This document shows positions 1 to 64,000 of a DNA stretch of 64,000 nt, in pieces. The DNA comes from Lachnospiraceae bacterium. Its GTDB lineage: Bacteria > Bacillota > Clostridia > Lachnospirales > Lachnospiraceae. Within the stretch, counting starts at the first letter, position 1. The number at the start of each line of letters is the position of its first letter. The DNA is taken from the NCBI GenBank assembly GCA_028696165.1, contig JAQVHQ010000005.1:62001-126000 (forward strand), written 5' to 3'. Made by a program: the position numbers and the translations under genes. Below the pieces are notes generated by a model that saw nothing but the letters and a program-made list of their open reading frames with translations, was not told the DNA's origin and ran no database searches.

Positions 1-1064
1 CCTCCTCCCGCAACATAATTATCCTTATAAATCACAACTGCCTGTCCGGGTGTTATCGCTCTCTGGGGTTCTAAAAATTCACAGATTAATTCATCCTCCC
101 CAGTCACGCGAACATGACAAGGTGCCCCTTTATGACTATAGCGTATTTTAGCCAGATATACTTCTTCCGGGTCAAATTCAGCTACTCCCATATGATTTAA
201 ATTATTTGCCTTTAATGTTTTTTTAAACACCTCATCATTATCACCAATTACTACTTCATTGGTCTCGGGCTTAATTTGCAGAACAAATGCAGGTTTTCCA
301 AGCGACAGATTCAACCCTTTTCGCTGTCCTACCGTATAATGAGTAATCCCCTTGTGTTTCCCGATTATACAGCCCTTTGTGTCGACAAAATTGCCAGGCA
401 GAATTTTTTCGTTTGTGTTTTCCTCTATAAAACGGGCATAATCATGGTCAGGTATAAAACAGATCTCCTGGCTGTCCGGTTTATTGGCTATAGGAAGAGC
501 AAGTTCATTTGCAATTTCTCTTATCTCATCTTTCGTATACTCTCCTACAGGCATAAGTGTATGTGAAAGCTGCTCCTGCGTTAGATTATACAGTGCATAT
601 GTCTGGTCTTTGGCCGCAGTTGCCGAATTAGCTATTGCATAGCGCCCATTATCCAACTTTTGAATTCTGGCATAATGCCCGGTGGCTATATAATCAGCAC
701 CAATTGCCAGGCTTCTCTGAAGCAGCGACTCCCATTTTACATAACGGTTACAGGCAATACATGGATTTGGGGTTCTTCCATGGAGATATTCTTCCGTAAA
801 ATAATCTATGACATTTGCCTGAAACTCCTTTTTAAAATTCATGACATAGTAGGGAATATCCAGCATATTGGCAACACGTCTGGCATCTTCCACAGCACTA
901 AGGCCACAACATCCGCCATTTTCTTCCATCTGAGTTTCTTCTTCATCCTGCCATATCTGCATGGTGACGCCAATCACTTCATAACCCTGCTTTTTCAAAA
1001 GATAGGCTGCCACGGAAGAATCCACTCCTCCGGACATTCCAATGACTACTTTTGGTTTACTCAT
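1..1064 (-). CDS. mnmA: tRNA-specific 2-thiouridylase MnmA (3' end outside window)
   Basis: Reverse-strand frame from an ATG at 1064 runs off the left edge; about 354 codons are visible, so only a short C-terminal piece is missing. The N-terminus carries the PP-loop GMSGGVDSS. Further in are the catalytic Cys in NPCIACN and the second Cys in [10 protein letters not shown], both family signatures. MnmA uses ATP and a persulfide to thiolate U34 of Lys, Glu and Gln tRNAs. It begins one base past the iscU stop codon, so it is the last gene of the iscR-iscS-iscU-mnmA operon. This fits its sulfur source, since IscS persulfide is the usual donor. Confidence 0.95.
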
Positions 1065-1065
1065 C

Positions 1066-1503
1066 CTAGTACTCTTCCTCTTCTTCCCCTTCGCTGATAT
1101 CAGACTTCGGTTTTGACAGGCCTTCTATTTTGATATGATGTTTTTCTGCATAATCCCATAAAGCTGCATGAATCGCTTCCTCTGCCAGTAAGGAGCAATG
1201 TACCTTTACTGGCGGAAGTCCATCTAAAGCTTCCATAACCGCTTTATTGGTAACTTCCAAAGCTTCCTGAATGGTCTTGCCTTTAACTAACTCTGTTGCC
1301 ATACTGCTGGTGGCTACTGCAGCTCCACAGCCAAATGTCTTAAACTTACAGTCCTGAATGATGCCATTATCATCGATATCTAAGTACATTCTCATGATGT
1401 CTCCACACTTTGCATTACCTACAGTTCCTACTCCGCTGGCGCCTTCAATTTCTCCTACATTTCTTGGATTTTGGAAATGATCCATTACTTTTTCGCTGTA
1501 CAT
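1066..1503 (-). CDS. iscU: Fe-S cluster scaffold IscU/NifU N-terminal type
   Basis: 145-residue scaffold on which IscS-derived sulfur and iron are assembled into Fe-S clusters. The three conserved cysteine ligands are at Cys33 (AKCGD), Cys59 (FGCGAA) and Cys103 (HCSLL), with Asp35 beside the first. The final 20 residues are an acidic tail rich in Glu. The gene follows iscS by about 75 bp and its stop nearly abuts mnmA. The lack of an LPPVK-type HscA motif in standard form (here LPPVKVH) and of hscAB nearby fits the short clostridial ISC operon. Confidence 0.95.
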
Positions 1504-1577
1504 ATATTTTCCTCCGGTTTTTCTTAACTGATTTTCTTTATATTTATAATTTTCTCTTTTATTCTGCTGTTTTTGTT

Positions 1578-2768
1578 TTATTTATTGTGTTGACTTTTTT
1601 TCATAAAATCTTCATAAAGCGGAGACATACTTCTCAGTCGTTCCACAATTCCTTTAATTTTCTCAACTACAAAATCTGCATCTTCCTTCGTAGTTTCTTC
1701 GCTCAATGTCAGTCTCAGGGAACCATGTGCTTTCTCATGCGGCAGACCAATTGCAAGAAGTACATGAGAAGGATCAAGTGACCCTGATGTACATGCTGAT
1801 CCAGAAGAAGCTGCAATACCCTCCATATCCAGCATAATCAACAAGGATTCGCCCTCAATAAACTCAAAACTGATATTAACGTTATTCGGCAGTCTCTTTG
1901 TTGGATGTCCGTTTAACTTAGCATGCGGTACGGCATTTAAAATCTGGGTAATCAGATAATCTCTCACTTCGATTTCTGTTGCTGTACGCTCTTTCATAGT
2001 GTCTGCTGCGCGTTTCGCTGCAACTCCGTAACCTACGATTCCAGGAACATTCTCAGTACCTGCACGACGTTTTCTCTCCTGAGCTCCGCCATGTACAAAG
2101 GATCTGATTTTTACACCCTTACGAATATACAGAAAACCGATTCCCTTTGGTCCACAAATCTTGTGTCCACTGGAACTTAACATATCTATAGAACAGGCAT
2201 CTACATCAATCGGCACCTGTCCAAATGCCTGAACTGCATCTGTATGAAATAAAATATTATGTTCTTTCGCAATTTTTCCAATCTCAGCAATCGGTTGAAT
2301 CGTTCCGATTTCATTATTAGCAAACATAACAGAAATCAGGATAGTCTCAGGTGTAATTTCTTTTTCCAACTGTTCCAAATCAACGACACCATTTTCATCT
2401 ACATCAAGATAAGTAATGCGTGCCCCTCTTTTTTCCAGATATTCACATGTATGCAGAATAGCATGATGTTCAATCTTAGTGGTAATAATATGATTACCCT
2501 TATCTTTATAAGCTTCAAATGTCGCTTTCAATGCCCAGTTATCCGCCTCACTGCCGCCTGCTGTAAAATATACTTCTTCCGGCTTAGCATTCAGCACCTG
2601 TGCAATCTGCTCTCTTGCTGCTGTAATCGCAGCTTTACTCTTCGTTCCAATCTCATAGATGCTGGATGGATTACCATAGTTTTCTGTGAAATATGGCAGC
2701 ATAGCATCTACAACCTCCTGTGAAGTCTTTGTTGTTGCTGCATTATCTAAATATATCAATTTCTTCAT
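1578..2768 (-). CDS. iscS: cysteine desulfurase IscS/NifS
   Basis: 396-residue class V aminotransferase-fold PLP enzyme that converts cysteine to alanine and an enzyme-bound persulfide. The PLP lysine is Lys203 in SSGHKICGPKG, the cofactor His is in KIEHHA near 100-102, and the mobile-loop catalytic Cys326 lies in SSGSACTSGS. Length and motifs are normal. It sits 12 bp after the IscR-type regulator and before iscU, so it is the sulfur source of this operon and probably also supplies MnmA. Confidence 0.96.
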   Translation of the reverse strand: MKKLIYLDNAATTKTSQEVVDAMLPYFTENYGNPSSIYEIGTKSKAAITAAREQIAQVLNAKPEEVYFTAGGSEADNWALKATFEAYKDKGNHIITTKIEHHAILHTCEYLEKRGARITYLDVDENGVVDLEQLEKEITPETILISVMFANNEIGTIQPIAEIGKIAKEHNILFHTDAVQAFGQVPIDVDACSIDMLSSSGHKICGPKGIGFLYIRKGVKIRSFVHGGAQERKRRAGTENVPGIVGYGVAAKRAADTMKERTATEIEVRDYLITQILNAVPHAKLNGHPTKRLPNNVNISFEFIEGESLLIMLDMEGIAASSGSACTSGSLDPSHVLLAIGLPHEKAHGSLRLTLSEETTKEDADFVVEKIKGIVERLRSMSPLYEDFMKKSQHNK

Positions 2769-2780
2769 AACTTTTCGCTC

Positions 2781-3239
2781 CTAATTCTCACATTTTTGAT
2801 TGCATATCTGACCTTTGTCTCTTAGCTCCCGGCTTTCTTCAACCAACTGACTCAACATCATCGTATCTACAGCCTGGGTAATACTCTCATTAATCCTCTG
2901 CCAGACAAATCTGGTCACGCATAAATCGGCCCCTTCGCAAGTACTATGTTCCTGATTTCCCGAACAGGTTACTGCATCCAGATTACCTTCCAGGGCACGA
3001 AGTATATCTCCCACAGAAATCTCATCACTGGGCTTTGCCAGTCTATATCCACCATTTGCTCCCCGCACACTCTGCACTAGTCCGGCTTTGCGCAGCTTGG
3101 CTACCAGTTGTTCTAAATAGCTGACGGAGATATTTTGACGATTGGATATGCTCTGTATGGACACTGCTTCTTCTTCGCTGTAAAGAGCCAGATCAATCAA
3201 TGCTCTAAGGCCATATCTTCCCTTTGTAGAAAGCTTCAT
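2781..3239 (-). CDS. iscR: IscR-like Rrf2 family regulator of the isc operon
   Basis: Rrf2-family winged-helix repressor. The start is set at the ATG giving MKLSTKGRYGLRA, with AAGGTG as ribosome site; a GTG three codons upstream is the alternative. Three cysteines in the C-terminal half (about residues 90-105, spacing C-x8-C-x5-C) match the Fe-S ligand triad of IscR, so cluster occupancy probably sets its activity. It is the first gene of the isc operon. A dyad downstream of the promoter at 3269-3292 suggests autoregulation. A paralogue lies at 15970-16407. Confidence 0.9.
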   Translation of the reverse strand: MKLSTKGRYGLRALIDLALYSEEEAVSIQSISNRQNISVSYLEQLVAKLRKAGLVQSVRGANGGYRLAKPSDEISVGDILRALEGNLDAVTCSGNQEHSTCEGADLCVTRFVWQRINESITQAVDTMMLSQLVEESRELRDKGQICNQKCEN

Positions 3240-3268
3240 CTTGTTCACCTTCTATATTCTAATTTGTA

Positions 3269-3292
3269 ATTCCGACTGTTTTACTCGGATTT
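3269..3292. promoter_or_regulatory. candidate IscR/Rrf2 operator of the isc operon
   Basis: An imperfect dyad with half-sites TCCGA and TCGGA around an AT-rich centre lies between the -10 element and the iscR start. Binding here would block transcription start. The symmetry and position are seen directly; assignment to IscR is inference. Confidence 0.5.
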
Positions 3293-3305
3293 CTCTTACA
3301 GTGGT

Positions 3306-3334
3306 AGAATAGCACCTGTATACGGTTCTGTCAA
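3306..3334 (-). promoter_or_regulatory. sigma-A type promoter of the isc operon
   Basis: On the minus strand TTGACA (3329-3334), a 17-bp spacer and TATTCT (3306-3311), followed by the operator-like dyad and iscR. Confidence 0.7.
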
Positions 3335-3377
3335 GGCTTTCTGAAGAATATATTTTCAAAAAGGAGTGGGAGTATCT

Positions 3378-4880
3378 ATGTCCTCATCCAGCAAAATAAT
3401 AAAAGGTGCTTTCTGGCTTACAATCGTGGGATTGTGCAATCGTATTATCGGTTTCTTCTATAGAATATTCCTGTCAAATACAATGGGTGCCACCAGACTC
3501 GGAATCTACCAGTTAATCATACCTGCCCAATCCCTGTGCCTGGCCATATCCGTAGGTGGTATCCAGACCGGAATCACGAACTTAATCGCCGCAAGTCAAA
3601 AAAAAGGAGACACCAAAGCAAGTCATCAGCTATTTGCCTGTGCATGCTTTTTAACACTGCTCTTATCCATACTAATCAGCATGCTGCTCTATCGAAACAG
3701 CAACTGGATAGCGAAAAGCCTTATAAAAGAAACCCGTTGCGCACCACTGCTATCCCTGCTATCTCTAAGCATACCCTTCACAGCCTTACATTCCTGCATC
3801 ATGGGCTATTACTATGCCCGTCAAGAGACAAAAGTCCCCAACATCAGCAATCTGATAGAACAAATAATCCGGGTAACAGCAACCATACTGGTATATAACT
3901 TCTTAAGTGCAAGACGCACTGAAATCACCGGCACCATAGCACTGGCCGGTCTCCTGTGCGGAGAAATTGCAGCAGTCCTCTTCTCCTTCCTATGGTACTT
4001 GCGTGAAACCAAAAAACTCTCCTATCTAACCCTAAGCACTACATACATGAAAAAAATCATCCTGTTTTCCACACCCCTGACCTGTAATCGTCTCTTACTT
4101 ACACTCCTGAACAGCTTTGAAGCCCTCTCCATCCCGCAAAAGCTCATCACTCACGGTTATACCGCCAATCAGGCTCTGGGACTATACGGAACCCTGACAG
4201 GCATGACACTCCCCCTGCTGCTCTTCCCCACAGCCATCACCAACGCCGTCTCCTTGATGCTGCTCCCCTCCATAGCCGCAGCCTACGCCGCCAACGACCG
4301 CCGCTCCATCGAAACTGCCATCGACCAAACCTTAAAATACTGCCTGATCCTTGGTATCTACACCACCGGAATCTTTTACCTCGCCGGAGAACAGATGGGG
4401 CTTCTCCTCTTCAACAGCAAAGCCTGCGGAACTCTGGTAAAAGGTCTCGCCTTCCTAACACCATTTTTATTTCTCTCCACGACCCTGTCAAGCATCCTCC
4501 ACGGACTAAGCAAAACCACCACCAGCCTACGCCTAAACTGCATCCGCTATCTCATAAGAATCAGTTCCATTTTCCTCCTGGTCCCCACCATCGGCCTAAA
4601 AGGATACCTCTGGGGTCTGCTAATAAGCGACGGCTTCTTCACCCTAAGCAGTCTCCTAATTCTTCGAAAAAGCCATCCCTTCAACTTCTCATTCCAAGAA
4701 CGGATAGCCAAACCAGCCCTGCTCCTGCTCCTTTCCATAAGTCTAACCGAACTCCTCCTCTTCCTCACCCACAAAACCACCTCCACCCCCAACTGGTCCA
4801 CCCTAATACTTTTCCTAGGCACCCTAACCCTCCTCTACCTCATCTTCCTAATAAAATTCAAAATACTCCAAAAAAAATAA
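3378..4880 (+). CDS. spoVB: SpoVB-like polysaccharide/lipid flippase (MATE/MOP superfamily)
   Basis: About 500-residue polytopic membrane protein with some 12-14 hydrophobic segments and the N-terminal IIKGAFWLTIVGLCNRIIGFFYRI pattern region (residues 8-31) typical of stage V sporulation protein B. The family flips lipid-linked precursors and is needed for spore cortex. The ATG at 3378 is preferred over the GTG at 3366, because the latter overlaps the AAGGAG. The coding strand is unusually C-rich and G-poor from about 3500 to the end, unlike the genes on either side. It is a single-gene unit divergent from the isc operon. MurJ-like or other exporter roles cannot be excluded. Confidence 0.8.
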   Translation: MSSSSKIIKGAFWLTIVGLCNRIIGFFYRIFLSNTMGATRLGIYQLIIPAQSLCLAISVGGIQTGITNLIAASQKKGDTKASHQLFACACFLTLLLSILISMLLYRNSNWIAKSLIKETRCAPLLSLLSLSIPFTALHSCIMGYYYARQETKVPNISNLIEQIIRVTATILVYNFLSARRTEITGTIALAGLLCGEIAAVLFSFLWYLRETKKLSYLTLSTTYMKKIILFSTPLTCNRLLLTLLNSFEALSIPQKLITHGYTANQALGLYGTLTGMTLPLLLFPTAITNAVSLMLLPSIAAAYAANDRRSIETAIDQTLKYCLILGIYTTGIFYLAGEQMGLLLFNSKACGTLVKGLAFLTPFLFLSTTLSSILHGLSKTTTSLRLNCIRYLIRISSIFLLVPTIGLKGYLWGLLISDGFFTLSSLLILRKSHPFNFSFQERIAKPALLLLLSISLTELLLFLTHKTTSTPNWSTLILFLGTLTLLYLIFLIKFKILQKK

Positions 4881-5020
4881 GAAATATTCTCATCCACACT
4901 TTAACTCACGCTCACCGCAATCGTTCCCCCCACCACCCACAATCTCAGCTTTTAACCTCCCCACCACCACAAGCCCCGTGCCATCTTTCCCGGCACGCGC
5001 CCTACCACCACCCACAACCA
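4881..5020. other. C-rich intergenic stretch with CCACC repeats
   Basis: Noncoding. The plus strand is dominated by C-runs and CCACCACCC-type motifs (about 4926-4942 and 5006-5018); the minus strand is correspondingly rich in GG and GGG tracts. No gene, terminator with a T-run or known RNA was recognised. It leads directly into the palindrome at 5021. Confidence 0.6.
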
Positions 5021-5253
5021 GCCCTGACACTTCGTCCATTTGGGCGGGGGATGCATGTACTTTTTATTGATATTGAATAAGCTGATAAGAAGCTTAGTGC
5101 ACGAAAGAGCCAATTCTATGGGCGACAGGTGTTTACCAAAACACCTGTCGCCCATAGAATTGGCTCTTTCGTACACTTAGCTTTCTTACAGCGAAATGAA
5201 CTATCAATAAAAAGTACATGCATCCCCCGCCCAAATGGACGAAGTGTCAGGGC
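5021..5253. repeat. 233-bp near-perfect palindrome (large cruciform/hairpin)
   Basis: Outer arms 5021-5072 and 5202-5253 are perfect reverse complements over 52 bp. Inner arms 5102-5134 and 5139-5171 are perfect over 33 bp around the loop ACCA (5135-5138). The roughly 30-bp middle segments (5073-5101 against 5172-5201) are related but diverged. No open reading frame of note lies inside and no clear target-site duplication flanks it. It lies between spoVB and the aroF promoter. It could be a MITE-like element, a strong terminator/insulator or a structured RNA; nothing in the sequence decides between these. Confidence 0.9.
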
Positions 5254-5289
5254 GTCCCCTCCCCACACCAAAAAATAATACGAAAAAAT

Positions 5290-5318
5290 TCGACATTTTC
5301 TCCAAAGTATATTATAAT
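5290..5318 (+). promoter_or_regulatory. promoter of the DAHP synthase gene
   Basis: TCGACA (5290-5295), 17-bp spacer, TATAAT (5313-5318), 41 bp before the chosen start codon. Confidence 0.65.
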
Positions 5319-5359
5319 TAACACGGATTTTAGAAATGAAAAGAAAAGAGGACACACAA

Positions 5360-6394
5360 ATGGCATTTGAATTCATAACCAAGCTGCCAATCCCAGAACA
5401 AATTCGAAACGAATACCCAGTTCCAGAAGCGGTAGCAGCCAATAAAGCAAAACGAGACGAGATGATTCGCAAAGTATTCACCGGAGAATCTGACAAATTT
5501 CTAGTAATCGTAGGTCCATGTTCCGCCGACAACGAAGACGCTGTCTGCGACTACGTAAACCGTCTGGCACGTATTCAGGAAAAAGTATCCGATCGTCTGA
5601 TACTAATCCCGCGTGTCTACACCAACAAACCAAGAACTACTGGTGAAGGCTACAAAGGAATCGTCCATCAGCCAGACCCTGAGAAGAAACCAGACCTCCT
5701 TGCCGGATTAGTAGCTATGAGAAAAATGCATATCCGCGTTATGGAAGAGACCGGTCTTACCGCTGCAGACGAAATGCTGTATCCGGAAAACTGGCAGTAT
5801 TTAAAAGACATTCTCTCCTACGTAGCAGTAGGTGCACGCTCCGTAGAAAATCAGCAGCATCGATTGGTAGTAAGCGGCATTGACATTCCAGCCGGAATGA
5901 AAAATCCAACCAGCGGCGACTTAGAAGTTATGTTAAACTCCGTAGTTGCAGCCCAGGGAAAACACATGTTTATCTATCGTAACTGGGAAGTAAAAACTGA
6001 TGGCAACCCATTATCCCACACTATATTACGTGGTGCAGTAAACAAACATGGCAATGCAATTCCAAACTACCACTATGAGGATTTACAGTTATTGCTGGAG
6101 AAATACAACGAACGCGACCTGGCAAATCAGGCAGCAATCATTGACACCAATCATTCAAACTCCAACAAGCAGTATGACCAGCAGATTCGTATTGCAAAAG
6201 AAGTCCTTCACAGCCGCAAAGTCTCTCCAGATATTGCTCAGCTGGTAAAAGGTCTTATGATTGAAAGTTACATAGAACCTGGCTGTCAGAAGATTGGAAC
6301 CGGAAACCATGTATATGGCAAATCCATCACCGATCCATGTTTGGGCTGGTCCGAAACAGAACAGTTAATTTACACAATTGCTGAAACCTGCTAA
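5360..6394 (+). CDS. aroF: 3-deoxy-7-phosphoheptulonate (DAHP) synthase, class I
   Basis: 344 residues. Condenses phosphoenolpyruvate with erythrose 4-phosphate, the first step of the shikimate pathway. Class I AroF/G/H signatures are clear: VIVGPCSADN near 50-60, IPRVYTNKPRTTGEGYKG near 92-110, GARSVENQQHR, and the DTNHSNS metal/substrate motif near 260. The ATG at 5360 follows AAGAGGA at proper distance; the ATG at 5336 precedes that site and is rejected. Single gene between a promoter and a bidirectional terminator. Other pathway genes are distant at 47.6-50.3 kb. Confidence 0.95.
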   Translation: MAFEFITKLPIPEQIRNEYPVPEAVAANKAKRDEMIRKVFTGESDKFLVIVGPCSADNEDAVCDYVNRLARIQEKVSDRLILIPRVYTNKPRTTGEGYKGIVHQPDPEKKPDLLAGLVAMRKMHIRVMEETGLTAADEMLYPENWQYLKDILSYVAVGARSVENQQHRLVVSGIDIPAGMKNPTSGDLEVMLNSVVAAQGKHMFIYRNWEVKTDGNPLSHTILRGAVNKHGNAIPNYHYEDLQLLLEKYNERDLANQAAIIDTNHSNSNKQYDQQIRIAKEVLHSRKVSPDIAQLVKGLMIESYIEPGCQKIGTGNHVYGKSITDPCLGWSETEQLIYTIAETC

Positions 6395-6460
6395 ATATTC
6401 AAGTACGCCTTGCATACTTGAAATTCTGCATAATCGTATGTTTTAACCAATCTAATGTAT

Positions 6461-6502
6461 ATAAAAAGGCACATCCTATCTTCTAGGATGTGCCTTTTTA
6501 TA
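6461..6502. terminator. bidirectional terminator between aroF and xerD
   Basis: Stem of about 19 bp around TCTT, arms ending in A5 and T5 runs, so it can serve both converging genes. It overlaps the last codons of xerD. Confidence 0.85.
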
Positions 6503-7360
6503 TACGTCTCTCATTTTCTGACCATTTAAATTAAGATAAATCTGAGTAGTTGCAATATCCGAGTGTCCAAGCATCTCCTGAACACTTTTAATATCAGCCC
6601 CATTTTCTATCATATGTGCTGCAAACGAATGGCGCAACGTATGTGGTGTAATATCCTGCTCAATACCAGCCATAGCTGTATAGCTCTTTAATACCTTCCA
6701 GAATCCCTGTCGGCTCATTGGTTTTCCTGAACAGTTTGTAAATAATATTCCAGAATCCTCACCCTTAATAAATGTATCCCGGGCTCTGCCCATATACAGC
6801 TGCAGTGCATTCTTTGCCACACTGCCAAAAGGTATCAGACGCTCTTTACCTTCATCAATGCAGTTGATGTACTCATACTTCATATTCAAATCCTGAATAC
6901 GCAGATGTATCAGCTCGCTCACTCGTATTCCAGTAGCATACAGCAGTTCTAACATTGCTTTATCCCGAATACCCTTAGAAGTTTTCTCTGACGGCTGCTT
7001 CAGTAACAAGTCCACTTCTTCCACAGACATAATCTCTGGCGCCTTGCGATGTATCTTCGGTGGTTTTAACTGACTGGCCGGATTCTCTTCTAAAGTTTTA
7101 TTGTCCTTCAAATAACTAAAAAAAGCACGCATCGATGCTACGCTTCTTGACATCGAAGATGCTGCGAAAGATTCTTTCTCCATATACAGCATGTATGAAT
7201 TTAAGGTTGTAGAGGTAACCACTCCCCAGCTGGTAATCCCCTGAGTCTGCAAATAGTGCATTAACTTTTTTAAATCCCTCATATATGATACTTCTGTGTT
7301 GGAGGAGGAATGCTTTGTTCGATGTATATAATCTATAAATTCCTGAATTATGTCTTCCAT
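6476..7360 (-). CDS. xerD: site-specific tyrosine recombinase XerD
   Basis: 294 residues: N-terminal SAM-like core-binding domain (about 1-100) and C-terminal catalytic domain. The full active site is visible: Arg146 (TGIRVSEL), Lys172, His240 and Arg243 (HTLRHSFAAH), His266 (LGHSD) and Tyr275. Length and sequence fit XerD, which resolves chromosome dimers at dif with XerC, rather than an integrase of a mobile element. It has its own promoter at 7428-7456. The stop codon lies inside the terminator hairpin. Confidence 0.88.
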   Translation of the reverse strand: MEDIIQEFIDYIHRTKHSSSNTEVSYMRDLKKLMHYLQTQGITSWGVVTSTTLNSYMLYMEKESFAASSMSRSVASMRAFFSYLKDNKTLEENPASQLKPPKIHRKAPEIMSVEEVDLLLKQPSEKTSKGIRDKAMLELLYATGIRVSELIHLRIQDLNMKYEYINCIDEGKERLIPFGSVAKNALQLYMGRARDTFIKGEDSGILFTNCSGKPMSRQGFWKVLKSYTAMAGIEQDITPHTLRHSFAAHMIENGADIKSVQEMLGHSDIATTQIYLNLNGQKMRDVYKKAHPRR

Positions 7361-7427
7361 GTACTACATCCTATCTATCGTATTCTTTTCCTTGCTTGTA
7401 AAAGCCATTCACCCTTCGTATAGGTTT

Positions 7428-7456
7428 ATTATAATCAGATATTTTACGAAAATCAA
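7428..7456 (-). promoter_or_regulatory. promoter of xerD
   Basis: Minus strand TTGATT (7451-7456), 17-bp spacer, TATAAT (7428-7433). The 222-bp gap between xerD and the next gene is AT-rich and otherwise shows nothing. Confidence 0.6.
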
Positions 7457-7582
7457 ACATTATTTTTTTCAAAAAGCCGCGGAAAATAAGGGTTTTTCGC
7501 CAAATATACTACATATCGGTTACTTAAATATTATGTCTACCACATATTGTGTTAATTTTCGTAAAAAAAACTTAAAATATTT

Positions 7583-8122
7583 TTAAAATATTCTCATTAT
7601 ATATGGACGAATATAGCATTCCAGCAGATTTCCTGCAAACCATAGTACATAAAGCAGCAGATAAACTTCCAGATAAGAGAGTGTTATATGTCTTACAAAT
7701 CCTGGTATATGTTCAAGAGAAATAAGACACAATCCTAATAAAGAAATCCCATATAAAATCCAATGCGGGAATAGACATGCTATACAGATTCCTATACCCG
7801 TGATTCCGAATTCCAGCAAAAAGCAGGCATAGAGACATCCACCCAATATTCCCATCCCACAAAGAAATGTATATAGGAAAAATCTATTTCTAATAGTCAA
7901 TCCCAAAACAACTGCAAATAAAAATAATTCTAAGCGGTAAAACCAAATTCTGATAAATGATAACATATCTGGTTTGGGAATAGCAAGCAAATATTCTTTT
8001 TTTATAAACCATAGCAAATTTAAGCCCTGAGGTCTCATGGGATAAAGCACATTCATCATAACAATTCCAGCCACAAAACCGCCCATATACATCCATATCA
8101 AATACATCGTCTGCTTTTTCAT
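7583..8122 (-). CDS. membrane protein, probable stage II sporulation protein M
   Basis: 179 residues with about five or six hydrophobic segments. An N-terminal GGFVAGIVMMN segment and a later segment with FPHWILYGISLLGLCLI resemble the SpoIIM family, in which a Pro-His-Gly-like motif opens the third helix. SpoIIM is part of the DMP complex (SpoIIDMP) driving engulfment. Neighbourhood with xerD agrees with clostridial genomes as I know them. The sequence is divergent, so a generic membrane protein is the alternative. Confidence 0.55.
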   Translation of the reverse strand: MKKQTMYLIWMYMGGFVAGIVMMNVLYPMRPQGLNLLWFIKKEYLLAIPKPDMLSFIRIWFYRLELFLFAVVLGLTIRNRFFLYTFLCGMGILGGCLYACFLLEFGITGIGICIACLFPHWILYGISLLGLCLISLEHIPGFVRHITLSYLEVYLLLYVLWFAGNLLECYIRPYIMRIF

Positions 8123-8194
8123 AAATCACCTCACACTTCATCCTATGCGGAATATGAGAATAAATGCACATAAGAAAGAATCCTTAGCAGTAAT

Positions 8195-8227
8195 AAAAAA
8201 AGAGATTCCTCTCGGAATCTCTTTTTT
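8195..8227. terminator. terminator of rny
   Basis: AGAGATTCC/GGAATCTCT stem with loop TCTC, A7 on one side and T6 on the other, two bases past the rny stop. It can act on both strands. Confidence 0.85.
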
Positions 8228-8228
8228 A

Positions 8229-9788
8229 TTATTTTGCATAATCAGTAACACGACTTTCGCGAATTACATTTACTTTGATCTGACCAGGATATTCTAATTC
8301 CTGTTCAATCTGTTTGGAAATATCACGGGCCAGCAATACCATATCAGCATCATTTACTGTCTCAGGTACTACCATAACACGAACTTCCCTACCTGCCTGA
8401 ATGGCAAAAGATTTATCCACACCTTTGAAAGTGTTGGTAATATCTTCTAACTGTTTCAATCTGTTTGTATATGTTTCTAGTGTTTCTCTTCTCGCTCCAG
8501 GTCTTGCTGCTGAAATCGCATCAGCGGCCTGTACGATACAAGCAATTAAGGATTCTGGTTCTACATCACCGTGGTGAGATTCAACGGTGTTAATAACCAA
8601 TGCTGATTCCTTATACTTCTTACATAAGTCAGCACCAATCTGAATGTGGGATCCTTCCACTTCATGATCGATGGATTTTCCAATGTCATGCAGCAATCCG
8701 GCTCTCTTCGCCATGCGAATGTCCACACCAACCTCAGCGGCCAGTAATCCGGATAATTGTGCTACTTCAATAGAATGTTTCAATGCATTCTGACCATAAC
8801 TTGATCTGTAACGCATTCTTCCCAGTAATCGAACTAACTCTGGATGAATACCATGTACACCTACTTCCATACATGCATTATCGCCTTCTTCTCGAATTAA
8901 TGCATCTACTTCTTTCTGTGCTTTTTCAACCATCTCTTCAATACGAGCTGGATGAATTCTTCCATCAACAATTAATTTCTCAAGTGCAATTCTTGCTACT
9001 TCCCTACGGATTGGATCAAAGCTGGATAAAACAACTGCTTCCGGTGTATCATCAATGATTAAATCTACACCTGTCATCGTCTCCAGTGTACGAATGTTAC
9101 GACCTTCACGACCGATAATTCGTCCCTTCATCTCATCATTAGGAAGCTGTACAACTGAAATAGTTGTCTCTGATACATGATCAACCGCACATTTCTGAAT
9201 GGCTGATACCACATACTCTTTTGCCTTTTTACCGGCATCTTCTTTTGCTTTTGATTCTAATTCTTTGTAAAGCTTTGCTGTGTCATGTTTTACGTCGTCT
9301 TCTACAGATTTTAACAGATATTCTTTTGCCTGTTCGGAGGTTAAACCGGAAATTCGCTCCAGTTCTTGTACTTCCTGATCGTGCATTTCGTCGACTTTCT
9401 TTTCTTTCTTTTTAATCTCTGTCTCTTTTGCTGTGTAGTCAGCCTCTCTCTTTTCCAGATTGTTGGCTTTCTTTTCAACTGCTTCTTCTTTCGCTAAAAC
9501 GCGCTTTTCATATTTTTGCAGTTCAGCTCGTCTTTCCTTGGTTTCTTTTTCCAAATCATTCTTCATACGAAGAGATTCTTCTTTTGCCTCCAACTGAGCT
9601 TCTCGTTTCTTAGTTTCTGCCGTTTTCAGGGCATCATCTATGATGTTTCTTGCTTTGTCTTCTGCTGTACCAACTGTGTCACTATCTTGTTTCACTTTGT
9701 TGGCAACCGCAACTTTGCAAGATACAGGAACCGCAATAAGCAGTGTAACCACTACCGCAACAACTATGCTTATAATAATTGTTGTCAC
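8229..9788 (-). CDS. rny: ribonuclease Y
   Basis: 519 residues, the usual length. N-terminal membrane anchor (about 1-25), long charged coiled coil (about 40-190), KH domain with the [11 protein letters not shown] motif near 227-237, and a metal-dependent HD domain with [10 protein letters not shown] near 367-376. RNase Y is the membrane-bound endonuclease that starts mRNA decay in many Firmicutes. The start is GTG with AAGGAGG in front. Transcribed as recA-recX-rny neighbours, ending at the adjacent terminator. Confidence 0.97.
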
Positions 9789-9855
9789 AGGAGCACCTCC
9801 TTATTTAGTTTTCATTGTACAAATACAACAGTTCAATTTTATACTGTTTTCTGCA

Positions 9856-10314
9856 TTATGTCAAGTTTTCTTCGTGCAAAATGCACCAAATATCTTGATT
9901 TTTAAATCCTTGTCTAGCTAAATATCCAACAATTCGTGCTAATTCTTTTTCATTTGGTTTTTCAGGCTTATTCCATTTCTTCTTCACAAGACTTCGAACT
10001 ACTTCTTTTTCCTCTGCTAATTCCAGTTCTTCATATGCCTGTGCAACCAAATCCGCACTCACTCCCTTATTTCCCAATTCATACTGCAAGCGTATCCTCC
10101 CCCTCTGATGCTGATGGGTACGGATATACATTCTCGCGTAACGTGCATCATCTATATAACCATAGGATTTTACATATTCCACAGCTGCTAAGACAGCCTC
10201 CTCAGAAAATTTGCTTCTGCGAAGGCTGTTACTTAAATCATACTCCGAACGATCCATTCTGGTTAAGATCTGCATTGCTTTACGCTTTGCTTTTTTTATC
10301 TCATCTTCTGCCAT
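9856..10314 (-). CDS. recX: regulatory protein RecX
   Basis: 152 residues built of three-helix RecX repeats, with characteristic YVKSYGYIDDARYA near 48-61 and KGVSADLV and later LARQGF elements. RecX binds RecA filaments and limits their extension. Located directly downstream of recA on the same strand, the standard arrangement. The 100-bp gap to recA contains an 18-bp direct repeat (about 10379-10414) but no obvious terminator, so co-transcription from the SOS promoter is likely. Confidence 0.93.
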   Translation of the reverse strand: MAEDEIKKAKRKAMQILTRMDRSEYDLSNSLRRSKFSEEAVLAAVEYVKSYGYIDDARYARMYIRTHQHQRGRIRLQYELGNKGVSADLVAQAYEELELAEEKEVVRSLVKKKWNKPEKPNEKELARIVGYLARQGFKNQDIWCILHEENLT

Positions 10315-10415
10315 TCTCAGAATCTCCGTTTATCTGTTTCTTATTTTTACTTTTATGCTTTCTGTCTATACTTTTTCTACTATTTTTATGCCTTAGCCTC
10401 TTTTTATGCCTTAGC

Positions 10416-11486
10416 TTATTTCTCCGCTTTTGCTTCCTTCTCGGCCGTTTCTTTTGCTTTTTCTTTCATTGCTTTTTCATCGGCTGGATTCGTCTTTAAA
10501 CCATAGAATTCACGAACTTTATTTTCTACTTCTTCCATAATCTCCGGATTCTCACGAAGATAATTTTTAGCGTTCTCACGACCCTGTCCTATCTTTGCAT
10601 CATTATAAGCGAACCACGCTCCACTTTTTTGAATCACATTAATATTAGCCGCGAGATCTAAGATATCACCTTCTCTTGTGATCCCCTTACCAAACATAAT
10701 ATCAAATTCTGCTTCCTTAAATGGAGGCGCAATCTTATTCTTTACAACTTTAACTCTGGTACGGTTACCAATCACTTCACCATTCTGCTTTAAAGATTCA
10801 ATTCTGCGAATATCAAGACGAATAGAAGAATAGAATTTCAATGCACGGCCTCCTGTTGTAGTTTCTGGATTACCGAACATAACTCCGATTTTCTCACGCA
10901 GCTGATTAATAAAGATAACAATACAGTTAGACTTACTGATAACTGCTGTCAATTTTCTAAGTCCCTGGGACATAAGTCTGGCCTGCAGTCCCATATGAGA
11001 ATCACCCATATCTCCATCAATCTCAGCTTTCGGTACTAAAGCAGCAACTGAATCGACAATTACTATGTCTACAGCACCTGAACGAACCATAGTCTCTGTA
11101 ATCTCTAATGCCTGTTCTCCATTATCTGGCTGTGATATATACAAATTATCAATATCTACTCCAATGTTTTTGGCATATGCAGGATCCAGAGCATGCTCAG
11201 CATCAATAAATCCAGCAATTCCACCTCTTTTTTGTACTTCTGCTACCATATGTAAAGCTACTGTAGTTTTACCACTGGATTCCGGTCCGTACACTTCTAC
11301 AATACGGCCTCTCGGAATACCACCAAGTCCCAAAGCTATATCTAAACTAAGTGAACCTGTAGGAACTGTCTCAACATTCATATTCGTTCCTGAATCACCA
11401 AGCTTCATAACAGAACCTTTACCAAACTGTCTTTCTATCTGACCAAGCGCTGCATCCAGTGCTTTCATCTTATCTTCTTTTAACAT
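10416..11486 (-). CDS. recA: recombinase RecA
   Basis: 356 residues from the ATG at 11486, which has AAGGAG at ideal spacing; the longer frame to 11534 lacks a ribosome site and runs through the LexA box. Walker [10 protein letters not shown] (about 67-75), Walker [13 protein letters not shown], and loop L2 with the [10 protein letters not shown] pattern are present. The C-terminus is a Lys/Glu/Ala-rich tail. Catalyses strand exchange and LexA self-cleavage. Regulated by the SOS box at 11506-11519 and promoter at 11534-11562. Confidence 0.98.
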
Positions 11487-11505
11487 ATATATCTCCTTTT
11501 CTTTG

Positions 11506-11519
11506 CGAACGAATGTTCG
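11506..11519. promoter_or_regulatory. LexA (SOS) box of recA
   Basis: The 14-bp palindrome CGAACGAATGTTCG fits the Gram-positive LexA consensus (GAAC-N4-GTTC core). It lies between the -10 element and the ribosome site of recA. Confidence 0.88.
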
Positions 11520-11533
11520 ACTTTCTAGATACA

Positions 11534-11562
11534 ATATTATTACATTTTTGTTTTTTTGTCAA
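11534..11562 (-). promoter_or_regulatory. promoter of recA
   Basis: Minus strand TTGACA (11557-11562), 17-bp spacer, TAATAT (11534-11539), immediately upstream of the LexA box. Confidence 0.8.
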
Positions 11563-11786
11563 TCAATTTCTTTGGGAATTCTAAGGGAATTTACTAAGAG
11601 TTTTCTTTTTAATTTGGCGACTGCCATGTACGACTTGAAATAGTATATTTACTTTATCATAATATTCACCTATGGTCAAGAACACATCCATTGATACAGC
11701 CATAGATTTTCCACCTTCTACTTTATGTTCTCAATGAATCAACCTGATTTTTCCATCTTAATAACCTATCCTTGCTTCAAATAATT

Positions 11787-11822
11787 AAGAGAGCACATAC
11801 AATACGCTGTATGCACCCTCTT
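11787..11822 (-). terminator. possible terminator of glgA
   Basis: On the minus strand a 14-bp stem pairs fully if three G-U pairs are allowed, with an 8-nt loop. The following bases (AATTATTT) are only weakly T-rich. The rest of the gap 11563-11900 shows no gene. Confidence 0.45.
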
Positions 11823-11900
11823 GAATTATCCACTGGATATAATTTACTTTGCAAATCATTTTAAAAATAATCAATTTAGATACTTGTTTTTAGCCAAGCC

Positions 11901-13340
11901 CTATGCAAGCCAGTCATATAATTCCTGATACTGTGCTGCTGAACTGCTCCAGGAGAAATCTTTTGCCATAGCACGGTCTACAATTTTGTTCCATTCCCGC
12001 TTCTTGTCATAATATACCTGTTCTGCATAACGAACAGTTTTTAGCATCTCCTGTGCATTATAATTTGTAAAACTAAATCCTGTACCGGTTCCCTCATATT
12101 CATTGTAAGGTTCTACCGTATCTTTCAATCCACCTGTTTCACGAACAATCGGTACTGTTCCATATCGCAAACTCATCAGCTGACTTAAGCCACACGGTTC
12201 AAACAATGAAGGCATTAAGAAGGCGTCACAGGCTGCATAAATTTTATGCGACATAGGTTCTGAATAATAGATATTCGCAGACACTTTATCGTTATACTTC
12301 CAATCATAATGGCGGAACATATTTTCATATTTCTCATCACCGGTTCCAAGTACAACCAGCTGAATTCCATCCTGACAAAGCTCATCCATCACATAAGCAA
12401 TCAAGTCAAAGCCCTTCTGATCGGTAAGACGTGATACGATACCTATCATCATGGTCTTTGGATTTTGCTCGAGGCCAAGTTCCTTCTGTAATGCTGTCTT
12501 GTTTTTTATCTTTTCCTTGCGGAAATTCTTCGCATTAAAATTCTTAGTAATTAATTTATCCGTCTCAGGATTATAATCTGTATAATCAATTCCATTTACG
12601 ATACCTCTAAGACTGTTCTGTCTTGCCCTCATAAGGCCGTCGAGATTTTCACCATAGAATGGGGTTTTAATTTCCTCTGCATAAGTATTGCTGACGGTTG
12701 TGATTGCATCTGCATATACCAGACCGCCTTTCAGTAAATTAGCATCCTTATTAAACTCCAGTTTATCAGGAACGAAATAATAATCCGGTAATCCAGACAT
12801 AGCCTGAATAGTCTTAATATCCCAGGTTCCCTGGAATTTCAGATTATGTATAGTCATAACTGACTTGATGCCCCAATAAAACTGATTCTGTTGGAAACTG
12901 TCTTTTAAATATACCGGTACTAATCCAGTCTGCCAGTCATGGCAATGGATAACATCCGGTCTAAAATCGATTACTGGCAGTGCAGACAGCAACGCTTTGG
13001 AGAAATAAATATATTTTTCAATATCCCAGAGAATATCGCCGTAAGGCTTCTCCCCTGTGAAATAATATTCATTGTCAATAAAATAGAATGTAATTCCATC
13101 ATACTCCATTTCCAAAATTCCTACATATAAACTCTTACCGGCCAAATCCATATAAAAGTGGTTGTTATAAACCAGCTTATCTTTGAATTCATCCTTCATA
13201 CATGAGTATTTCGGTAAAATGACACGTACATCAAAATACTCCTTATCAAAACACTTCGGCAATGACCCTGCTACATCTGCCAAACCACCTGTCTTAATAA
13301 ACGGTACACACTCTGAAGCTGCAAACAAAATCTTTTTCAT
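11901..13340 (-). CDS. glgA: glycogen synthase GlgA (ADP-glucose type, GT5)
   Basis: 479 residues, normal for bacterial GlgA. N-terminal ADP-glucose contact motif in FIKTGGLADVAGSLPK (about 14-29). C-terminal GT-B features include SRLTDQKGFDL near 302-312 and the FEPCGLSQL motif with catalytic Glu near 375-383. Extends alpha-1,4-glucan from ADP-glucose. No glgC, glgD or glgP lies nearby, so the gene stands apart from a glycogen operon. It follows spo0A on the same strand, and coordination of storage with sporulation is only a guess. Confidence 0.95.
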   Translation of the reverse strand: MKKILFAASECVPFIKTGGLADVAGSLPKCFDKEYFDVRVILPKYSCMKDEFKDKLVYNNHFYMDLAGKSLYVGILEMEYDGITFYFIDNEYYFTGEKPYGDILWDIEKYIYFSKALLSALPVIDFRPDVIHCHDWQTGLVPVYLKDSFQQNQFYWGIKSVMTIHNLKFQGTWDIKTIQAMSGLPDYYFVPDKLEFNKDANLLKGGLVYADAITTVSNTYAEEIKTPFYGENLDGLMRARQNSLRGIVNGIDYTDYNPETDKLITKNFNAKNFRKEKIKNKTALQKELGLEQNPKTMMIGIVSRLTDQKGFDLIAYVMDELCQDGIQLVVLGTGDEKYENMFRHYDWKYNDKVSANIYYSEPMSHKIYAACDAFLMPSLFEPCGLSQLMSLRYGTVPIVRETGGLKDTVEPYNEYEGTGTGFSFTNYNAQEMLKTVRYAEQVYYDKKREWNKIVDRAMAKDFSWSSSAAQYQELYDWLA

Positions 13341-13446
13341 CTGTTACCCTCCTAATACACGCTAAATATAAAACTATTCTTATTATAACTTATTTACCGC
13401 TAATTGGAAAGCATATAATTATAGTTTATTTCACCCTGATTTTTGT

Positions 13447-14247
13447 TCATAGATTTTTGTTCTCCAATCGGATTTTGTCTGCAATTAATGCAATAAACTC
13501 TGAATTAGTTGGCTTTCCCTTTCCATTATTAACAGTATACCCAAATAATTTGTCTATAGTATCCATCTTTCCTCTGCTCCAGGCTACTTCAATAGCATGG
13601 CGAATGGCACGTTCAACTCTGCTTGGTGTAGTCTGATGACGTTTGGCAATGGTTGGATATAGTATTTTAGTGATTGAATTAAGCATCTCCATATCATTTA
13701 CGGATAGGATAATTGCATCTCTCAAATATTGATATCCTTTTATATGTGCCGGTACACCTACCTCATGTATAATGTCCGTCACGATACTTTCTAGATCAAC
13801 CTTTTTCACCTCATTAACCCCAATACTGATTTGTCCCCTGGAACGGATACCCTGGTTTAGATGTGCCTGATAACCACGCAGGCGTTTTATACGGTTTAAA
13901 ATCATAGCATTATCAAATGGTTTTAAAATATAGTAATTTGCACCCAGACTAAAAGCATCTTCTGTAATCTGTTCCTGGCTTACCGCAGATACGACAATAA
14001 ACGCTGGTGGTTTCGCCACTTCCGGATCCTTTGCGACTTTCTCCATTACTGTAAGTCCATCCACTTTTGGCATAATTATATCCAGCAAAACCACATCCGG
14101 CTGTTTTTCCTTTATGATTTGATAGATATCTTCTCCATTATTAGCCTGACCCACCAACTCAAGTTCCTTATCGTTTTTAATAATCGTTCCCAGTAGATTT
14201 ATAATTCTTTCATTATCATCTGCAATCGCTATATTCAGTTTCTCCAT
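13447..14247 (-). CDS. spo0A: sporulation master regulator Spo0A
   Basis: 266 residues: receiver domain (about 1-125) with phosphoacceptor Asp56 in [10 protein letters not shown], acidic pocket near 10-11, and Lys in LKPFDN near 108. The C-terminal effector domain (about 155-266) carries the recognition-helix region [14 protein letters not shown], which is nearly invariant in Spo0A. Phosphorylated Spo0A binds 0A boxes (TGTCGAA) to start sporulation. Two such boxes and a vegetative-type promoter lie upstream. Unlike the common order, spoIVB is not its direct neighbour; 3.1 kb of other sequence lies between. Confidence 0.97.
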
Positions 14248-14311
14248 CGTCCCTGCTCCTCATCTTATATTCAAAAAAGCGCTTTTCTCTTTTATGGCTG
14301 CCATGGGTATA

Positions 14312-14339
14312 ATTATAATACGCCACTTATGGAAAGCAA
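14312..14339 (-). promoter_or_regulatory. candidate vegetative promoter of spo0A
   Basis: Minus strand TTGCTT (14334-14339), 16-bp spacer, TATAAT (14312-14317), 65 bp before the spo0A start. Confidence 0.55.
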
Positions 14340-14377
14340 GCATTGAAACTGTAAATTTGTTGTTTTTCGTCGCACTA

Positions 14378-14454
14378 TTCGACATCTTTTTGTAATTCAT
14401 GGTATTTTTCTGCCAATTTCTGCATATTGTTTCATTTTTGTATATTTTTCGACA
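14378..14454 (-). promoter_or_regulatory. two Spo0A boxes upstream of spo0A
   Basis: Exact TGTCGAA on the minus strand at 14378-14384 and 14448-14454, 131 and 201 bp before the spo0A start and upstream of the vegetative-type promoter. Two exact copies within 77 bp suggest autoregulation. Confidence 0.7.
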
Positions 14455-14597
14455 TACTCTGAATTTTAAATTTTCTTTTCATTTTTCTATCTTTAGATAA
14501 TAGAATACAGATTTTGCTTTTTTTCTTTCATATGTTCAAAAATCCCACTCATATGTTGTGCATATTTAACATCTTTTTCTCTGCACAGCATGTTTTC

Positions 14598-14626
14598 TTG
14601 CACACTTTTTCCAATTATGATATAGT
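14598..14626 (+). promoter_or_regulatory. promoter of the UroD-like gene
   Basis: TTGCAC (14598-14603), 17-bp spacer, TATAGT (14621-14626), followed by GGAGGAGG before the start codon. Confidence 0.55.
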
Positions 14627-14667
14627 GAAATTAGCATTAATCACTCAATTGTGGAGGAGGAAACTAT

Positions 14668-15672
14668 ATGTTAACAAAGAGACAAAATCTATTGGAAACT
14701 ATCCGTGGAGGTCATCCTGACCGTCTGGTAAACCAGTATGAAGCATTTGAATGTACCGATGCTGTCTACAAGATGATTATGGGCGATCCGATTACCGCAC
14801 AGGGAGAAGCTGTATTTCCCGGAAGCGGACCAAAGAAAAACGCATGGGGTATCACTTTTGACTGGCCACTGCATGAGCCAGGTATGTTCCCTGTACAAGA
14901 TGATGCGCATAAGGTAGTTAAGGACATTACAAAATGGCGTGAAGTTGTAAAAGCTCCTGAGACTAACCTGCCGGCAGAGGCATGGGAACCATTTATGGAA
15001 ACAGTAAATAAAATCGACCGCAATGAAGTATTTGCTACTGCGTTTGTAGCTCCTGGCGTGTTCGAGCAGTGCCATCACCTTATGGGAATGGATGACTGTA
15101 TGCTGAATCTGTATCTGGAACCGGAAGCAATGCACGAACTGATTGATTATATTACAGATTATGAACTAAGATATGCCGAACAGCTCTGTAAATATTACAA
15201 ACCAGACTGTATCTTCCATCATGATGACTGGGGCAGCTCTACTAATTCTTTTATGTCTCCTGAGATGTTTGAAGAATTCTTTGTACCTGCTTATAAGAAG
15301 ATTTACGGATATTATAAGAGCCATGGTGTTGAATTAATTGTTCATCACAGTGATTCTTATGCTGCTAACCTTGTACCTTATATGATTGAAGTCGGTATCG
15401 ATATCTGGCAGGGCTGCGTTTCTAACAATAAAGTATCTGAGCTGATTAAGAAATACGGCGGACAAATTTCATTCATGGGTGATATTGACAATTCCAAGAT
15501 TGACCGTGAAGACTGGACTGCCGAGAAGGTAAGTGCTGAAGTTGACCGTGCTGTAGAAGAGAACGGAAATCTCTATTACATCCCATGTATTACACAAGGT
15601 GGTCCTGGAAGCGTATATCCGGGTGTTTATGAGGCAATTACAGATGAGTTGAATCGTTTGAACAACAAATAG
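14668..15672 (+). CDS. UroD/MtaA-family protein, probable corrinoid-linked methyltransferase
   Basis: 334 residues with the UroD TIM-barrel pattern: SSTNSFMSPEMFEEFFVPAYKKI near 190-213 and a C-terminal CITQGGPGSVYPGVYEAI near 308-325. In MtaA-type methyl-corrinoid:CoM methyltransferases the zinc site reads H-x-C; here the corresponding segment is HHSDS (about 227-231), so the first Cys is absent although a later Cys (PCITQGG) remains. True uroporphyrinogen decarboxylase is unlikely, as no heme genes are near. Monocistronic, with a strong GGAGGAGG site and a strong terminator. Substrate unknown. Confidence 0.7.
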   Translation: MLTKRQNLLETIRGGHPDRLVNQYEAFECTDAVYKMIMGDPITAQGEAVFPGSGPKKNAWGITFDWPLHEPGMFPVQDDAHKVVKDITKWREVVKAPETNLPAEAWEPFMETVNKIDRNEVFATAFVAPGVFEQCHHLMGMDDCMLNLYLEPEAMHELIDYITDYELRYAEQLCKYYKPDCIFHHDDWGSSTNSFMSPEMFEEFFVPAYKKIYGYYKSHGVELIVHHSDSYAANLVPYMIEVGIDIWQGCVSNNKVSELIKKYGGQISFMGDIDNSKIDREDWTAEKVSAEVDRAVEENGNLYYIPCITQGGPGSVYPGVYEAITDELNRLNNK

Positions 15673-15776
15673 AAATAGTTATATAACCATATAGCTTAGA
15701 TTTCTTCATTGGATTTCTTCATTAGATTTCTTCAAAAAATATAAGGAAACAAATTCAAAAAATAATCTAAGGAAAC

Positions 15777-15826
15777 AAAAAGGAGCTGTCGCACTAAGTG
15801 ATATGAAAGTGCGACAGTTCCTTTTT
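15777..15826 (+). terminator. terminator of the UroD-like gene
   Basis: 19-bp stem (GGAGCTGTCGCACT paired with AGTGCGACAGTTCC plus A5/T5) and a T-rich tail. The preceding 15699-15735 holds three 13-bp direct repeats beginning GATTTCTTCA. Confidence 0.9.
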
Positions 15827-15969
15827 ATTTATTATATCTTCCTTTTTTGTATCTTCTGTTTTTTATTCAACTTCTTAAAAATGAAATCTATAGAGCTGTT
15901 CAGCAAAAGAAGGAATGGTGTCTGATGAATATTCCAGCGATTCTTAAGTTACAAGAATATACATCTGGG

Positions 15970-16407
15970 TTATATAATATAATCCAGATTCTGATTTTTT
16001 TCTTCCTGCCAATGAATCAAATCAGCCAATGTAATATGATCTACTACACCGTTTATTGCGTCATTTAGTCTTTTCCACACTTCTACCGTCACGCACTGCT
16101 CATCCCTTGGACAGATTCCACCATCCTCCACGCATGCGACAGGTGCAAGGCTCCCTTCCGTCAGTCGCAGAATCATCCCTACTGTATATTCTTCTGGATC
16201 CCATCTCAGAGAATATCCCCCCTGTGGTCCTCTGGTACTGCGAACAAATCCAGCCTTATTTAATATAGCAATAATCTGTTCAAGATATTTTACTGAAATG
16301 TCCTGTCTTGCAGATATTTCCTTTATATGAGTAGGACGACTGGAATCACTCATAGCCAAGTCCAGCATCAAACGCAGAGCATATCTTCCTTTTGTTGATA
16401 TTTTCAT
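15970..16407 (-). CDS. Rrf2 family transcriptional regulator (second copy)
   Basis: 145 residues, start MKISTKGRYALRLMLDLA, winged-helix domain followed by a Cys triad in the pattern C-x6-C-x5-C (about residues 91-104), so Fe-S binding is possible. Paralogous to the regulator at 2781-3239. Target unknown; it has no co-directional partner gene and sits between a UroD-like gene and a 53-bp repeat array. A dyad overlapping the -35 of its own promoter suggests autorepression. Confidence 0.88.
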   Translation of the reverse strand: MKISTKGRYALRLMLDLAMSDSSRPTHIKEISARQDISVKYLEQIIAILNKAGFVRSTRGPQGGYSLRWDPEEYTVGMILRLTEGSLAPVACVEDGGICPRDEQCVTVEVWKRLNDAINGVVDHITLADLIHWQEEKNQNLDYII

Positions 16408-16492
16408 AATGATACCTCTTCCTTTAATTTTTCCTTTAATTTTTTCTAATTCTTTTTCTAATTATTTTTATTTTATTCTTTTCTCTATGAAT

Positions 16493-16525
16493 ATTCTATC
16501 ATCTTTTTCATACCGATTCAATAGG
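16493..16525 (-). promoter_or_regulatory. promoter and overlapping dyad of the second Rrf2 gene
   Basis: Minus strand TTGAAT (16516-16521), 17-bp spacer, TAGAAT (16493-16498). The palindrome CCGATTCAATAGG (16513-16525; CC-ATT-AAT-GG symmetry) covers the -35, as expected of a self-repressing operator. Confidence 0.55.
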
Positions 16526-16576
16526 AATATGGGAATTTTGATTTTGTGTCCCACTGTATTATTTAGAAGAAAGCGG

Positions 16577-17160
16577 CTTTTTGATATGTACGTGTTTCTT
16601 CAATTTACGCATCATTTTAGTGAAAACTACTTTTTGATACGTACTCGCCTCTCCATTTTACGTATCATTTTGGTAAAAACTGCTTTTTGATACGTACTCA
16701 CCTCTCTATTTTACGTGTCATTTTGGCGAATACTGCTTTTTGATACGTACTCACTTCTCCATTTTACGTGTCATTTTGGCAAATACTGCTTTTTGATACG
16801 TACTCACCTCTCTATTTTACGTGTCATTTTAGCAAAAACTGCTTTTTGATACGTACTCACCTCTCTATTTTACGTGTTATTTTAGCGAAAACTGCTTTTT
16901 GATACGTACTCACCTCTCCATTTTACGTGTCATTTTAGCGAAGACTGCTTTTTGATACGTACTCATCTCTCTATTTTACGTGTCATTTTGGCGAAAACTG
17001 CTTTTTGATACGTACTTACCTCTCTATTTTACGTGTCATTTTGGCGAATACTGCTTTTTGATACATACTCGCCTCTCCATTTTACGTATCATTTGGACAC
17101 AGCTTGCTTTTTGATACGTATTATCCTATAAATTTACGTATCACTTGAAGAATTTGATTT
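16577..17160. repeat. 11-copy tandem array of a 53-bp hairpin unit
   Basis: Units begin with CTTTTTGATACGTA at 16577, 16630, 16683, 16736, 16789, 16842, 16895, 16948, 17001, 17054 and 17107, an exact 53-bp step each time. Each unit holds the inverted pair GATACGTA and TACGTRTC about 14-15 bp apart, then TCATTTTRGCRAAAACTG. Central units are nearly identical, and the two at each end are the most diverged. The period is not a multiple of three and no frame stays open, so it is noncoding. Identical 'spacers' rule out CRISPR. Function unknown. Confidence 0.95.
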
Positions 17161-17306
17161 AAATTGTAAATCAACAAATGATTTTGATAACACGCAGAAG
17201 GTATGATGTAGCGACCTGTCCAAATGAGTCTGTCCATATGGACAATTTCACTTGACAATCTACAGTTTTTCAATTAGTCACTTCTATTATTCTTATCGCT
17301 ATATAA

Positions 17307-17331
17307 GGAAAGGCTCCCGAAAGAGCCTTCC
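17307..17331 (-). terminator. probable terminator of spoIVB
   Basis: Minus strand GGAAGGCTC stem with a short loop, followed by TTATAT. It lies about 37 bp past the spoIVB stop. A separate 12-bp palindrome GTCCATATGGAC is at 17233-17244. Confidence 0.55.
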
Positions 17332-17367
17332 GGACTATAAGTTTCACAAGTTCACACTCTACCAGCA

Positions 17368-18567
17368 TTATCCTCCACCCTCCAGCATAGTTTCCGCAAA
17401 CACCCCATATCCCTGTGCCGGATCATTGACAAACACATGAGTTACTGCTCCTATCAGTTTTCCATTTTGTATAATCGGGGAACCGCTCATTCCCTGCACG
17501 ATACCTCCGGTAAGTTCTAAAAGTCTTGGATCAGTAACCTGAAATAAAAAGCTTTTATTAGCCTCCTTGCTCTGAAAATCAATTTCTTTAATTTCAATAT
17601 GATATTCCTGCTGTTCCCCGGTAAACGAAGAAATTATGACGGCATCACCAGCAGTAATATCCTGCTTAAATCCTACCACACAGGTTTTTAATTCCAGTTC
17701 GTCGCTGACTGCAGCTGGAATGCTTCCAAAAATCCCAATACCCGTATTCTTTTTTATCTCCCCCAGCACCTGATCATTCGCATAATATATCATTCCGGAT
17801 AGCTCCCCGGGCGTTCCATCATTACCCTTCGCTATAGATAATATGGTTGTCTTATATAGTTTTCCCACATCCAGATACAGCAGTTCTCCGGTATCCACGT
17901 CATTAATCCCATGCCCCAAAGCACCAAAGCTACCATCTTCTTTTACATAGGTCAATGTTCCAATTCCCTGTAAATCGTCACGCACCCAAATACCCAGCTT
18001 AAAACCATCTTCAGAAACAGCTGGTTTCACCTGCACCTGTATCTGCTCTTCTCCCCTCAATAAATCCAGCGTCATTGGACTTCCGTCACACTTATTCAAC
18101 TGCTCAATAAGTTCTTTTTTCGTCTTTACCGGTGTTTGATTCACTCCACAGATATAATCACCACTTTTTACCACATACTGAGAAGGACAGACCGTCTCTC
18201 CTGCAACATTTTCAATCTCTCCCAAATCAATCACCAACACGCCCTTTGTTTCCATATATATTCCTATCGGCATGCCACTTACCATAACCGTTTCCGGCTC
18301 TGTAATCTCCACGCGTATATCCTTAAGCGGAACAATTCCAAACAGCTTACATCTTACAAGATAGCTGCCTGTATGTGTAACTTCTATCTGTGTATCGCAG
18401 GTAATGTCTCTGTACTTTGAAAAATCCAAAAATGTATCCTCTCTTGTGAGATATATGCGGTCTGGCAATTGATTTTTCTTATTTTTATAATAAAATCCGC
18501 AGATAAAAAGAAGCAATAATACAACAAATAGCCACAGAAACCATTGTGCTCTTTTCTTCATTCTCAT
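17368..18567 (-). CDS. spoIVB: SpoIVB serine peptidase (S55), sigma-K checkpoint protease
   Basis: About 399 residues: N-terminal membrane anchor (about 8-28), PDZ-like region around 130-180 (VKSGDYICGVNQTPVKTK), and C-terminal S55 peptidase domain with LGHGI (catalytic His region) and GMSGSP with the nucleophile Ser near 361-363. In B. subtilis SpoIVB is made in the forespore and triggers pro-sigma-K processing. The ATG at 18567 fits the GAGAGG site better than the GTG one codon upstream. A terminator separates it from recN. Confidence 0.93.
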   Translation of the reverse strand: MRMKKRAQWFLWLFVVLLLLFICGFYYKNKKNQLPDRIYLTREDTFLDFSKYRDITCDTQIEVTHTGSYLVRCKLFGIVPLKDIRVEITEPETVMVSGMPIGIYMETKGVLVIDLGEIENVAGETVCPSQYVVKSGDYICGVNQTPVKTKKELIEQLNKCDGSPMTLDLLRGEEQIQVQVKPAVSEDGFKLGIWVRDDLQGIGTLTYVKEDGSFGALGHGINDVDTGELLYLDVGKLYKTTILSIAKGNDGTPGELSGMIYYANDQVLGEIKKNTGIGIFGSIPAAVSDELELKTCVVGFKQDITAGDAVIISSFTGEQQEYHIEIKEIDFQSKEANKSFLFQVTDPRLLELTGGIVQGMSGSPIIQNGKLIGAVTHVFVNDPAQGYGVFAETMLEGGG

Positions 18568-18632
18568 CACATCCTCTCTTCACCAGCATTCTGCCGGATG
18601 ACCTTTATCTATTTTTAAGATGAAAACAAGAT

Positions 18633-18669
18633 AAAAAAACAGAAGATATATCGAAATATATCCTCTGTT
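18633..18669 (-). terminator. terminator of recN
   Basis: Minus strand stem AACAGAGGATATAT with a short loop, followed by T7. It isolates spoIVB from the recN operon. Confidence 0.85.
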
Positions 18670-18691
18670 AGTATGTGATGATTTTTTCATT

Positions 18692-20377
18692 TCAATCTGT
18701 CATTTTTTTCTTTTGTGCCAACGCTTTCATCTCCGCTGCATTCTCCAATACCCGCGGTGTAATCTCTGCACCGCCAAGTATTCTTGCCAGTTCTTCCACC
18801 GATTCATCCTTCGATAAACGGCGGATTCTGGTATGCGTTCCAGTATCTTCTACTCTTTTAGCGATTTCATAATGACTGTCTGCCATCGCTGCAATCTGCG
18901 CTAAATGAGTGATACAAAGTACCTGATGATTTCTGGCAATCATTGCCATTTTTTCTGATACCAGCTGAGCTGTTCTTCCGCTGATACCAGTATCAATTTC
19001 ATCAAAAATCAGGGTGTCCGTATCGTCCTTCTTCGCCAGAATAGTCTTTAATGCCAGCATAATTCGGGAAAGTTCACCGCCTGAGACTACTTTATCCAGT
19101 GGTTTTTCCTTTTCTCCCGGATTAGTAGCGATTAAAAATGTAATCTCATCCCAGCCATTCGTATGATAACTCTCAGACTGTTCAAAAGCAATTTGAAATT
19201 TTGTTTCAAGAAAGTTCAATCCCTGTAACGCTTTAATAATATCCTGTTCTAATTGTTTCCCGAAGGACATTCTTTTATGTGATAAAGCCTGACTGGCCTT
19301 CTTTAAATTTTGTTCCTGTTTATCTAATCGTTCTTCTGCCTGTTTCTTCTGAGTTTCATAATCATTTAAGCGTTCCAGCTTTTTCTGAGTATTCTCCTGA
19401 TATTCCAGAATCTCTTCTATGGTATTTCCATATTTTGCTTTTAAACCATTAAGAAGATTCAGACGTTCTTCCGTCTCATGAAACTCCTCTTCAGAAAATT
19501 CCAGATTATCCATATAAGAGGTCAGTTCCCGGTTAAAATCATTCAACAAATTATCCACATCCCGAAGTGCCGATGCCAATTGTTCCAGTTCTTCATCATA
19601 GACGAGTACGCTCTGCATAAGAGACACGCTGTTTCCAATCTGTTCTCCTGCTCCCGACATACTCTCATATCCACATTGCTGATATATCTGATTCAGATTC
19701 TCTGCAATCTTTCTGCTGTTGCACATCTTGCGGTATCTGGTTTCTAAAGTGATATCTTCCCCTTCAGACAAAGACGCTTCCTCTATTTCTTTCATCTCGA
19801 ATTCCAGGAAGGATATCTCTTTTAATCTGGCACCTTCATCCATCTGAAAGCTCTCCAGTTCTTTTTTGCATGTTCTATATAAGTTATACTGTTCTTCTAC
19901 TTTACTGCGTATGGCCTGAATTTCTTCACCACCATATGCATCCAGAATCTCCAACTGCTTCTGAGGATAGAGCAGGGACTGATGCTCGTGCTGCCCATGT
20001 ATGTCCAGCAAAAAGCCGGCAATCTCCCGTACCAGACTAAGAGTAACCGTCTCTCCATTGATTTTACTCACACTGCGTCCGTCTGTCATCTTCCGTGACA
20101 AGATTAACTGACCGTCTTCCAGATATACATCTTTTTCTTTTAGCTTCTCCTGAATATGCGGATTATCAATATAAAAAACTAATTCCACCAAAGCATACGG
20201 TGCTGATTCCCGCACCATCTCCCTGTTCATCTTAGCTCCTAACGCAAGATTAATAGAACCGATAATAATAGACTTACCAGCTCCGGTTTCTCCCGTTAAT
20301 ATATTTAATCCATTTTCAAATTCAATTTCCAGTTCATCAATCAGTGCCAGATTCTTCACATGTAGATTTGTCAGCAT
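18692..20377 (-). CDS. recN: DNA repair protein RecN
   Basis: 561-residue SMC-like ATPase: Walker A TGETGAGKS near 31-39, long coiled coil (about 150-370), ABC signature VVSGGELSRIMLALK near 428-442 and Walker B TLIFDEIDTGISG near 456-468. Acts early in double-strand break repair. Last gene of the nusB-to-recN series, followed by a strong terminator. The normal length for the family is about 550-570. Confidence 0.97.
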   Translation of the reverse strand: MLTNLHVKNLALIDELEIEFENGLNILTGETGAGKSIIIGSINLALGAKMNREMVRESAPYALVELVFYIDNPHIQEKLKEKDVYLEDGQLILSRKMTDGRSVSKINGETVTLSLVREIAGFLLDIHGQHEHQSLLYPQKQLEILDAYGGEEIQAIRSKVEEQYNLYRTCKKELESFQMDEGARLKEISFLEFEMKEIEEASLSEGEDITLETRYRKMCNSRKIAENLNQIYQQCGYESMSGAGEQIGNSVSLMQSVLVYDEELEQLASALRDVDNLLNDFNRELTSYMDNLEFSEEEFHETEERLNLLNGLKAKYGNTIEEILEYQENTQKKLERLNDYETQKKQAEERLDKQEQNLKKASQALSHKRMSFGKQLEQDIIKALQGLNFLETKFQIAFEQSESYHTNGWDEITFLIATNPGEKEKPLDKVVSGGELSRIMLALKTILAKKDDTDTLIFDEIDTGISGRTAQLVSEKMAMIARNHQVLCITHLAQIAAMADSHYEIAKRVEDTGTHTRIRRLSKDESVEELARILGGAEITPRVLENAAEMKALAQKKKMTD

Positions 20378-20507
20378 ATATTTATCCTCTTTTTCTACCC
20401 CTGATGTCTCTTCTTTTTCCTATATATGTCCTTATGTATGATACTTGTTATCCAAATGTAAAACAGCCTTTGAACTCAACATCATATAGAACTATCCCTG
20501 TATTCTT

Positions 20508-20960
20508 CTACTCTTGTACTATCCGTCTAATCTTTTCCATCATCTTCACCGCTTCCTGCTGCGAACGTATAGCACACATTACCGTATCATCCCCGGCGAT
20601 ACATCCTAATACTTCAGGAAAATGCATTCCGTCTATAGCTGCCCCCACAGCCATAGCCATCCCTGGTGCTGTCTTTAACACCAGCAGATGCCCTGCTGTA
20701 TCCATAGATACAAAAGCATCCTGAAGCACACGGTTATACTTATCCTTACTATTGTTTGGATTGTTCTGCAGCACAGTATAGATAGACCGGCCCTTCGTGC
20801 CGGTTACTTTCGTCAGCTTCAATTCTTTAATATCTCTGGATACGGTTGCCTGAGTTACTTTATAACCAGACCGGTTCAATAATTCTGCCAGTTCTTCCTG
20901 CGTCTCTATATCATGTTCCTGTATCAAATGAATAATCTTTGCATGGCGCGCACTCTTCAT
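20508..20960 (-). CDS. argR: arginine repressor ArgR/AhrC
   Basis: 150 residues: N-terminal winged HTH with SRDIKELKLTKV near 41-52, C-terminal hexamerisation and arginine-binding domain with GCIAGDDTVMCAIR near 118-131. Controls arginine synthesis and catabolism when bound to arginine. Its position between nadK and recN is the conserved Firmicute order; no arginine genes are in this window. Confidence 0.96.
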   Translation of the reverse strand: MKSARHAKIIHLIQEHDIETQEELAELLNRSGYKVTQATVSRDIKELKLTKVTGTKGRSIYTVLQNNPNNSKDKYNRVLQDAFVSMDTAGHLLVLKTAPGMAMAVGAAIDGMHFPEVLGCIAGDDTVMCAIRSQQEAVKMMEKIRRIVQE

Positions 20961-20973
20961 CTATACTTCTCCT

Positions 20974-21837
20974 TTAACTATTGTTCATCTTCTTACGAAG
21001 AATCTCCAAAAAGCTGATGTGATTAGTCTTTACAATTTTCGTATTCTTACCTGCTCTTTCTATGACAATACGATCTCCTGTCCGCATGGGAATGTTCGTA
21101 TCCCCATCAAAAGATGCAACCGCATTCTCCGGGCTTTCCCCTCTTCCAGGTCCTATCTCCACAGTAATTCTATCTTTATCATCAAAGAGTATACTTCTTG
21201 TGTTCAATGTATGTGGAGCGATAGGCGTCATCAAAAGCAGTGCTGCAGTTGGGGATACAATAGGTCCTCCTGCAGATAAGCTGTAACCGGTAGAGCCAGT
21301 AGGCGTCGCCACGATAATACCATCGGCATTATATGAATTTAAAAATTCTTCATTAACAAAATTTCGGAATTTTACGACTCTAAGCGGACCTTCTCTTCGA
21401 ATAACGATATCATTCAATGCCAGGTCACTGGCAACTTTTTTATTATTGTGATACACCGTACCCTCAATCATCATACGTTCTTCAATCTCATACTCGTCTA
21501 ACATCAGATGATCCAAAGCCGGCTTAATAGAAGACTGATCTATCTCTGCCAGATATCCTAATGTCCCCAGATTAATACCCAGCAACGGGATCTGTTTATT
21601 TACCACATCCCTGGCCGCCTGAAGCAGTGTGCCATCGCCGCCAAGAACCAGAATGCACTCCACATCTTCCGGTATAAGTTCTGCATTAGTATAGCGATAA
21701 GCTGCGCTCATAGCTGCACTGTCTTTATCCTGAATCATGCAGGTTTTCCCGTTGGAAGTCAAATATTCTTCAATTCTTTTTGTCACAGCCAGATTTCCAT
21801 CTTTGCTATGATTTGTGATTATATAAAACTTATCCAT
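20974..21837 (-). CDS. nadK: NAD kinase
   Basis: 287 residues. The diagnostic GGDGTLL motif is near 67-73, followed by NSYNADGIIVATPTGSTGYSLSAGGP elements near 166-191, all family signatures. Phosphorylates NAD to NADP. Lies 16 bp past tlyA and 14 bp before argR, so translation is closely linked in the operon. Confidence 0.97.
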   Translation of the reverse strand: MDKFYIITNHSKDGNLAVTKRIEEYLTSNGKTCMIQDKDSAAMSAAYRYTNAELIPEDVECILVLGGDGTLLQAARDVVNKQIPLLGINLGTLGYLAEIDQSSIKPALDHLMLDEYEIEERMMIEGTVYHNNKKVASDLALNDIVIRREGPLRVVKFRNFVNEEFLNSYNADGIIVATPTGSTGYSLSAGGPIVSPTAALLLMTPIAPHTLNTRSILFDDKDRITVEIGPGRGESPENAVASFDGDTNIPMRTGDRIVIERAGKNTKIVKTNHISFLEILRKKMNNS

Positions 21838-21852
21838 GGCATACGCTCCTGA

Positions 21853-22662
21853 CTACAAATCCAGATTATCATGGGCATTTTTAACGATTTCTTTCCAGTC
21901 AAATGGAAGTTTCTCCTGCTCATACCCGTCTTCGTGTTTTTTGATATGAAGTAAGTATTCAATATTCCCTTCCGGACCTTTAATCGGTGAAAATTCCAGA
22001 TGTTTCGCTTCAAAGCTGATACTGTTGGCATAAAGAATAACTTTCTCAATTACTTCTTCATGCACTTGCGGGTCACGTACAACACCCTTTTTTCCAACTT
22101 TTTCTCTGCCTGCTTCAAACTGTGGTTTAATCAGACAAACCACTTCTCCATCTTCAGTCAGAAGATTTCTCACTGGAAGCAAGACCTTGGTCAGTGAGAT
22201 AAAAGACACGTCGATAGAAGAAAATGCAGGTGATTCCTGTATATCTTCCGGCACCACATAACGGATATTCGTCTTCTCCATGCATACAACACGATCATCC
22301 TGGCGTAGTTTCCAATCCAGTTGTCCGTGTCCCACATCAATGGCATATACCTTTATGGCACCGTTCTGCAGCATACAGTCTGTAAACCCTCCTGTGGAAG
22401 AACCAACATCCATACATACCTTTCCTTCCAGCTTTAAATCAAAATGCTGCATGGCCTTTTCCAGCTTTAAACCGCCACGGCTTACATAGGGTAAAGTTTT
22501 ACCTCTGACTTCAATTCCCACAGAATCCTGGAACATAGTTCCTGCCTTGTCTTCTTTCTGTCCTTCCACGTATACATTTCCAGACATGATTATGGCTTTT
22601 GCCTTTTCTCTGGAAGCAGCCAGATTTCTCTTTACCAGCAATACATCTAAACGTTCTTTCAT
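21853..22662 (-). CDS. tlyA: TlyA family rRNA 2'-O-methyltransferase / hemolysin-like protein
   Basis: 269 residues: N-terminal S4 RNA-binding domain (RLDVLLVKRNLAASREKAKAI region, about 3-23) and FtsJ-like Rossmann domain with MDVGSSTGGFTDCML near 83-97. Family members methylate ribose in 16S/23S rRNA. The 'hemolysin' label is historical. The start abuts the dxs stop codon. Confidence 0.92.
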   Translation of the reverse strand: MKERLDVLLVKRNLAASREKAKAIIMSGNVYVEGQKEDKAGTMFQDSVGIEVRGKTLPYVSRGGLKLEKAMQHFDLKLEGKVCMDVGSSTGGFTDCMLQNGAIKVYAIDVGHGQLDWKLRQDDRVVCMEKTNIRYVVPEDIQESPAFSSIDVSFISLTKVLLPVRNLLTEDGEVVCLIKPQFEAGREKVGKKGVVRDPQVHEEVIEKVILYANSISFEAKHLEFSPIKGPEGNIEYLLHIKKHEDGYEQEKLPFDWKEIVKNAHDNLDL

Positions 22663-24519
22663 CTATCTTTCTTCCTCAATTCTTTTTCTTACACTCTGTG
22701 CATCCATCTTCAGTTCACTAAATAACTCATCAATTTTGCCCTGTTGAACAAAACAGTCTGGAAGTGCAACATTAATCACTTTCATTAAACTATTATTTTG
22801 ATGAAGATAAGCTGTAACCTGTTCTCCAAATCCACCTGTTTTTACATTATCCTCCATAGTCACTATGATGGAATGTTTTTCTTTCAGTGAATCTAATAAC
22901 TGTATATCTAAAGGCTTGGCAAATCTCGCATTAATCAACGTGATATGCTTTCCTTCTTTTTCATATTCATTTCTGATTTCCTCACCAATTTTAACCATAT
23001 TGCCAAGAGCAAGAACGGCGATTTCTTCGCCTTCAAATAGCACCTCGCTCTTTCCCCATTCAATCGGTGCACGATGTTCTTTTAATCCATCATAGGCTGT
23101 ACCTCTGGGGTATCTTATGGAAATCGGGCCTGTCCAGTCCAATGCATATTTTAGCATGTCTGATAATTCCCATTTATTCTTTGGTGCCATCACGGTCATA
23201 TTAGGCATCACCGTCATATAAGAAATGTCAAAAGCCCCCTGATGAGTCTCTCCATCACTTCCAACCAATCCGGCTCTGTCAATGGCAAATACTACGTGCA
23301 GATTCTGCATACAGACATCATCCATAATCTGATCAAATGCTCTTTGAAGGAAAGAAGAATATATGGCAACCACGGGAGTCAAGCCACCGAGAGCTAATCC
23401 TGCGGCAAAAGTTACTGCGTGTTCTTCCGCCATTCCCACATCAAAGAAACGCTTTGGAAACATATTCTTAAAACGCTTTAACCCCGTACCATCCGGCATA
23501 GCTGCAGTAACTGCCACCACATCTTCTCTGCGATCCCCCGTTTTTCTCATAACCGTGGAAAATATATCTGTGTATCCTGCCTGACCGTTTCGATCAAGCG
23601 GCAAACCTGTTTCGATTTCGAATGGAGCAGTACCATGGAATCGTGCAGGATGACGCATAGCAGGAATATAACCCTTGCCTTTTTGCGTGACTACATGGAC
23701 AAGAACTGCTCCCTCCACACGCTTCGCCTCATTTAACAGACGCATAACCTGTCTGGTGTTATGTCCGTCCACAGGGCCAAGATATGTGATTCCCATATCC
23801 TCGAAAAACATTCCCGGAATCACCAGCTGTTTAATCGACCGTTTGGTCTTTTTCATGGTATTAGCCATCGGTCTTCCCACAACTGGAATCTTGTTTAATG
23901 TGTGCTCCACATTAACCTTAAGTCCATTGTAAGCCGCCCCTGTGCGCAGATTACCCAGATAGGAGGATAAACCGCCAACATTCTCCGATATAGACATTTT
24001 ATTATCATTTAACACAATAATAAAATTCGATTTTAACTCTGCGGCATTGTTAAATGCCTCAAAAGCCATTCCGCCTGTCATAGAACCATCGCCAATTACC
24101 GATACCACTCGATAATCTTCCCCTTTTAATTCTCTGGCTCTCACATAACCAATTCCGGCAGAAATAGACGTAGTGCTGTGTCCCGTATCAAAAGTATCAC
24201 AAGGACTCTCACTGCGTTTTGGGAAACCGCTTAATCCGTCTTTTTTTCTGAGATTTTCAAACTCCGCTTTTCGCCCCGTCAGAATCTTATGTGTATAAGC
24301 CTGGTGTCCCACATCCCAGATAATCTTATCTTCGGGCAGATTCAGCACATTATGCAGTGCCATGGTAAGTTCTACCACTCCCAGATTAGATGCCAGATGT
24401 CCGCCGGTTCGGCTTATCTTATCAATTAAAAAATCCCGTATCTCCTGCGCCAGCTGAGGAAACTCCTCTAAAGGAATATCCTTGATATCATTTGGCTGAT
24501 TTATTTTCTCCAATACCAT
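22663..24519 (-). CDS. dxs: 1-deoxy-D-xylulose-5-phosphate synthase
   Basis: About 618 residues. Thiamine diphosphate enzyme joining pyruvate and glyceraldehyde 3-phosphate, first step of the MEP isoprenoid route. Motifs: GGHLASNLGVVELTMALH near 39-56, the TPP-binding VIGDGSMTGGMAFEAFNNAAE region near 141-161, and transketolase-type SDGETHQGAFDISY. The ATG at 24519 gives the same N-terminal length as B. subtilis Dxs; an ATG at 24537 overlapping the ispA stop would add six residues. Directly downstream of ispA. Confidence 0.95.
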   Translation of the reverse strand: MVLEKINQPNDIKDIPLEEFPQLAQEIRDFLIDKISRTGGHLASNLGVVELTMALHNVLNLPEDKIIWDVGHQAYTHKILTGRKAEFENLRKKDGLSGFPKRSESPCDTFDTGHSTTSISAGIGYVRARELKGEDYRVVSVIGDGSMTGGMAFEAFNNAAELKSNFIIVLNDNKMSISENVGGLSSYLGNLRTGAAYNGLKVNVEHTLNKIPVVGRPMANTMKKTKRSIKQLVIPGMFFEDMGITYLGPVDGHNTRQVMRLLNEAKRVEGAVLVHVVTQKGKGYIPAMRHPARFHGTAPFEIETGLPLDRNGQAGYTDIFSTVMRKTGDRREDVVAVTAAMPDGTGLKRFKNMFPKRFFDVGMAEEHAVTFAAGLALGGLTPVVAIYSSFLQRAFDQIMDDVCMQNLHVVFAIDRAGLVGSDGETHQGAFDISYMTVMPNMTVMAPKNKWELSDMLKYALDWTGPISIRYPRGTAYDGLKEHRAPIEWGKSEVLFEGEEIAVLALGNMVKIGEEIRNEYEKEGKHITLINARFAKPLDIQLLDSLKEKHSIIVTMEDNVKTGGFGEQVTAYLHQNNSLMKVINVALPDCFVQQGKIDELFSELKMDAQSVRKRIEEER

Positions 24520-24533
24520 TGGTGTATTCACCC

Positions 24534-25424
24534 TCATTTCCTGCGAGTTGTTAAGCTTTCTATCAGTTCATATAGAAACTCGTTATTTCCTTCTATGTCT
24601 TTTAGGGTCTCCACTGCTTCCCCTGTTAATTCCTCGACTTTTTCTTTAGCTGCCTCAAGTCCGAACAAAGAGACATAGGTAGTCTTATGATTCTTCTCAT
24701 CACTGTGCAGAGGTTTTCCCAGTTCTTTGGCATCTCCGGTAATATCCAGAATATCATCCTGAATCTGAAAAGCCAGTCCAACCCGGTATCCCACACTCTC
24801 AATAAGAAAAATCTCTTCCTCAGATGCTCCACCCAGTACAGCACCCGTCATCATAGCACACTCTATCAGTGCCGAAGTTTTATTGCCATATATATATTCC
24901 AAAAGGTCCCAATCCATGGGCATTCCTTCATTTTTCACATCTACGCTCTGCCCGCCCAGCATTCCGTATATTCCGGTTTTATCTCCAATAATCTGGAGTG
25001 CTCTGCCGATACGTGCTGCGTTGGCTCCTTCTATATCAAATGCCAGGAAAGCTGTCTCATATGCATAATTTAACAATGCATCACCACTTAAGATACCCAT
25101 GGCTTCTCCATAGACTACATGGGTGGTTTTCTTGCCGCGGCGATACTCATCATTATCAAGTGCCGGCAAATCATCGTGGATAAGTGAATGCGTATGAATC
25201 ATCTCCATAGCAGCCATAAAAGGTTCTATCACACGACCCTCCCCGCCGAACAGCTTATAAGTCTCCTGCATAAATATAGGACGCAGGCGTTTTCCACCTG
25301 CTAACATACTATAATTCATAGCTTGAGCCAGTTCTTTTGCAAAGCCTTCTTCTTTTGGCAGATATTGTCTGATTACCGCTTCTGCCTGCGTAATTTTTTC
25401 TGATAAGGTTTCTTTAAAATTCAC
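24534..25424 (-). CDS. ispA: farnesyl diphosphate synthase (IspA type)
   Basis: 296 residues. Aspartate-rich motifs for allylic diphosphate and magnesium: first DDLPALDNDEYRRG near 80-93, second DDILD near 219-223, plus GGKRLRP near 43-49. Chain length cannot be proved by eye; geranylgeranyl product is possible. It overlaps xseB at its 5' end and dxs at its 3' end, indicating translational coupling. Confidence 0.93.
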   Translation of the reverse strand: MNFKETLSEKITQAEAVIRQYLPKEEGFAKELAQAMNYSMLAGGKRLRPIFMQETYKLFGGEGRVIEPFMAAMEMIHTHSLIHDDLPALDNDEYRRGKKTTHVVYGEAMGILSGDALLNYAYETAFLAFDIEGANAARIGRALQIIGDKTGIYGMLGGQSVDVKNEGMPMDWDLLEYIYGNKTSALIECAMMTGAVLGGASEEEIFLIESVGYRVGLAFQIQDDILDITGDAKELGKPLHSDEKNHKTTYVSLFGLEAAKEKVEELTGEAVETLKDIEGNNEFLYELIESLTTRRK

Positions 25425-25653
25425 TTAATTCACCATTTTCATTAATCTGCATCATTTTCTTCTCAACAGTATCTATCTTCTGATTACAATCTTTTAATAT
25501 CTTCATGCCTTTTTCATAAGCCTGAAAAGACGCTTCCAGAGAAATGTCCCGGTCTTCTAACTGCGCCACGATTGTATCAAGCATCTTAAAAGATTCCTCG
25601 ATACTTATATTCTCTGTATCACATTCCTTCTGATTCTTTATTTCCTCGGTCAT
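25414..25653 (-). CDS. xseB: exonuclease VII small subunit
   Basis: 79 residues from ATG 25653, which has GGAGG at proper distance; the frame extended to 25692 has no ribosome site. Helical family pattern SIEESFKMLDTIVAQLEDRDISLEASFQAYEKGM (about 17-50). Partners with XseA to degrade single-stranded DNA. It overlaps the end of xseA by 35 bp and the start of ispA by 11 bp. Confidence 0.95.
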   Translation of the reverse strand: MTEEIKNQKECDTENISIEESFKMLDTIVAQLEDRDISLEASFQAYEKGMKILKDCNQKIDTVEKKMMQINENGELSEF

Positions 25654-26848
25654 GTTCCCATACCTCCAAAGCTTTTGTCCGTATTGTTCCATCGCTTACC
25701 TGGATCATCAATTCCTGTCCGCCAGTCACCTGATGCACACTGTGAATGCCCTGCTTTCTCTCATCTTCCACATAGGAAAATCCCTGATTCAGTTTTTCTA
25801 ATGGCGATAATCCCTTCATTCGCTCGATATATATTCCCAATATATGACGCCGGCTCGTCAGTTGCTGTCCCATAAGGTTTTCCAATCGATTTTCTATATC
25901 CAGAAGCTGTTGACGCTTCATCAATATCTGATTCTGCGGACTAAGATAAGTGAGCGTATTCTTGTATCCATCTGACTTCTGACGCATATACATAATCTGC
26001 TCCTGCATCCGCTGACTTATCCGGCGCTTATAATCCTGCATCTGATTCATAAGCTGTCTGTAGTCTGACACTGCCAATTCTGCTGCAGCAGAAGGTGTCG
26101 GAGCACGCAAATCTGCCACATAATCCGCTATAGTCGTATCAGTCTCATGTCCCACTGCCGAGATAACAGGTGTCTGGCAAGCAAAGATTGCACGGGCAAC
26201 TGCTTCCTCATTAAACGCCCACAAATCTTCCATGGAACCGCCTCCGCGTCCAACTATGATGACGTCAACGCCAGCCTTATCCAAGACCTCAATTCCTTTT
26301 ACAATACTGGGTACTGCTCCTTCTCCCTGCACAAGTGCCGGATAAAGGACAATTTGGATAAATGGATTCCTGCGGTAAGAGATGTTGCGGATATCCTGAA
26401 CAGCTGCTCCTGTAGGTGCTGTAACCACGCCCAGTGTTTTAATAACCTTTGGAATCGGCTGCTTATACTCTGGTGCAAACATTCCCATCTCTTCCAGTTC
26501 TTTTTTCAAAGCAAGGAAACGTTCGTACAACAATCCAGCACCCTCCAGAGTAATCTCCTTTGCGTACAACTGATATCGTCCATCTCGCTCATAGACAGCT
26601 ACGGTACCGCCAACCACTACCTTGTCTCCATTTTTCATAGGAAATGCCAGTCCACGTCTTTGACCTGCGAACATGACGCAGGCAATGGCCCCACTAGCAT
26701 CTTTAAGAGAAAAATAAATATGTCCTGAAGTATGATATTTACAGTTAGACACTTCTCCCTTAATGTAAATCCGGTTTAAGAGAAAATCCTGGCTGAACAT
26801 ATTTTTTATATACGTATTAACCTGACTTACTTCATACACATGATTCAT
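25619..26848 (-). CDS. xseA: exonuclease VII large subunit
   Basis: 409 residues: N-terminal OB-fold (about 1-100, YIKGEVSNCKYHTSGHIYFSLKD), catalytic core with TSPTGAA-like APTGAAVQDI near 139-148 and GRGGGSMEDLWAFNEE near 190-205, then a coiled-coil C-terminal part that recruits XseB. Starts four bases after nusB. Normal length. Confidence 0.96.
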   Translation of the reverse strand: MNHVYEVSQVNTYIKNMFSQDFLLNRIYIKGEVSNCKYHTSGHIYFSLKDASGAIACVMFAGQRRGLAFPMKNGDKVVVGGTVAVYERDGRYQLYAKEITLEGAGLLYERFLALKKELEEMGMFAPEYKQPIPKVIKTLGVVTAPTGAAVQDIRNISYRRNPFIQIVLYPALVQGEGAVPSIVKGIEVLDKAGVDVIIVGRGGGSMEDLWAFNEEAVARAIFACQTPVISAVGHETDTTIADYVADLRAPTPSAAAELAVSDYRQLMNQMQDYKRRISQRMQEQIMYMRQKSDGYKNTLTYLSPQNQILMKRQQLLDIENRLENLMGQQLTSRRHILGIYIERMKGLSPLEKLNQGFSYVEDERKQGIHSVHQVTGGQELMIQVSDGTIRTKALEVWEHDRGNKESEGM

Positions 26849-26852
26849 ATAT

Positions 26853-27248
26853 CTATGCTATCTTTCCTAAAATTCCATTAATGAAGGATGCGGACTCATC
26901 TCCTCCAAATCGTTTGCTAAGTTCAACTGCCTCATTAATAGCCACTCCTACCGGAACATCCTCATCAAACTTCATCTCGTAAACTGCCAGACGTAAAATA
27001 GTCAGATCCACTTTACCCATACGGCTTGTCTTCCAGCCTTTTGCAGTTTCATTTAAAAGTTCATCAATTTCGCCCAGATGTTCACAGATGTGTCTGTATT
27101 TCTCCTCCATGTAAGTCTGGTCTTTTTCTTTCAAGTCATCCAGCTCCTCAAAATACATCTGAAGCTGAGCATCCATCTCCTCGCTGTCATTAAATTCATT
27201 TAAAAACAACAGTTTAAAAATATGTTCTCTTAATTCTCTTCTTCCCAT
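26853..27248 (-). CDS. nusB: transcription antitermination factor NusB
   Basis: 131-residue all-helical protein; starts GRRELREHIFKLLF and has the conserved ILRLAVYEM and VAINEAVELSKRFG segments (about 84-115). Binds boxA RNA with NusE to keep RNA polymerase processive on rRNA. An intrinsic terminator sits directly upstream (27264-27290) and no promoter was seen between, so expression depends on read-through from the Asp23 gene or on a promoter I did not find. Confidence 0.95.
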   Translation of the reverse strand: MGRRELREHIFKLLFLNEFNDSEEMDAQLQMYFEELDDLKEKDQTYMEEKYRHICEHLGEIDELLNETAKGWKTSRMGKVDLTILRLAVYEMKFDEDVPVGVAINEAVELSKRFGGDESASFINGILGKIA

Positions 27249-27263
27249 AATTCCTCCATATGC

Positions 27264-27290
27264 TAAAAAGGGTGTCTAATCAGACACCCT
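27264..27290 (-). terminator. intrinsic terminator/attenuator between asp23-like gene and nusB
   Basis: Minus strand 9-bp stem AGGGTGTCT/AGACACCCT, loop GATT, then T5. It ends 16 bp before the nusB start codon. Confidence 0.8.
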
Positions 27291-27301
27291 CAAAGACTTC
27301 A

Positions 27302-27682
27302 CTAATTATTCTTATCCATGTTCACTCCGGCTACCCGGATGTTCACTTCTGCAACTTCTAAGCCGGTCATGTTCTCAATTGCACTCTTTACTTTTTCCTG
27401 TACTTTTCTGCTGGTATCGATAACGCTGAATCCAAAATCCATGTTCAAGGATAAATCGACGCTTACAACTTTCTCCACCACTTCCACTTTCACACCTTTA
27501 GACAGGTTCTTCATTCCCAGTTTTGCAACCAGTTCGTTAGTGATATTCCCGGCCATACTGGAAACACCTTCCACTTCTGTAGCTGCAAGGCCTGCGATGA
27601 TTGCTACTACTTCATCAGCAATCTTGACCTCTCCGATACCTTCTTCTTCATGTATTGTATAAGTATTTCTGTTTTCCGCCAT
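27302..27682 (-). CDS. Asp23/Gls24 family envelope stress protein
   Basis: 126 residues of the Asp23 (DUF322) family, recognised from GEVKIADEVVAIIAGLAATEVEGV (about 17-40) and the C-terminal VAEVNIRVAGV. Members form membrane-associated assemblies under envelope stress; in clostridia the copy before nusB-xseA is conserved. The start region is preceded by a hairpin that includes the ribosome site. Confidence 0.9.
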   Translation of the reverse strand: MAENRNTYTIHEEEGIGEVKIADEVVAIIAGLAATEVEGVSSMAGNITNELVAKLGMKNLSKGVKVEVVEKVVSVDLSLNMDFGFSVIDTSRKVQEKVKSAIENMTGLEVAEVNIRVAGVNMDKNN

Positions 27683-27692
27683 AACAAAACCT

Positions 27693-27712
27693 CCTAAGGT
27701 TATTCTCTTAGG
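27693..27712 (-). promoter_or_regulatory. hairpin overlapping the ribosome site of the Asp23 gene
   Basis: CCTAAG/CTTAGG pair with an 8-nt loop on the transcript; the 3' arm overlaps the AGGAGG (27690-27695) that serves the ATG at 27682. A candidate promoter -10 TATAAT lies just upstream near 27718-27723. Confidence 0.45.
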
Positions 27713-27750
27713 GTTTATTATATCAAAAATACATGAAAAATAAAAGTCTT

Positions 27751-29346
27751 TTATCGGCTGAATTCACTTAATACCAAACCATCGTTACGATCAAGGGTCA
27801 TTCCCACACTCCATGCATTTACAAACAACAGTAATGGATTGCCTTTTAAATCCTTGACTTTCTTCATATCAGAAGTTCCGACCAGACGGTCTAAGTCCAC
27901 TTCTTCTTTATTTTCAATCCAGCGAATATGTTCATATGGGAGTTTATCCAGTCTGATTTCCACATTATATTCATTTTCCAGGCGGTATTTTAGTACGTCA
28001 AACTGCAGGACACCTACTACACCTACAATAATCTCTTCCATACCGGTATTATATTCCTGGAATATCTGAATCGCACCTTCCTGTGCAATCTGATTGATAC
28101 CCTTGACAAACTGCTTTCTCTTCATGGTATCTATCTGAGTAACTCTGGCAAAGTGCTCTGGAGCAAATGTAGGAATACCTTCATAGGCAAACTTCTTGCC
28201 AGGCATACAAATAGTATCACCGATTGAAAAGATTCCCGGATCAAAAACTCCGATGATATCTCCGCCATATGCTTCCTCCACGATATGACGGTCCGAAGCC
28301 ATCATCTGCTGGGGCTGAGACAGACGCATCTTCCGTTCTCCCTGCACATGATATACTTCCATGCCTGCTTCGAATTTACCGGAACAGATTCGCATAAATG
28401 CAATACGGTCACGATGTGCTTTATTCATATTTGCCTGAATTTTAAATACAAATGCCGAAAAATCCTCCTTAACAGGATCAATTACGCCCTGGTCAGACAC
28501 TCTTGATAAAGGCGGAGTCGTCATCTTCAGGAAATGTTTTAAGAATGTCTCTACACCGAAGTTGGTCAAAGCAGAGCCAAAGAATACCGGAGAAAGTTCT
28601 CCTTTGTCAACCAGCTCCTGATTAAAATCAGCACTGGCACCATCCAGTAATTCTATCTCTTCCATCAACTGCTCTTTCTGGTCTGCACTGACAACTTCAT
28701 CTAATCGCGCATCATCTATATCGATTTCTTCTTCGATTCCTTCTTTTGTACCCTTCATCGTATCTGTGAAGGTCAGGACTTTCTTTGTATTACGGTCGTA
28801 CACACCCTTAAACTGTTTTCCTGAACCAATCGGCCAGTTGACAGGACAGGTTGCTATACCCAATTCTTTTTCAATCTCATCTAATAAATCAAAAGTATCA
28901 TTAGCGTCTCTATCCATCTTGTTAATAAAAGTAAAGATAGGAATATGACGCATAACACATACTTTAAATAATTTACGGGTCTGTGCCTCTACACCTTTCG
29001 ATCCATCAATAACCATTACTGCGGAATCTGCTGCCATCAAGGTTCGATAGGTATCTTCCGAGAAATCCTGATGTCCCGGAGTATCTAAGATATTGATACA
29101 ATACCCATCATAGTTAAACTGAAGTACAGAAGAAGTTACAGAGATACCTCTTTCCTTCTCAATCTCCATCCAGTCAGAAACTGCATGACGAGCAGTTGCT
29201 TTTCCTTTTACACTTCCTGCCAGATTGATAGCTCCTCCGTATAACAGAAACTTTTCTGTCAGAGTAGTCTTACCTGCATCTGGATGGGAAATAATTGCGA
29301 ATGTTCTTCTTTTATGAATTTGTTCATTATAATTTTTATCTGCCAC
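27751..29346 (-). CDS. prfC: peptide chain release factor 3
   Basis: 531-residue translational GTPase. G1 SHPDAGKTTLTE (about 20-31), G3 DTPGHQDFSEDT near 89-100, G4 NKMD near 142-145. RF3 removes RF1/RF2 from the ribosome after peptide release. Starts with GTG, AGAGG in front. Separate promoter at 29379-29407, between it and the spoIIIA operon. Confidence 0.95.
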   Translation of the reverse strand: MADKNYNEQIHKRRTFAIISHPDAGKTTLTEKFLLYGGAINLAGSVKGKATARHAVSDWMEIEKERGISVTSSVLQFNYDGYCINILDTPGHQDFSEDTYRTLMAADSAVMVIDGSKGVEAQTRKLFKVCVMRHIPIFTFINKMDRDANDTFDLLDEIEKELGIATCPVNWPIGSGKQFKGVYDRNTKKVLTFTDTMKGTKEGIEEEIDIDDARLDEVVSADQKEQLMEEIELLDGASADFNQELVDKGELSPVFFGSALTNFGVETFLKHFLKMTTPPLSRVSDQGVIDPVKEDFSAFVFKIQANMNKAHRDRIAFMRICSGKFEAGMEVYHVQGERKMRLSQPQQMMASDRHIVEEAYGGDIIGVFDPGIFSIGDTICMPGKKFAYEGIPTFAPEHFARVTQIDTMKRKQFVKGINQIAQEGAIQIFQEYNTGMEEIIVGVVGVLQFDVLKYRLENEYNVEIRLDKLPYEHIRWIENKEEVDLDRLVGTSDMKKVKDLKGNPLLLFVNAWSVGMTLDRNDGLVLSEFSR

Positions 29347-29378
29347 TGTTTTCCTCTTTCTAGAATTTTTCCTACCCT

Positions 29379-29407
29379 ATTATAGCGAAGCTATATGTCA
29401 CTTGCAA
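29379..29407 (-). promoter_or_regulatory. promoter of prfC
   Basis: Minus strand TTGCAA (29402-29407), 17-bp spacer, TATAAT (29379-29384). The spacer contains the perfect hairpin TATAGC-GAA-GCTATA (29381-29395), which may also end spoIIIA transcription. Confidence 0.65.
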
Positions 29408-29417
29408 GAGCGAATTC

Positions 29418-30110
29418 TTATTTTTCTGTCACAACAGGCGTAATTACGATATTTTCCGGTGCTGTCTGGGTCTTTCTCTTTACTATTTCTTCAATCTGGG
29501 CAAGCTTCTCATCATCGATATCCGCCTGGGATATGACTACATCTGCGCTGTCTCCGGTAAGGCTTACCACAGCATTTTCAAATCCTTTTGCCTCTAAGAG
29601 CAATTCTGCCGCAGCTTCCCGCTCCGATAAATCACTTAACTGTACCATACTCGCCACTGCATCCTGGCGCTCCTCTTCTGTAAGTTCTGAATTATTAATA
29701 ATTCCCTGCAATGCTTCACGGTTTGTAGAGCGCACCTGCTCCCGGCTTAATTTAGCCTGGGCTGCATATGCAGAAGCGCCTGTCAGCACTGCTTCTCCGG
29801 GAGTATCTAAGTCAGCCTCTCCTGTGCTGTTTTCTGAATTTTCAGAAGTCTCTTGTACAGACTCATCCCCGGACACTGCGTTTTCCTGTGTTATATCATA
29901 ATCCAGACTGTCTATATCTTCTGAGGTATTCTCCAAAAGTGAGTCCTCTGCCAATGCACTCTCCTGACTTTCTTCATCTGATTGTGCACTAAGTGCATCT
30001 TCTACCTTTTTTCCAAAATCAAAATCCGTGTAATTTAGATAACCTGCAACTCCGATTAATAATGCCAGCACAGTAATGATGATTTGATTCTTCTTTAAAA
30101 TCTTTTTCAA
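29418..30110 (-). CDS. spoIIIAH: stage III sporulation protein AH
   Basis: 230 residues: N-terminal transmembrane anchor (about 8-27), acidic Ser/Glu-rich linker (about 35-105), C-terminal YscJ/FliF-like ring-building domain with LSEREAAAELLLEAKGFENAVVSL near 172-195. SpoIIIAH of the mother cell binds SpoIIQ across the intermembrane space and forms the feeding channel. Last gene of the eight-gene operon. The acidic linker is longer than in B. subtilis. Confidence 0.93.
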   Translation of the reverse strand: MKKILKKNQIIITVLALLIGVAGYLNYTDFDFGKKVEDALSAQSDEESQESALAEDSLLENTSEDIDSLDYDITQENAVSGDESVQETSENSENSTGEADLDTPGEAVLTGASAYAAQAKLSREQVRSTNREALQGIINNSELTEEERQDAVASMVQLSDLSEREAAAELLLEAKGFENAVVSLTGDSADVVISQADIDDEKLAQIEEIVKRKTQTAPENIVITPVVTEK

Positions 30111-30121
30111 CTTCTCTCTCC

Positions 30122-30721
30122 TTATTTCATTTTCATTACTTTAATTTTATGGACTTCTATCTGAAATAATGCACATACTCCTGTAAGAATATTCTCCTGA
30201 ATTACAGGATTATCTCCCCCCTGTGCCAAGATGAGCACTCCTCGAATCTCCGGTTCTCTTTTCATCACAATATAGGGAGTGGAATCATCATCTGCACTGG
30301 TTTCATACACGGTAGTTTCACTGATATTGTTCGTTTTTTCTGAAGAATCTTCTACTGAATTATTTGCAGAGCCAGATACAGATTCTGACGTGGATTTTTC
30401 CACATCTTTTTCCACCACATTCTCCTCCGTTGTCTCCAGGGTAATCATGACTTTGACCTCCCCTGCTCCCTCTACCTGACTGAGCATATATTCAAGTTTC
30501 TTTTCCAGATATTCCTGTGTTTCTTTATTTTCCTGTTGATTAATATCAATATCTTCAAGAGCTGCTTCTGAGACTTTCATATCCTGTAAGTTGGCATCCT
30601 GGTTATCCTTAGTTCCTTTCGTTGGCAGACTTATGACCAGGAGAAGCATCCCTGTCAGCAGCAGAATTAATAAATACTCTTTTTTCTTTTTGTCTTGAAA
30701 TTTTCCAAACCATTTTTTCAT
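30122..30721 (-). CDS. spoIIIAG: stage III sporulation protein AG
   Basis: 199 residues: one N-terminal transmembrane helix (about 16-34), Ser/Glu/Thr-rich low-complexity section (about 105-140), and the SpoIIIAG core with YMLSQVEGAGEVKVMITLE (about 73-91) and REPEIRGVLILAQGG (about 155-170). Forms the large periplasmic ring of the SpoIIIA channel. Twelve base pairs before spoIIIAH. Confidence 0.93.
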   Translation of the reverse strand: MKKWFGKFQDKKKKEYLLILLLTGMLLLVISLPTKGTKDNQDANLQDMKVSEAALEDIDINQQENKETQEYLEKKLEYMLSQVEGAGEVKVMITLETTEENVVEKDVEKSTSESVSGSANNSVEDSSEKTNNISETTVYETSADDDSTPYIVMKREPEIRGVLILAQGGDNPVIQENILTGVCALFQIEVHKIKVMKMK

Positions 30722-30730
30722 AACATCCTC

Positions 30731-31240
30731 TTAATCAGTGAAAACTATTGGTTCAAATTGGATATTCTCCACCCCATACATCTGGCTGAGATTTTCCATT
30801 ACCTGTTTTATCTTCCCCTGATTGTCTTCCATTTTCACATGCAGAATGATCTTTGTCACTTCAATGGTTTCTTTTTCCTCCACTTCCACATCAACTTTGA
30901 CAGCTTGAATCTCCATGTTTTCCAGGTAGTTACTAATTTGTTCTTCAATCTCTGCTTCATAGCCAGACACCAGATAATCATCTTGGACATTATTTTCAAT
31001 ATTCCACTCGCTTTCCCAATAGGCTTCTTTTAATTCTTCCATAGACCAGAAATCCATCAATTTTTCATCTAATGACAAGATTTCCATCACCGGAGACATT
31101 AGTAAGAGCATGAGCAGCATCCCCATAAAGAATCTGATGTATTTGCGATAGCTGTTCTCTGGGATAAAATTTAAAACTGCTGCCAGCATGATATAATAAA
31201 ATACCAGATTTCGCATCCATGTATATAGACTCTCTCTCAT
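30731..31240 (-). CDS. spoIIIAF: stage III sporulation protein AF
   Basis: 169 residues: two transmembrane helices (about 8-26 and 33-52, MGMLLMLLLMSPVMEIL) and a soluble ring-type domain with beta-rich VDVEVEEKETIEVTKIILHV (about 115-134). Channel component of unknown precise role. Four bases after spoIIIAE. Confidence 0.9.
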   Translation of the reverse strand: MRESLYTWMRNLVFYYIMLAAVLNFIPENSYRKYIRFFMGMLLMLLLMSPVMEILSLDEKLMDFWSMEELKEAYWESEWNIENNVQDDYLVSGYEAEIEEQISNYLENMEIQAVKVDVEVEEKETIEVTKIILHVKMEDNQGKIKQVMENLSQMYGVENIQFEPIVFTD

Positions 31241-31243
31241 AGA

Positions 31244-32401
31244 TCACCCTCGAAATGAAACGCCTATCATAGCTATAGATACAATTAAGAGAATCTGGGC
31301 ATAGCAATATAATTTTAAAAGCAACGCACACCCTTCCCCAAAAGTTTCCAGACAACCGGTAATGCGCTTGTCTGATATAGGCTGTGTAACAGCACCCAAA
31401 GCCCGATACCCCAGACTATGCATTCCATAATAGAGGACTGGATATACCATACTGATAAAAAGCACAATCAATACCACCGCTCCCAGACAATTGCGAATTA
31501 AGACCGCAGAACCAATCACCATCTCCGTAACTGCATCAATCGCATCTCCTATTGCCGGAATGGATGAGGCTGTTTTCCCAATAATTGTTCTCCTAAAGCT
31601 ATCAAGTGCAGGTTCTACCATCTGACGAATAGTCTGCATACCGATAACCAATGACAAGACGAGGCGCAGTGTCCACTGAATCAGCGTCAGCAGTAATTCA
31701 GTGAATCTGGTAAGCAATTCTTCTTTCGACAGATAATTGATGAGTTTCATCATTACATAGATGTTAATAGCCGGCAGTAAGACCCGCATCATCACCCACT
31801 GCTCGCAGGCAAATAAAACCAGCATGATTTCATAGAATGCCACTGCGCTCCCTGCCCCCTGTGATGCAGTGACTGCCAGATAGTAAGCCGGAGCCAGTGT
31901 CCTCATGAATTCTAAGAGTTGCTGCATCTTTGATTCCATCTGCTCTGCCATTCCCATAAAACGGCTGACTAACAGCACAAACAGAAGCAGGTATACTACA
32001 TAAAAACTAATTTCGCTCATCTGTCCATTTTGAAAAATATCAGTAAAATTTGTAAGTATCCCCGCTACCAGAACCAACACCATAATCTGAATCAGAGTAT
32101 TCTTCCAGTCCTGCCACAGATTTGTAAGATACTCTTTCACCAATTCCCCCGCATTCCAAAAATCCAGAGAATCGCCCTGAAGCAGCTTCTTCAGATGATC
32201 TGATATGGAATAGTCATATTCTCCCAGCATCTCATCTGCGGCATCTTGTATTTCCTGCAAATCCAGGTCTTTTATCATCTCTTCTGCATTCTCTTCTATA
32301 TGTGTCTCTTTCAGTTCCGTTGCATGACAATTTAAGGGCCAGCCTATGATTCTACATAATAGCAGTATCACAAAAATTTTTTTCCAGATATGGTGCTTCA
32401 T
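31244..32401 (-). CDS. spoIIIAE: stage III sporulation protein AE
   Basis: 385 residues: signal peptide (about 1-27, ending near CHA), a soluble N-terminal part with AADEMLGEYDY, then about seven or eight transmembrane segments. SpoIIIAE is the permease-like membrane core of the SpoIIIA complex. Its ATG overlaps the spoIIIAD stop (ATGA). Confidence 0.93.
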   Translation of the reverse strand: MKHHIWKKIFVILLLCRIIGWPLNCHATELKETHIEENAEEMIKDLDLQEIQDAADEMLGEYDYSISDHLKKLLQGDSLDFWNAGELVKEYLTNLWQDWKNTLIQIMVLVLVAGILTNFTDIFQNGQMSEISFYVVYLLLFVLLVSRFMGMAEQMESKMQQLLEFMRTLAPAYYLAVTASQGAGSAVAFYEIMLVLFACEQWVMMRVLLPAINIYVMMKLINYLSKEELLTRFTELLLTLIQWTLRLVLSLVIGMQTIRQMVEPALDSFRRTIIGKTASSIPAIGDAIDAVTEMVIGSAVLIRNCLGAVVLIVLFISMVYPVLYYGMHSLGYRALGAVTQPISDKRITGCLETFGEGCALLLKLYCYAQILLIVSIAMIGVSFRG

Positions 32402-32784
32402 GATAAAAACTCCTGCACAGTCTTTAAAAGTGCCAATAACACAGGCATACTGATTACCAGAATCGATAGTTTTCCAAAAAGCTCAATCTGGCTGGCCACT
32501 GCGCTGTATCCTGCATCTTTACATATAGCCGAAGTAAATTGCCCTACATAAGTAATACAAATCATCTTCCATAAAATTTTCAAGTAAACCGGATCAATAG
32601 ATACTAAACTCTGCAGTTCCTTCACACTTTGTGCAAGATATGTGATTTTCCCGGCACCATAATATAGTATCAGCAATCCGCTTCCTACTATTAAGAGCAT
32701 ACTGTATTCCGGCTTTGTCTGCTTGATAAAAATCCCCAGAAATACCGCAGCCAGTCCAATAGCTGCCACTTTCCAAATATCCAT
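32398..32784 (-). CDS. spoIIIAD: stage III sporulation protein AD
   Basis: 128 residues from ATG 32784 with TAGGAGG in front; the longer frame to 32823 overlaps spoIIIAC and lacks a ribosome site. Four transmembrane helices, start MDIWKVAAIGLAAVFLGIFIK. Family members pair with SpoIIIAC. Confidence 0.93.
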   Translation of the reverse strand: MDIWKVAAIGLAAVFLGIFIKQTKPEYSMLLIVGSGLLILYYGAGKITYLAQSVKELQSLVSIDPVYLKILWKMICITYVGQFTSAICKDAGYSAVASQIELFGKLSILVISMPVLLALLKTVQEFLS

Positions 32785-32791
32785 AGGCCTC

Positions 32792-32986
32792 CTAGAATGA
32801 AAACAGTTTTCGTATGGTGTCAAACAGCTCGTAAATATAGGGAACCAGCCACAACAAAACCAGTATCAAACCGGCCAGACTGATTAGAAAAGCCTGTTCT
32901 TCCCTGCCACTATGTTTTAAGACCTGGCTTAATATAGAAACCAGGATTCCCACTGCACTGATTTTGAATATAATACTGACTTCCAA
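32792..32986 (-). CDS. spoIIIAC: stage III sporulation protein AC
   Basis: 64 residues, two transmembrane helices (IIFKISAVGILVSILSQVL and a second near 36-54). The AGGAGG touches a GTG at 32992, leaving no spacing, while a TTG at 32986 stands six bases after it, so TTG is the preferred start (MEVSIIFK). The paralogous SpoIIIAD follows eight bases later. Confidence 0.9.
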   Translation of the reverse strand: MEVSIIFKISAVGILVSILSQVLKHSGREEQAFLISLAGLILVLLWLVPYIYELFDTIRKLFSF

Positions 32987-33004
32987 ATTCACCCTCCTGT
33001 TTTA

Positions 33005-33520
33005 TCACAACAGAAGAACTAAAAGAGTGCAGCTTCCTGCAAGCCCTGCTGTTGTATAGATTCTTCTTTGTATGGGGAGTGTGTTCTCAAGTTCGGTAAT
33101 CTGTGCCTCCACCTCTTTTTCATATTCTTCCAGATAACGCATCTGCACTTGATAATCCAAGAATCCCCAATATTTACCCAGACAGATAAATCTATCTATA
33201 TCCTCCTTTGTTACAGGGAGGGATTCTCTTACAGTGTTTAAATTTTGAGAAAATATCTCATACAATTGTCCATGACATGTTCTCATATCCAGGGCTGTAT
33301 TTCTAAGAAATCGTTCTAATACAGGTGCACACCTATTCGCTATGTGATTCATCGCGTCCGGCAGTGGATTTCTTGAAAAACGTATTTCATTTCCCAGAAG
33401 AAGACACATCTGACGAATCTCTTTTAACATATGTATTCTCTTTTTTAATTTCTGATATTCAAAGTCACATAGCAATACTCCTGACAATAAAATAAATATA
33501 CTTCCAATTAGTTTATTCAT
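33005..33520 (-). CDS. spoIIIAB: stage III sporulation protein AB
   Basis: 171 residues: N-terminal hydrophobic helix (MNKLIGSIFILLSGVLLCDFEY), helical cytoplasmic section with LLLGNEIRFSRNPLPDAM (about 40-57) and a C-terminal hydrophobic helix. Resembles GspF-like platform domains of type II secretion. The start ATG overlaps the spoIIIAA stop (ATGA). Confidence 0.92.
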   Translation of the reverse strand: MNKLIGSIFILLSGVLLCDFEYQKLKKRIHMLKEIRQMCLLLGNEIRFSRNPLPDAMNHIANRCAPVLERFLRNTALDMRTCHGQLYEIFSQNLNTVRESLPVTKEDIDRFICLGKYWGFLDYQVQMRYLEEYEKEVEAQITELENTLPIQRRIYTTAGLAGSCTLLVLLL

Positions 33521-34473
33521 CCCCTGCCTTCCTGATATAAGCACACTCCACGTTCATTAAACACCGCCTTCATATGTCCCGGAAGTCTGGTATCACATAA
33601 CAGGATGTAACGCTGAAAGATCCGTTCCTGCATAAGTCTTTGAAATAAAGGCTTTTCCTGTATATCTTCGATGGAACTGCCATGCACAGTAGCCAACAGT
33701 TTACATCCGCAGTTAACCACCGATTCCACTGCATGAACATCCTCATACACCCCCAGCTCATCAACTGCAATCACCTCTGGCGACATGGAACGGATTGCCA
33801 TCATCATTCCTTCCGTCTTTGGGCAGCCATCCAGGACATCTGTGCGAACTCCCAGATCATTTTGCGGCACTCCATGGTAACACCCGGCTATCTCTGAACG
33901 TTCATCTATCACTGCCACGGTACGGCCTTTCTTATCCTTAGTCCCATTAGAAATCAATCGAATCAAATCCCGCAGAAGAGTTGTCTTCCCACATCGGGGC
34001 GGAGAAATGATTAGAGTATGATAGACAGAATCTTTATCCCATATAAACGGCAACACCTGACGCGCACAATCCTTTACCTCATGGGCCAGACGAATATTGA
34101 TACAGGAGATGTACTGGACCCCTTTGACTCTGGACGCTTCTACAATCGTCTTTCCTGCCACACCGACCCGATGACCACCTTGTATCGTCAGATATCCCTG
34201 CTTTAGTTCTTCTTCATAGGCATACAGCGAATAGTTTGCCACATATCCCATAGTAGCCTCCACTTCCTCGATACTTACCTGATAACTTTCCTCTATTCTC
34301 TCCGTCAACCTTCCTTGTCCATTTAAAAACATTTCCCTCTCACGATACAAAAGGATTAGTGGACCTCCCGCTCTCAGACGGATTTCGTATACCTGTTCCC
34401 AGTTTAGAGAGGCACGGTATAGCAGCCTGCGTACAGTTACCGGAAACAGATTCAAAATCTGTTGTTCATTCAT
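33517..34473 (-). CDS. spoIIIAA: stage III sporulation protein AA (ATPase)
   Basis: 318 residues. Secretion-type ATPase with Walker A SPPRCGKTTLLRDL (about 151-164) and Walker B VIAVDELGVYED (about 233-244). Probably powers the SpoIIIA channel. The ATG at 34473 follows AAGAGG at normal distance; a GTG at 34482 overlaps that site. First gene of the operon, with a sigma-E-like promoter at 34494-34521. Confidence 0.93.
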   Translation of the reverse strand: MNEQQILNLFPVTVRRLLYRASLNWEQVYEIRLRAGGPLILLYREREMFLNGQGRLTERIEESYQVSIEEVEATMGYVANYSLYAYEEELKQGYLTIQGGHRVGVAGKTIVEASRVKGVQYISCINIRLAHEVKDCARQVLPFIWDKDSVYHTLIISPPRCGKTTLLRDLIRLISNGTKDKKGRTVAVIDERSEIAGCYHGVPQNDLGVRTDVLDGCPKTEGMMMAIRSMSPEVIAVDELGVYEDVHAVESVVNCGCKLLATVHGSSIEDIQEKPLFQRLMQERIFQRYILLCDTRLPGHMKAVFNERGVCLYQEGRG

Positions 34474-34493
34474 ATAGTTCACCTCTTGAAACT

Positions 34494-34521
34494 AATATAT
34501 GAAGAGCTTTTCCATTTATTC
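34494..34521 (-). promoter_or_regulatory. candidate sigma-E promoter of the spoIIIA operon
   Basis: Minus strand GAATAAA (34515-34521), 13-bp spacer, CATATATT (34494-34501), close to the sigma-E pattern. It agrees with known mother-cell expression of this operon. Confidence 0.5.
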
Positions 34522-34599
34522 CTTTGAAAAATTCTTCATTTTCAAAAATCAAATCCGCCGGAGGCTTTATCTTCTTATTAGATAAATAGATTTCAAAAT

Positions 34600-34671
34600 T
34601 AATGGTTCTTAGCAGACAAAAACGGAATCAACCGGTAGGTTGATTCCGTTTTCGCCTGCTAAGAACCGTTA
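34600..34671 (-). terminator. nested long hairpin terminating the gltX-mgsA operon
   Basis: Two 34-nt arms pair with only three differences. The inner half (AACGGAATCAACC/GGTTGATTCCGTT plus T5) is a standard terminator enclosed in a second outer stem. It starts 17 bp past the mgsA stop. Confidence 0.85.
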
Positions 34672-34687
34672 GTTATTATAATTTCGA

Positions 34688-35158
34688 TTAAAGTGTGCTT
34701 GCTCTCTTGGCAATATTATTCTTAAAGTTAATTACCTGATGGTCATATTCATCATTCATGTATTTTGATGTAATCATAAAATCTGCAGTTGCCTTATTAT
34801 TCGCCATAGGAATGTCGTATACCTGTGCAATTCGAAGCAATGCTTTTACATCTGGATCATGAGGCTGTGCTTCTAAAGGGTCTGAGAAGAATACCACAAA
34901 ATCAATATTTCCTTCTACAATCTTAGCACCTATCTGCTGATCTCCTCCAAGGGGGCCGCTGTTGTATCCCTTAACCGGCAGTCCTGTTCGGTCTGTGATC
35001 ATTCTGGCTGTAGTTCCGGTTCCACATAAGAAATGATTCTTCAGGATATCTTTGTGATCTTCACACCACTGAATCATCTCCTGCTTTTTGCCATCATGGG
35101 CAATCAATGCAATTTTTTTCTGTTTTCCGATGGTAAATGTTACATATTCGTCATTCAT
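34688..35158 (-). CDS. mgsA: methylglyoxal synthase (internal start)
   Basis: 156 residues, exactly the usual MgsA length, from an ATG preceded by AAAGGAGG at seven-base spacing. Motifs: ALIAHDGKK, CGTGTTARMI, GPLGGDQQIGA with catalytic Asp, and FFSDPLEAQPHDPDVKALLRIA. Converts dihydroxyacetone phosphate to methylglyoxal, a bypass under phosphate limitation. The strong internal ribosome site argues for free MgsA even though the upstream transferase frame runs straight through it. Confidence 0.92.
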   Translation of the reverse strand: MNDEYVTFTIGKQKKIALIAHDGKKQEMIQWCEDHKDILKNHFLCGTGTTARMITDRTGLPVKGYNSGPLGGDQQIGAKIVEGNIDFVVFFSDPLEAQPHDPDVKALLRIAQVYDIPMANNKATADFMITSKYMNDEYDHQVINFKNNIAKRASTL

Positions 35159-35737
35159 ATAAGTTCCTCCTTTTTCATCAGTTGCTTCTAGTTCTCCATA
35201 AGGTATTTCGATTACTTCTACCTGAGTTTCTTTCTCACTGTAAATACAGCATTCATAGTCTTGGTCAATTTCCAGAAACTTCCACCACTGTGTCATATCA
35301 AGTTTGTCCAAATCTCTGGTAATCCCTTCTCCGGTCCATTTCAAATAGCTCTCTTTTAACACCCAGTAACGAAAAAAACATTTCTGCCTGTCACTGGCAT
35401 TCAGATAAATCTCATATTCCTCATTATTCAATATTTTTCTTGCAAGTTTCTCCTGGCTGCGCTCCCTGCAAAATTCTATGTCAAGTCCCACTGGAACTTT
35501 GGCAACGGCACAAAGCATATATCTTCCGGAATGGCTGATATTATAATGAATGTCCGGATATCTTCTAAGAGAAGGTTTTTTATATTTTCCATAGACGATA
35601 TCTTCCTCCCGAACTTCAATCTGCATAGTTCGCTGCAGCACAAGCCGTAAAAATTTCTTTGAGTACAAGGTATGTAATTTCTGCTCTTTTATACTTTCCG
35701 GAAGCTTACAGCAGCATATTTTAATGAGGTTTTCCAT
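34688..35737 (-). CDS. Sfp-type phosphopantetheinyl transferase read in frame into methylglyoxal synthase
   Basis: From ATG 35737 (GGAGAATTTC in front, overlapping the helicase end by 17 bp) the frame stays open for 349 residues. Residues 1 to about 190 are a 4'-phosphopantetheinyl transferase: HYNISHSGRYMLCAVA, VGLDIE and FFRYWVLKESYLKWTGEG supply the Sfp motifs including the Mg-binding Asp/Glu. It would activate acyl or peptidyl carrier proteins. No stop codon separates this part from methylglyoxal synthase (residue 194 onward). Either a bifunctional fusion is made or the transferase carries an MgsA tail in some molecules while MgsA is also started internally. No carrier-protein or NRPS genes are near. 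Confidence 0.75.
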   Translation of the reverse strand: MENLIKICCCKLPESIKEQKLHTLYSKKFLRLVLQRTMQIEVREEDIVYGKYKKPSLRRYPDIHYNISHSGRYMLCAVAKVPVGLDIEFCRERSQEKLARKILNNEEYEIYLNASDRQKCFFRYWVLKESYLKWTGEGITRDLDKLDMTQWWKFLEIDQDYECCIYSEKETQVEVIEIPYGELEATDEKGGTYMNDEYVTFTIGKQKKIALIAHDGKKQEMIQWCEDHKDILKNHFLCGTGTTARMITDRTGLPVKGYNSGPLGGDQQIGAKIVEGNIDFVVFFSDPLEAQPHDPDVKALLRIAQVYDIPMANNKATADFMITSKYMNDEYDHQVINFKNNIAKRASTL

Positions 35738-37610
35738 GAAATTCTCCTGCGCCTTTTTCGCTCTCTGTAGTCTGCGGTTTTTGTAATTCCCGCAGGAATG
35801 AAGAAGGTTCCTGTTTCTTATCAAATCTTTTTTTCACCATCCAGATAGATAGATTATCCCTGGCTCTGGTCATACCCACATAGAACATCCGGCGCTCTTC
35901 TTCCAAATCTGTGTCCAATATTGCTTTATGGTACGGAATAATGCCTTCATTCACATCAAACAGGTATACCTTATTATATTCTAACCCCTTTACACTATGC
36001 AAGGTGGAAATAACAATTCCCTCCTGTTTTTTCATGTTTTCACGAAAGTTTTCCTTTAATTTTTCTGTATATTTACTTATATGTTCCTGCCACTGTTCTA
36101 ATGTCTCATATCCCTTCGCACTTTGCTGGATCTCATCTGCCACTTCAAAAAGCTCATCTGCCTTAATCTGTCGAAATCCTGCATATTCTTCCAGATAATC
36201 ATTGTATCCTACGGACTTGCGGATATAGTTAATAGCAGCAAAAGGAGTCATTCTCGATATAGCACGCAGATCCATCTCCCACTCTTCAATCCGTTCTATC
36301 ATCCATCGTTTTTCTCCATAGAACCGATATAAATCTTCGAAACTCATAAGTCTTTCTCCCAGGGATTCTCTTGATATATAACGATTGGGCCGATTCATAA
36401 TCTGAAGAAAATCATTCCGATTTCTGCTTCCATGTGCCATGTTCATATATGTCATAAAGTTTTTTGCTATCCAGTGCTCATACAGATTCGGAAGCATTTC
36501 CTTCATCTGAAAAGGCAGATTGTATTCCACCAGCTTTTCCACAAGGACTCTGGCACCCATATTAGTACGAAACAACACTGCAACTTCCTCATAAATGCCG
36601 CCTTGTTCATGATACTCCTGCATTTCTTTTAAGAACGCAAGACTCTCCTGTCGTTCGTCTTCAAAGAGCTGGATTGATATTGCGTCACCCTCTCCCCTTG
36701 TCGAACAGAGTGTTTTTTTATACCGGTGTTGATTGGCTCCTATTACTTTTGCCGATGCTTCCACAATTGCCTTCGTACAGCGGTAGTTTGTTCCCAGACA
36801 CACCGTCTTCGTCCCCGGGAAGTCCTTAGGAAACTGCTGCATAATCTCCGGCTTAGCTCCACGGAATCTGTAAATGGACTGATCATCGTCGCCTACGATA
36901 AATAGATTATTCTCCGGTGCCGCCAACATCTTCATAATTTCATACTGAATCTGATTAATATCCTGAAATTCGTCAATTAATATATAGCGGAATTTTTCCT
37001 GCCATTTTTTTAAAATGTCTGGTCTCTCTACAAATAATTCATAACAATAAACCAGCATATCATCAAAGTCCAGTTTATGCATCTCCTTACACTTCTTCAC
37101 GTAAGATTGATAGATACACCGAAACACAGATGCACTGCAGGAAACTGCGTAGAAATGTTCCAGATCTAATTTATTATTCTTGACAAGGCTGATTTCTCTG
37201 GTCAAATTATCAAGGAACTCATTCTCATCTGTAATTTCCAGGCCATGTCCATAGATATAGCCTTTCAACATCTGTCTTTTCTCTTCTTCAGATAATATAT
37301 TCCCACCGCTAAATCCATAGGCCCATCTTAATATTCCATAAAAGACACCATGAAACGTTCCAAATGTCACCTGACCTGCGTGATGTATCCCTGACTGATC
37401 CATAGCGAAAAAGCGCTCCTTCATCTGTCTTGCAGCAGCTTTTGTAAAAGTCACTACTAACACAGAGGAAGGAGCCACTTGCAGCTCATCAATCAGATAA
37501 CGTGTTCTTCCGGTTATCACCGAAGTTTTACCGGAACCAGGCCCGGCCAGAACCATCATAGGTCCCTGACCGTGCTGTATTGCTTCTATTTGTTCCTGAT
37601 TATAATTCAT
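35721..37610 (-). CDS. UvrD/PcrA-like superfamily 1 DNA helicase
   Basis: 629 residues, about 100 shorter than typical PcrA. Motif I AGPGSGKTSVITGRT (about 22-36), motif II DEFQDINQIQYE near 221-232, motif III GDDDQSIYRFRGA near 246-258, motif IV-VI with STLHSVKGLEY near 540-550 and VGMTRARDNL near 585-594. Unwinds DNA 3'-5' in repair. It starts seven bases after the gltX stop and its end overlaps the transferase gene. A distinct short clade rather than the housekeeping PcrA is likely. Confidence 0.9.
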   Translation of the reverse strand: MNYNQEQIEAIQHGQGPMMVLAGPGSGKTSVITGRTRYLIDELQVAPSSVLVVTFTKAAARQMKERFFAMDQSGIHHAGQVTFGTFHGVFYGILRWAYGFSGGNILSEEEKRQMLKGYIYGHGLEITDENEFLDNLTREISLVKNNKLDLEHFYAVSCSASVFRCIYQSYVKKCKEMHKLDFDDMLVYCYELFVERPDILKKWQEKFRYILIDEFQDINQIQYEIMKMLAAPENNLFIVGDDDQSIYRFRGAKPEIMQQFPKDFPGTKTVCLGTNYRCTKAIVEASAKVIGANQHRYKKTLCSTRGEGDAISIQLFEDERQESLAFLKEMQEYHEQGGIYEEVAVLFRTNMGARVLVEKLVEYNLPFQMKEMLPNLYEHWIAKNFMTYMNMAHGSRNRNDFLQIMNRPNRYISRESLGERLMSFEDLYRFYGEKRWMIERIEEWEMDLRAISRMTPFAAINYIRKSVGYNDYLEEYAGFRQIKADELFEVADEIQQSAKGYETLEQWQEHISKYTEKLKENFRENMKKQEGIVISTLHSVKGLEYNKVYLFDVNEGIIPYHKAILDTDLEEERRMFYVGMTRARDNLSIWMVKKRFDKKQEPSSFLRELQKPQTTESEKGAGEFHGKPH

Positions 37611-37617
37611 CTTTATC

Positions 37618-39072
37618 CTAACAATTTTCTAATTTTTCTATAGCTGCCTGAATTCTCTTAATGGATTCTTCTTTACCAATAATCTCCATAATTTCAGTTG
37701 CGCCTGCAGGTGTCATCTGTTTTCCGGAAACTGCAGTACGGATTGGCCACATTACATAGCCGTTCTTATACCCCTTTTCCTTTACAAACTCTACAAGTGC
37801 TGCATACAGTGCGTCATTACTGTAATCTTCCTGAGTTTCTAATACAGGAAGGATTTCTTTTAATACAGATAAAGATGTCTCTGCGTTCGTCTTCATCTTC
37901 TTATGTGTGTACATAGCTGCATCATACTCCGGTACTTCTTCAAAGAAAGATATCATATCCACAATATCCGGGAAAATCTCAATTCTTGATTTAACCATAC
38001 CTGCGATTTTTTTCAAATCAAAATCTTTTTTCAATGCCTGCTTTAAAAATGGTTCCGCCATCTCATAGAACTTATCATCATCCATTTTTTTGATATATTC
38101 GCCATTCATCCATTTTAATTTCTGTACATCAAATACCGCTGGAGATTTGCTCATATGATGGTAATTAAACTCTTTCACTAATTCTTCAAGTGAAAAAATC
38201 TCCTGATTGTTTTCCGGACTCCATCCAAGAAGTGCTACATAATTAACAATTGCCTCTGTTAAAAATCCCTGTTCTACTAAATCTTCAAAAGAAGAATGTC
38301 CACATCTCTTACTTAATTTCTTATGTTCTTCATCGGTAATCAACGGACAATGTACATATACCGGTACTTCCCATCCAAATGCTTCATACAGATGGTTATA
38401 TTTTGGCGAAGAAGACAGATACTCGTTACCACGCACTACATGAGTAATTCCCATCAGATGATCATCCACAACATTAGCAAAATTATAAGTTGGGTATCCA
38501 TCTGATTTAATCAGAATCATATCATCCAGTTCTTCATTGGGAACTGTGATAGTTCCATAAATCTCATCCTCAAAGCTGGTGGTTCCTTCGGTAGGCATAT
38601 TAATACGAATGACATAAGGTTTCCCTGCTGCCATATTCGCTTCGATTTCTTCTTTGCTAAGATGCAGGCAGTGTTTATCATACACTACGATTTCTTTGCC
38701 TGCTACCGTTGTCTTTAAAGACTCTAATCTTTCTTTATCACAGAAACAATAATATGCGTCACCCTGCTCGATTAACTGTTTTGCATATTTCAGATAAATT
38801 CCCTGTGCATTTCTCTCACTCTGTACATAAGGTCCCACACCGCCATCTTTATCCGGTCCTTCATCATGCTTCAGCCCTGTTTTTTCCAATGTACGGTAAA
38901 TAATATCCAGAGCGCCTTCCATAAAACGCTCCTGGTCAGTATCTTCAATACGAAGCATGAAGCTTCCGCCCTCATGTTTCGCAATTAAATATGCGTATAA
39001 TGCTGTTCTTAAATTGCCCACATGCATTCTTCCTGTAGGACTTGGTGCAAATCTAGTTTTTACGTTTGTCAT
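37618..39072 (-). CDS. gltX: glutamyl-tRNA synthetase
   Basis: 484-residue class I synthetase. [21 protein letters not shown] (about 8-28) holds the HIGH-like HVGN; KKLSKR near 256-261 is the KMSKS equivalent. Charges tRNA-Glu; a non-discriminating enzyme is possible. First gene of the gltX-helicase-PPTase-mgsA operon. Confidence 0.97.
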
Positions 39073-39099
39073 TTTCTTCGCTCCTAAATCTAAATAATG

Positions 39100-39825
39100 T
39101 TATTGATAAATCTTTGGCAATACATCCCTTGGTTTTCCATAGCATATAATATCAGCTTTTTCATCTGTATAATGCTCGTTTTCATGAATCAATATCAGTT
39201 GTTCTCCATTAAAATACTTTAAAAACTGCCCTGCCAGGGAAGATTTCAAGGTACAGCCGAGCACTAATAATACTTCAGCCTGAGAAACAAGGTCTGCTGC
39301 TCTTGTGACGGTAGCATTGTCTAACATCTCGCCCACCAGACACACTTGCGGACGTATAGTTGCATGGCATACCTCACATTGAGGGACTCCGGAATGATTT
39401 TTTATGTACTCCATAGTATATTCTTTCCCACAATGCGGACAACGGTTTTTCAATACTGTGCCATGAAGTTCAATCACATTCTCACATCCTGCACGCTTTG
39501 CCAGCCCAAATACTTCTCTGGTAATAATACCGTTTAGTTTACCATCCTGTTCCATCTGTCGCAGTACTTTCAGGTCTGCTCCCGGTGTACCCATGTGTCC
39601 CAGTAATTTATCCCGGTAGAAATCAAAAAATTCTTTTGTTCTTGTGTTATAGAATATTGTGGAGAACATCTCTTCTGGTGAATAGCCATATTCGGATTCT
39701 ACATCCATGGCGCCGTCTGCATCATGATAATAAAAACAGCCGCTGTCCATACTGGATTCTACCCCCAGGAGACACACGGTATTGCGGCTGCTCTTGAGAA
39801 TTGACTGTATTCTTTCATAATTCAT
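39100..39825 (-). CDS. divergent Sir2-family (sirtuin) protein
   Basis: 241 residues. Sirtuin hallmarks kept: catalytic-type His121 in IELHGT, Zn Cys quartet at about 129, 132, 150 and 153 (CPHC, CEVC), RPQVCLVGEML, and a C-terminal GCTLKSSLAGQF replacing the GTSL motif. Lost: the NAD-binding GAGxSxxSGIPDFR is GVESSMDSGCFYY and TQNxDxLH is ITREVFGLA, so key Asn and Asp are missing. Possibly a non-deacetylase, ADP-ribose binder or altered NAD enzyme. It stands alone before gltX. Confidence 0.75.
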   Translation of the reverse strand: MNYERIQSILKSSRNTVCLLGVESSMDSGCFYYHDADGAMDVESEYGYSPEEMFSTIFYNTRTKEFFDFYRDKLLGHMGTPGADLKVLRQMEQDGKLNGIITREVFGLAKRAGCENVIELHGTVLKNRCPHCGKEYTMEYIKNHSGVPQCEVCHATIRPQVCLVGEMLDNATVTRAADLVSQAEVLLVLGCTLKSSLAGQFLKYFNGEQLILIHENEHYTDEKADIICYGKPRDVLPKIYQ

Positions 39826-39962
39826 AACATCACTCCCTTTCCTCTTGCCTATAGAATACCAGTTTTGTCTTGAAATTGCTATAGTTTATGGAAATTTTTC
39901 GAATGGTTGTGCAATTTTTAGCAATGCGTGGAGGACACAGACTGCCCAGGGAGATATTACAT

Positions 39963-40637
39963 TTATTCTAAAATAGTTTGAGTTGTCTCTGTTGAGGTGG
40001 AATGGGAAGACGTTTGGATTTCTTCTGTTGTTGTTTGGGGATCGGTAATCTGGTTTTGCTGGATTATTGTCTGGTATTGTGTAGTTTGAGTTTCTTCAGT
40101 TGTAGTTTGAGTTTCTTCAGTTGTAGTTTGTGGATAATTTATGGTCTGAGTAGTCTCAGTTATAGTGGAAGGAATGTTTATGATTGGGGGTTCCTGTATG
40201 AGTTGAGGTGATTGTGTAATTGACATTGATGGAGCCTGCTCTATTATTTCTTGTGAAGTTGACACTGAATCAGCAGCATTGTTGGAATTTTGCAAATTTG
40301 ATACAGCAGTTTTCTTTTGGGAACTGGACATGTTGATATCGGGAAGGGGCATATCGGACGCAGCATAGATGGGACTTGGAGTTAGCTGAAGGAATTCCTG
40401 GATTGTTTGTTCCATATCTTGCAGGTAGGCTTCTTTGGGATTGATTTTGTTTGTTTCCTCTAATATTGCTTTTATATTATAGCTTTTTTCATTATGTATT
40501 TTCCTTGTATTGACTTTTTCATAACCATTGCTCTCAGACACGTGATTTAATACCGGCCCTGTTATAAGCACTGCTGCCGTAATTGCAGTCAGAGTACCTA
40601 TGGTTCCTGTAGTTGTTTTGGATATATCTCTCTTCAT
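39963..40637 (-). CDS. Thr/Gln-rich anchored extracellular protein
   Basis: About 224 residues from ATG 40637, which follows AAAGGA; the longer frame to 40670 lies inside the kinase gene. N-terminal membrane anchor or signal (about 12-32), a helical segment to about 100, then low-complexity Ser/Thr/Gln/Pro including TTTEETQ repeats encoded by 21-bp direct repeats near 40084-40128. No enzymatic domain recognised. Its start overlaps the kinase stop by 4 bp, so the two are coupled. It may be a kinase partner or substrate; this is inference. Confidence 0.65.
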   Translation of the reverse strand: MKRDISKTTTGTIGTLTAITAAVLITGPVLNHVSESNGYEKVNTRKIHNEKSYNIKAILEETNKINPKEAYLQDMEQTIQEFLQLTPSPIYAASDMPLPDINMSSSQKKTAVSNLQNSNNAADSVSTSQEIIEQAPSMSITQSPQLIQEPPIINIPSTITETTQTINYPQTTTEETQTTTEETQTTQYQTIIQQNQITDPQTTTEEIQTSSHSTSTETTQTILE

Positions 40638-41710
40638 ATTTTTTCCTTTCCGGATGATTCTTCTAACCATCCTCCTTCTTGCAATTTTTTGTATGCCTCC
40701 TGGAATGCCTCTTTCTTTTCTATATTTGAGGTATCGTACAGATACAGTGATAGTTTTTCAATTTTTTTGTAATATTCCAGGAACTGACTATAGTCTCTTT
40801 TGCTGTATATTATTTTATTCTGTTGTACCAGTTCCTGATATGCCTGCTGTGTGTATTGTTCAAAGAGGAATTGTTTTTCCAGGAGATTTCCTGTATAGAA
40901 TAGTGTCATAAGAAGCAGCACAATGAACAGTTGTTTCCATTTTTTTGTTATTTTCTTTAGTAAGTGTCTGCCTAGTTGTTTTCTTACTCTGGATAACGCA
41001 AATTTGTTTCTTCTGCTAAATGGGTTTATTTTTTGCAATGGGCTGTATATACTATATTGTATAAATATCATATCAAAATAAAATTTTAACCTTTTTATAC
41101 TCCACATATTACCTTTGAGCAACTGCTTTAGCGTTTCTGCAAGTGCATAGATATCTATTCGATTATCTATGAGATACTTTCCGCTTCCTGCTGAAAGTTG
41201 TTTAAGCCGGGGCAGATACTTTGGAGTTCCACCTCTTATATATCCGTTATTATTTGCATACACTGCTGCATCAAAATCTATGAGAAATACCTTTTTGCTT
41301 TTCTTTTGAATTATCAGATTCGATGGTTTTATGTCTCCATGCACTATATAAGGCGAAAAGGTTTCAAAATATTCCAGAATATCACATATCTGGTTTCCTA
41401 TTATGCATATTTCTTCCAGACTAAAAACATGATTTTTCATAATTTTATCCAAGGCAGACCCATCGATTTTTTCCATTACTATAAATGAATCCGCATTCCA
41501 CTTAATGAAATCAAAAATTCTTGGTATCTGTGGATGGCGGCTGCTTTTTAGAAGTGTTAATTCCAGGCTGGCAGAAATATTATCTCTGACATCCCATTTT
41601 TTTATAATAACTTCCTGTTTCAGCCGTTTATGTATTCCACGATAAATCTTCTGATTTTGTTTGTATTCTTCATTTATCTCATAGGTTTTATACCAATCGT
41701 TAACTTCCAG
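40634..41710 (-). CDS. membrane Ser/Thr protein kinase (Hanks type), non-standard start
   Basis: The kinase reading frame extends upstream of the first ATG (41476), because the N-lobe is coded in frame from about 41700: an EVIIKKW segment gives the ATP-site Lys, then HGDIKPSNL (catalytic loop, HRD replaced by HGD) and VFLIDFDAAV (DFG replaced by DFD), GTPKYLPRLK activation segment. A transmembrane helix follows (WKQLFIVLLLMTLFYTGNLL) and a short extracytoplasmic tail. No ATG, GTG or TTG lies between the in-frame stop and the N-lobe; a CTG at 41710 stands six bases after AAGGGG and is the best start. Confidence 0.7.
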   Translation of the reverse strand: MEVNDWYKTYEINEEYKQNQKIYRGIHKRLKQEVIIKKWDVRDNISASLELTLLKSSRHPQIPRIFDFIKWNADSFIVMEKIDGSALDKIMKNHVFSLEEICIIGNQICDILEYFETFSPYIVHGDIKPSNLIIQKKSKKVFLIDFDAAVYANNNGYIRGGTPKYLPRLKQLSAGSGKYLIDNRIDIYALAETLKQLLKGNMWSIKRLKFYFDMIFIQYSIYSPLQKINPFSRRNKFALSRVRKQLGRHLLKKITKKWKQLFIVLLLMTLFYTGNLLEKQFLFEQYTQQAYQELVQQNKIIYSKRDYSQFLEYYKKIEKLSLYLYDTSNIEKKEAFQEAYKKLQEGGWLEESSGKEKI

Positions 41711-41801
41711 TTTTAACCCCTTCTTTTCTGAGTTTATTTATCTTTTTTGATTGTAATCTTTTAATTTTTCTTTTGGGAAACATGGCAGATCTGCCTGCGA
41801 A

Positions 41802-41849
41802 TAAAAAAAGTCTAACATATGAACTTTCATTTGTCCATATGCCAGACTT
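41802..41849 (-). terminator. terminator of clpX
   Basis: Minus strand 17-bp stem (three G-U pairs) with loop AAATGAAA, followed by T7, about 50 bp past the clpX stop. Confidence 0.85.
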
Positions 41850-41900
41850 ATTCTTCATACTTTTTTTAGATTTAATTATGCTATCCTTTGGAATATACTG

Positions 41901-43316
41901 TTAACCTCTCAGTATAATCTGCGGGCCTCCTGTATGCTCTATGTACTCTCTGGTAATAATTACCTGTCCAATATTATCATCCTTCGGAATCTCATACATG
42001 ATATCAAGCATAAATTCTTCAATGATTGCTCTTAATGCCCTCGCACCGGTTTCTTTTGCCAACGCCAGTTTTGCAATCGCCTCTAATGCACCATCATCAA
42101 AATCCAGCTTTACTTCATCCAGTGCTAAAAGCTTCTTGTACTGCTTTAAAATCGCATTCTTCGGTTTTTTCAGGATTTCTACAAGCATCTCTACCGATAA
42201 TCCCTGCAGTGTGAAGATAATCGGAAGACGTCCGATAAACTCAGGTACCATACCAAAGGTCTTTAAGTCTTCTACCGTAACTTTGTCCAGGATATTCGGG
42301 TCGTTATCATACTTATCCTTCAAATCTGCCTTAAATCCTATGGAAGACTGTTTATTCAAACGCTCTTTAATAACCACTTCCAAATCCGGGAACGCACCAC
42401 CACAGATGAAGAGTATGTTTCTTGTATTAACCGTTGTAAGCGGAACCATAGCATTCTTGCTGTTTGCGCCAACCGGAACTTCTACTTCGCTGCCTTCTAA
42501 GAGTTTTAACATTCCCTGCTGCACAGCCTCGCCGCTTACATCTCGCTGATTTGTATTCTTTTTCTTTGCAATCTTATCAATCTCATCGATGAAGATAATG
42601 CCATGTTCTGCACGCTCCACATCATTATCTGCTGCAGCAAGCAGTTTTGATACAACGCTTTCTATATCATCACCGATATAACCTGCTTCTGTAAGAGATG
42701 TAGCATCTGTAATAGCAAGCGGTACATCTAATAGTTTAGCCAAAGTCTGCACCAGATACGTCTTACCGCTTCCTGTAGGTCCTATCATGAGCATATTAGA
42801 CTTCTCAATCTGTATTTCATCCTCTGACTGAGGATGCAGTATTCTCTTATAATGATTATAAACTGCCACAGACATAACCTTCTTTGCATGTTCCTGTCCA
42901 ATCACATACTCATCAAGCTGCGCTTTGATTTTATGTGGTGCAGGAATATCTTTAATGGTTAATGCCGGTTTTTCTTCCACTTTCTTTTCTTTTTTCTTCT
43001 TAATCTTCTGATTCTGTGGAATACGATCCTGCAGCGCACTTAGATCCATCATGTTCACATTGGGCATATTCATTAAATCATTATAGTTTATGTTACTGTT
43101 TTGCATGGCATCAAAGCTCTTCTGCATACAATCTGAACAGATATGTATATGATTTGGCAGATCTATCATCTTGCCGGCTTTACTCTCCGGACGTCTGCAC
43201 AAAAAGCATATTTTCTCGTATTCTTCTTTATCCTCTTTATCATGCTCCACAGGATCTGAATCGCTTTTTTTCAGCAATTCATCCTGTGTATCCATGTATT
43301 CTTTATCGTCTGACAT
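41901..43316 (-). CDS. clpX: ATP-dependent Clp protease ATP-binding subunit ClpX
   Basis: About 471 residues from ATG 43316 with AAAGGAGG; the extended frame is dropped. N-terminal C4 zinc finger (CFLCRRP and CSDC, about 33-62), then a longer than usual Lys/Met/Asn-rich linker (about 70-135), AAA+ core with Walker A GPTGSGKT near 180-187, Walker B IIFIDEIDK, and the IGF loop SSIGF for docking ClpP near 325-329. Unfolds tagged proteins for ClpP. No clpP or tig is adjacent, unlike the usual trio, so a second clpX may exist elsewhere in the genome. Confidence 0.93.
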   Translation of the reverse strand: MSDDKEYMDTQDELLKKSDSDPVEHDKEDKEEYEKICFLCRRPESKAGKMIDLPNHIHICSDCMQKSFDAMQNSNINYNDLMNMPNVNMMDLSALQDRIPQNQKIKKKKEKKVEEKPALTIKDIPAPHKIKAQLDEYVIGQEHAKKVMSVAVYNHYKRILHPQSEDEIQIEKSNMLMIGPTGSGKTYLVQTLAKLLDVPLAITDATSLTEAGYIGDDIESVVSKLLAAADNDVERAEHGIIFIDEIDKIAKKKNTNQRDVSGEAVQQGMLKLLEGSEVEVPVGANSKNAMVPLTTVNTRNILFICGGAFPDLEVVIKERLNKQSSIGFKADLKDKYDNDPNILDKVTVEDLKTFGMVPEFIGRLPIIFTLQGLSVEMLVEILKKPKNAILKQYKKLLALDEVKLDFDDGALEAIAKLALAKETGARALRAIIEEFMLDIMYEIPKDDNIGQVIITREYIEHTGGPQIILRG

Positions 43317-43402
43317 ATTGCCTCCTTTTTCTACAACCATATGGAGATTATAAGCCCATCTAGTGTTGTCCACAAGTGAAATTTTTCTAAACTTAATTAT
43401 TT

Positions 43403-44416
43403 TTAATTAAATCCATATATTTTCTGTACCAGCCGATAAGCCGCCACAGAAATGTCTCGTCCCCCTTTTCCGGGAAGACTCACTAACCTCCCCAACAGAG
43501 AATAGCGCAGCCGGTAATACAGCCATGCATCCTGATCTTTTAAGTATTTCCACAACTCCTGCTTTTTTGCAAAATTCTCATCTGTCTTACTTCGAAGCAG
43601 CAGAATAGACGATACTGTCATCATAATAGACAGGGAATGAACCATGAATTCTCTTTGCTTTTTATTGATAATTCGCTTTGGATCGTAAGAATCGATCATC
43701 ATTTTATTAACACGAAGCTGCTGATCTATTCTCTGAATCATGATTGTCTCATTGACAGACTGATCTTCTCTGCCGATATAATATCTGTAAAAATTTACAT
43801 CCAGATAGTACATATTCCGCACATATCCCATCGGCTGGAATGCAAACAGATTATCCACATAGAATGTATGCTCTGGAAGTTTCAGTCCGGATTCCCTAAG
43901 CAGCTGAGTTCTATAAATCAAAGAGTGCATCAGTACATACTGAGTCTTTGGCAAATCCTTCATATCATCCCATTGGAATACACAATCTTTTGGAAATGCA
44001 GTGTACTTCATAACCCGTTTATGTTTTGCTCCAACCTTTTCATAGACATAGTTACTAATCAGTACATCCAGAGTATCCGGACCTTTCAGCTGTTCCCAAA
44101 GAACTTCTAACACTTTTCTGTAGCTTTCTTCATTTACCCAGTCATCACTGTCTACTACTTTAAAATACAAACCTGTAGCATTGGCCATACCAGTGTTTAC
44201 CGCTGCTCCATGGCCTCCATTTTCCTGATGAATAGCACGGATAATCGTAGGATATTCTGCGGCCAGACGATCTGCGATTTCGGCAGTCTTATCCTTAGAC
44301 CCATCATCCACAATGATAATTTCCACATCCTCACCTCCTGGCAGAAGTGACTGTATACATTTTTCCATATATGCTTCTGAATTATAACAAGGTACTGTTA
44401 TTGATAATAATTTCAT
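43403..44416 (-). CDS. family 2 glycosyltransferase
   Basis: 337 residues from ATG 44416 (GAAAGGTGAA in front); the extended frame to 44626 overlaps mutY and is rejected. GT-A fold: SITVPCYNSEAYMEKCIQSL (about 4-23), EIIIVDDGSKDKT near 32-44, GHGAAVNTGMANATG, and VDSDDWV near 90-96 as the metal-binding DXD equivalent. Transfers a sugar to a cell-envelope acceptor of unknown identity. No transmembrane helix seen. Starts five bases after mutY. Confidence 0.9.
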   Translation of the reverse strand: MKLLSITVPCYNSEAYMEKCIQSLLPGGEDVEIIIVDDGSKDKTAEIADRLAAEYPTIIRAIHQENGGHGAAVNTGMANATGLYFKVVDSDDWVNEESYRKVLEVLWEQLKGPDTLDVLISNYVYEKVGAKHKRVMKYTAFPKDCVFQWDDMKDLPKTQYVLMHSLIYRTQLLRESGLKLPEHTFYVDNLFAFQPMGYVRNMYYLDVNFYRYYIGREDQSVNETIMIQRIDQQLRVNKMMIDSYDPKRIINKKQREFMVHSLSIMMTVSSILLLRSKTDENFAKKQELWKYLKDQDAWLYYRLRYSLLGRLVSLPGKGGRDISVAAYRLVQKIYGFN

Positions 44417-44421
44417 ACGCT

Positions 44422-45522
44422 TCACCTTTCTGAGTTCTCCCAAGCTTCTTTTTGTACTTGATATTTCTCCTGTCCAAGCCGGATGTTCATATATCTGGTA
44501 TACGCCGCAAATGCCGCCGGTATCGGATACTTCTCTTCTATATTCTCCTGACTTGCAAATATTATATTCTGTTCTCGCATTTTTTCTAAAGAGGATACCC
44601 TGATACGATACCCGATCATTCTCCACTCAATATGTGAAAATATGTGTTTTGATGCCTCTAAAGACTGTACTCTAATTGGCTCTAAATCATATCTCTGCAT
44701 ATACTTCAGCACTTCATCAGAATCAAGATGTCCCTCTATATTAGGCAATTCAAATAGTCCTGCCAAAAGTCCCTTATTGGGGCGGCGGCTGATGGCCACT
44801 CGTTCCCCATCCTGTATGACCAGAATTGTTCTTTCTTCTATTCTACGCTCTTTTTTGGTTTTTTTCACAGGATAATTCATCTGTGTCTGTTGTTTAAAAG
44901 CTCCACAGAATTTCGTCAGCGGGCACAGATCACATTTGGCTGCCCCATTTGGCACACAGACTACTGCTCCAAGCTCCATCAAAGCCTGATTAAAATCTCC
45001 TGGATTTTCTTTTGGAATTATTTTCTGAAAATCTGCTTCTACATGTTTTCGAACAGACTGTTTCATAATATCTTCTGATGACTCATTTAGTCTGGACCAG
45101 ACACGAAGCACATTACCATCCACAGCCGGAACTGCTATTCCATATCCAATAGACGCTATAGCACCTGCGGTATAATTACCAATACCAGATAACTGTTTTA
45201 GTTTTTCATAATCAGCCGGAAGTTCTCCCTGATAGACTTTTACAACCTCCTTTGCAGCTTTCTGCATATTGCGGACACGATTGTAATATCCAAGTCCTTC
45301 CCAGAGTTTTAAGAGCTGTTCTTCAGGACATTCCGCTAATTGTTCTATACCCGGAAGGGCTGACACAAATCTTTGAAAATAAGGTTTAACTGCCTCTACC
45401 CTTGTCTGCTGCAGCATGATTTCTGAAATCCATGTGTAATACGGATTATGCTTGTCTCTCCAGGGAAGGTCTCGCTTTTGTTTCTGATACCATTCCATAA
45501 GAGGCTCTGTTATTTTATTCAA
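44422..45522 (-). CDS. mutY: A/G-specific adenine DNA glycosylase MutY
   Basis: 366 residues. HhH-GPD core: LPWRDKHNPYYTWISEIMLQQTRVEAV (about 19-45, with catalytic Glu), helix-hairpin-helix LSGIGNYTAGAIA near 110-122 and catalytic Asp in VDGNVLRVWSR. Four Cys bind a 4Fe-4S cluster (CVPNGAAKCDLCPLTKFC, about 189-206). C-terminal NUDIX-like domain recognises 8-oxoG. First gene of a mutY-GT2 pair. Confidence 0.96.
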   Translation of the reverse strand: MNKITEPLMEWYQKQKRDLPWRDKHNPYYTWISEIMLQQTRVEAVKPYFQRFVSALPGIEQLAECPEEQLLKLWEGLGYYNRVRNMQKAAKEVVKVYQGELPADYEKLKQLSGIGNYTAGAIASIGYGIAVPAVDGNVLRVWSRLNESSEDIMKQSVRKHVEADFQKIIPKENPGDFNQALMELGAVVCVPNGAAKCDLCPLTKFCGAFKQQTQMNYPVKKTKKERRIEERTILVIQDGERVAISRRPNKGLLAGLFELPNIEGHLDSDEVLKYMQRYDLEPIRVQSLEASKHIFSHIEWRMIGYRIRVSSLEKMREQNIIFASQENIEEKYPIPAAFAAYTRYMNIRLGQEKYQVQKEAWENSER

Positions 45523-45599
45523 ATTATTCTCCCTTTTTATCCCCTTTACCTGTCTGATAATATAAATTTAAAATTTCTATTCAATCATATGGCTTTTTT

Positions 45600-45628
45600 A
45601 TTATAATAAAATATGAGATTCCGGTCAA
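45600..45628 (-). promoter_or_regulatory. promoter of mutY
   Basis: Minus strand TTGACC (45623-45628), 17-bp spacer, TATAAT (45600-45605). Confidence 0.7.
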
Positions 45629-45686
45629 CTGTTAAGAATCTCCATGCAAAAAGCAAGTCTCCTGAATAGACCTCCACTTAGCAACA

Positions 45687-45719
45687 AAAGGCAAACCTTT
45701 TCATTTAGGTTTGCCTTTA
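45687..45719 (-). terminator. terminator of the L,D-transpeptidase gene
   Basis: AGGCAAACCT/AGGTTTGCCT stem with an A-rich loop and a short T-run, 15 bp past the stop. Confidence 0.75.
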
Positions 45720-45733
45720 ATTAAGATTTTATT

Positions 45734-47479
45734 CTAATAATATAATATAACAATAGTACCAACTGAAATCAAATTATACAATGTTTTTGCCTTTGAAACA
45801 GGAAGGTTTACGCATCCATGGGAACCGCTGTATCTGTAGATGCTTCCACCAAAGCTTGATCTCCATGTCGCATCGTGCAGTCCGTATCCTTTATAGAATG
45901 GCATCCAGTAATTAACAAAGGATTCATATGAATAACTTCCGTCTGCCTGCTGTTCACCTTTCAACGTACGATTAGTCTGCTTATTATAGATAGCATATAC
46001 ACCTTCCGGTGTACGACGGTCAGCGATAGAATATCTTCCACTTACGCAGTCACTCTGCCATACGATTTCTCCGTCCTGTACATAATACACAACCTGATTA
46101 CCCAGATCACATTCCAGATAAGTATTACCTACGCCGCCGTTTCCAGTAACTGTACCTTCATTAGAATATATTGGTTCGCGCTCAACTACTCCCAGACTGG
46201 CAATGTCTTCTGTCAACTGTTTGATCTCAGATGAAGTATCCACTGACCATCCATAAGTTCCACCCTTAACTGTCACTGTTTTTCCATTGGCATCTGTAAA
46301 GGTAATTCCATTTTCCGAAGTATCATAATCCTTTGCCAGCTGATTAACATATTCTTTGAGTTTTGCTGTAAATGTTGCTTCATCTTTATAATAATGATTG
46401 TTTGCATCCACACTCATCCACTGAATAAGTGTCACCCCGTCTAATGTTCTGGTTGTTCCATCCGGAAGCGTATATGTAATGCTTGCCTTGGCATACTGAT
46501 TTAAAATGTCTTTATTTTCATTAAGCAATTGATTATCTGATGTAATTTCAGGCACTGCATATGCCTGTAGTTCCTCAACCGAAATAGTTGGTGTGCTGCT
46601 TTGTACTGCCTGTTCGACTCCAGCCATAAAAGTGTCTGTATTAATCTGGCTGCCCTGTACCGCTTCTGAAACACTGAACTCACCATTTTCATACACGATG
46701 ATAGAATTTTCAGGAGCCACCTGAGCATCTGCCTGCATCTGAGGAAGCGCACTTAAAACAGCTGTCAGTTTTTCCTGGCTGTAGGAAATCTCTTCTCCTA
46801 CTTTATAATCAGTTGTCTTCCATAGACTTTCTCCCCACAGAACCCAATTCTGATCGTCCATAATTTTCTGTACATTACCATCGGACACATATTTGTAATC
46901 AATATCCTGACCCTGAATTGTTGCGGTCTGGTCACCTCTAAACTGAATCGTCAGTGCATACTGCTCCACACTCTGTGCAATTTCACTTTCCACCTGCTCC
47001 ACAGTCTTTCCTTCGCAGTCGATGGAATTAATTGTCACACCTTTTATAAAGGTATTCTGATACTGTGCGCCCTGATATAGATACACACCAATTGCTCCGA
47101 CAAAGAGGACTGCCAAAAGGCAAAGCGCTACGATAGCACCTGTACTCATCCCTTTCCTGCGTCGTCTTGCGGTCTTGACTGTTTTAATATGTTCAGCCTT
47201 CGGCTGCGCTGTTTTCTTTTTAACCTTGTATTTATTATTAGCATTCGCTTTTGTATTGGTTCTGCTTCTGTTAGCTGCATTGCCTGTATTGCCTGTATTT
47301 CCTGCTGCAGTTTTATTTCCTGTCGGTTTTTTACCTGCTGCCTGATTACCATTGCCGGCTGCCACATTTTTCTTAGGGGCATTTGCACTGCTTACCGATC
47401 CTGTTCTTTTTTTTGTACCGGCACCATTGCTGCTCTCCGACCAGTAATCCCACTTGCTTGTATTTTTATTTTTCGCCAT
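45734..47479 (-). CDS. L,D-transpeptidase (YkuD) with peptidoglycan-binding domain
   Basis: 581 residues. N-terminal cytoplasmic Ala/Asn/Gly/Lys-rich tail (about 1-110), one transmembrane helix (about 112-132, GAIVALCLLAVLFVGAIGVYLY), extracellular beta-rich peptidoglycan-binding repeats (about 140-440) and C-terminal YkuD domain whose active Cys lies in GSHGCVNLP near 560. Forms 3-3 crosslinks or anchors proteins to peptidoglycan. Monocistronic, with its own terminator. Confidence 0.93.
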   Translation of the reverse strand: MAKNKNTSKWDYWSESSNGAGTKKRTGSVSSANAPKKNVAAGNGNQAAGKKPTGNKTAAGNTGNTGNAANRSRTNTKANANNKYKVKKKTAQPKAEHIKTVKTARRRRKGMSTGAIVALCLLAVLFVGAIGVYLYQGAQYQNTFIKGVTINSIDCEGKTVEQVESEIAQSVEQYALTIQFRGDQTATIQGQDIDYKYVSDGNVQKIMDDQNWVLWGESLWKTTDYKVGEEISYSQEKLTAVLSALPQMQADAQVAPENSIIVYENGEFSVSEAVQGSQINTDTFMAGVEQAVQSSTPTISVEELQAYAVPEITSDNQLLNENKDILNQYAKASITYTLPDGTTRTLDGVTLIQWMSVDANNHYYKDEATFTAKLKEYVNQLAKDYDTSENGITFTDANGKTVTVKGGTYGWSVDTSSEIKQLTEDIASLGVVEREPIYSNEGTVTGNGGVGNTYLECDLGNQVVYYVQDGEIVWQSDCVSGRYSIADRRTPEGVYAIYNKQTNRTLKGEQQADGSYSYESFVNYWMPFYKGYGLHDATWRSSFGGSIYRYSGSHGCVNLPVSKAKTLYNLISVGTIVILYY

Positions 47480-47627
47480 TTATCTCTACTCCTATTTTAT
47501 ACCTTGGCTATTATATCACAAATTATTTCCAGATACTAATATATTTACAGAATTAAACTATTTTTCACATTCTTTTCACATTTCGTAATATTTTGGCAAA
47601 TACAAACAATATTTCACATATTTTTCG

Positions 47628-48413
47628 TTACATATTGTCTAATGCAATAAGTCTGGTTATAATCTCTTCACATATCTCTACCACGCTTTTTCCATCTGTG
47701 CTTATGGTCACATCAGCAACAGCCTCATAGCGTGCTTTTCTCTTATTCATTAGTTCCTCTATAAACTCTACGGTCATATGATCATTAAGAATAGGACGGT
47801 CTTTGCTGTCCTTTACCCGATTATATATAGTTTCAGGTTTTGCTGTCAGAAGTACAACTCGTCCATGCTTCTTCATATGATCAGTATTCTCATCTCTCAT
47901 GACAATACCGCCGCCGCAGGATACAATTGCCTGGCTTTTCTTCTGAAGTTCTATCAGAATATTGCTTTCCAAATTGCGGAAGTAGTCTTCTCCATATTCA
48001 GCAAATATTTCTGTGATGGACATTCCCTGTCTTTTTACGATGAGTTCATCCATCTCAACCTGCTCCATCTCTAACTTTTCCTTCAATCCTGCTGCAACAG
48101 CACTTTTTCCGGATCCCATAAATCCCACAAGGAAAATATTATAATCGAAGAGGCTTTTTGCCTGAATCTTACGGCTGTTTTTTACAATGTATTCAAAGAT
48201 GTTCAATATTTCCTCTTCAAACTCGTTATCCCCCAGCTTTTTCTTCAGCGCATCTGTCTGCTTTTTTTCCTGCTCCGGCTGTATGATAGGAATTCCTGTT
48301 TTCTTCTTATATTCAATAATCTCCTGTACATATCCCATTCGAATTACCAGCTGATCAATGATTTTATCATCACATTCTCCCATTTTGGCACGTATTTCTT
48401 CTAATCTTTCCAT
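47628..48413 (-). CDS. aroK: chorismate mutase (AroQ)-shikimate kinase fusion
   Basis: 261 residues in two parts. Residues 1-90 are an all-helical AroQ chorismate mutase (LEEIRAKMGECDDKIIDQLVIRMGYVQEIIEYKK pattern). Residues 92-261 are shikimate kinase with P-loop GFMGSGKSAVA, MDELIVKRQGMSI and SCGGGIV. The two catalyse nonconsecutive steps (shikimate phosphorylation and chorismate to prephenate). A known clostridial architecture. Follows aroD by 35 bp. Confidence 0.93.
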   Translation of the reverse strand: MERLEEIRAKMGECDDKIIDQLVIRMGYVQEIIEYKKKTGIPIIQPEQEKKQTDALKKKLGDNEFEEEILNIFEYIVKNSRKIQAKSLFDYNIFLVGFMGSGKSAVAAGLKEKLEMEQVEMDELIVKRQGMSITEIFAEYGEDYFRNLESNILIELQKKSQAIVSCGGGIVMRDENTDHMKKHGRVVLLTAKPETIYNRVKDSKDRPILNDHMTVEFIEELMNKRKARYEAVADVTISTDGKSVVEICEEIITRLIALDNM

Positions 48414-48448
48414 CTGTATGTCACCTCGTACTATATTCTTATTCCTTA

Positions 48449-49213
48449 TCAGTTCTCTTTATTATGCAAAATCTCCAGAATATTTTTCAATTCTCTAACC
48501 CCTATTTGTCCTGGTGCTGATGTTTTGCTTGCGGCACCAAAGGTGAGGGCAGATCCGAAAATTTCACCGCACAACCGGCTTATGACGCCATCCGCTGCCA
48601 TGGACATGGTTATAATCGGTCCTTTCGCATATTGACCTGCCATTTCTTCCGTCGCCGCAAGCAGAGTCAGAACATCCTTCGGCGATTTAGGCATGACAGC
48701 AATTTTAGGAATATCTGCATCAAGCTCCTGCATTTTTCTCAACCTTGACACAATTTCATCTTGTGCCGGAGTTTTATGAAAATCGTGATTTGAAGCAACC
48801 ACTTTAACATGGGAAGCATGAGCTTCTTCAATGATTTCTTTTACTTCCTTATCACCAGTAAAGACTTCTACATCGATCAAATCCACATATCCGCTTTTAG
48901 CTGCTCTTATATTTAATTCCACATAATCCTGAACTTCTATACTCTTCTCTCCACCTTCTTTTATGGTACGGAAAGTAAATAAAACAGGAATATTTTTCAA
49001 TATATTTCTTAGTTCCTTTAATGTACTTTCAACTTTTTCAAAATCAAAAACATCTTCATACCAATCCACCCGCCATTCAACAATATCCAGCGGAATATTC
49101 TCAAATGATTTTGCTTCATTTAGTATCTCTTCTCTTGTCACACCCACAATAGGTACGCAAATCTTAGGTATATCTTCACCAATTTTCACGTCACGAACGA
49201 TTACCGGATTCAT
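48449..49213 (-). CDS. aroD: 3-dehydroquinate dehydratase, type I
   Basis: 254-residue TIM barrel. Catalytic His in ASNHDFHKTP (about 144) and Schiff-base Lys in KIAVMPKSPKDVL (about 170), DIVEWRVDW near 43-51. Dehydrates 3-dehydroquinate to 3-dehydroshikimate. Operon with aroK and divergent from aroE. Confidence 0.96.
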   Translation of the reverse strand: MNPVIVRDVKIGEDIPKICVPIVGVTREEILNEAKSFENIPLDIVEWRVDWYEDVFDFEKVESTLKELRNILKNIPVLFTFRTIKEGGEKSIEVQDYVELNIRAAKSGYVDLIDVEVFTGDKEVKEIIEEAHASHVKVVASNHDFHKTPAQDEIVSRLRKMQELDADIPKIAVMPKSPKDVLTLLAATEEMAGQYAKGPIITMSMAADGVISRLCGEIFGSALTFGAASKTSAPGQIGVRELKNILEILHNKEN

Positions 49214-49387
49214 TTATTATCTGCTCCTTTGCTTCTATATATATATCAAATAAGCTAATTTACTCAGGAAATTCTAATTTATCGATTCCCGAACAGTACT
49301 ACTATACCTTATATCTGCCACAAACGCCACAAAAAAATATGAAAATCCCCTTTTAGCGAAATCCCTTTTTACAATCTACAGGATTCA

Positions 49388-49416
49388 TTGACTTTTTCCA
49401 AACATCTTTCTATAAT
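49388..49416 (+). promoter_or_regulatory. promoter of aroE
   Basis: TTGACT (49388-49393), 17-bp spacer, TATAAT (49411-49416). The 250-bp gap between the divergent aro genes shows no other clear element. Confidence 0.7.
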
Positions 49417-49463
49417 AAACCTTAATGGTTTAAAAATATCTGTTTGAATAAAGGAGAATAATC

Positions 49464-50330
49464 ATGGCAAAACAAATCACAGGTCACACTCGCATGGCCT
49501 GTCTTCTTGGCAGTCCTGTTGCGCATAGTATCTCACCGGCAATGCATAATGAAGCTTTTGAACAATTAGGTATCGACTGCACCTATCTTGCTTTTGATGC
49601 AGACACAGCTGCCCTGCCCGTTGTGGTTGAAGGCTTACGAAAAATGAATGTAGTCGGATTCAACCTGACTATGCCGGATAAGAATCTCATGTGTGAATTA
49701 TGCGATGAGCTCACCCCTGCTGCTAAAATTGGCGGAGCAGTAAACACTGTTTTAAATAAAGACGGAAAGTTTATCGGTTATACCACAGACGGTATCGGAT
49801 TTATGGAGGCATGCAAAAATGCTGGTTTTGATATCATTGGAAAAAAGATGACCCTCTTAGGTGCCGGTGGTGCTGCTACTGCCATTTTAATTCAGGCGGC
49901 CTTAGATGGTCTGTCAGAAATATCTATATTTATCCATCATTCCTACCGTGAACGTACTGAGAAAATCATCGCAACACTTAATAACGAGACAAACTGTAAA
50001 GTCACCCTTTATTCCATGGATGATCCAGATATATTAAAACGTGAAATTCTTAACAGTGCGATTCTTACTAATGCTACATCCGTTGGTATGGCCCCAAATA
50101 CAGACGCCTGTGTTATCAAAGATTCCTCTGTATTTACTCCTGATCTGATGGTATACGATGCTATCTATAATCCAGAAGAGACTAAACTTCTTAAGATGGC
50201 AAAAGATGCCGGCTGCCGCACAGCGAATGGACTGTATATGCTGCTTTATCAGGGCGCCGCAGCTTTTAAAATATGGACTGGACAGGATATGCCGGTTGAT
50301 ATAATTAAAGAAAAGTATTTTACCCGATAA
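49464..50330 (+). CDS. aroE: shikimate dehydrogenase AroE
   Basis: 288 residues. Substrate motif SPVAHSISPAMHNEAF (about 17-32), NLTMPDK with catalytic Lys (about 71-77), IGGAVNTVLNKDGKFIGYTTDG (catalytic Asp region) and NADP-binding GAGGAATAI. Reduces 3-dehydroshikimate. Strong ribosome site AAAGGAG. Single gene with its own promoter and terminator. Confidence 0.95.
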   Translation: MAKQITGHTRMACLLGSPVAHSISPAMHNEAFEQLGIDCTYLAFDADTAALPVVVEGLRKMNVVGFNLTMPDKNLMCELCDELTPAAKIGGAVNTVLNKDGKFIGYTTDGIGFMEACKNAGFDIIGKKMTLLGAGGAATAILIQAALDGLSEISIFIHHSYRERTEKIIATLNNETNCKVTLYSMDDPDILKREILNSAILTNATSVGMAPNTDACVIKDSSVFTPDLMVYDAIYNPEETKLLKMAKDAGCRTANGLYMLLYQGAAAFKIWTGQDMPVDIIKEKYFTR

Positions 50331-50347
50331 GTTTATAATCGGAAGAT

Positions 50348-50396
50348 AAAAAACACATAGAACATTCCGTTTAAACAGAATATTCTATGTGTTTTT
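50348..50396 (+). terminator. terminator of aroE
   Basis: A long stem with small internal bulges (AAACACATAGAA and TTCTATGTGTTT) ending in T5. Confidence 0.85.
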
Positions 50397-50426
50397 GTCT
50401 ATCATAAAGCTTAATATCATTTAATA

Positions 50427-51416
50427 CTAATCAATCAGGTCATTTTGGAACCTGGACAAATGTTCATAAGGTAAGATGGATCTTCCTCGAAACAGCCCAC
50501 AGCCATCATTTATAAGGCTGTTGTTCACAGCGGCAAACATATTCACATCAAGGTCAGCAAGTTCTAATTGCTGAAGCAGCATAACCCTCTCATATGCTTC
50601 ATCAAAATAGATACATTCTCCCACAGGAATTGCATCTCTTCTTGCCCGTTCATTCTCCTGTCTTTTTTCATATCCCAGATGATTAGCAGGACCAATTTCC
50701 GCATAATCATCCATACCCTTCGTGCGCAGCTGAACTTCCACATAGCAGCGGGCACTGTTATCATAAAAGGTTATATGAAGTGAGCGATAACCATATTCAT
50801 TCCCATTAGAAATATAGTCTCTATAATAAGGTGCAACAGTCTCATTTAACAATGGTGAAGTTGTATTACCGGCAAGTCCTGCAACCTCTGCGCTAAACCC
50901 TCTTTCTTCAAGGAATTCCGGAAGATGATTTGCTATCTCATATAAATATTTGATTTCTTCTGTCTCTCTGTCCTCGCCTCTTTTCACATGACACTTCGGC
51001 AGCGAAATTACAATTCGGTAAGCAATTAAATCTCTAAAACATGTGAGCTTATTCTTCAATTCCGGAATGGAGGGATATGTTCCATGTTCAATATAATAAT
51101 CATATATATATTCTACAACATATCCGTTAAACTTTTCCTCAGCTCTGATTAGCGATTTAATTCTTCCCTTAAACGTGAATGCAAGATATGGATATTCGCT
51201 TGCCATATACTTGTAAAATTCTCTGATACGCTGAGACTGGGAGGTCAAAAAGTCATTATGCTCAAGAAGGTCTGTTATCTGAATAAGGAAGTTGCAATGT
51301 ACCAGATCAATTTGATTATGTGTCTGTTTTGCGGATTTTCTTAAGTCTTCTATATATTTGTACAGTATTTTAATCACTGTGTCTCCGGAGTATAGATAGT
51401 CGTTTAATTTTATCAT
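50427..51416 (-). CDS. RelA/SpoT-domain (p)ppGpp synthetase-like protein
   Basis: 329 residues. Synthetase motifs: FKGRIKSLIRAEEK (about 83-96), DLIAYRIV (about 129-136), YGYRSLHITFYD (G-loop, about 209-220) and VEVQLRTKGMDDYAEIGPANHLGYEK (about 227-252). No HD hydrolase, TGS or ACT domain, so a small alarmone synthetase-like enzyme, though longer at both ends than RelQ/RelP. Synthesises (p)ppGpp from ATP and GTP/GDP if active. Located beside a kinase-B12 sensor pair but apparently separately transcribed. Confidence 0.85.
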   Translation of the reverse strand: MIKLNDYLYSGDTVIKILYKYIEDLRKSAKQTHNQIDLVHCNFLIQITDLLEHNDFLTSQSQRIREFYKYMASEYPYLAFTFKGRIKSLIRAEEKFNGYVVEYIYDYYIEHGTYPSIPELKNKLTCFRDLIAYRIVISLPKCHVKRGEDRETEEIKYLYEIANHLPEFLEERGFSAEVAGLAGNTTSPLLNETVAPYYRDYISNGNEYGYRSLHITFYDNSARCYVEVQLRTKGMDDYAEIGPANHLGYEKRQENERARRDAIPVGECIYFDEAYERVMLLQQLELADLDVNMFAAVNNSLINDGCGLFRGRSILPYEHLSRFQNDLID

Positions 51417-51495
51417 TTGTTTATACCTCTTTTTTCTGCCAATTGCCTATTATTATACTCCATTTTTTAACAGCAATCAAACCCTGTATGCGTTG

Positions 51496-52854
51496 CTACG
51501 TGCATTGGAGTACTTTGCTCAATGTTTTATACAAAACAACTGCATCCACCGGTTTTGCCAGATGCTCATTCATTCCTGCCTTTAAGCTTTTCTGTATATC
51601 TTCCGGATATGCATTGGCAGACATAGCGATAATAGGAATATTCTCAGCATCCTTTCTCTCAAGAGCTCGAATTTTCTTTGCTGCCTCTATCCCCGACATT
51701 TCCGGCATGCGGATATCCATAAGTACAACATCAAAGCTTCCCTCTGGCGATGCCCGGAATAAATCGACTCCTATTTTTCCATTTTCTGCATGTATCACAT
51801 GCATATTCTGTTTCTCCAACAATCTTTCAGCAATTCTGGTATTTAAAGGGTGATCTTCCACCAGTAAGACATTTTTTCCATGAAGGATATCAAATGACTC
51901 TTTTTTTTCATGCACTTCTCCCTTCGCCAACTCAAAAGTCAGCTTCACACTAATTGTTGTTCCTTTTCCCTTTTGACTTTTCACCTGAATAGTTCCGCCC
52001 ATCTGCTCAACCAGGCGCTTGGTTATACTTAATCCCAGACCACTCCCTTTTAATTCTGGACTTACGGAATTATCTTCCTGGGAAAAGGGTTCAAAAAGAT
52101 GTTTTTGAAATTCTTCTGACATACCGATTCCATTATCTGTAACCCGATATTCTACAGATATTTTATTTTCGGCCTCATTTACACTCACCTGATATGCGCC
52201 TACTTCAATACGACCTCCCGGCGGTGTGTATTTAACAGCATTGGAAATAATATTAAAAAATATCTGCTTTATGCGAATCTTGTCTGTCATAACAGTTGGA
52301 TTGGAAGCGGCTTCTTTTGTATACAAAGTAATGTGTTTAGCATCGCACTGTGTCGAAAACATAGTTTTCATCTCTAATGCAAATTCCTGATAACTATATG
52401 GTTTCTGATTTAATACCACCGTTCCTTTTTCTATTTTAGACATATCCAGTATATCATTAACGAGCCCCAGCATAAAATCGCTGGCATCACGAATATTGGT
52501 CATATTTTCCCGTACAGCAGCCGGATTATCAGCTTCATCTATGGTTGCTGACGCTAATCCCATGATAACATTCATTGGAGTACGCATATCATGACTCATG
52601 CGGGACATGAACTCCATCTTTTCCTTGGCTGCTTTTTCAGATGCTTCTAAAGCGATTTTAAATTGTTCGTTTCTCTTTAGTTCTTCCTGCATTCTTCTGG
52701 ATTCCATGAGTGCACGGTTTAGTTCTCTCTGCATGTCAATCATCAGATTATTCATCTTCTGCATCTCTTCCAGGTAAAACTGTACATCTTCGTCCTTAGG
52801 TGTCATCATTTCTTCCACAATATCTGTATTTATCGGATACTCGTTTTTGTCCAT
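51496..52854 (-). CDS. cytoplasmic hybrid histidine kinase (HisKA-HATPase-REC)
   Basis: 452 residues: N-terminal coiled coil (about 22-80) and no transmembrane or PAS segment; HisKA with His88 in SHDMRTPMN; HATPase with DNGIGMS and GSGLGLSITKRLVEQMGG; C-terminal receiver with Asp in DVVLMDIRMPEMSG (about 378). With no sensor of its own it must take input from a partner. Its start overlaps the end of the B12-binding gene by 25 bp, making that protein the obvious candidate. No output regulator is adjacent. Confidence 0.9.
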   Translation of the reverse strand: MDKNEYPINTDIVEEMMTPKDEDVQFYLEEMQKMNNLMIDMQRELNRALMESRRMQEELKRNEQFKIALEASEKAAKEKMEFMSRMSHDMRTPMNVIMGLASATIDEADNPAAVRENMTNIRDASDFMLGLVNDILDMSKIEKGTVVLNQKPYSYQEFALEMKTMFSTQCDAKHITLYTKEAASNPTVMTDKIRIKQIFFNIISNAVKYTPPGGRIEVGAYQVSVNEAENKISVEYRVTDNGIGMSEEFQKHLFEPFSQEDNSVSPELKGSGLGLSITKRLVEQMGGTIQVKSQKGKGTTISVKLTFELAKGEVHEKKESFDILHGKNVLLVEDHPLNTRIAERLLEKQNMHVIHAENGKIGVDLFRASPEGSFDVVLMDIRMPEMSGIEAAKKIRALERKDAENIPIIAMSANAYPEDIQKSLKAGMNEHLAKPVDAVVLYKTLSKVLQCT

Positions 52855-53909
52855 TGAATCAATCCTCTCGCATCTGTCGTATAGACATCTGCTTTCCAGT
52901 TCTTCCAGGCATTTGGAATATCTGTAAATGCCCTTCCACCTATTGCAATTTTAATATCCGGATTTTTACTGCGAAGCTTTTGTACCATATCTTTGCAGAG
53001 CATCAGGTGTTGCGGCATAGTTACAGACAAGGCAACCAAATCTGGTTTTTCATCCTCTACTGCTGCCAAAACTGCCTCTTCAGGTACACCAGCACCCAAA
53101 AAGATACTATTCCATCCTTCATAAGTAAATAAATCAGTGATCATTCGCATTCCCATTTCATGAAGCTCGCCTCCTATACAGCATCCAATCATGGTATGTC
53201 CATTAGACGGGGTAGAAAAAATAGCTGAATATAACTGAGAAAGAGCCGTTTGTGTCAAAGCGGTACAATAATGTTCCTGCGCTACACTGATTTTATTTTC
53301 AAACCACAGTTCACCTATTTTGCGCATAATCTTCTGGACTAGTTCCAGATATATTTCATCAATTCTCATTCCTTTTTGATACAGATTCAAAAAATACTGC
53401 ATTGCAGTTTTCGAATCTTTCCTTAAAATAGTTGAAATATAATCTGCTATTATCTGTTCATACACTGCTGATTTTTCGTTCCTATTTTCCAGTTCTCTCG
53501 CAACCTGAACTTCCTTTTTTGAAATTTTATCAATAGTTTCCATACCCTTTTGTATATAGTCAGAAGCCAGACTGTACTTTTCCTGTGGCAGTTCCGTTTT
53601 CAGACACTCTCTCATAGCTGCATAAAAATCTTTGCACTGTGCTGTCATCTTGTCCTTAGTCACATAGGTCATTAGATAACTTAAGTACTGATATGTCCAT
53701 TCTACGTAAGATATAAAAACCCTTTCTTCCTTTAAATCCATTGCAGACTTCAAGTATGAAATTCCATAGTAAAAATCACGCTTCATAAACTTTCTTGCCC
53801 GCTCTGGAAGTTCATCATATAATCCCGGTGACTGTTCATACTGTCTTTTGGACATACGCTGCACTAATTCATTTAATTCATCCGCCTCATCGATATAAAA
53901 CAAACTCAT
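52830..53909 (-). CDS. B12-binding sensor protein with CarH-type W-x9-EH motif
   Basis: 359 residues: N-terminal helical region of unknown fold (about 1-135), four-helix B12 cap domain (about 145-230) and Rossmann cobalamin-binding domain (about 235-359). The cap holds Trp202, nine residues, then Glu212-His213, the W-x9-EH signature of CarH/AerR-type light-sensing adenosylcobalamin proteins. The base-off His250 lies in GELHEMG (E-x-H-x-x-G), followed by FLGAGVP and ALSVTMPQH. No DNA-binding HTH. Overlap with the downstream histidine kinase gene indicates a B12-dependent signalling module; a corrinoid methyl-carrier role is less likely without a methyltransferase alongside. Confidence 0.8.
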   Translation of the reverse strand: MSLFYIDEADELNELVQRMSKRQYEQSPGLYDELPERARKFMKRDFYYGISYLKSAMDLKEERVFISYVEWTYQYLSYLMTYVTKDKMTAQCKDFYAAMRECLKTELPQEKYSLASDYIQKGMETIDKISKKEVQVARELENRNEKSAVYEQIIADYISTILRKDSKTAMQYFLNLYQKGMRIDEIYLELVQKIMRKIGELWFENKISVAQEHYCTALTQTALSQLYSAIFSTPSNGHTMIGCCIGGELHEMGMRMITDLFTYEGWNSIFLGAGVPEEAVLAAVEDEKPDLVALSVTMPQHLMLCKDMVQKLRSKNPDIKIAIGGRAFTDIPNAWKNWKADVYTTDARGLIQWTKTSIR

Positions 53910-53970
53910 AATCCTATCCCCCGATTCTTATCCTTGTATTGTTCTCCTGACTGACGCGATACACTTAAAA

Positions 53971-54076
53971 TTGATCCACTAGATCAATTTACACATGCAC
54001 GGCAACTGAAAAATGGTCCACCGGATCAATTTACACATGCATGACAACTGAAAATGTAATGCCGAAAATCCGGCAT
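53971..54076. repeat. 42-bp tandem duplication with dyad between divergent operons
   Basis: Units 53975-54016 and 54017-54058 share ATCAATTTACACATGCA and CAACTGAAAA. The first carries the perfect dyad TTGATC-CACTA-GATCAA (53971-53987). A GC-rich hairpin ATGCCG/CGGCAT follows at 54059-54076. The gap 53910-54277 separates the B12-kinase operon (minus) from chrA (plus) and holds no gene. No cobalamin riboswitch pattern was seen. Confidence 0.75.
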
Positions 54077-54277
54077 GATATATACGTACATTATACACTG
54101 TTTTGATATTTTTTTCAAATAATTGTCATATATACTATTTGTTTTATACATCTGGCAATGGACAAAATCACGTCCTTAACTTGTATCCATTTCACAATTA
54201 TTATATACTTCAGCTATGTAATCATTTATCCTGCAAGACAATAAACGAAGAAATAGAGAGGTTATATAAAAATTTGA

Positions 54278-54853
54278 ATGGAAACGAAATCTAAAACTAA
54301 GACTTTAATGAAACTATTTTTAAGTACACTATATATCAGTTTTTTCACTTTTGGGGGTGGATTTGTCATTATTACATTTATGAAGAAGAAATTTGTTGAT
54401 GAACTAAACTGGATTAGTGAAGATGAGATGTTAGATTTGACAGCTCTGGCCCAGTCATCTCCCGGTGCCATCGCTGTTAATGCTGCCGTATTGGTCGGCT
54501 GGCGCGTTGCAGGTTTTGCAGGTATGCTCACTGCAGTTATTGGAACCATCCTGCCTCCTATGCTGATTCTTACGATTATATCCTTCTTTTATTCCGCATT
54601 TGTCTCCAATATCTATGCTGCTTTGTTGCTAAAGGGCATGCAGGCCGGGGTGGCTGCAGTTATTCTGGACGTTGTCTGTGATCTTGGATCTAATATTATG
54701 AAAATGCATCGCTTTTATTATATTATTATTATGCTTGCTGCTTTTATTGCAGTTTTTTTCTTTGAAATCAATGTGATATATATCATATTAGCGGCCGCAT
54801 TGTTTGGAATTGTCTTAGAAATATTACAACATACCAGGAGGAAACAGATATGA
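54278..54853 (+). CDS. chromate transporter family protein, first half (short-chain CHR)
   Basis: 191 residues with about six hydrophobic segments. Family signatures FFTFGGGFVIITFMKKKFVDE (about 19-39) and AQSSPGAIAVNAAVLVGWRVAG (about 53-74). Short CHR proteins work as pairs equal to one full-length ChrA. Chromate export is the family name, but the substrate in an anaerobe is unproven. Its stop overlaps the start of the next gene (ATGA). Confidence 0.9.
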   Translation: METKSKTKTLMKLFLSTLYISFFTFGGGFVIITFMKKKFVDELNWISEDEMLDLTALAQSSPGAIAVNAAVLVGWRVAGFAGMLTAVIGTILPPMLILTIISFFYSAFVSNIYAALLLKGMQAGVAAVILDVVCDLGSNIMKMHRFYYIIIMLAAFIAVFFFEINVIYIILAAALFGIVLEILQHTRRKQI

Positions 54854-55422
54854 TTTATCTGCAATTATTCTTTAGTTTTCTGCAGGTTGGACTATTTAGC
54901 ATTGGCGGAGGCTACGCTGCTATGCCATTGATAAAAAGCGAAGTTGTAAGCGGACATGGCTGGCTGTCCATGAGTGAATTTACAGATTTAATTACAATAG
55001 CGGAGATGACTCCCGGACCAATTGCGGTTAACTCAGCAACCTTTGTAGGCATACGCATTGCCGGCATACCAGGCGCAGTCATTGCAACAATGGGGTGTAT
55101 TCTTCCCTCGCTTTTGCTCGTGTCATTACTCGCATTTATTTACTATCGATATAAAAAAGTATCGGTTCTGCAGAGCATTTTAGGAAGTCTTCGTCCCGCT
55201 GTTGTCGCACTGATTGCAGCTGCTGGTTTATCTATTCTTCAACTAGTTGTCTTTAACGATGGTATTGTCAACATTTCTAATCTAGATTGGATTGGAATTA
55301 CTATTTTTATAGTTGCTTTTATCACATTGAGAAAGAAGAAATGGAATCCCATATTTATAATGATATTATGCGGAATAACAGGACTTGTCTTAAACCTGTT
55401 TATGAAACTGCTCCAACAGTAG
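54850..55422 (+). CDS. chromate transporter family protein, second half (short-chain CHR)
   Basis: 190 residues, six or so hydrophobic segments, LFSIGGGYAAMPLIKSEVV (about 15-33) and AEMTPGPIAVNSATFVGIRIAG (about 51-72). Homologous to its upstream partner and translationally coupled to it. Both would form an antiparallel pair in the membrane. Followed by a GC-rich hairpin at 55485-55535. Confidence 0.9.
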   Translation: MIYLQLFFSFLQVGLFSIGGGYAAMPLIKSEVVSGHGWLSMSEFTDLITIAEMTPGPIAVNSATFVGIRIAGIPGAVIATMGCILPSLLLVSLLAFIYYRYKKVSVLQSILGSLRPAVVALIAAAGLSILQLVVFNDGIVNISNLDWIGITIFIVAFITLRKKKWNPIFIMILCGITGLVLNLFMKLLQQ

Positions 55423-55484
55423 CTTTGTAAAACGCTCCAACTGCTCGCTATGATTGCCCTTTTTCCAACACAATTAAAAGTTGA

Positions 55485-55535
55485 TTGCTTCGCAGCTTGT
55501 CAGTAGGGGTTTGCTGCCCCTACTGACACAAGCAA
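55485..55535 (+). terminator. probable terminator of the chr pair
   Basis: Core TGTCAGTAGGGG/CCCCTACTGACA (55498-55509 and 55517-55528) with an outer TTGCTT/AAGCAA pair; tail TTGTTTAG. The T-run is interrupted. Confidence 0.6.
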
Positions 55536-55676
55536 TTGTTTAGTATTAATACTGTTTTTGAATGGTTCCGTCAGGAAGAATGCCTGCCGGAATCGTTCAA
55601 GTCCTCGCGGGGCATATGTAAGTGAATAACCAGTTTTTACCTCGTTTCCATAGATTATTCTAGAAGTGATAGTACC

Positions 55677-56060
55677 GTCGAGGCATATACAAATCGTATC
55701 TCTATCTCTGCCCCGTTACACTCTAGCCTACGAGGCAGAGAAGATAAATAGGCCTGTATATGCCTCTACAAGCTGCATTTATCAGGATTTTCTTGGCCAA
55801 ACGGGGCAAAAATTTGATTTGATTGACTATGTGCCTCGACAACTTTTCTATTTATCTCGTTTTCTTAGCTAAACGGGGCAAAACTCTAATTTGACTGGCT
55901 ATGTGCCTCGACAACTTTAATATAATGTACATCTTAGTTTGGATATAAGAAAGTTGGCTTATTACCCGATTTTTCTGGTTAGTCCATTGTATAATGTACA
56001 ACACAGTATGGACACACACAACTTGACTTTATATCCGATTTTCGATTCGCACATCATTTC
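55677..56060. repeat. degenerate ~70-bp tandem repeat region with an inverted copy
   Basis: Units start near 55777 and 55850 (73-bp step), then near 55921 and 55990 (69-bp step). The first pair shares AAACGGGGCAAA and TATGTGCCTCGACAACTTT; the second pair shares TATAATGTACA; all share a pyrimidine-rich ATTTTCTT-like block. An inverted relative lies at about 55677-55752 with GTCGAGGCA, GCCCCGTT and GATAAATAG. No coding potential. The rest of the 55423-56132 gap shows nothing recognisable. Confidence 0.65.
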
Positions 56061-56132
56061 ATCTCCTGCACTGCTTCCGGTTTATCGCTGTATCAGACAG
56101 TTCATTACCACTCTAACCATCATTTATGTCCC

Positions 56133-57149
56133 TTAGTACCAATCATGTTTCTCATCACGATTTAGAGCATTAATCTGTTCCATCTCATCATCTGTTAATT
56201 CAAAGTCATACAATTCTGTATTTTCCTTTATATGATCCGGATTGCTTGAACCCGGAATAACGATAACACCCTTTTGCAGGTTCCACCTAAGGATTATTTG
56301 CGCAGAAGATTTTCCATGCGCTTTCGCAATCTGAGAAATCACTTCATCTCCCAGAAGTTCTGCTGTATAACCTCTGCCACCCAGAGGATACCAGCCCTGT
56401 ACAACAATCCCTAAATCTTGAATATAGGGAATCACATCGTTTTCCTGATAATATGGATGAATTTCGTTTTGAATCAAAGCCGGGGTGATTGTAATCTGCG
56501 GAAGAAATGTTTCCAACTCTTTTATATACCAGTTCGACAATCCGATAGAACGAACTTTTCCATCCACCACAGCCTGTTCCATCGCCTTATATGCCTCCAC
56601 ATCGTTTGTACCCGGATGATGTAAGAGAAGCAGGTCAATATATTCAATATCCAATTTATCCAATGCTTCGTCAATGGAATTTGCTGCATCAGCATACTGG
56701 TTTGGATAGAGTTTTGTCGTTACAAATATTTCTTCTCTTGGAACACCTGATTCCCGTACTGCTTTACCAACTTCTGCTTCGTTGTGATACATATTGGCCG
56801 TATCGATCAAGCGGACCCCTTCTTTAAGAGCTGTTGTTACAGCATCTATGCACTCCTGATCTAAAAGGCTATATGTACCGAGTCCGTTGATTGGCATTTC
56901 ATATCCACTATTTAGTGTAACTGTCTTGGTTTCGAAATTAAACTGACGAATCATTGTCTGTTCCTCCTTGTTCACCTCTGTTTTATCCTGCCTGGCATCC
57001 TCAGCCAATGGCGCTTCTTTCTCTACGGAATAATCATCTGCCATTTCTGTTGATGATGCAGAATTTTCATAACTATCATCTGCACTACTACATCCAAATA
57101 AACTAAAGCTCATGATTGCAATAGCCAATATAATTATTGCATTTTTCAT
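56133..57149 (-). CDS. lipoprotein aldo/keto reductase
   Basis: 338 residues: lipoprotein signal with SLFGC lipobox (Cys20), an acidic spacer (about 21-65), then a complete AKR (about 68-338). Catalytic tetrad visible: Asp in RLIDTANMY, Tyr of the same motif, Lys in VTTKLYP and His in LLLLHHPG. NADP site IPGSSNPDHIKEN. Surface location is odd for an NADPH enzyme, unless the cofactor is available inside a complex. Last gene of the redox cluster. Confidence 0.88.
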   Translation of the reverse strand: MKNAIIILAIAIMSFSLFGCSSADDSYENSASSTEMADDYSVEKEAPLAEDARQDKTEVNKEEQTMIRQFNFETKTVTLNSGYEMPINGLGTYSLLDQECIDAVTTALKEGVRLIDTANMYHNEAEVGKAVRESGVPREEIFVTTKLYPNQYADAANSIDEALDKLDIEYIDLLLLHHPGTNDVEAYKAMEQAVVDGKVRSIGLSNWYIKELETFLPQITITPALIQNEIHPYYQENDVIPYIQDLGIVVQGWYPLGGRGYTAELLGDEVISQIAKAHGKSSAQIILRWNLQKGVIVIPGSSNPDHIKENTELYDFELTDDEMEQINALNRDEKHDWY

Positions 57150-57168
57150 TTTTCTGCAATGCTCCTTA

Positions 57169-57849
57169 TCATTTCTTAGGCATGGATATTTTCTTCAATC
57201 TATCAGATACAAAATATCCAATGACGGCAAACAAGACCATCATAGACACATAGTCCAGATAAACGCCAAATGCCATCCTGTTAAAGTCATAGAACATAAA
57301 TTGAGCTTGATAAAACATATATTGCCACAGCTTTGTATCTATAAATACTTTCAAACCATATACACCTATGACTGCAAACAATATCGCAAATACTCTACTT
57401 GATACTGTTCCTAACTTCTTTCCCCGCGCCTGCTCCATATAACCTTTCATGATTTTCAAATGCATACCTAAATGAAATGAGGTAAGTACAAACATCCAAT
57501 GTGTACATATCATATGCGCTGCCCTAGCAAATGAAATTCCTTGGTTAACATTCAGGAAAGCAAATACATACTGCGACAATAGGATTCCACTTATCGCTGA
57601 AAGAATCATACATAGCAAGATCCCAGCATTCACTACTGTTCCAAGACTTCTGACCACGCTGTATTTCCCTTTTAATAGATTTTTATGCCAATTGAAATTC
57701 AATAAATGATGCAAAATGAATAGGAGGAACATAAAAATTCCAATCCATTCATGTAATTCTTCGCCTGCAAGAGCCTGAATCATCAAAAGAGGTAACAAGA
57801 TGGTCATAATTAAATCCACTATCATTTTTATGATACTTTTTTTCTTCAT
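57169..57849 (-). CDS. DUF4405-like membrane cytochrome b-type protein
   Basis: 226 residues with five or six transmembrane helices. Several His lie within or next to helices (HEWIG, HHLLNFNWH, HMICTHW, FHLGMHL), the arrangement of heme-ligating cytochrome b-like DUF4405 proteins. It could pass electrons from the membrane to the lipoprotein redox partners on either side. Heme binding is inferred only. Confidence 0.7.
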   Translation of the reverse strand: MKKKSIIKMIVDLIMTILLPLLMIQALAGEELHEWIGIFMFLLFILHHLLNFNWHKNLLKGKYSVVRSLGTVVNAGILLCMILSAISGILLSQYVFAFLNVNQGISFARAAHMICTHWMFVLTSFHLGMHLKIMKGYMEQARGKKLGTVSSRVFAILFAVIGVYGLKVFIDTKLWQYMFYQAQFMFYDFNRMAFGVYLDYVSMMVLFAVIGYFVSDRLKKISMPKK

Positions 57850-57861
57850 GAAGCCTCCAAA

Positions 57862-58623
57862 CTAATTACCATATCCGATTTCAGACAGCCAATCCTGCAT
57901 ATCCTGATCAGTCAACTGAGCTACCTGCGAATGACTTACTGAAAAAATGTTCTTTTCAACTTCTGCATCCGGTTCCAAACCCGAAGTCTTAGAATAAGCG
58001 TCTCTTGGTCCGCCACCGCCACTTGAATTAAAGAGATAAATCTTCTTGCCCGACAAATCATATTCATCAAGGAACGAATATACTGCCATTGGCATATCGC
58101 CATACCAATTAGGGAATCCAAGAAAAACAACATCATAATCATCCATGTTTTCCACATGAGTTGCAAGTTCAGGCCGTGCGTTTTCTCTGTTTTCCTTATT
58201 TACATAAACATCAAGTTCATTATTATCACTAGAATCATATTCCGATGGATATTGTTTGGAAGTCTCTATAAAATGAATATCACCACCTGTCACATCTCGA
58301 ATCAATTCCGCCATATACTCCATGTTTCCAAGTATATTTTCTCCCTGTGTAACCACACTTGCAGATGAAACCGCATCAATTTCGTGTTCAGAGTCTATAT
58401 TGCCAATCCGTGAAAAGTAGGCTATCAATACATTCGAGCCTGCATTTTCCAGAGTATTTTGGTCTTCACTCTCATTTAAACCGGCCTCTTCAGAAGCTGT
58501 TTCGTTTTTCGAAGAAGTCGTAGCAGCCTGCGTATTTTCCGATGCTTCATTTGATGTATTACCACACCCATCTAATAAAGTCACTAATATAAGCATCAGT
58601 ACTAATACTTTTATCTTTTTCAT
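57862..58623 (-). CDS. lipoprotein flavodoxin
   Basis: About 253 residues from ATG 58623 (AAGAGGAA in front). Lipobox LLDGC (Cys20), Ser/Thr/Glu linker to about 60, then a flavodoxin fold: NVLIAYFSRIGN (FMN phosphate loop variant), FLGFPNWYGDMP (isoalloxazine loop) and FNSSGGGGPRDA. An exported FMN electron carrier, probably linked to the DUF4405 protein and the lipoprotein reductase next to it. Confidence 0.88.
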   Translation of the reverse strand: MKKIKVLVLMLILVTLLDGCGNTSNEASENTQAATTSSKNETASEEAGLNESEDQNTLENAGSNVLIAYFSRIGNIDSEHEIDAVSSASVVTQGENILGNMEYMAELIRDVTGGDIHFIETSKQYPSEYDSSDNNELDVYVNKENRENARPELATHVENMDDYDVVFLGFPNWYGDMPMAVYSFLDEYDLSGKKIYLFNSSGGGGPRDAYSKTSGLEPDAEVEKNIFSVSHSQVAQLTDQDMQDWLSEIGYGN

Positions 58624-58655
58624 GAATATTCCTCTTTCTTTACCCAAACCTATCT

Positions 58656-59804
58656 TTACCAAAAGCTATTCTCATCTTGAAATTCTGATGCAAGCTTAAG
58701 TTCTTTGGCCACATCAATTTGTACTGGACAAACCGCGCTGCATTTACCGCACTCATCGCATAGATTGCCTCCATGCTGGCGACGCTTCAATGGACGATAA
58801 TAATTCAATTCTACATTTACATTCAGCCCCTGCTCACGCTGACGCATAATGGTATTATAGGTAGCCAGAATATCAGAAATATGAATGTTCTTTGGACATA
58901 CTGCATCACATTTCCCGCATTGACTGCAAACTATTGTTTTGCTCTGTTTCATCTCATCAACTGTTTGTTCAAGAACAGCTTGTTCCTGTTGATTAAGTGG
59001 TATAAACTCCTGCATATAAGAGGTATTATCCATCATCTGCTGGATACTGGACATTCCAGATAAAACCATCATGACACCTTCAAGACTTGCTGCAAAACGA
59101 ACAGCCCAAGAAGCCGGAGTCATGTCTGGCTGCACCTGATTCATCTCAGACTTTACACTCTGTGGTACCTGAGACAACATACCGCCCTTAACTGGCTGCA
59201 TCACAATGACCTGACGTCCATGCTTGCGAATCACTTCATAACAACGGCGGGACTGCACAAATTCACTGTTCCAATCATAATAGTTCAATGCGATCTGAAC
59301 GAACTCCACTTCCGGATGTTCAGTCAGAATTCTGTCAAGAACCTCTGGACTATCATGAAAGGACATTCCCAAGTGACGGATTTTCCCAGCCTCTTTCATT
59401 CGTCGTGCAAAGCCAAACTCATCACATGGGACAATATTTTCATCATAGTTTGTTTCCCATATATTATGCAGCAAATAATAGTCAAAATAAGTAACTCCAC
59501 ATCGCTCCAGCTGTTCCTCAAAAATAGCTGGAATCTGTTCCGGCTTTGTGATGGAAAATGTGGGCAATTTGTCTGCCAGTAAAAAGCTATCACGAGGATA
59601 TCTTTTTACCAACGCTTCCTTGAGTGCCACTTCACTTTTTCCATTATGGTACACATAGCTTGTATCAAAATAAGTAAATCCACGCTCCATAAAAGTGTCC
59701 ACCATTTGACAAAGCTGATTTATATCTATATTTTCTGCACTAAAAATGTCTTCAACCTCACCCTGCAAAGGGAGACGCATACATCCAAACCCTAGTCTTT
59801 TCAT
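58656..59804 (-). CDS. aldo/keto reductase with C-terminal 2[4Fe-4S] domain
   Basis: 382 residues. AKR domain (about 1-280) with YFDTSYVYH, ADKLP and YYLLHNI in place of the usual tetrad context, then two CxxCxxCxxxCP clusters (CSQCGKCDAVCP near 296 and CDECGKCSAVCP near 346). Typical of anaerobe Fe-S aldo/keto reductases that can take electrons from ferredoxin-like donors. Cytosolic. Confidence 0.92.
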   Translation of the reverse strand: MKRLGFGCMRLPLQGEVEDIFSAENIDINQLCQMVDTFMERGFTYFDTSYVYHNGKSEVALKEALVKRYPRDSFLLADKLPTFSITKPEQIPAIFEEQLERCGVTYFDYYLLHNIWETNYDENIVPCDEFGFARRMKEAGKIRHLGMSFHDSPEVLDRILTEHPEVEFVQIALNYYDWNSEFVQSRRCYEVIRKHGRQVIVMQPVKGGMLSQVPQSVKSEMNQVQPDMTPASWAVRFAASLEGVMMVLSGMSSIQQMMDNTSYMQEFIPLNQQEQAVLEQTVDEMKQSKTIVCSQCGKCDAVCPKNIHISDILATYNTIMRQREQGLNVNVELNYYRPLKRRQHGGNLCDECGKCSAVCPVQIDVAKELKLASEFQDENSFW

Positions 59805-59849
59805 AAAAATCTCCTTTATGTTAAAATATCGATAATTTAAGAAATCGCC

Positions 59850-60035
59850 TTACTTAGGCTTACTCATGAGTTTCCCTTCAACTCCTATATTATCTGGTTC
59901 ATACTCATGCAAAAACACATAAAATGCCTGTTCAGGGATGCCTGTTGCTTCTACTGCAGCCTCTGTTAAAACTTTTACTAATTCTTTCTTTTGAGATTTT
60001 GTTAAATTTGCTCCTTCATAATGAATAACTGGCAT
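59850..60035 (-). CDS. 4-oxalocrotonate tautomerase-like protein
   Basis: 61 residues starting MPVIHYEG, so Pro2 is the likely catalytic base after Met removal. Pattern LTKSQKKELVKVLTEAAVEATGIPEQAFYVFLHEY fits the family. Small tautomerases act on enol/keto forms of carbonyl compounds, in keeping with the reductases around it. Confidence 0.88.
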   Translation of the reverse strand: MPVIHYEGANLTKSQKKELVKVLTEAAVEATGIPEQAFYVFLHEYEPDNIGVEGKLMSKPK

Positions 60036-60071
60036 ATTTCCACCTCCAAAAATCGATCATAAATCTATCAC

Positions 60072-60785
60072 TTAGATACCCTGTTTTGTCGGACGAATGA
60101 CAATCTCGCTGACAGACATACGATCCGGTGTTTCAATGGCATAAGCAACTGCGGTTGCAATATCTTCTGCTGTTAATGAATCTATCGTCTTACGGAACTC
60201 CAGCTCAGCTTGACGAGCACTCTCACTCTGAATTGATTTATAAAGATCAGTTGCTACATTACCTGGTGCAATGATAGTTGATTTGATATTATCCATACGA
60301 TGTTCTTGGCGTAGACCTTCCATAATTGCACGAACAGCAAATTTTGTTCCGCAGTAAACCGTAGAGTTTTCATAAACATGATATCCTAACACAGAATCAG
60401 TAGCAATGATATGACCGCCTTTTTGCTCCACCATGACAGGTAATACTGCCGAAATACCATTTAGCACACCCATGACATTAATATCGAGCAACTGACGCCA
60501 CTCATCTCTTCTACCTTCAATCAACGGAGCCGTAGGCATAATACCTGCATTGTTATAAAGAACATCTACACGTCCATGAAGTTCCACTGCCATATCGATG
60601 ACAGCTTTAACTTCATCAAAATCAGTTACATCTGCTGTCTTATAAGCGACATTACTTTCAGGCAGAGTATCTGCCAATGCCCTAAGTTTTTCTTCTCGTC
60701 TGGAAGCGATTACCAGCTTTGCACCTTTATTTGCTAATAACCTAACAGTCGCTTCACCAATTCCGCTGGAAGCACCTAAAATCAC
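60072..60785 (-). CDS. short-chain dehydrogenase/reductase with unclear start
   Basis: 237 residues from a GTG at 60785, which falls inside the first beta strand: the preceding in-frame codons still encode KYKKDKVI, the normal SDR N-terminus, back to the stop codon of the upstream gene, but no ATG exists there. Motifs: GASSGIGEA, NNAGIMP, Ser in TDSVLG and YCGTK (Tyr/Lys pair). Enzyme reducing carbonyl groups with NAD(P)H. No ribosome site seen; ATT, GTG or coupled re-initiation may serve. Confidence 0.8.
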   Translation of the reverse strand: MILGASSGIGEATVRLLANKGAKLVIASRREEKLRALADTLPESNVAYKTADVTDFDEVKAVIDMAVELHGRVDVLYNNAGIMPTAPLIEGRRDEWRQLLDINVMGVLNGISAVLPVMVEQKGGHIIATDSVLGYHVYENSTVYCGTKFAVRAIMEGLRQEHRMDNIKSTIIAPGNVATDLYKSIQSESARQAELEFRKTIDSLTAEDIATAVAYAIETPDRMSVSEIVIRPTKQGI

Positions 60786-60818
60786 AATAACTTTATCTTT
60801 TTTATATTTATTTGTTTT

Positions 60819-61172
60819 TTATGCTAACTCAACAAGGAACGTTGCGGTATTTGGTAATTTCTTCAATGTTGCAAGATGTTCCTTTTGGATATGTCCAATG
60901 ATCATCATGTCAGTATATGTTTCTGATTCTTCTTCACCACCATACAACAATGCGAACCAGCCACCTGCCAGGTTAATATCGCCATTTTTCCATCCGTTCT
61001 GTCTTTCTATCGGATTACTTTTTCCTTCTTTGGCAACGCAACAGTAATCAATGCCTGAGTCATTTCCTGTCACTTTAAATGGCAGTCTGCCTACAAAATC
61101 ATTTGCAGCCACTGTATCATTTAGCACGGCTGGGATCACAATATCTCCTGATGTTATTTTTATATTTGTCAT
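60819..61172 (-). CDS. cyclophilin-like fold protein
   Basis: 117 residues. Pattern IKITSGDIVIPAVLNDTVAANDFVGRLPFKV, NGWKNGDINLAGGWFALLYGG and MMIIGHIQKEHLATL matches the small cyclophilin-like family common in anaerobe redox operons. Catalytic activity unproven. The stop is in the same frame as the SDR that follows. Confidence 0.8.
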   Translation of the reverse strand: MTNIKITSGDIVIPAVLNDTVAANDFVGRLPFKVTGNDSGIDYCCVAKEGKSNPIERQNGWKNGDINLAGGWFALLYGGEEESETYTDMMIIGHIQKEHLATLKKLPNTATFLVELA

Positions 61173-61210
61173 TCAATTTTCTCCTTTCCGATAATCCTTA
61201 TATGCCTTAA

Positions 61211-61435
61211 TCATTTTGATTGCTTAATATAATCTGACTCAATCAGATAATCCAGGCAATTTAGCTGTTTTTGTTTCATTTGTATTTCTGCAAGAAGTCT
61301 AGTTCGATATTCGTGAAGCTTCTTTCTGCCGCATCCCATTTCCCCCATCTGAAAATATTCCAAACAGGTCTCTATTGATGCATCATCCATTCCTGCATCC
61401 TTCATGCAAGTTTTTATCTGCGTATTTTTTCCCAT
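61211..61435 (-). CDS. small helical protein resembling a MerR effector helix without HTH
   Basis: 74 residues, all helix by eye. AGMDDASIETCLEYFQMGE followed by LLAEIQMKQKQLNCLDYLIESDYIK resembles the C-terminal dimerisation coiled coil of MerR-type regulators (LEEQIAELQEALDYLDYKI-like), but no HTH precedes it. It begins one base pair after the flavin reductase ends. Either a truncated regulator or an independent dimerisation peptide. Confidence 0.55.
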   Translation of the reverse strand: MGKNTQIKTCMKDAGMDDASIETCLEYFQMGEMGCGRKKLHEYRTRLLAEIQMKQKQLNCLDYLIESDYIKQSK

Positions 61436-61963
61436 TTATAGTGATTCTCCAAATGCTCTTAATCTTTCCAATGTCTTCTGCGAATAGTTCTCTGCACCAT
61501 GCGCGGTAAACACGCCCATATCTTCAAGTCCTAAATAGTCAAGGAAATCTCCTTGATATGAGAACATGGCACCATCGTACATCTTGGCATCACCTGAACT
61601 TAGAATCATAGTAACCTTCTGTAGTTTCGCTGGTTTGGTTGGATAAGCTGCCGAATAAAAACGATCCAGAACACATTTCAATTGTCCTGACACACCATGA
61701 TAATAAATAGGTGATGCAATCACCAGCATTTCACATTCACTTAAATGCTTATATACTTCCTGCATATCATCCTTCTGGATACATGCTCCATGACCTTTTC
61801 CATGACAATATTCACATGCCAGGCAGCCAGCTATTTTTTTCTTGCAGATATCAATTACATTTACCTCATGTCCTTTTATTTCTGCACCTTCTTTAAATGC
61901 TTTTATCATGCTGCTTGTGCTGCCCTGTGGTCTTGGACTTCCGTTTAATACTAATATCTTCAT
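61436..61963 (-). CDS. NADPH-dependent FMN reductase / flavodoxin-fold protein
   Basis: 175 residues. KILVLNGSPRPQGSTSSMI (FMN phosphate loop), Cys-rich CLACEYCHGKGHGAC near 47-61 as in iron-sulfur flavoproteins, ASPIYYHGVSGQLKCVLDR flavin loop. The Cys arrangement may bind a cluster. Second gene in the cluster, downstream of a weak hairpin. Confidence 0.9.
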   Translation of the reverse strand: MKILVLNGSPRPQGSTSSMIKAFKEGAEIKGHEVNVIDICKKKIAGCLACEYCHGKGHGACIQKDDMQEVYKHLSECEMLVIASPIYYHGVSGQLKCVLDRFYSAAYPTKPAKLQKVTMILSSGDAKMYDGAMFSYQGDFLDYLGLEDMGVFTAHGAENYSQKTLERLRAFGESL

Positions 61964-61988
61964 CTACATTTCTCCATTCTGTTATAGT

Positions 61989-62016
61989 AAATGCCGGACA
62001 AGGTTATCCGGCATTT
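61989..62016 (-). terminator. weak terminator-like hairpin in the redox cluster
   Basis: AAATGCCGGA/TCCGGCATTT with an 8-nt loop followed by TTTACTATAAC, between the hydrolase and FMN reductase genes. The T-run is short, so partial termination is more likely than full. Confidence 0.5.
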
Positions 62017-62021
62017 GTTTT

Positions 62022-62978
62022 CTATAAATATTTTCTGATAAATGCTTCCACTTTATCAAAAGGAATGATTTCTTTGATATCATACAAATCTGTGTGAACA
62101 GCATCCGGAATAATCATTAATTCTTTATTATCACCAGTCAGTTTTGCAAAAGCATCCTTACTCAAATAGCAGGAATGTGCCTTTTCTCCATGCATCACAA
62201 GAACTGCACTGCGGATTTCATCACTGTACTGAAGGATTGGCATATTCATGAAAGACAATGCAGATGTGGTATTCCATCCTTCGTTGGAATTAAGAGAACG
62301 CTCGCTATAACCACGCTCTGTTTTATAGTAATCAAAATAGTCTTTGATGAAAAATGGTGCATCTGCTGGCACTTCATCTACAACACCGCCTGCTCGCTGA
62401 TAGGTTCCATTTTTGAAATCTAAGGTACGCTGTGCATTTAACGCTTTTTTCTTCTCATATCGTGCATCAGCACTATCTTCTGCATCAAAATATCCTTTAG
62501 CATTTACACGAGTCATATCATACATAGTAGAAGAAACTGTGACTTTGATACGGGTATCCATTGCCGCCGCATTGATTGCCATACCGCCAAACCCACAGAT
62601 TCCAATAATGCTGATTTTTTCAGCATCAATATTATCCTGTACAGATAAGAAATCGACCGCTGCTGAAAAATCCTCCGTATTAATATCTGGTGAAGCTACA
62701 TTTCTTACATCTCCACCGCTTTCACCAATAAATGATGGATCAAAAGCAAGTGCAATGAATCCACGGGATGCCATTTCATCTGCATAAAGTCCGGAAGCCT
62801 GTTCTTTCACCGCACCAAAAGGACCTGCTACTGCGATTGCAGGAAGTTTCCCTGATGCATTCTTTGGTGTATACAGATCTCCTGCCAATTCAATTCCGTA
62901 TCGATTTCTAAATTTTACTTTTGTTCTGTTGATCTTTTCATTAAGTTGAAAAGTATATCCTTCATAAGCTGCTTTCAT
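62022..62978 (-). CDS. alpha/beta hydrolase with Cys nucleophile
   Basis: 318 residues, dienelactone hydrolase-like. The nucleophile elbow is GICGFGG with Cys128 in place of Ser; Asp and His are in the C-terminal part (PDAVHTDLYD). YADEMASRGFIALAFDPSFIGESGG is the family's cap-lead segment. First gene of the cluster, divergent from the LysR regulator. Substrate unknown. Confidence 0.85.
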   Translation of the reverse strand: MKAAYEGYTFQLNEKINRTKVKFRNRYGIELAGDLYTPKNASGKLPAIAVAGPFGAVKEQASGLYADEMASRGFIALAFDPSFIGESGGDVRNVASPDINTEDFSAAVDFLSVQDNIDAEKISIIGICGFGGMAINAAAMDTRIKVTVSSTMYDMTRVNAKGYFDAEDSADARYEKKKALNAQRTLDFKNGTYQRAGGVVDEVPADAPFFIKDYFDYYKTERGYSERSLNSNEGWNTTSALSFMNMPILQYSDEIRSAVLVMHGEKAHSCYLSKDAFAKLTGDNKELMIIPDAVHTDLYDIKEIIPFDKVEAFIRKYL

Positions 62979-63057
62979 TTGATATCTCCTTTACATTTGT
63001 TTAATTGGATTTGTTTTGTTGTATTTATAATATCATCTTGCTTTTTTCATTTCCAAT

Positions 63058-63084
63058 ACTTATAATTTATCTTATATCATAAGT
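63058..63084. promoter_or_regulatory. candidate LysR operator
   Basis: ACTTAT/ATAAGT inverted arms 27 bp overall in the 131-bp gap between the divergent hydrolase and LysR genes. A -35/-10-like pair for the hydrolase direction (TTGGAA, 18 bp, TATTAT) lies beside it. Confidence 0.4.
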
Positions 63085-63109
63085 AGAACGCATGATAAAG
63101 GAGGATCAT

Positions 63110-64000
63110 ATGGAGATAAGAACTTTACGTTATTTTTTAAAGGTATGTGAAATTGAAAATATTACAAGAGCCGCTGTCGCATTGAACACAACACAGCCCA
63201 ACCTTTCCAGACAGCTCTACCAGTTGGAGGAAGATCTGGGGCAGACGCTTCTTATCCGTGGGAAACGAAGAATCACCTTAACAGAAGAAGGAAAATATTT
63301 GAGAAAACAGGCTCAGGATATTATTAATATGGCCGACCATACTGAAAATGTACTGCGGTCTTTTCAAGACAACCTTACAGGTGAAGTTTACATAGGCGCT
63401 GCTGAATCTATGGCAATGAAATTTGTGGGTGAAATCATAAGAGAATCCCGAAATCAATATCCTGGCATCCATTATCATATAAACAGTGGGAACGCACAAG
63501 ATATTACAGATAAACTAGACCGTGGACTTTTAGATTTTGGTATCATTGTAGAGCCTGTAGATTTTGACAAATATAATTATTTGAAACTTCCTGTCAAAGA
63601 TACCTGGGGAATTCTTATGCAAAAAGCAAGCCCTCTGGCAGAGAAAAAATTCATCTGTCCAGAAGACTTGCTTGATAAACCACTTTATGCATCCAGCGAA
63701 CTTTTAAATGTTCCTGGTATTAAGGAGTGGCTGGGAGAATCCTATTTAAAATTCAATCCTATTATGACATTTAACTTAATTACCAATGCAGCACTGATGA
63801 TTGAATCCGGTGGTGGATACGTCTTTTCTTTTGACGGGCTAAGTTACACCGGAAAGGATGATCCACTGGCTTTTCGACCTCTTTCTCCTCAGATTCAGGC
63901 AAGTCTGTATCTTATATGGAGAAAATATGAGACGTTCAGTAATTCCGCCGGAAAATTTTTGTCCCTTATAAAGGATGTCATAGAAGTTGCTCCGCCATTA
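63110..64000 (+). CDS. LysR family transcriptional regulator (3' end outside window)
   Basis: 297 codons with no stop reached; close to full LysR length, so only a few residues are missing. N-terminal winged HTH: MEIRTLRYFLKVCEIENITRAAVALNTTQPNLSRQLYQLEEDLGQTLL pattern (about 1-48). Effector domain from about 90. The ATG follows AAAGGAGG. Divergent from the ten-gene redox cluster and its likely regulator. Confidence 0.93.
   Translation, partial: MEIRTLRYFLKVCEIENITRAAVALNTTQPNLSRQLYQLEEDLGQTLLIRGKRRITLTEEGKYLRKQAQDIINMADHTENVLRSFQDNLTGEVYIGAAESMAMKFVGEIIRESRNQYPGIHYHINSGNAQDITDKLDRGLLDFGIIVEPVDFDKYNYLKLPVKDTWGILMQKASPLAEKKFICPEDLLDKPLYASSELLNVPGIKEWLGESYLKFNPIMTFNLITNAALMIESGGGYVFSFDGLSYTGKDDPLAFRPLSPQIQASLYLIWRKYETFSNSAGKFLSLIKDVIEVAPPL

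Follow-up and report, generated by a model that had tools for sequence, protein, structure and literature searches.

A stand-alone globin-B12 sensor most likely switches a separate kinase through a helix common to kinase and cyclic-di-GMP enzyme partners in three phyla

To our knowledge, the B12 photoreceptors described so far either target DNA or form one chain with the enzyme that they control. Photoglobins, reportedly from Schneider et al. 2022, are already known, as are photocobilins and proteins in which CarH-type domains are joined to signalling domains. Light-responsive cobalamin domains carry a defined and experimentally tested signature of GxxW, EH, GxxH and GxxxP (Yu et al., PMC11796333). 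In the photocobilin SasPcob, Asp270 is the key biliverdin contact and Trp296 touches biliverdin ring D and the corrin (PMC10979010). The same study mentions photocobilin groups with either domain order, and reports that a separate diguanylate cyclase domain becomes more active in the presence of isolated photocobilin domains in their light state, one of these being the stand-alone SasPcob.

We analysed a stretch of 64,000 nucleotides from a Lachnospiraceae genome, here called the window, in which a minus-strand gene (52830..53909, read 53909→52830) encodes a protein of 359 aa made up of a photoglobin, a cap and a cobalamin-binding domain. The open reading frame is real, though it lies on the minus strand; the plus strand across it is crowded with stops. 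The cap domain (PF02607, residues 157-226, 53232..53441, minus strand, Pfam E 2e-12) holds the motif W202-x9-E212-H213 (53271-53306), which is identical in 22/22 aligned relatives. The cobalamin-binding Rossmann domain (PF02310, residues 241-339, 52893..53189, minus strand, Pfam E 8e-20) holds E248-L-H250-E-M-G253, with H250 as the cobalt-ligand His, and G272xxxP276. Both matches, to B12-binding_2 and B12-binding, are over the Pfam cut-offs and far beyond chance. The original prediction had described a B12 protein with Trp202-x9-Glu212-His213 and Glu248-x-His250-x2-Gly253 and no DNA-binding domain; translation places both motifs at these positions, and Pfam found no HTH. The translation also contains the complete light-response signature (G199xxW202, E212H213, G247xxH250, G272xxxP276). 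Among the 22 aligned relatives G199, W202, E212, H213, E248, H250, G272 and P276 are invariant, and signature position 247 varies among G, S, N and D.

In NCBIfam the sensor shows a weak resemblance to MtgC (52.9 bits against a cut-off of 370) and to other corrinoid proteins, which would fit a corrinoid protein belonging to a methyltransferase system, with the kinase a chance neighbour. The original prediction had set this identity beforehand as a test of its own claim, and the evidence makes it very improbable: the NCBIfam scores fall far below the cut-off, no methyltransferase adjoins the sensor gene, and photocobilins are the best relatives of solved structure. The top sequence match among solved proteins is SasPcob (8j2w, E 4e-24, 28% identity), light-responsive CtMerR (8jbs) follows at E 2e-15, and methionine synthase and MtaC are lower, at about 1e-8. 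Photocobilin and CarH relatives thus outscore corrinoid ones, and the pairing with a kinase or cyclase described below is conserved across phyla. The methyltransferase-type corrinoid protein of this genome is a separate gene that lacks W-x9-EH and lies between methyltransferase-like neighbours, and the corrinoid identity was rejected.

The N-terminal helical domain, originally called unfamiliar, proved to be recognizable both by fold (AlphaFold2, VIA-align) and by sequence profile. AlphaFold2 modelled the whole sensor with a mean pLDDT of 84.9, and residues 1-143 alone, together with 14 relatives, with a pLDDT of 82.3. Foldseek with this domain gave weak E-values (best 0.03), and its top matches were almost all bilin proteins, namely smURFP, allophycocyanins and the SasPcob biliverdin domain, with a few heme globins further down the list. 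VIA-align aligned the domain with smURFP at Z 14.9 (rmsd 2.0, 125 residues) and with the biliverdin domain of SasPcob (229-346) at Z 14.1. Because helical models can score Z about 13-14 from the arrangement of their helices alone, we also checked the domain by sequence. An HMM of the domain searched against all PDB sequences retrieved allophycocyanin beta (E 3e-5) and then photocobilins (E 0.016). Asp45 (53775..53777, minus strand) and Trp71 (53697..53699, minus strand) fall in an ungapped stretch of the profile alignment, opposite SasPcob Asp270 and Trp296; Asp45 also lines up with the Asp in the CxRD motif of phycobiliproteins. SasPcob chain residue 264 corresponds to Asp270 in the numbering of the paper, an offset of +6 fixed by Trp61 and Glu71-His72. 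Trp71 is kept in 21/22 relatives, and position 45 is Asp in 15, Asn in 5 and Gly in 2. The Cys that binds bilin covalently is generally missing from photocobilins, and likewise from the window sensor, which has Met42; the Azospirillum and Skermanella sensors have Cys-x-x-Asp. DUF3212 and other sub-threshold Pfam matches to the N-terminus were discarded after the globin fold emerged. On the strength of the model and the profile, the N-terminal domain (about residues 9-141, 53487..53885, minus strand) is a bilin-type globin, or photoglobin. Since a globin and a CarH-type cobalamin domain are thereby predicted in one chain, the architecture of the sensor is that of a stand-alone photocobilin whose globin comes at the N-terminus.

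The sensor gene overlaps by 25 bp a gene for a hybrid histidine kinase of 452 aa (51496..52854, minus strand). Pfam recognized HisKA (79-144), HATPase_c (191-307) and a receiver (329-444) alone, in agreement with the original prediction of an overlapping hybrid kinase without a sensor of its own; ahead of HisKA there is a coiled N-terminus and nothing else. The phosphoacceptor His and Asp motifs are intact in the translation. No HPt partner for the receiver was found in the window operon, and the kinases of two relatives appear to have a C-terminal HPt (L069 by Pfam, L075 by inspection).

The window neighbours of the sensor gene are the kinase, a RelA/SpoT-domain protein and chromate-transporter-like genes. 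The RelA/SpoT-domain protein (329 aa, 50427-51416), downstream on the same strand, is not conserved beside the pair in relatives. After the pair, the two closest genomes of the same family each have a gene for a second hybrid kinase, of 724 aa, and one that is solute-binding-protein-like (L009 5505-7679 and 3649-5508; L010 5763-7937 and 3895-5766), an arrangement absent in the window. Upstream of the sensor gene, two tandem 42-bp repeats (53963-54046) each contain a palindrome, AAATTGATC-N5-GATCAATTT, with 0 and 2 mismatches (expected 0.09 in the window). We rejected these repeats as a conserved operator, as neither repeat nor palindrome was found upstream of orthologs.

The succession of sensor and overlapping hybrid kinase recurs in L009, L010 and L007 (71-76% identity) and in L008 (52-58%). 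The L008 sensor ortholog (6001-7074) is interrupted near codon 48 by an in-frame stop, which points to a sequencing error or to gene decay. More distant full-length relatives have a kinase partner (L031, L032, L035), a GGDEF partner (L015, L029, L030, L033) or a GGDEF-EAL partner (L011, L028). In every ortholog with intact downstream assembly the partner lies on the strand of the sensor, overlapping it or within about 40 bp. Several cyclase-type operons are extended by a similar membrane protein of ~175 aa (L067 2090-2599, L072 489-1013, L074 449-985, L014 2706-3236); the similarity was judged by eye, and the three tested (L067, L072, L014) had no Pfam match. Separately, a second partnership recurs in Clostridia (L012, L025, L037, L039, L041-L049), where a B12 protein precedes a permease of ~385 aa, which Pfam assigns to FtsX/MacB in L012 and L025. 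These B12 proteins are mostly short (~220 aa), one has an HTH (L025), and they have neither a globin nor a helix partner.

Comparison of partner N-termini showed that the partners of globin-B12 sensors share one ~35-residue helix, with the pattern NNELxNxQRELxKKNxxL, directly ahead of the catalytic domain. In the window kinase this proposed docking or transmission helix spans residues 24-61 (52672..52785, minus strand; VQFYLEEMQKMNNLMIDMQRELNRALMESRRMQEELKR). The aligned segments are FYLEEMQKMNNLMIDMQRELNRAL in the window kinase, FYMDKMSALNNQLINAQRELYKKN in the L031 kinase, RLDEISKLNNELVNSRRELSKKN in the L015 cyclase and YYEIQKVNNQLINYQRALTKAN in the L028 phosphodiesterase, and the alignment was extended to all 25 partners. 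Conserved pairing, with a dedicated helix that marks the partners, supports the original proposal that a B12 sensor of CarH type is coupled to a two-component kinase without a sensor of its own, and does so beyond what was originally claimed.

We surveyed genomes for this helix at three taxonomic levels. Among 299 genomes of the family it was present in 4 (E<=0.001), exactly those with a globin-B12 protein, and among 391 genomes of the class in 9 (E<1e-5), exactly those in which the B12 protein has a globin domain. The positives at these two levels include rows used to train the profile, and the negatives are the independent part of the result. Genomes with solely HTH-type or short (~220 aa) B12 proteins had no helix. 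The two weakest extra matches are spurious, one lying in UvrB (G999) and the other in a P-type ATPase (G918); genuine matches in the family and class surveys are confined to sensor-bearing genomes. The helix was found in 14/15 sensor genomes, one per genome except for one sub-threshold match. The sensor genome lacking it (G335) has its loci at contig edges, and in G697 the sensor and the helix gene lie at two contig ends. In the phylum survey, 9 new genomes that had contributed nothing to training carried the helix, and in 9/9 a globin-family B12 gene lay directly upstream; at two of these loci (L068, L071) there were disrupted genes or no N-terminus could be located. G406 is likewise outside the training rows.

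Searching plasmids with a Bacillota sensor, we recovered homologs of full length from Azospirillum and Skermanella, and a partial one from Ilyobacter. The GGDEF protein beside the Ilyobacter (Fusobacteriota) sensor carries the helix (E 2e-15), as do the kinases that come after the sensor in A. thermophilum and in two strains of A. brasilense (E 2e-10 to 6e-12). The Skermanella sensor has no adjacent helix partner. A tblastn search of plasmids with the helix consensus gave no match, the 32-residue query being too weak.

Coiled-coil linkers ahead of HisKA and GGDEF are common, and the helix could be a generic signalling coiled coil that has no docking role and travels through inheritance of the operon as a unit. 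We consider this unlikely. Other kinases in the same loci did not match the helix profile, the window genome held no other match at E<=0.01, and a search of solved structures gave nothing significant, with no Pfam family or PDB chain covering the helix. A generic kinase linker was rejected on the specificity seen in profile searches and non-partner kinases. In a tree of 22 sensors the output class (kinase, cyclase, phosphodiesterase) needs about 5 changes, and the well-supported branches alone require at least 3 changes for the kinase label. That the helix is kept while the enzyme class changes runs contrary to simple co-inheritance of a whole operon, and suggests an element of docking and transmission between sensor and partner.

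We infer from sequence that the sensor binds AdoCbl and that light is its stimulus. AdoCbl would be held base-off via His250, with the adenosyl group enclosed by Trp202 and by Glu212-His213 reaching across a head-to-tail dimer. Light, green above all, would break the Co-C bond so that the adenosyl group leaves, and this loss would alter the sensor dimer and the arrangement of globin and cap. The change would act in trans on the hybrid kinase through the conserved ~35-residue helix directly ahead of HisKA, altering autophosphorylation and flow through the receiver, with a sign of output that is likewise conjectural. In relatives the same sensor and helix would control diguanylate cyclases or GGDEF-EAL proteins. 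The behaviour of CarH and photocobilins leads us to expect the same of the window sensor, with the helix as receiver and a phosphorelay as output. Taken as a whole, this proposal of a stand-alone photocobilin, an AdoCbl light switch and in-trans control of the kinase via the helix seems to us reasonably probable.

The same architecture could instead report AdoCbl supply or oxygen and redox state, the CarH-like pocket serving as a cofactor gauge and the apo and AdoCbl-bound sensor setting the kinase differently. There is precedent in AbDPcob, whose apo and AdoCbl-bound forms differ in cyclase activity (PMC10979010). Most hosts belong to the Clostridia, among which anaerobes are numerous, and this counts against light and in favour of this reading. 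The cobalamin adenosyltransferase in the window genome (E 5e-48) fits this reading and the light reading alike. Heme oxygenase (PF01126) was not found in the window genome (97% complete) or in five other sensor genomes, and controls elsewhere were positive; this too is consistent with a signal other than light. However, the light signature is complete, its Trp and Glu-His around the adenosyl group are invariant, and such a signature has no obvious use in cofactor gauging. A CarH-like relative in the class, L036, also lies directly before a UV-endonuclease gene, a point for light. Finally, the nearest named relative (INTA.CYC.029, 76% identity) belongs by its name to a MAG series recovered from a dairy-wastewater pond of facultative type, in which photosynthetic Chromatiales also occurred. 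This left the "gut-type anaerobe" of the original prediction unsupported. We judge the cofactor or oxygen reading, the leading alternative, to be somewhat unlikely, and favour light.

At the L036 locus (G980 C156) the CarH-like protein has an XRE-type HTH replacing MerR and is encoded directly before a gene for UvdE UV-damage endonuclease plus DUF1722, which suggests light-controlled DNA repair in a Clostridial genome.

Bilin use by the window sensor is uncertain, as six sensor genomes have no recognizable heme oxygenase. Together with the replacement of Asp45 by Asn or Gly in 7/22 relatives, this means that the second chromophore may be absent: in such hosts the globin may be bilin-free or may take bilin from outside. 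AbDPcob binds biliverdin weakly.

In the literature searched, from which the main photoglobin paper was missing, we found no report of a constant pairing with a separate kinase, cyclase or phosphodiesterase, or of a shared helix. Here the predicted B12 photosensor is a separate protein, and partners of three enzyme classes bear one recognizable helix, so that signalling from B12 photosensor to enzyme becomes directly testable with a short sequence. This suggests a portable input by which green light, perhaps also red light, could control kinases and c-di-GMP enzymes. It would place B12 photoreception in Clostridia, where light sensing has been little studied, and it predicts the same system in the genetically tractable Azospirillum brasilense. 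In its widest form, the ~35-residue helix would be a universal plug for globin-B12 photosensors onto a kinase, cyclase or phosphodiesterase in at least three phyla, used in anaerobes that lack heme oxygenase by a globin with no bilin or with scavenged bilin; we put this forward tentatively, at a little under an even chance.

With CarH/LitR proteins (TtCarH, CtMerR) the window sensor shares the cap and cobalamin domains, the adenosyl-pocket Trp and Glu-His, the His cobalt ligand and the full light signature. It has a globin in place of their DNA-binding domain, and its predicted output is a partner enzyme and not operator DNA. The NCBIfam CarH model gave 47.4 bits against a cut-off of 400, and the N-terminal MerR-type domain is absent. 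The AerR/PpaA antirepressors are likewise cobalamin proteins that lack a DNA-binding domain and act on a partner protein, but they are more distant in sequence (7te2, E 3e-4), and AerR acts on CrtJ whereas the neighbour of the window sensor and of its relatives is a kinase or c-di-GMP enzyme. The closest likeness is to the photocobilins SasPcob and AbDPcob (Zhang et al. 2024, PMC10979010; 8J2W/8J2X/8J2Y), which share the CarH-type cobalamin domain, the five-helix bilin-type globin, the W-EH and E-x-H motifs, the equivalents of the biliverdin contacts Asp270/Trp296 and, in SasPcob, a precedent for a stand-alone form acting on a separate enzyme. The window sensor differs from them in its N-terminal globin, in hosts with no recognizable heme oxygenase, and in a permanent operon partner, here a hybrid kinase, with a dedicated helix.

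Follow-up and report, generated by a model that had tools for sequence, protein, structure and literature searches.

Predicted exported aldo/keto reductases tied to flavodoxins: a clade represented in a Lachnospiraceae gene cluster

The window analysed here is a stretch of 64,000 nucleotides of contig JAQVHQ010000005.1, from the genome of a Lachnospiraceae bacterium (3.77 Mb, 112 contigs). Its minus strand encodes in succession, following the direction of transcription, a [4Fe-4S] aldo/keto reductase (59804..58656), a flavodoxin (58623..57862), a DUF4405 protein (57849..57169) and a leader-bearing reductase (57149..56133). The features of this region, with the basis of each assignment in brackets, are as follows.

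56133..57149, minus strand: aldo/keto reductase with a lipoprotein leader, 338 aa (Pfam PF00248, Aldo_ket_red, 2.8e-53; grouped with exported relatives on the tree)
57090..57149, minus strand: predicted signal peptide of the reductase and lipobox LFGC, Cys20 (sequence)
56963..56969, minus strand: AAGGAGG, the Shine-Dalgarno sequence that a putative internal start would use, 8 nt 5' of the ATG (sequence; family enrichment)
56952..56954, minus strand: internal ATG (Met66) at the junction of linker and fold, with a 273-aa leaderless reductase as predicted product (sequence; family enrichment)
56220..56258, minus strand: cofactor segment of the reductase, IPGSSNPDHIKEN, where Gly and His replace the Lys and Arg responsible for gripping the NADP 2'-phosphate (alignments)
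57169..57849, minus strand: DUF4405 cytochrome b-like membrane protein (Pfam PF14358, 4.8e-8; 33.9 bits, cut-off 26.7)
57862..58623, minus strand: Flavodoxin_4 protein and predicted lipoprotein, 253 aa, Cys20 in LLDGC (Pfam PF12682, 2.6e-18)
58357..58377, minus strand: DAVSSAS, a flavinylation-like motif within the insertion that separates beta1 from alpha1, Ser89 being the candidate FMN-bearing residue (sequence; relatives; position as in passages of PMC11334425)
58656..59804, minus strand: second aldo/keto reductase, whose C-terminal domain is of the 2x[4Fe-4S] kind, signal absent by eye, likely cytosolic (Pfam)
60072..62978, minus strand: SDR, Cyclophil_like2, FMN_red and alpha/beta hydrolase neighbours, signals absent by eye (Pfam, sequence)

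The leader-bearing reductase (338 aa) carries MKNAIIILAIAIMSFSLFGC with Cys20, and the flavodoxin (253 aa), read from its ATG, carries MKKIKVLVLMLILVTLLDGC, also with Cys20; an alternative TTG lies upstream of the flavodoxin ATG, at 58662. Linkers of about 45 residues follow Cys20 in both proteins. In textbooks, aldo/keto reductases are cytosolic enzymes that use NADPH, and the known DkgA-type members, DkgA and YvgN, are to our knowledge leaderless. A sequence-only reading of this DNA had given both proteins a lipobox with Cys20, and its coordinates and residues were right. Its description of the two lipoboxes as clear holds for LFGC of the reductase but is too strong for LLDGC of the flavodoxin, which has Asp at -2, an unusual residue at that position; the box of a syntenic flavodoxin relative (L145, 62% identical) is VMSGC. 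FMN_red-like and hydrolase genes lie upstream of the flavodoxin in L145 too.

Export signals were judged by lipobox patterns and N-terminal hydrophobicity, the lipobox pattern being widened to take in the Asp at -2 of the flavodoxin. Open reading frames with at least 60% identity to the reductase over more than 200 residues numbered 119, and 108 distinct sequences were left when near-identical copies had been dropped. An export signal was found at the N-terminus of 103 of these 108 relatives (at least 60% core identity), a lipobox pattern identifying 80 and N-terminal hydrophobicity the other 23, of which several show a lipobox by eye. By architecture the 108 comprise 62 leader-linker-reductase forms, 34 leader-flavodoxin-reductase fusions, 7 forms with other domains and 5 filed without a signal. 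Of these five, three appear to be cut short or broken (L017, L118 and L122), the linker of L024 contains a stop codon, and L114 is truly leaderless; L118 scored as hydrophobic, yet it starts within its flavodoxin part. A Pfam scan of ten proteins revealed, ahead of the reductase, S-layer (SLH) domains in L053 and L127, a dockerin in L120, Big_2 in L018, L035 and L051, and Cyclophil_like2 in L020, L079 and L121. L110 has an RR-type lipobox and TatC is present in its genome; a search for TatC gave no match in the window's own genome. Four exported forms were found at 49-55% identity, three with a lipobox (L137, L138 and L140) and one with a hydrophobic signal (L139), the latter also carrying a flavodoxin domain of another loop type; L141, at 48% identity, is leaderless. 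A branch with support 99 parts the exported reductases from 9 cytosolic relatives on a quick tree, several long branches of which were flagged as possibly misplaced. Related flavodoxins numbered 36 in 24 genomes among the 299 searched, and 30 of the 36, the window copy among them, were made into loci L146-L175; the lipobox pattern was matched by 25 of 28 relatives (L148-L175). Both families agree with the signals first proposed for the window pair, which are confirmed and not a matter of chance: its flavodoxin and reductase are predicted exported lipoproteins and, as judged by these comparisons, the reductase is one of an exported clade and no isolated oddity. That the signals are spurious, both proteins being ordinary cytosolic enzymes, is highly improbable; the Asp at -2 in the flavodoxin lipobox speaks for such a view, and the signals conserved across both families and the extracellular modules contradict it.

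Reductase loci were collected by a scan of bacterial genomes with patterns that include the linker peptides STEMADDY and NKEEQTMI and favour leader-linker forms, the best 80 of 404 hits being kept and giving 79 loci. When the fold alone served as query, 32 of the family's 299 genomes had a match at 60% identity or more, in 4 cases a partial one; across the phylum 7 of 398 genomes did, and both counts include the window's own genome. The labels Alistipes (L063) and Methanomassiliicoccus (L052) may reflect contamination in assembled genomes. Our literature searches returned nothing relevant on aldo/keto reductases that are exported or fused to a flavodoxin; passages of the flavinylation papers PMC11334425 and PMC8238504 hold no mention of an exported aldo/keto reductase, and the main text of PMC11334425 has no word starting with 'aldo'.

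In an alignment with YvgN and other solved enzymes, the motif IPKSxxxxRIxEN has lost both its Lys and its Arg in the window reductase, with Gly and His standing there instead; the NADP-site Lys and Arg are retained by YvgN, YtbE and the trypanosomal enzyme in the alignments examined. Gly and His occupy the 2'-phosphate sites in 108/108 clade members, which marks the protein as no typical NADPH enzyme, contrary to the NADPH dependence assumed earlier, and also in the four more distant exported forms (4/4) and in 5/9 cytosolic relatives. Loss of the NADP-phosphate residues was considered as a mark of export and rejected, being common to 5/9 cytosolic relatives. The DkgA-type enzymes (2,5-diketo-D-gluconate reductase type) share the fold and the catalytic tetrad, and DkgA and YvgN are 38% and 40% identical, respectively, to the reductase part of a model of the L055 fusion; the window reductase differs from them in the lost Lys and Arg of the NADP site and in missing the NCBIfam DkgA cut-off (score 211.9 against 425). 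Its last 67 residues match 1m9h at 60.3 bits, above 1a80 and 1hw6 at 53.0 bits each. 1m9h is an engineered 2,5-DKG reductase (F22Y, K232G, R238 replaced), reportedly made to favour NADH, and the window reductase naturally has Gly and His at the K232 and R238 positions; 1m9h is, unlike the window reductase, engineered and cytosolic. From these alignments, NADPH dependence of the window reductase appears doubtful.

The Asp-Tyr-Lys-His tetrad is present in 108/108 clade members, as are Ser140, Gln162 and Trp188 (108/108 each) and, with two exceptions, Asn141 (106/108), four residues on the nicotinamide side that we take to be nicotinamide contacts. Since tetrad and contacts are kept, a nicotinamide cofactor is probably still in use, and the reductase would not depend specifically on NADPH. 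Two further residues separate exported from cytosolic proteins: Arg194, in GGRG, occurs in 112/112 exported sequences (the 108 and the four more distant ones) versus 0/9 cytosolic, and His113 in 111/112 versus 1/9. These may be export-specific changes near the active site or on a surface facing a partner.

The flavodoxin of the window belongs to the FLAVINYLATED type and bears an insertion with DAVSSAS after FSRIGN, between beta1 (LIAYFS) and alpha1. Passages of a 2024 mSystems paper (PMC11334425) report that ApbE flavinylates Flavodoxin_4 proteins carrying an insertion of this type, a predicted Ser/Thr being required, and that DUF4405, a heme b cytochrome, is their frequent companion, with heme b binding shown for another DUF4405 member. 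As these passages describe both the flavinylated insertion and the pairing with DUF4405, the flavodoxin with its putative ApbE motif and the cytochrome make up a half of the system that is already known, and the covalent-flavin motif was discarded as a new idea; Ser89 in DAVSSAS is the candidate covalent FMN carrier. The likeness extends, as far as those passages go, to an extracytosolic Flavodoxin_4, a motif-bearing beta1-alpha1 insertion and an adjoining DUF4405 heme b cytochrome; the window cluster differs in adding a predicted exported aldo/keto reductase and in having no adjoining ApbE. A whole-genome search found two apbE genes in the same genome, both on other contigs, and none in the flavodoxin cluster. 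The genome also holds two further flavodoxin-DUF4405 clusters, one encoding a 759-aa DUF4405-FGE-flavodoxin fusion. Among the 30 flavodoxin loci (L146-L175), a DUF4405 relative lies inside the short flanks of 14 and the strict flavinylation motif is present in 13; the 17 without it count against the scheme favoured below, and in some of these looser forms are seen by eye, for example DANAGAS and DTVAGAS.

A signal, a flavodoxin and a reductase are joined in one polypeptide in 34/108 reductase relatives. The fusion label, carried by 35 rows with L139 included, requires 16 changes on the quick tree, at least 6 of these changes being forced by well-supported branches, and the tree neighbours of the window reductase are themselves fusions (L054 and L055; support 90). 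This repeated joining and splitting of the two domains, as read from the tree, is the strongest evidence that they would act together. The AlphaFold2 model of the L055 fusion (pLDDT 85.1, pTM 0.60) has both domains well folded, with no confident domain arrangement, and its reductase part matches solved aldo/keto reductases. The flavinylation insertion was found in 0/34 fused flavodoxins; its absence from 34/34 counts against our favoured explanation, in which the retention of FMN by these domains outside the cell is unaccounted for. An exported reductase might instead draw electrons straight from flavodoxin FMN docked at the mouth of the barrel, without nicotinamide, a reading that fits the recurrent fusion, the lost 2'-phosphate grip and the distribution of Arg194 and His113. 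We rate it as quite improbable, for the presumed nicotinamide contacts are nearly invariant and the L055 model shows no settled interface.

Gene neighbourhoods were compared at 78 reductase loci. The commonest neighbour group (50/78) has another aldo/keto reductase as its representative and may include flavodoxins; the other recurrent groups are LysR-type regulators (45), hexapeptide acetyltransferases (44), FMN_red-like proteins (41) and alpha/beta hydrolases (22), one representative each of the LysR-type and hexapeptide acetyltransferase groups having been checked with Pfam. DUF4405 lies near the reductase at 1/79 loci (L053, by BLAST with the window protein), in addition to L145 and the window; as a general partner of the reductase the cytochrome was therefore rejected. 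The gene row of L145 consists of an FMN_red-like gene, a hydrolase, a flavodoxin (62%, with DATSSAS), DUF4405 (46%), an iron alcohol dehydrogenase-like gene (by eye) and a reductase (73%). The L145 reductase has no leader, though flavodoxin and cytochrome are kept, which counts against a strict need for export. The sequence-only reading had proposed reduced flavodoxin and cytochrome b as donor; the flavodoxin part gains from the 34/108 fusions, and the flavodoxin-cytochrome half is published (passages of PMC11334425), but the rarity of DUF4405 beside the reductase weakens the cytochrome part.

Building on the export signals, domain fusions, motifs, cofactor residues and internal-start enrichment (described below) found in the sequences, we infer a direction of electron flow, from cytochrome to reductase, a recharging of the cofactor, use of the internal start and a kind of substrate. 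In the scheme we favour, with a confidence that falls a little short of even, the pair is part of a flavin-based system that transfers electrons on the outward side of the cytoplasmic membrane. The DUF4405 cytochrome b would carry electrons out across the membrane to the lipoprotein flavodoxin, whose FMN would be covalently fixed by ApbE, and the lipoprotein aldo/keto reductase, fed by such an ApbE-type flavodoxin or by a non-covalent one, would reduce an extracellular carbonyl compound. The reductase would hold a bound nicotinamide nucleotide, of the NAD rather than the NADP kind, that the flavodoxin recharges in place, as would be needed because free NADH is scarce outside. The earlier concern that a reductase outside the membrane would lack cofactor was thus right in spirit, except that specificity for NADPH is unlikely in this enzyme and that its gene may supply the inside as well as the outside of the membrane. 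Glucose-fructose oxidoreductase of Zymomonas is likewise exported and works with a trapped nicotinamide cofactor; it differs in belonging to an unrelated family and in using the Tat route, for which the window's genome gave no TatC match. The extracytosolic fumarate reductase-like enzymes described in passages of an eLife paper of 2021 (PMC8238504) are alike in that a reductase is fed by a flavin module, which is an FMN-binding domain there and a flavodoxin, paired with the aldo/keto reductase fold, in the window system. The tie between exported aldo/keto reductases and flavodoxins is, as far as the sequences compared indicate, more general than one window. An exported clade repeatedly fused to flavodoxin would show how anaerobes can carry out carbonyl reduction at their surface, for detoxification or respiration; it offers a direct test of whether a flavodoxin can drive a nicotinamide enzyme outside the cell, and a case in which a single gene may supply both compartments.

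The latter prospect arises from a possible second start. In the window reductase, AAGGAGG stands 8 nt before an in-frame ATG (Met66) at the junction of linker and fold, so that the window gene may yield both an exported and a cytosolic form. A Shine-Dalgarno-like word with a start codon occurs at the junction in 32/61 leader-linker members versus 7.9 +/- 2.4 expected under synonymous codon resampling, 0/2000 trials of which reached 32. Divided by tree group, the counts are 25/46 versus 6.5 in one large group and 7/16 versus 1.4 outside it (0/1000 trials as high in each), though the members are related by descent and the counts are not independent. Fusions show a weak excess (4/34 versus 1.0 expected; 7/1000 as high), and no junction start was found in the seven forms with other domains (0/7). 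Along the gene the signal stands at 27/62 in the bin from -5 to -1 and 7/62 from 0 to 4, other bins holding 0-3 except for 6 at +150 and 24/62 at +120, inside the fold and nearly as high as the junction. We tentatively attribute the +120 bin to the conserved residues DVEAYKAM; this bin makes plain that a start-like pattern need not stem from a start. At position -2, the codon is of start type (ATG, GTG or TTG) in 40/42 of those sequences, among the 61, that have M, V or L there: 15 are Met, 20/22 valines are GTG and 5/5 leucines TTG, and in 19 valine columns of the fold the GTG share is at most 0.77, below the 20/22 at -2. Literature searches on internal starts found nothing relevant.

Flavodoxin lipoproteins were meant to serve as a negative control but could not, for they too have the internal start (19/40 versus 3.4 +/- 1.6 expected). 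Sorted by kind, the internal start is present in 19/27 TGxT lipoproteins (non-covalent), in 0/11 with insertion and motif, among which the window copy is counted and L161 looks misfiled, and in 0/3 others. The simplest reading would be that a second start is kept where a protein can work on both sides, and that a flavinylated flavodoxin, useful only outside, goes without. For the reductase, the second start with its own ribosome-binding site would probably give a leaderless cytosolic enzyme using cellular NADH.

It could also be that the reductase is mainly cytosolic and NADH-dependent, made from the internal start, with a minor or scavenging exported form and a flavodoxin link that reflects a shared stress regulon instead of electron transfer. 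The junction start in the window and in 32/62 lipo-reductases, the conserved nicotinamide contacts, the leaderless L145 reductase and the LysR-type group near 45/78 loci all lean this way, but 34/108 relatives are flavodoxin fusions, in which the internal start is rare (4/34), modules such as SLH, dockerin and Big_2 would be pointless inside a cell and the signal is retained in 103/108, and we hold this reading to be unlikely. The full form of the favoured scheme, in which the clade moved outside, an anchored flavodoxin recharges a held nicotinamide, carbonyls are reduced without soluble NAD(P)H and many leader-linker members keep a second start to serve both sides, is offered tentatively and leans to the unlikely side. 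There is a sizeable minority chance that the internal start is a relic, left over from the in-frame addition of a leader to a cytosolic gene whose old ribosome-binding site has not yet decayed. Most cases do fall in one group of 46 related sequences and the closest outgroups are cytosolic; against this, the codon at -2 stays of start type in 40/42 despite changes of residue, with GTG for 20/22 valines compared with at most 0.77 elsewhere, cases occur beyond the group of 46 (7/16), and the more distant exported relatives L137-L140 already bear leaders. A relic start fits with export and with the flavodoxin partnership, and would remove the second product only.

Two kinds of gene recur near the exported reductase: a LysR-type regulator in 45 of the 78 loci and a hexapeptide acetyltransferase-like gene in 44 of 78, the latter mostly positioned directly upstream. 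The following features accompany the window cluster and the two further flavodoxin-DUF4405 clusters (L181 and L182) of the same genome:

Window 54278-55422, plus strand: two adjacent chromate transporter half genes, adjoining the window cluster
L181 5633-6310: stand-alone Cyclophil_like2 lipoprotein
L181 14038-15186: flavodoxin-fused Cyclophil_like2 lipoprotein
L181 9623-11902 (G000:C74): 759-aa fusion of DUF4405, FGE-sulfatase and Flavodoxin_4
L182 5707-6816: alpha/beta hydrolase with a lipobox (MRKHILLVLLASVMLAGC), lying within the cluster

The flavodoxin fused to Cyclophil_like2 in L181 carries a DATTSAS motif, and Cyclophil_like2 is also found N-terminal to the exported reductase itself in three loci (L020, L079 and L121). 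Cyclophil_like2 is a possible further component of the extracytosolic redox system. The FGE-sulfatase domain of the 759-aa protein is formylglycine-generating enzyme-like; the cluster that holds this fusion also encodes a DUF362 lipoprotein and several flavodoxins that are lipoproteins.

Among the stand-alone flavodoxin lipoproteins of the fetched loci, a Shine-Dalgarno sequence followed by a start codon was found at the junction of linker and fold in 19 of the 27 non-covalent proteins (those with TGxT), and in none of the 11 proteins possessing the flavinylation-like insertion and motif.

Three genomes (G175, G282 and G105) have a reductase gene that is broken within the fold, around its codons 95-105, the cut genes being located as follows:

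L142, near 3688: cut reductase gene
L143, near 3040: cut reductase gene
L124: cut reductase gene

The sequence upstream is alike across all three cut genes, and by eye the upstream frames in L142 and L143 resemble the end of a site-specific recombinase, a resemblance suggesting that the reductase gene may be a site where a mobile element inserts.
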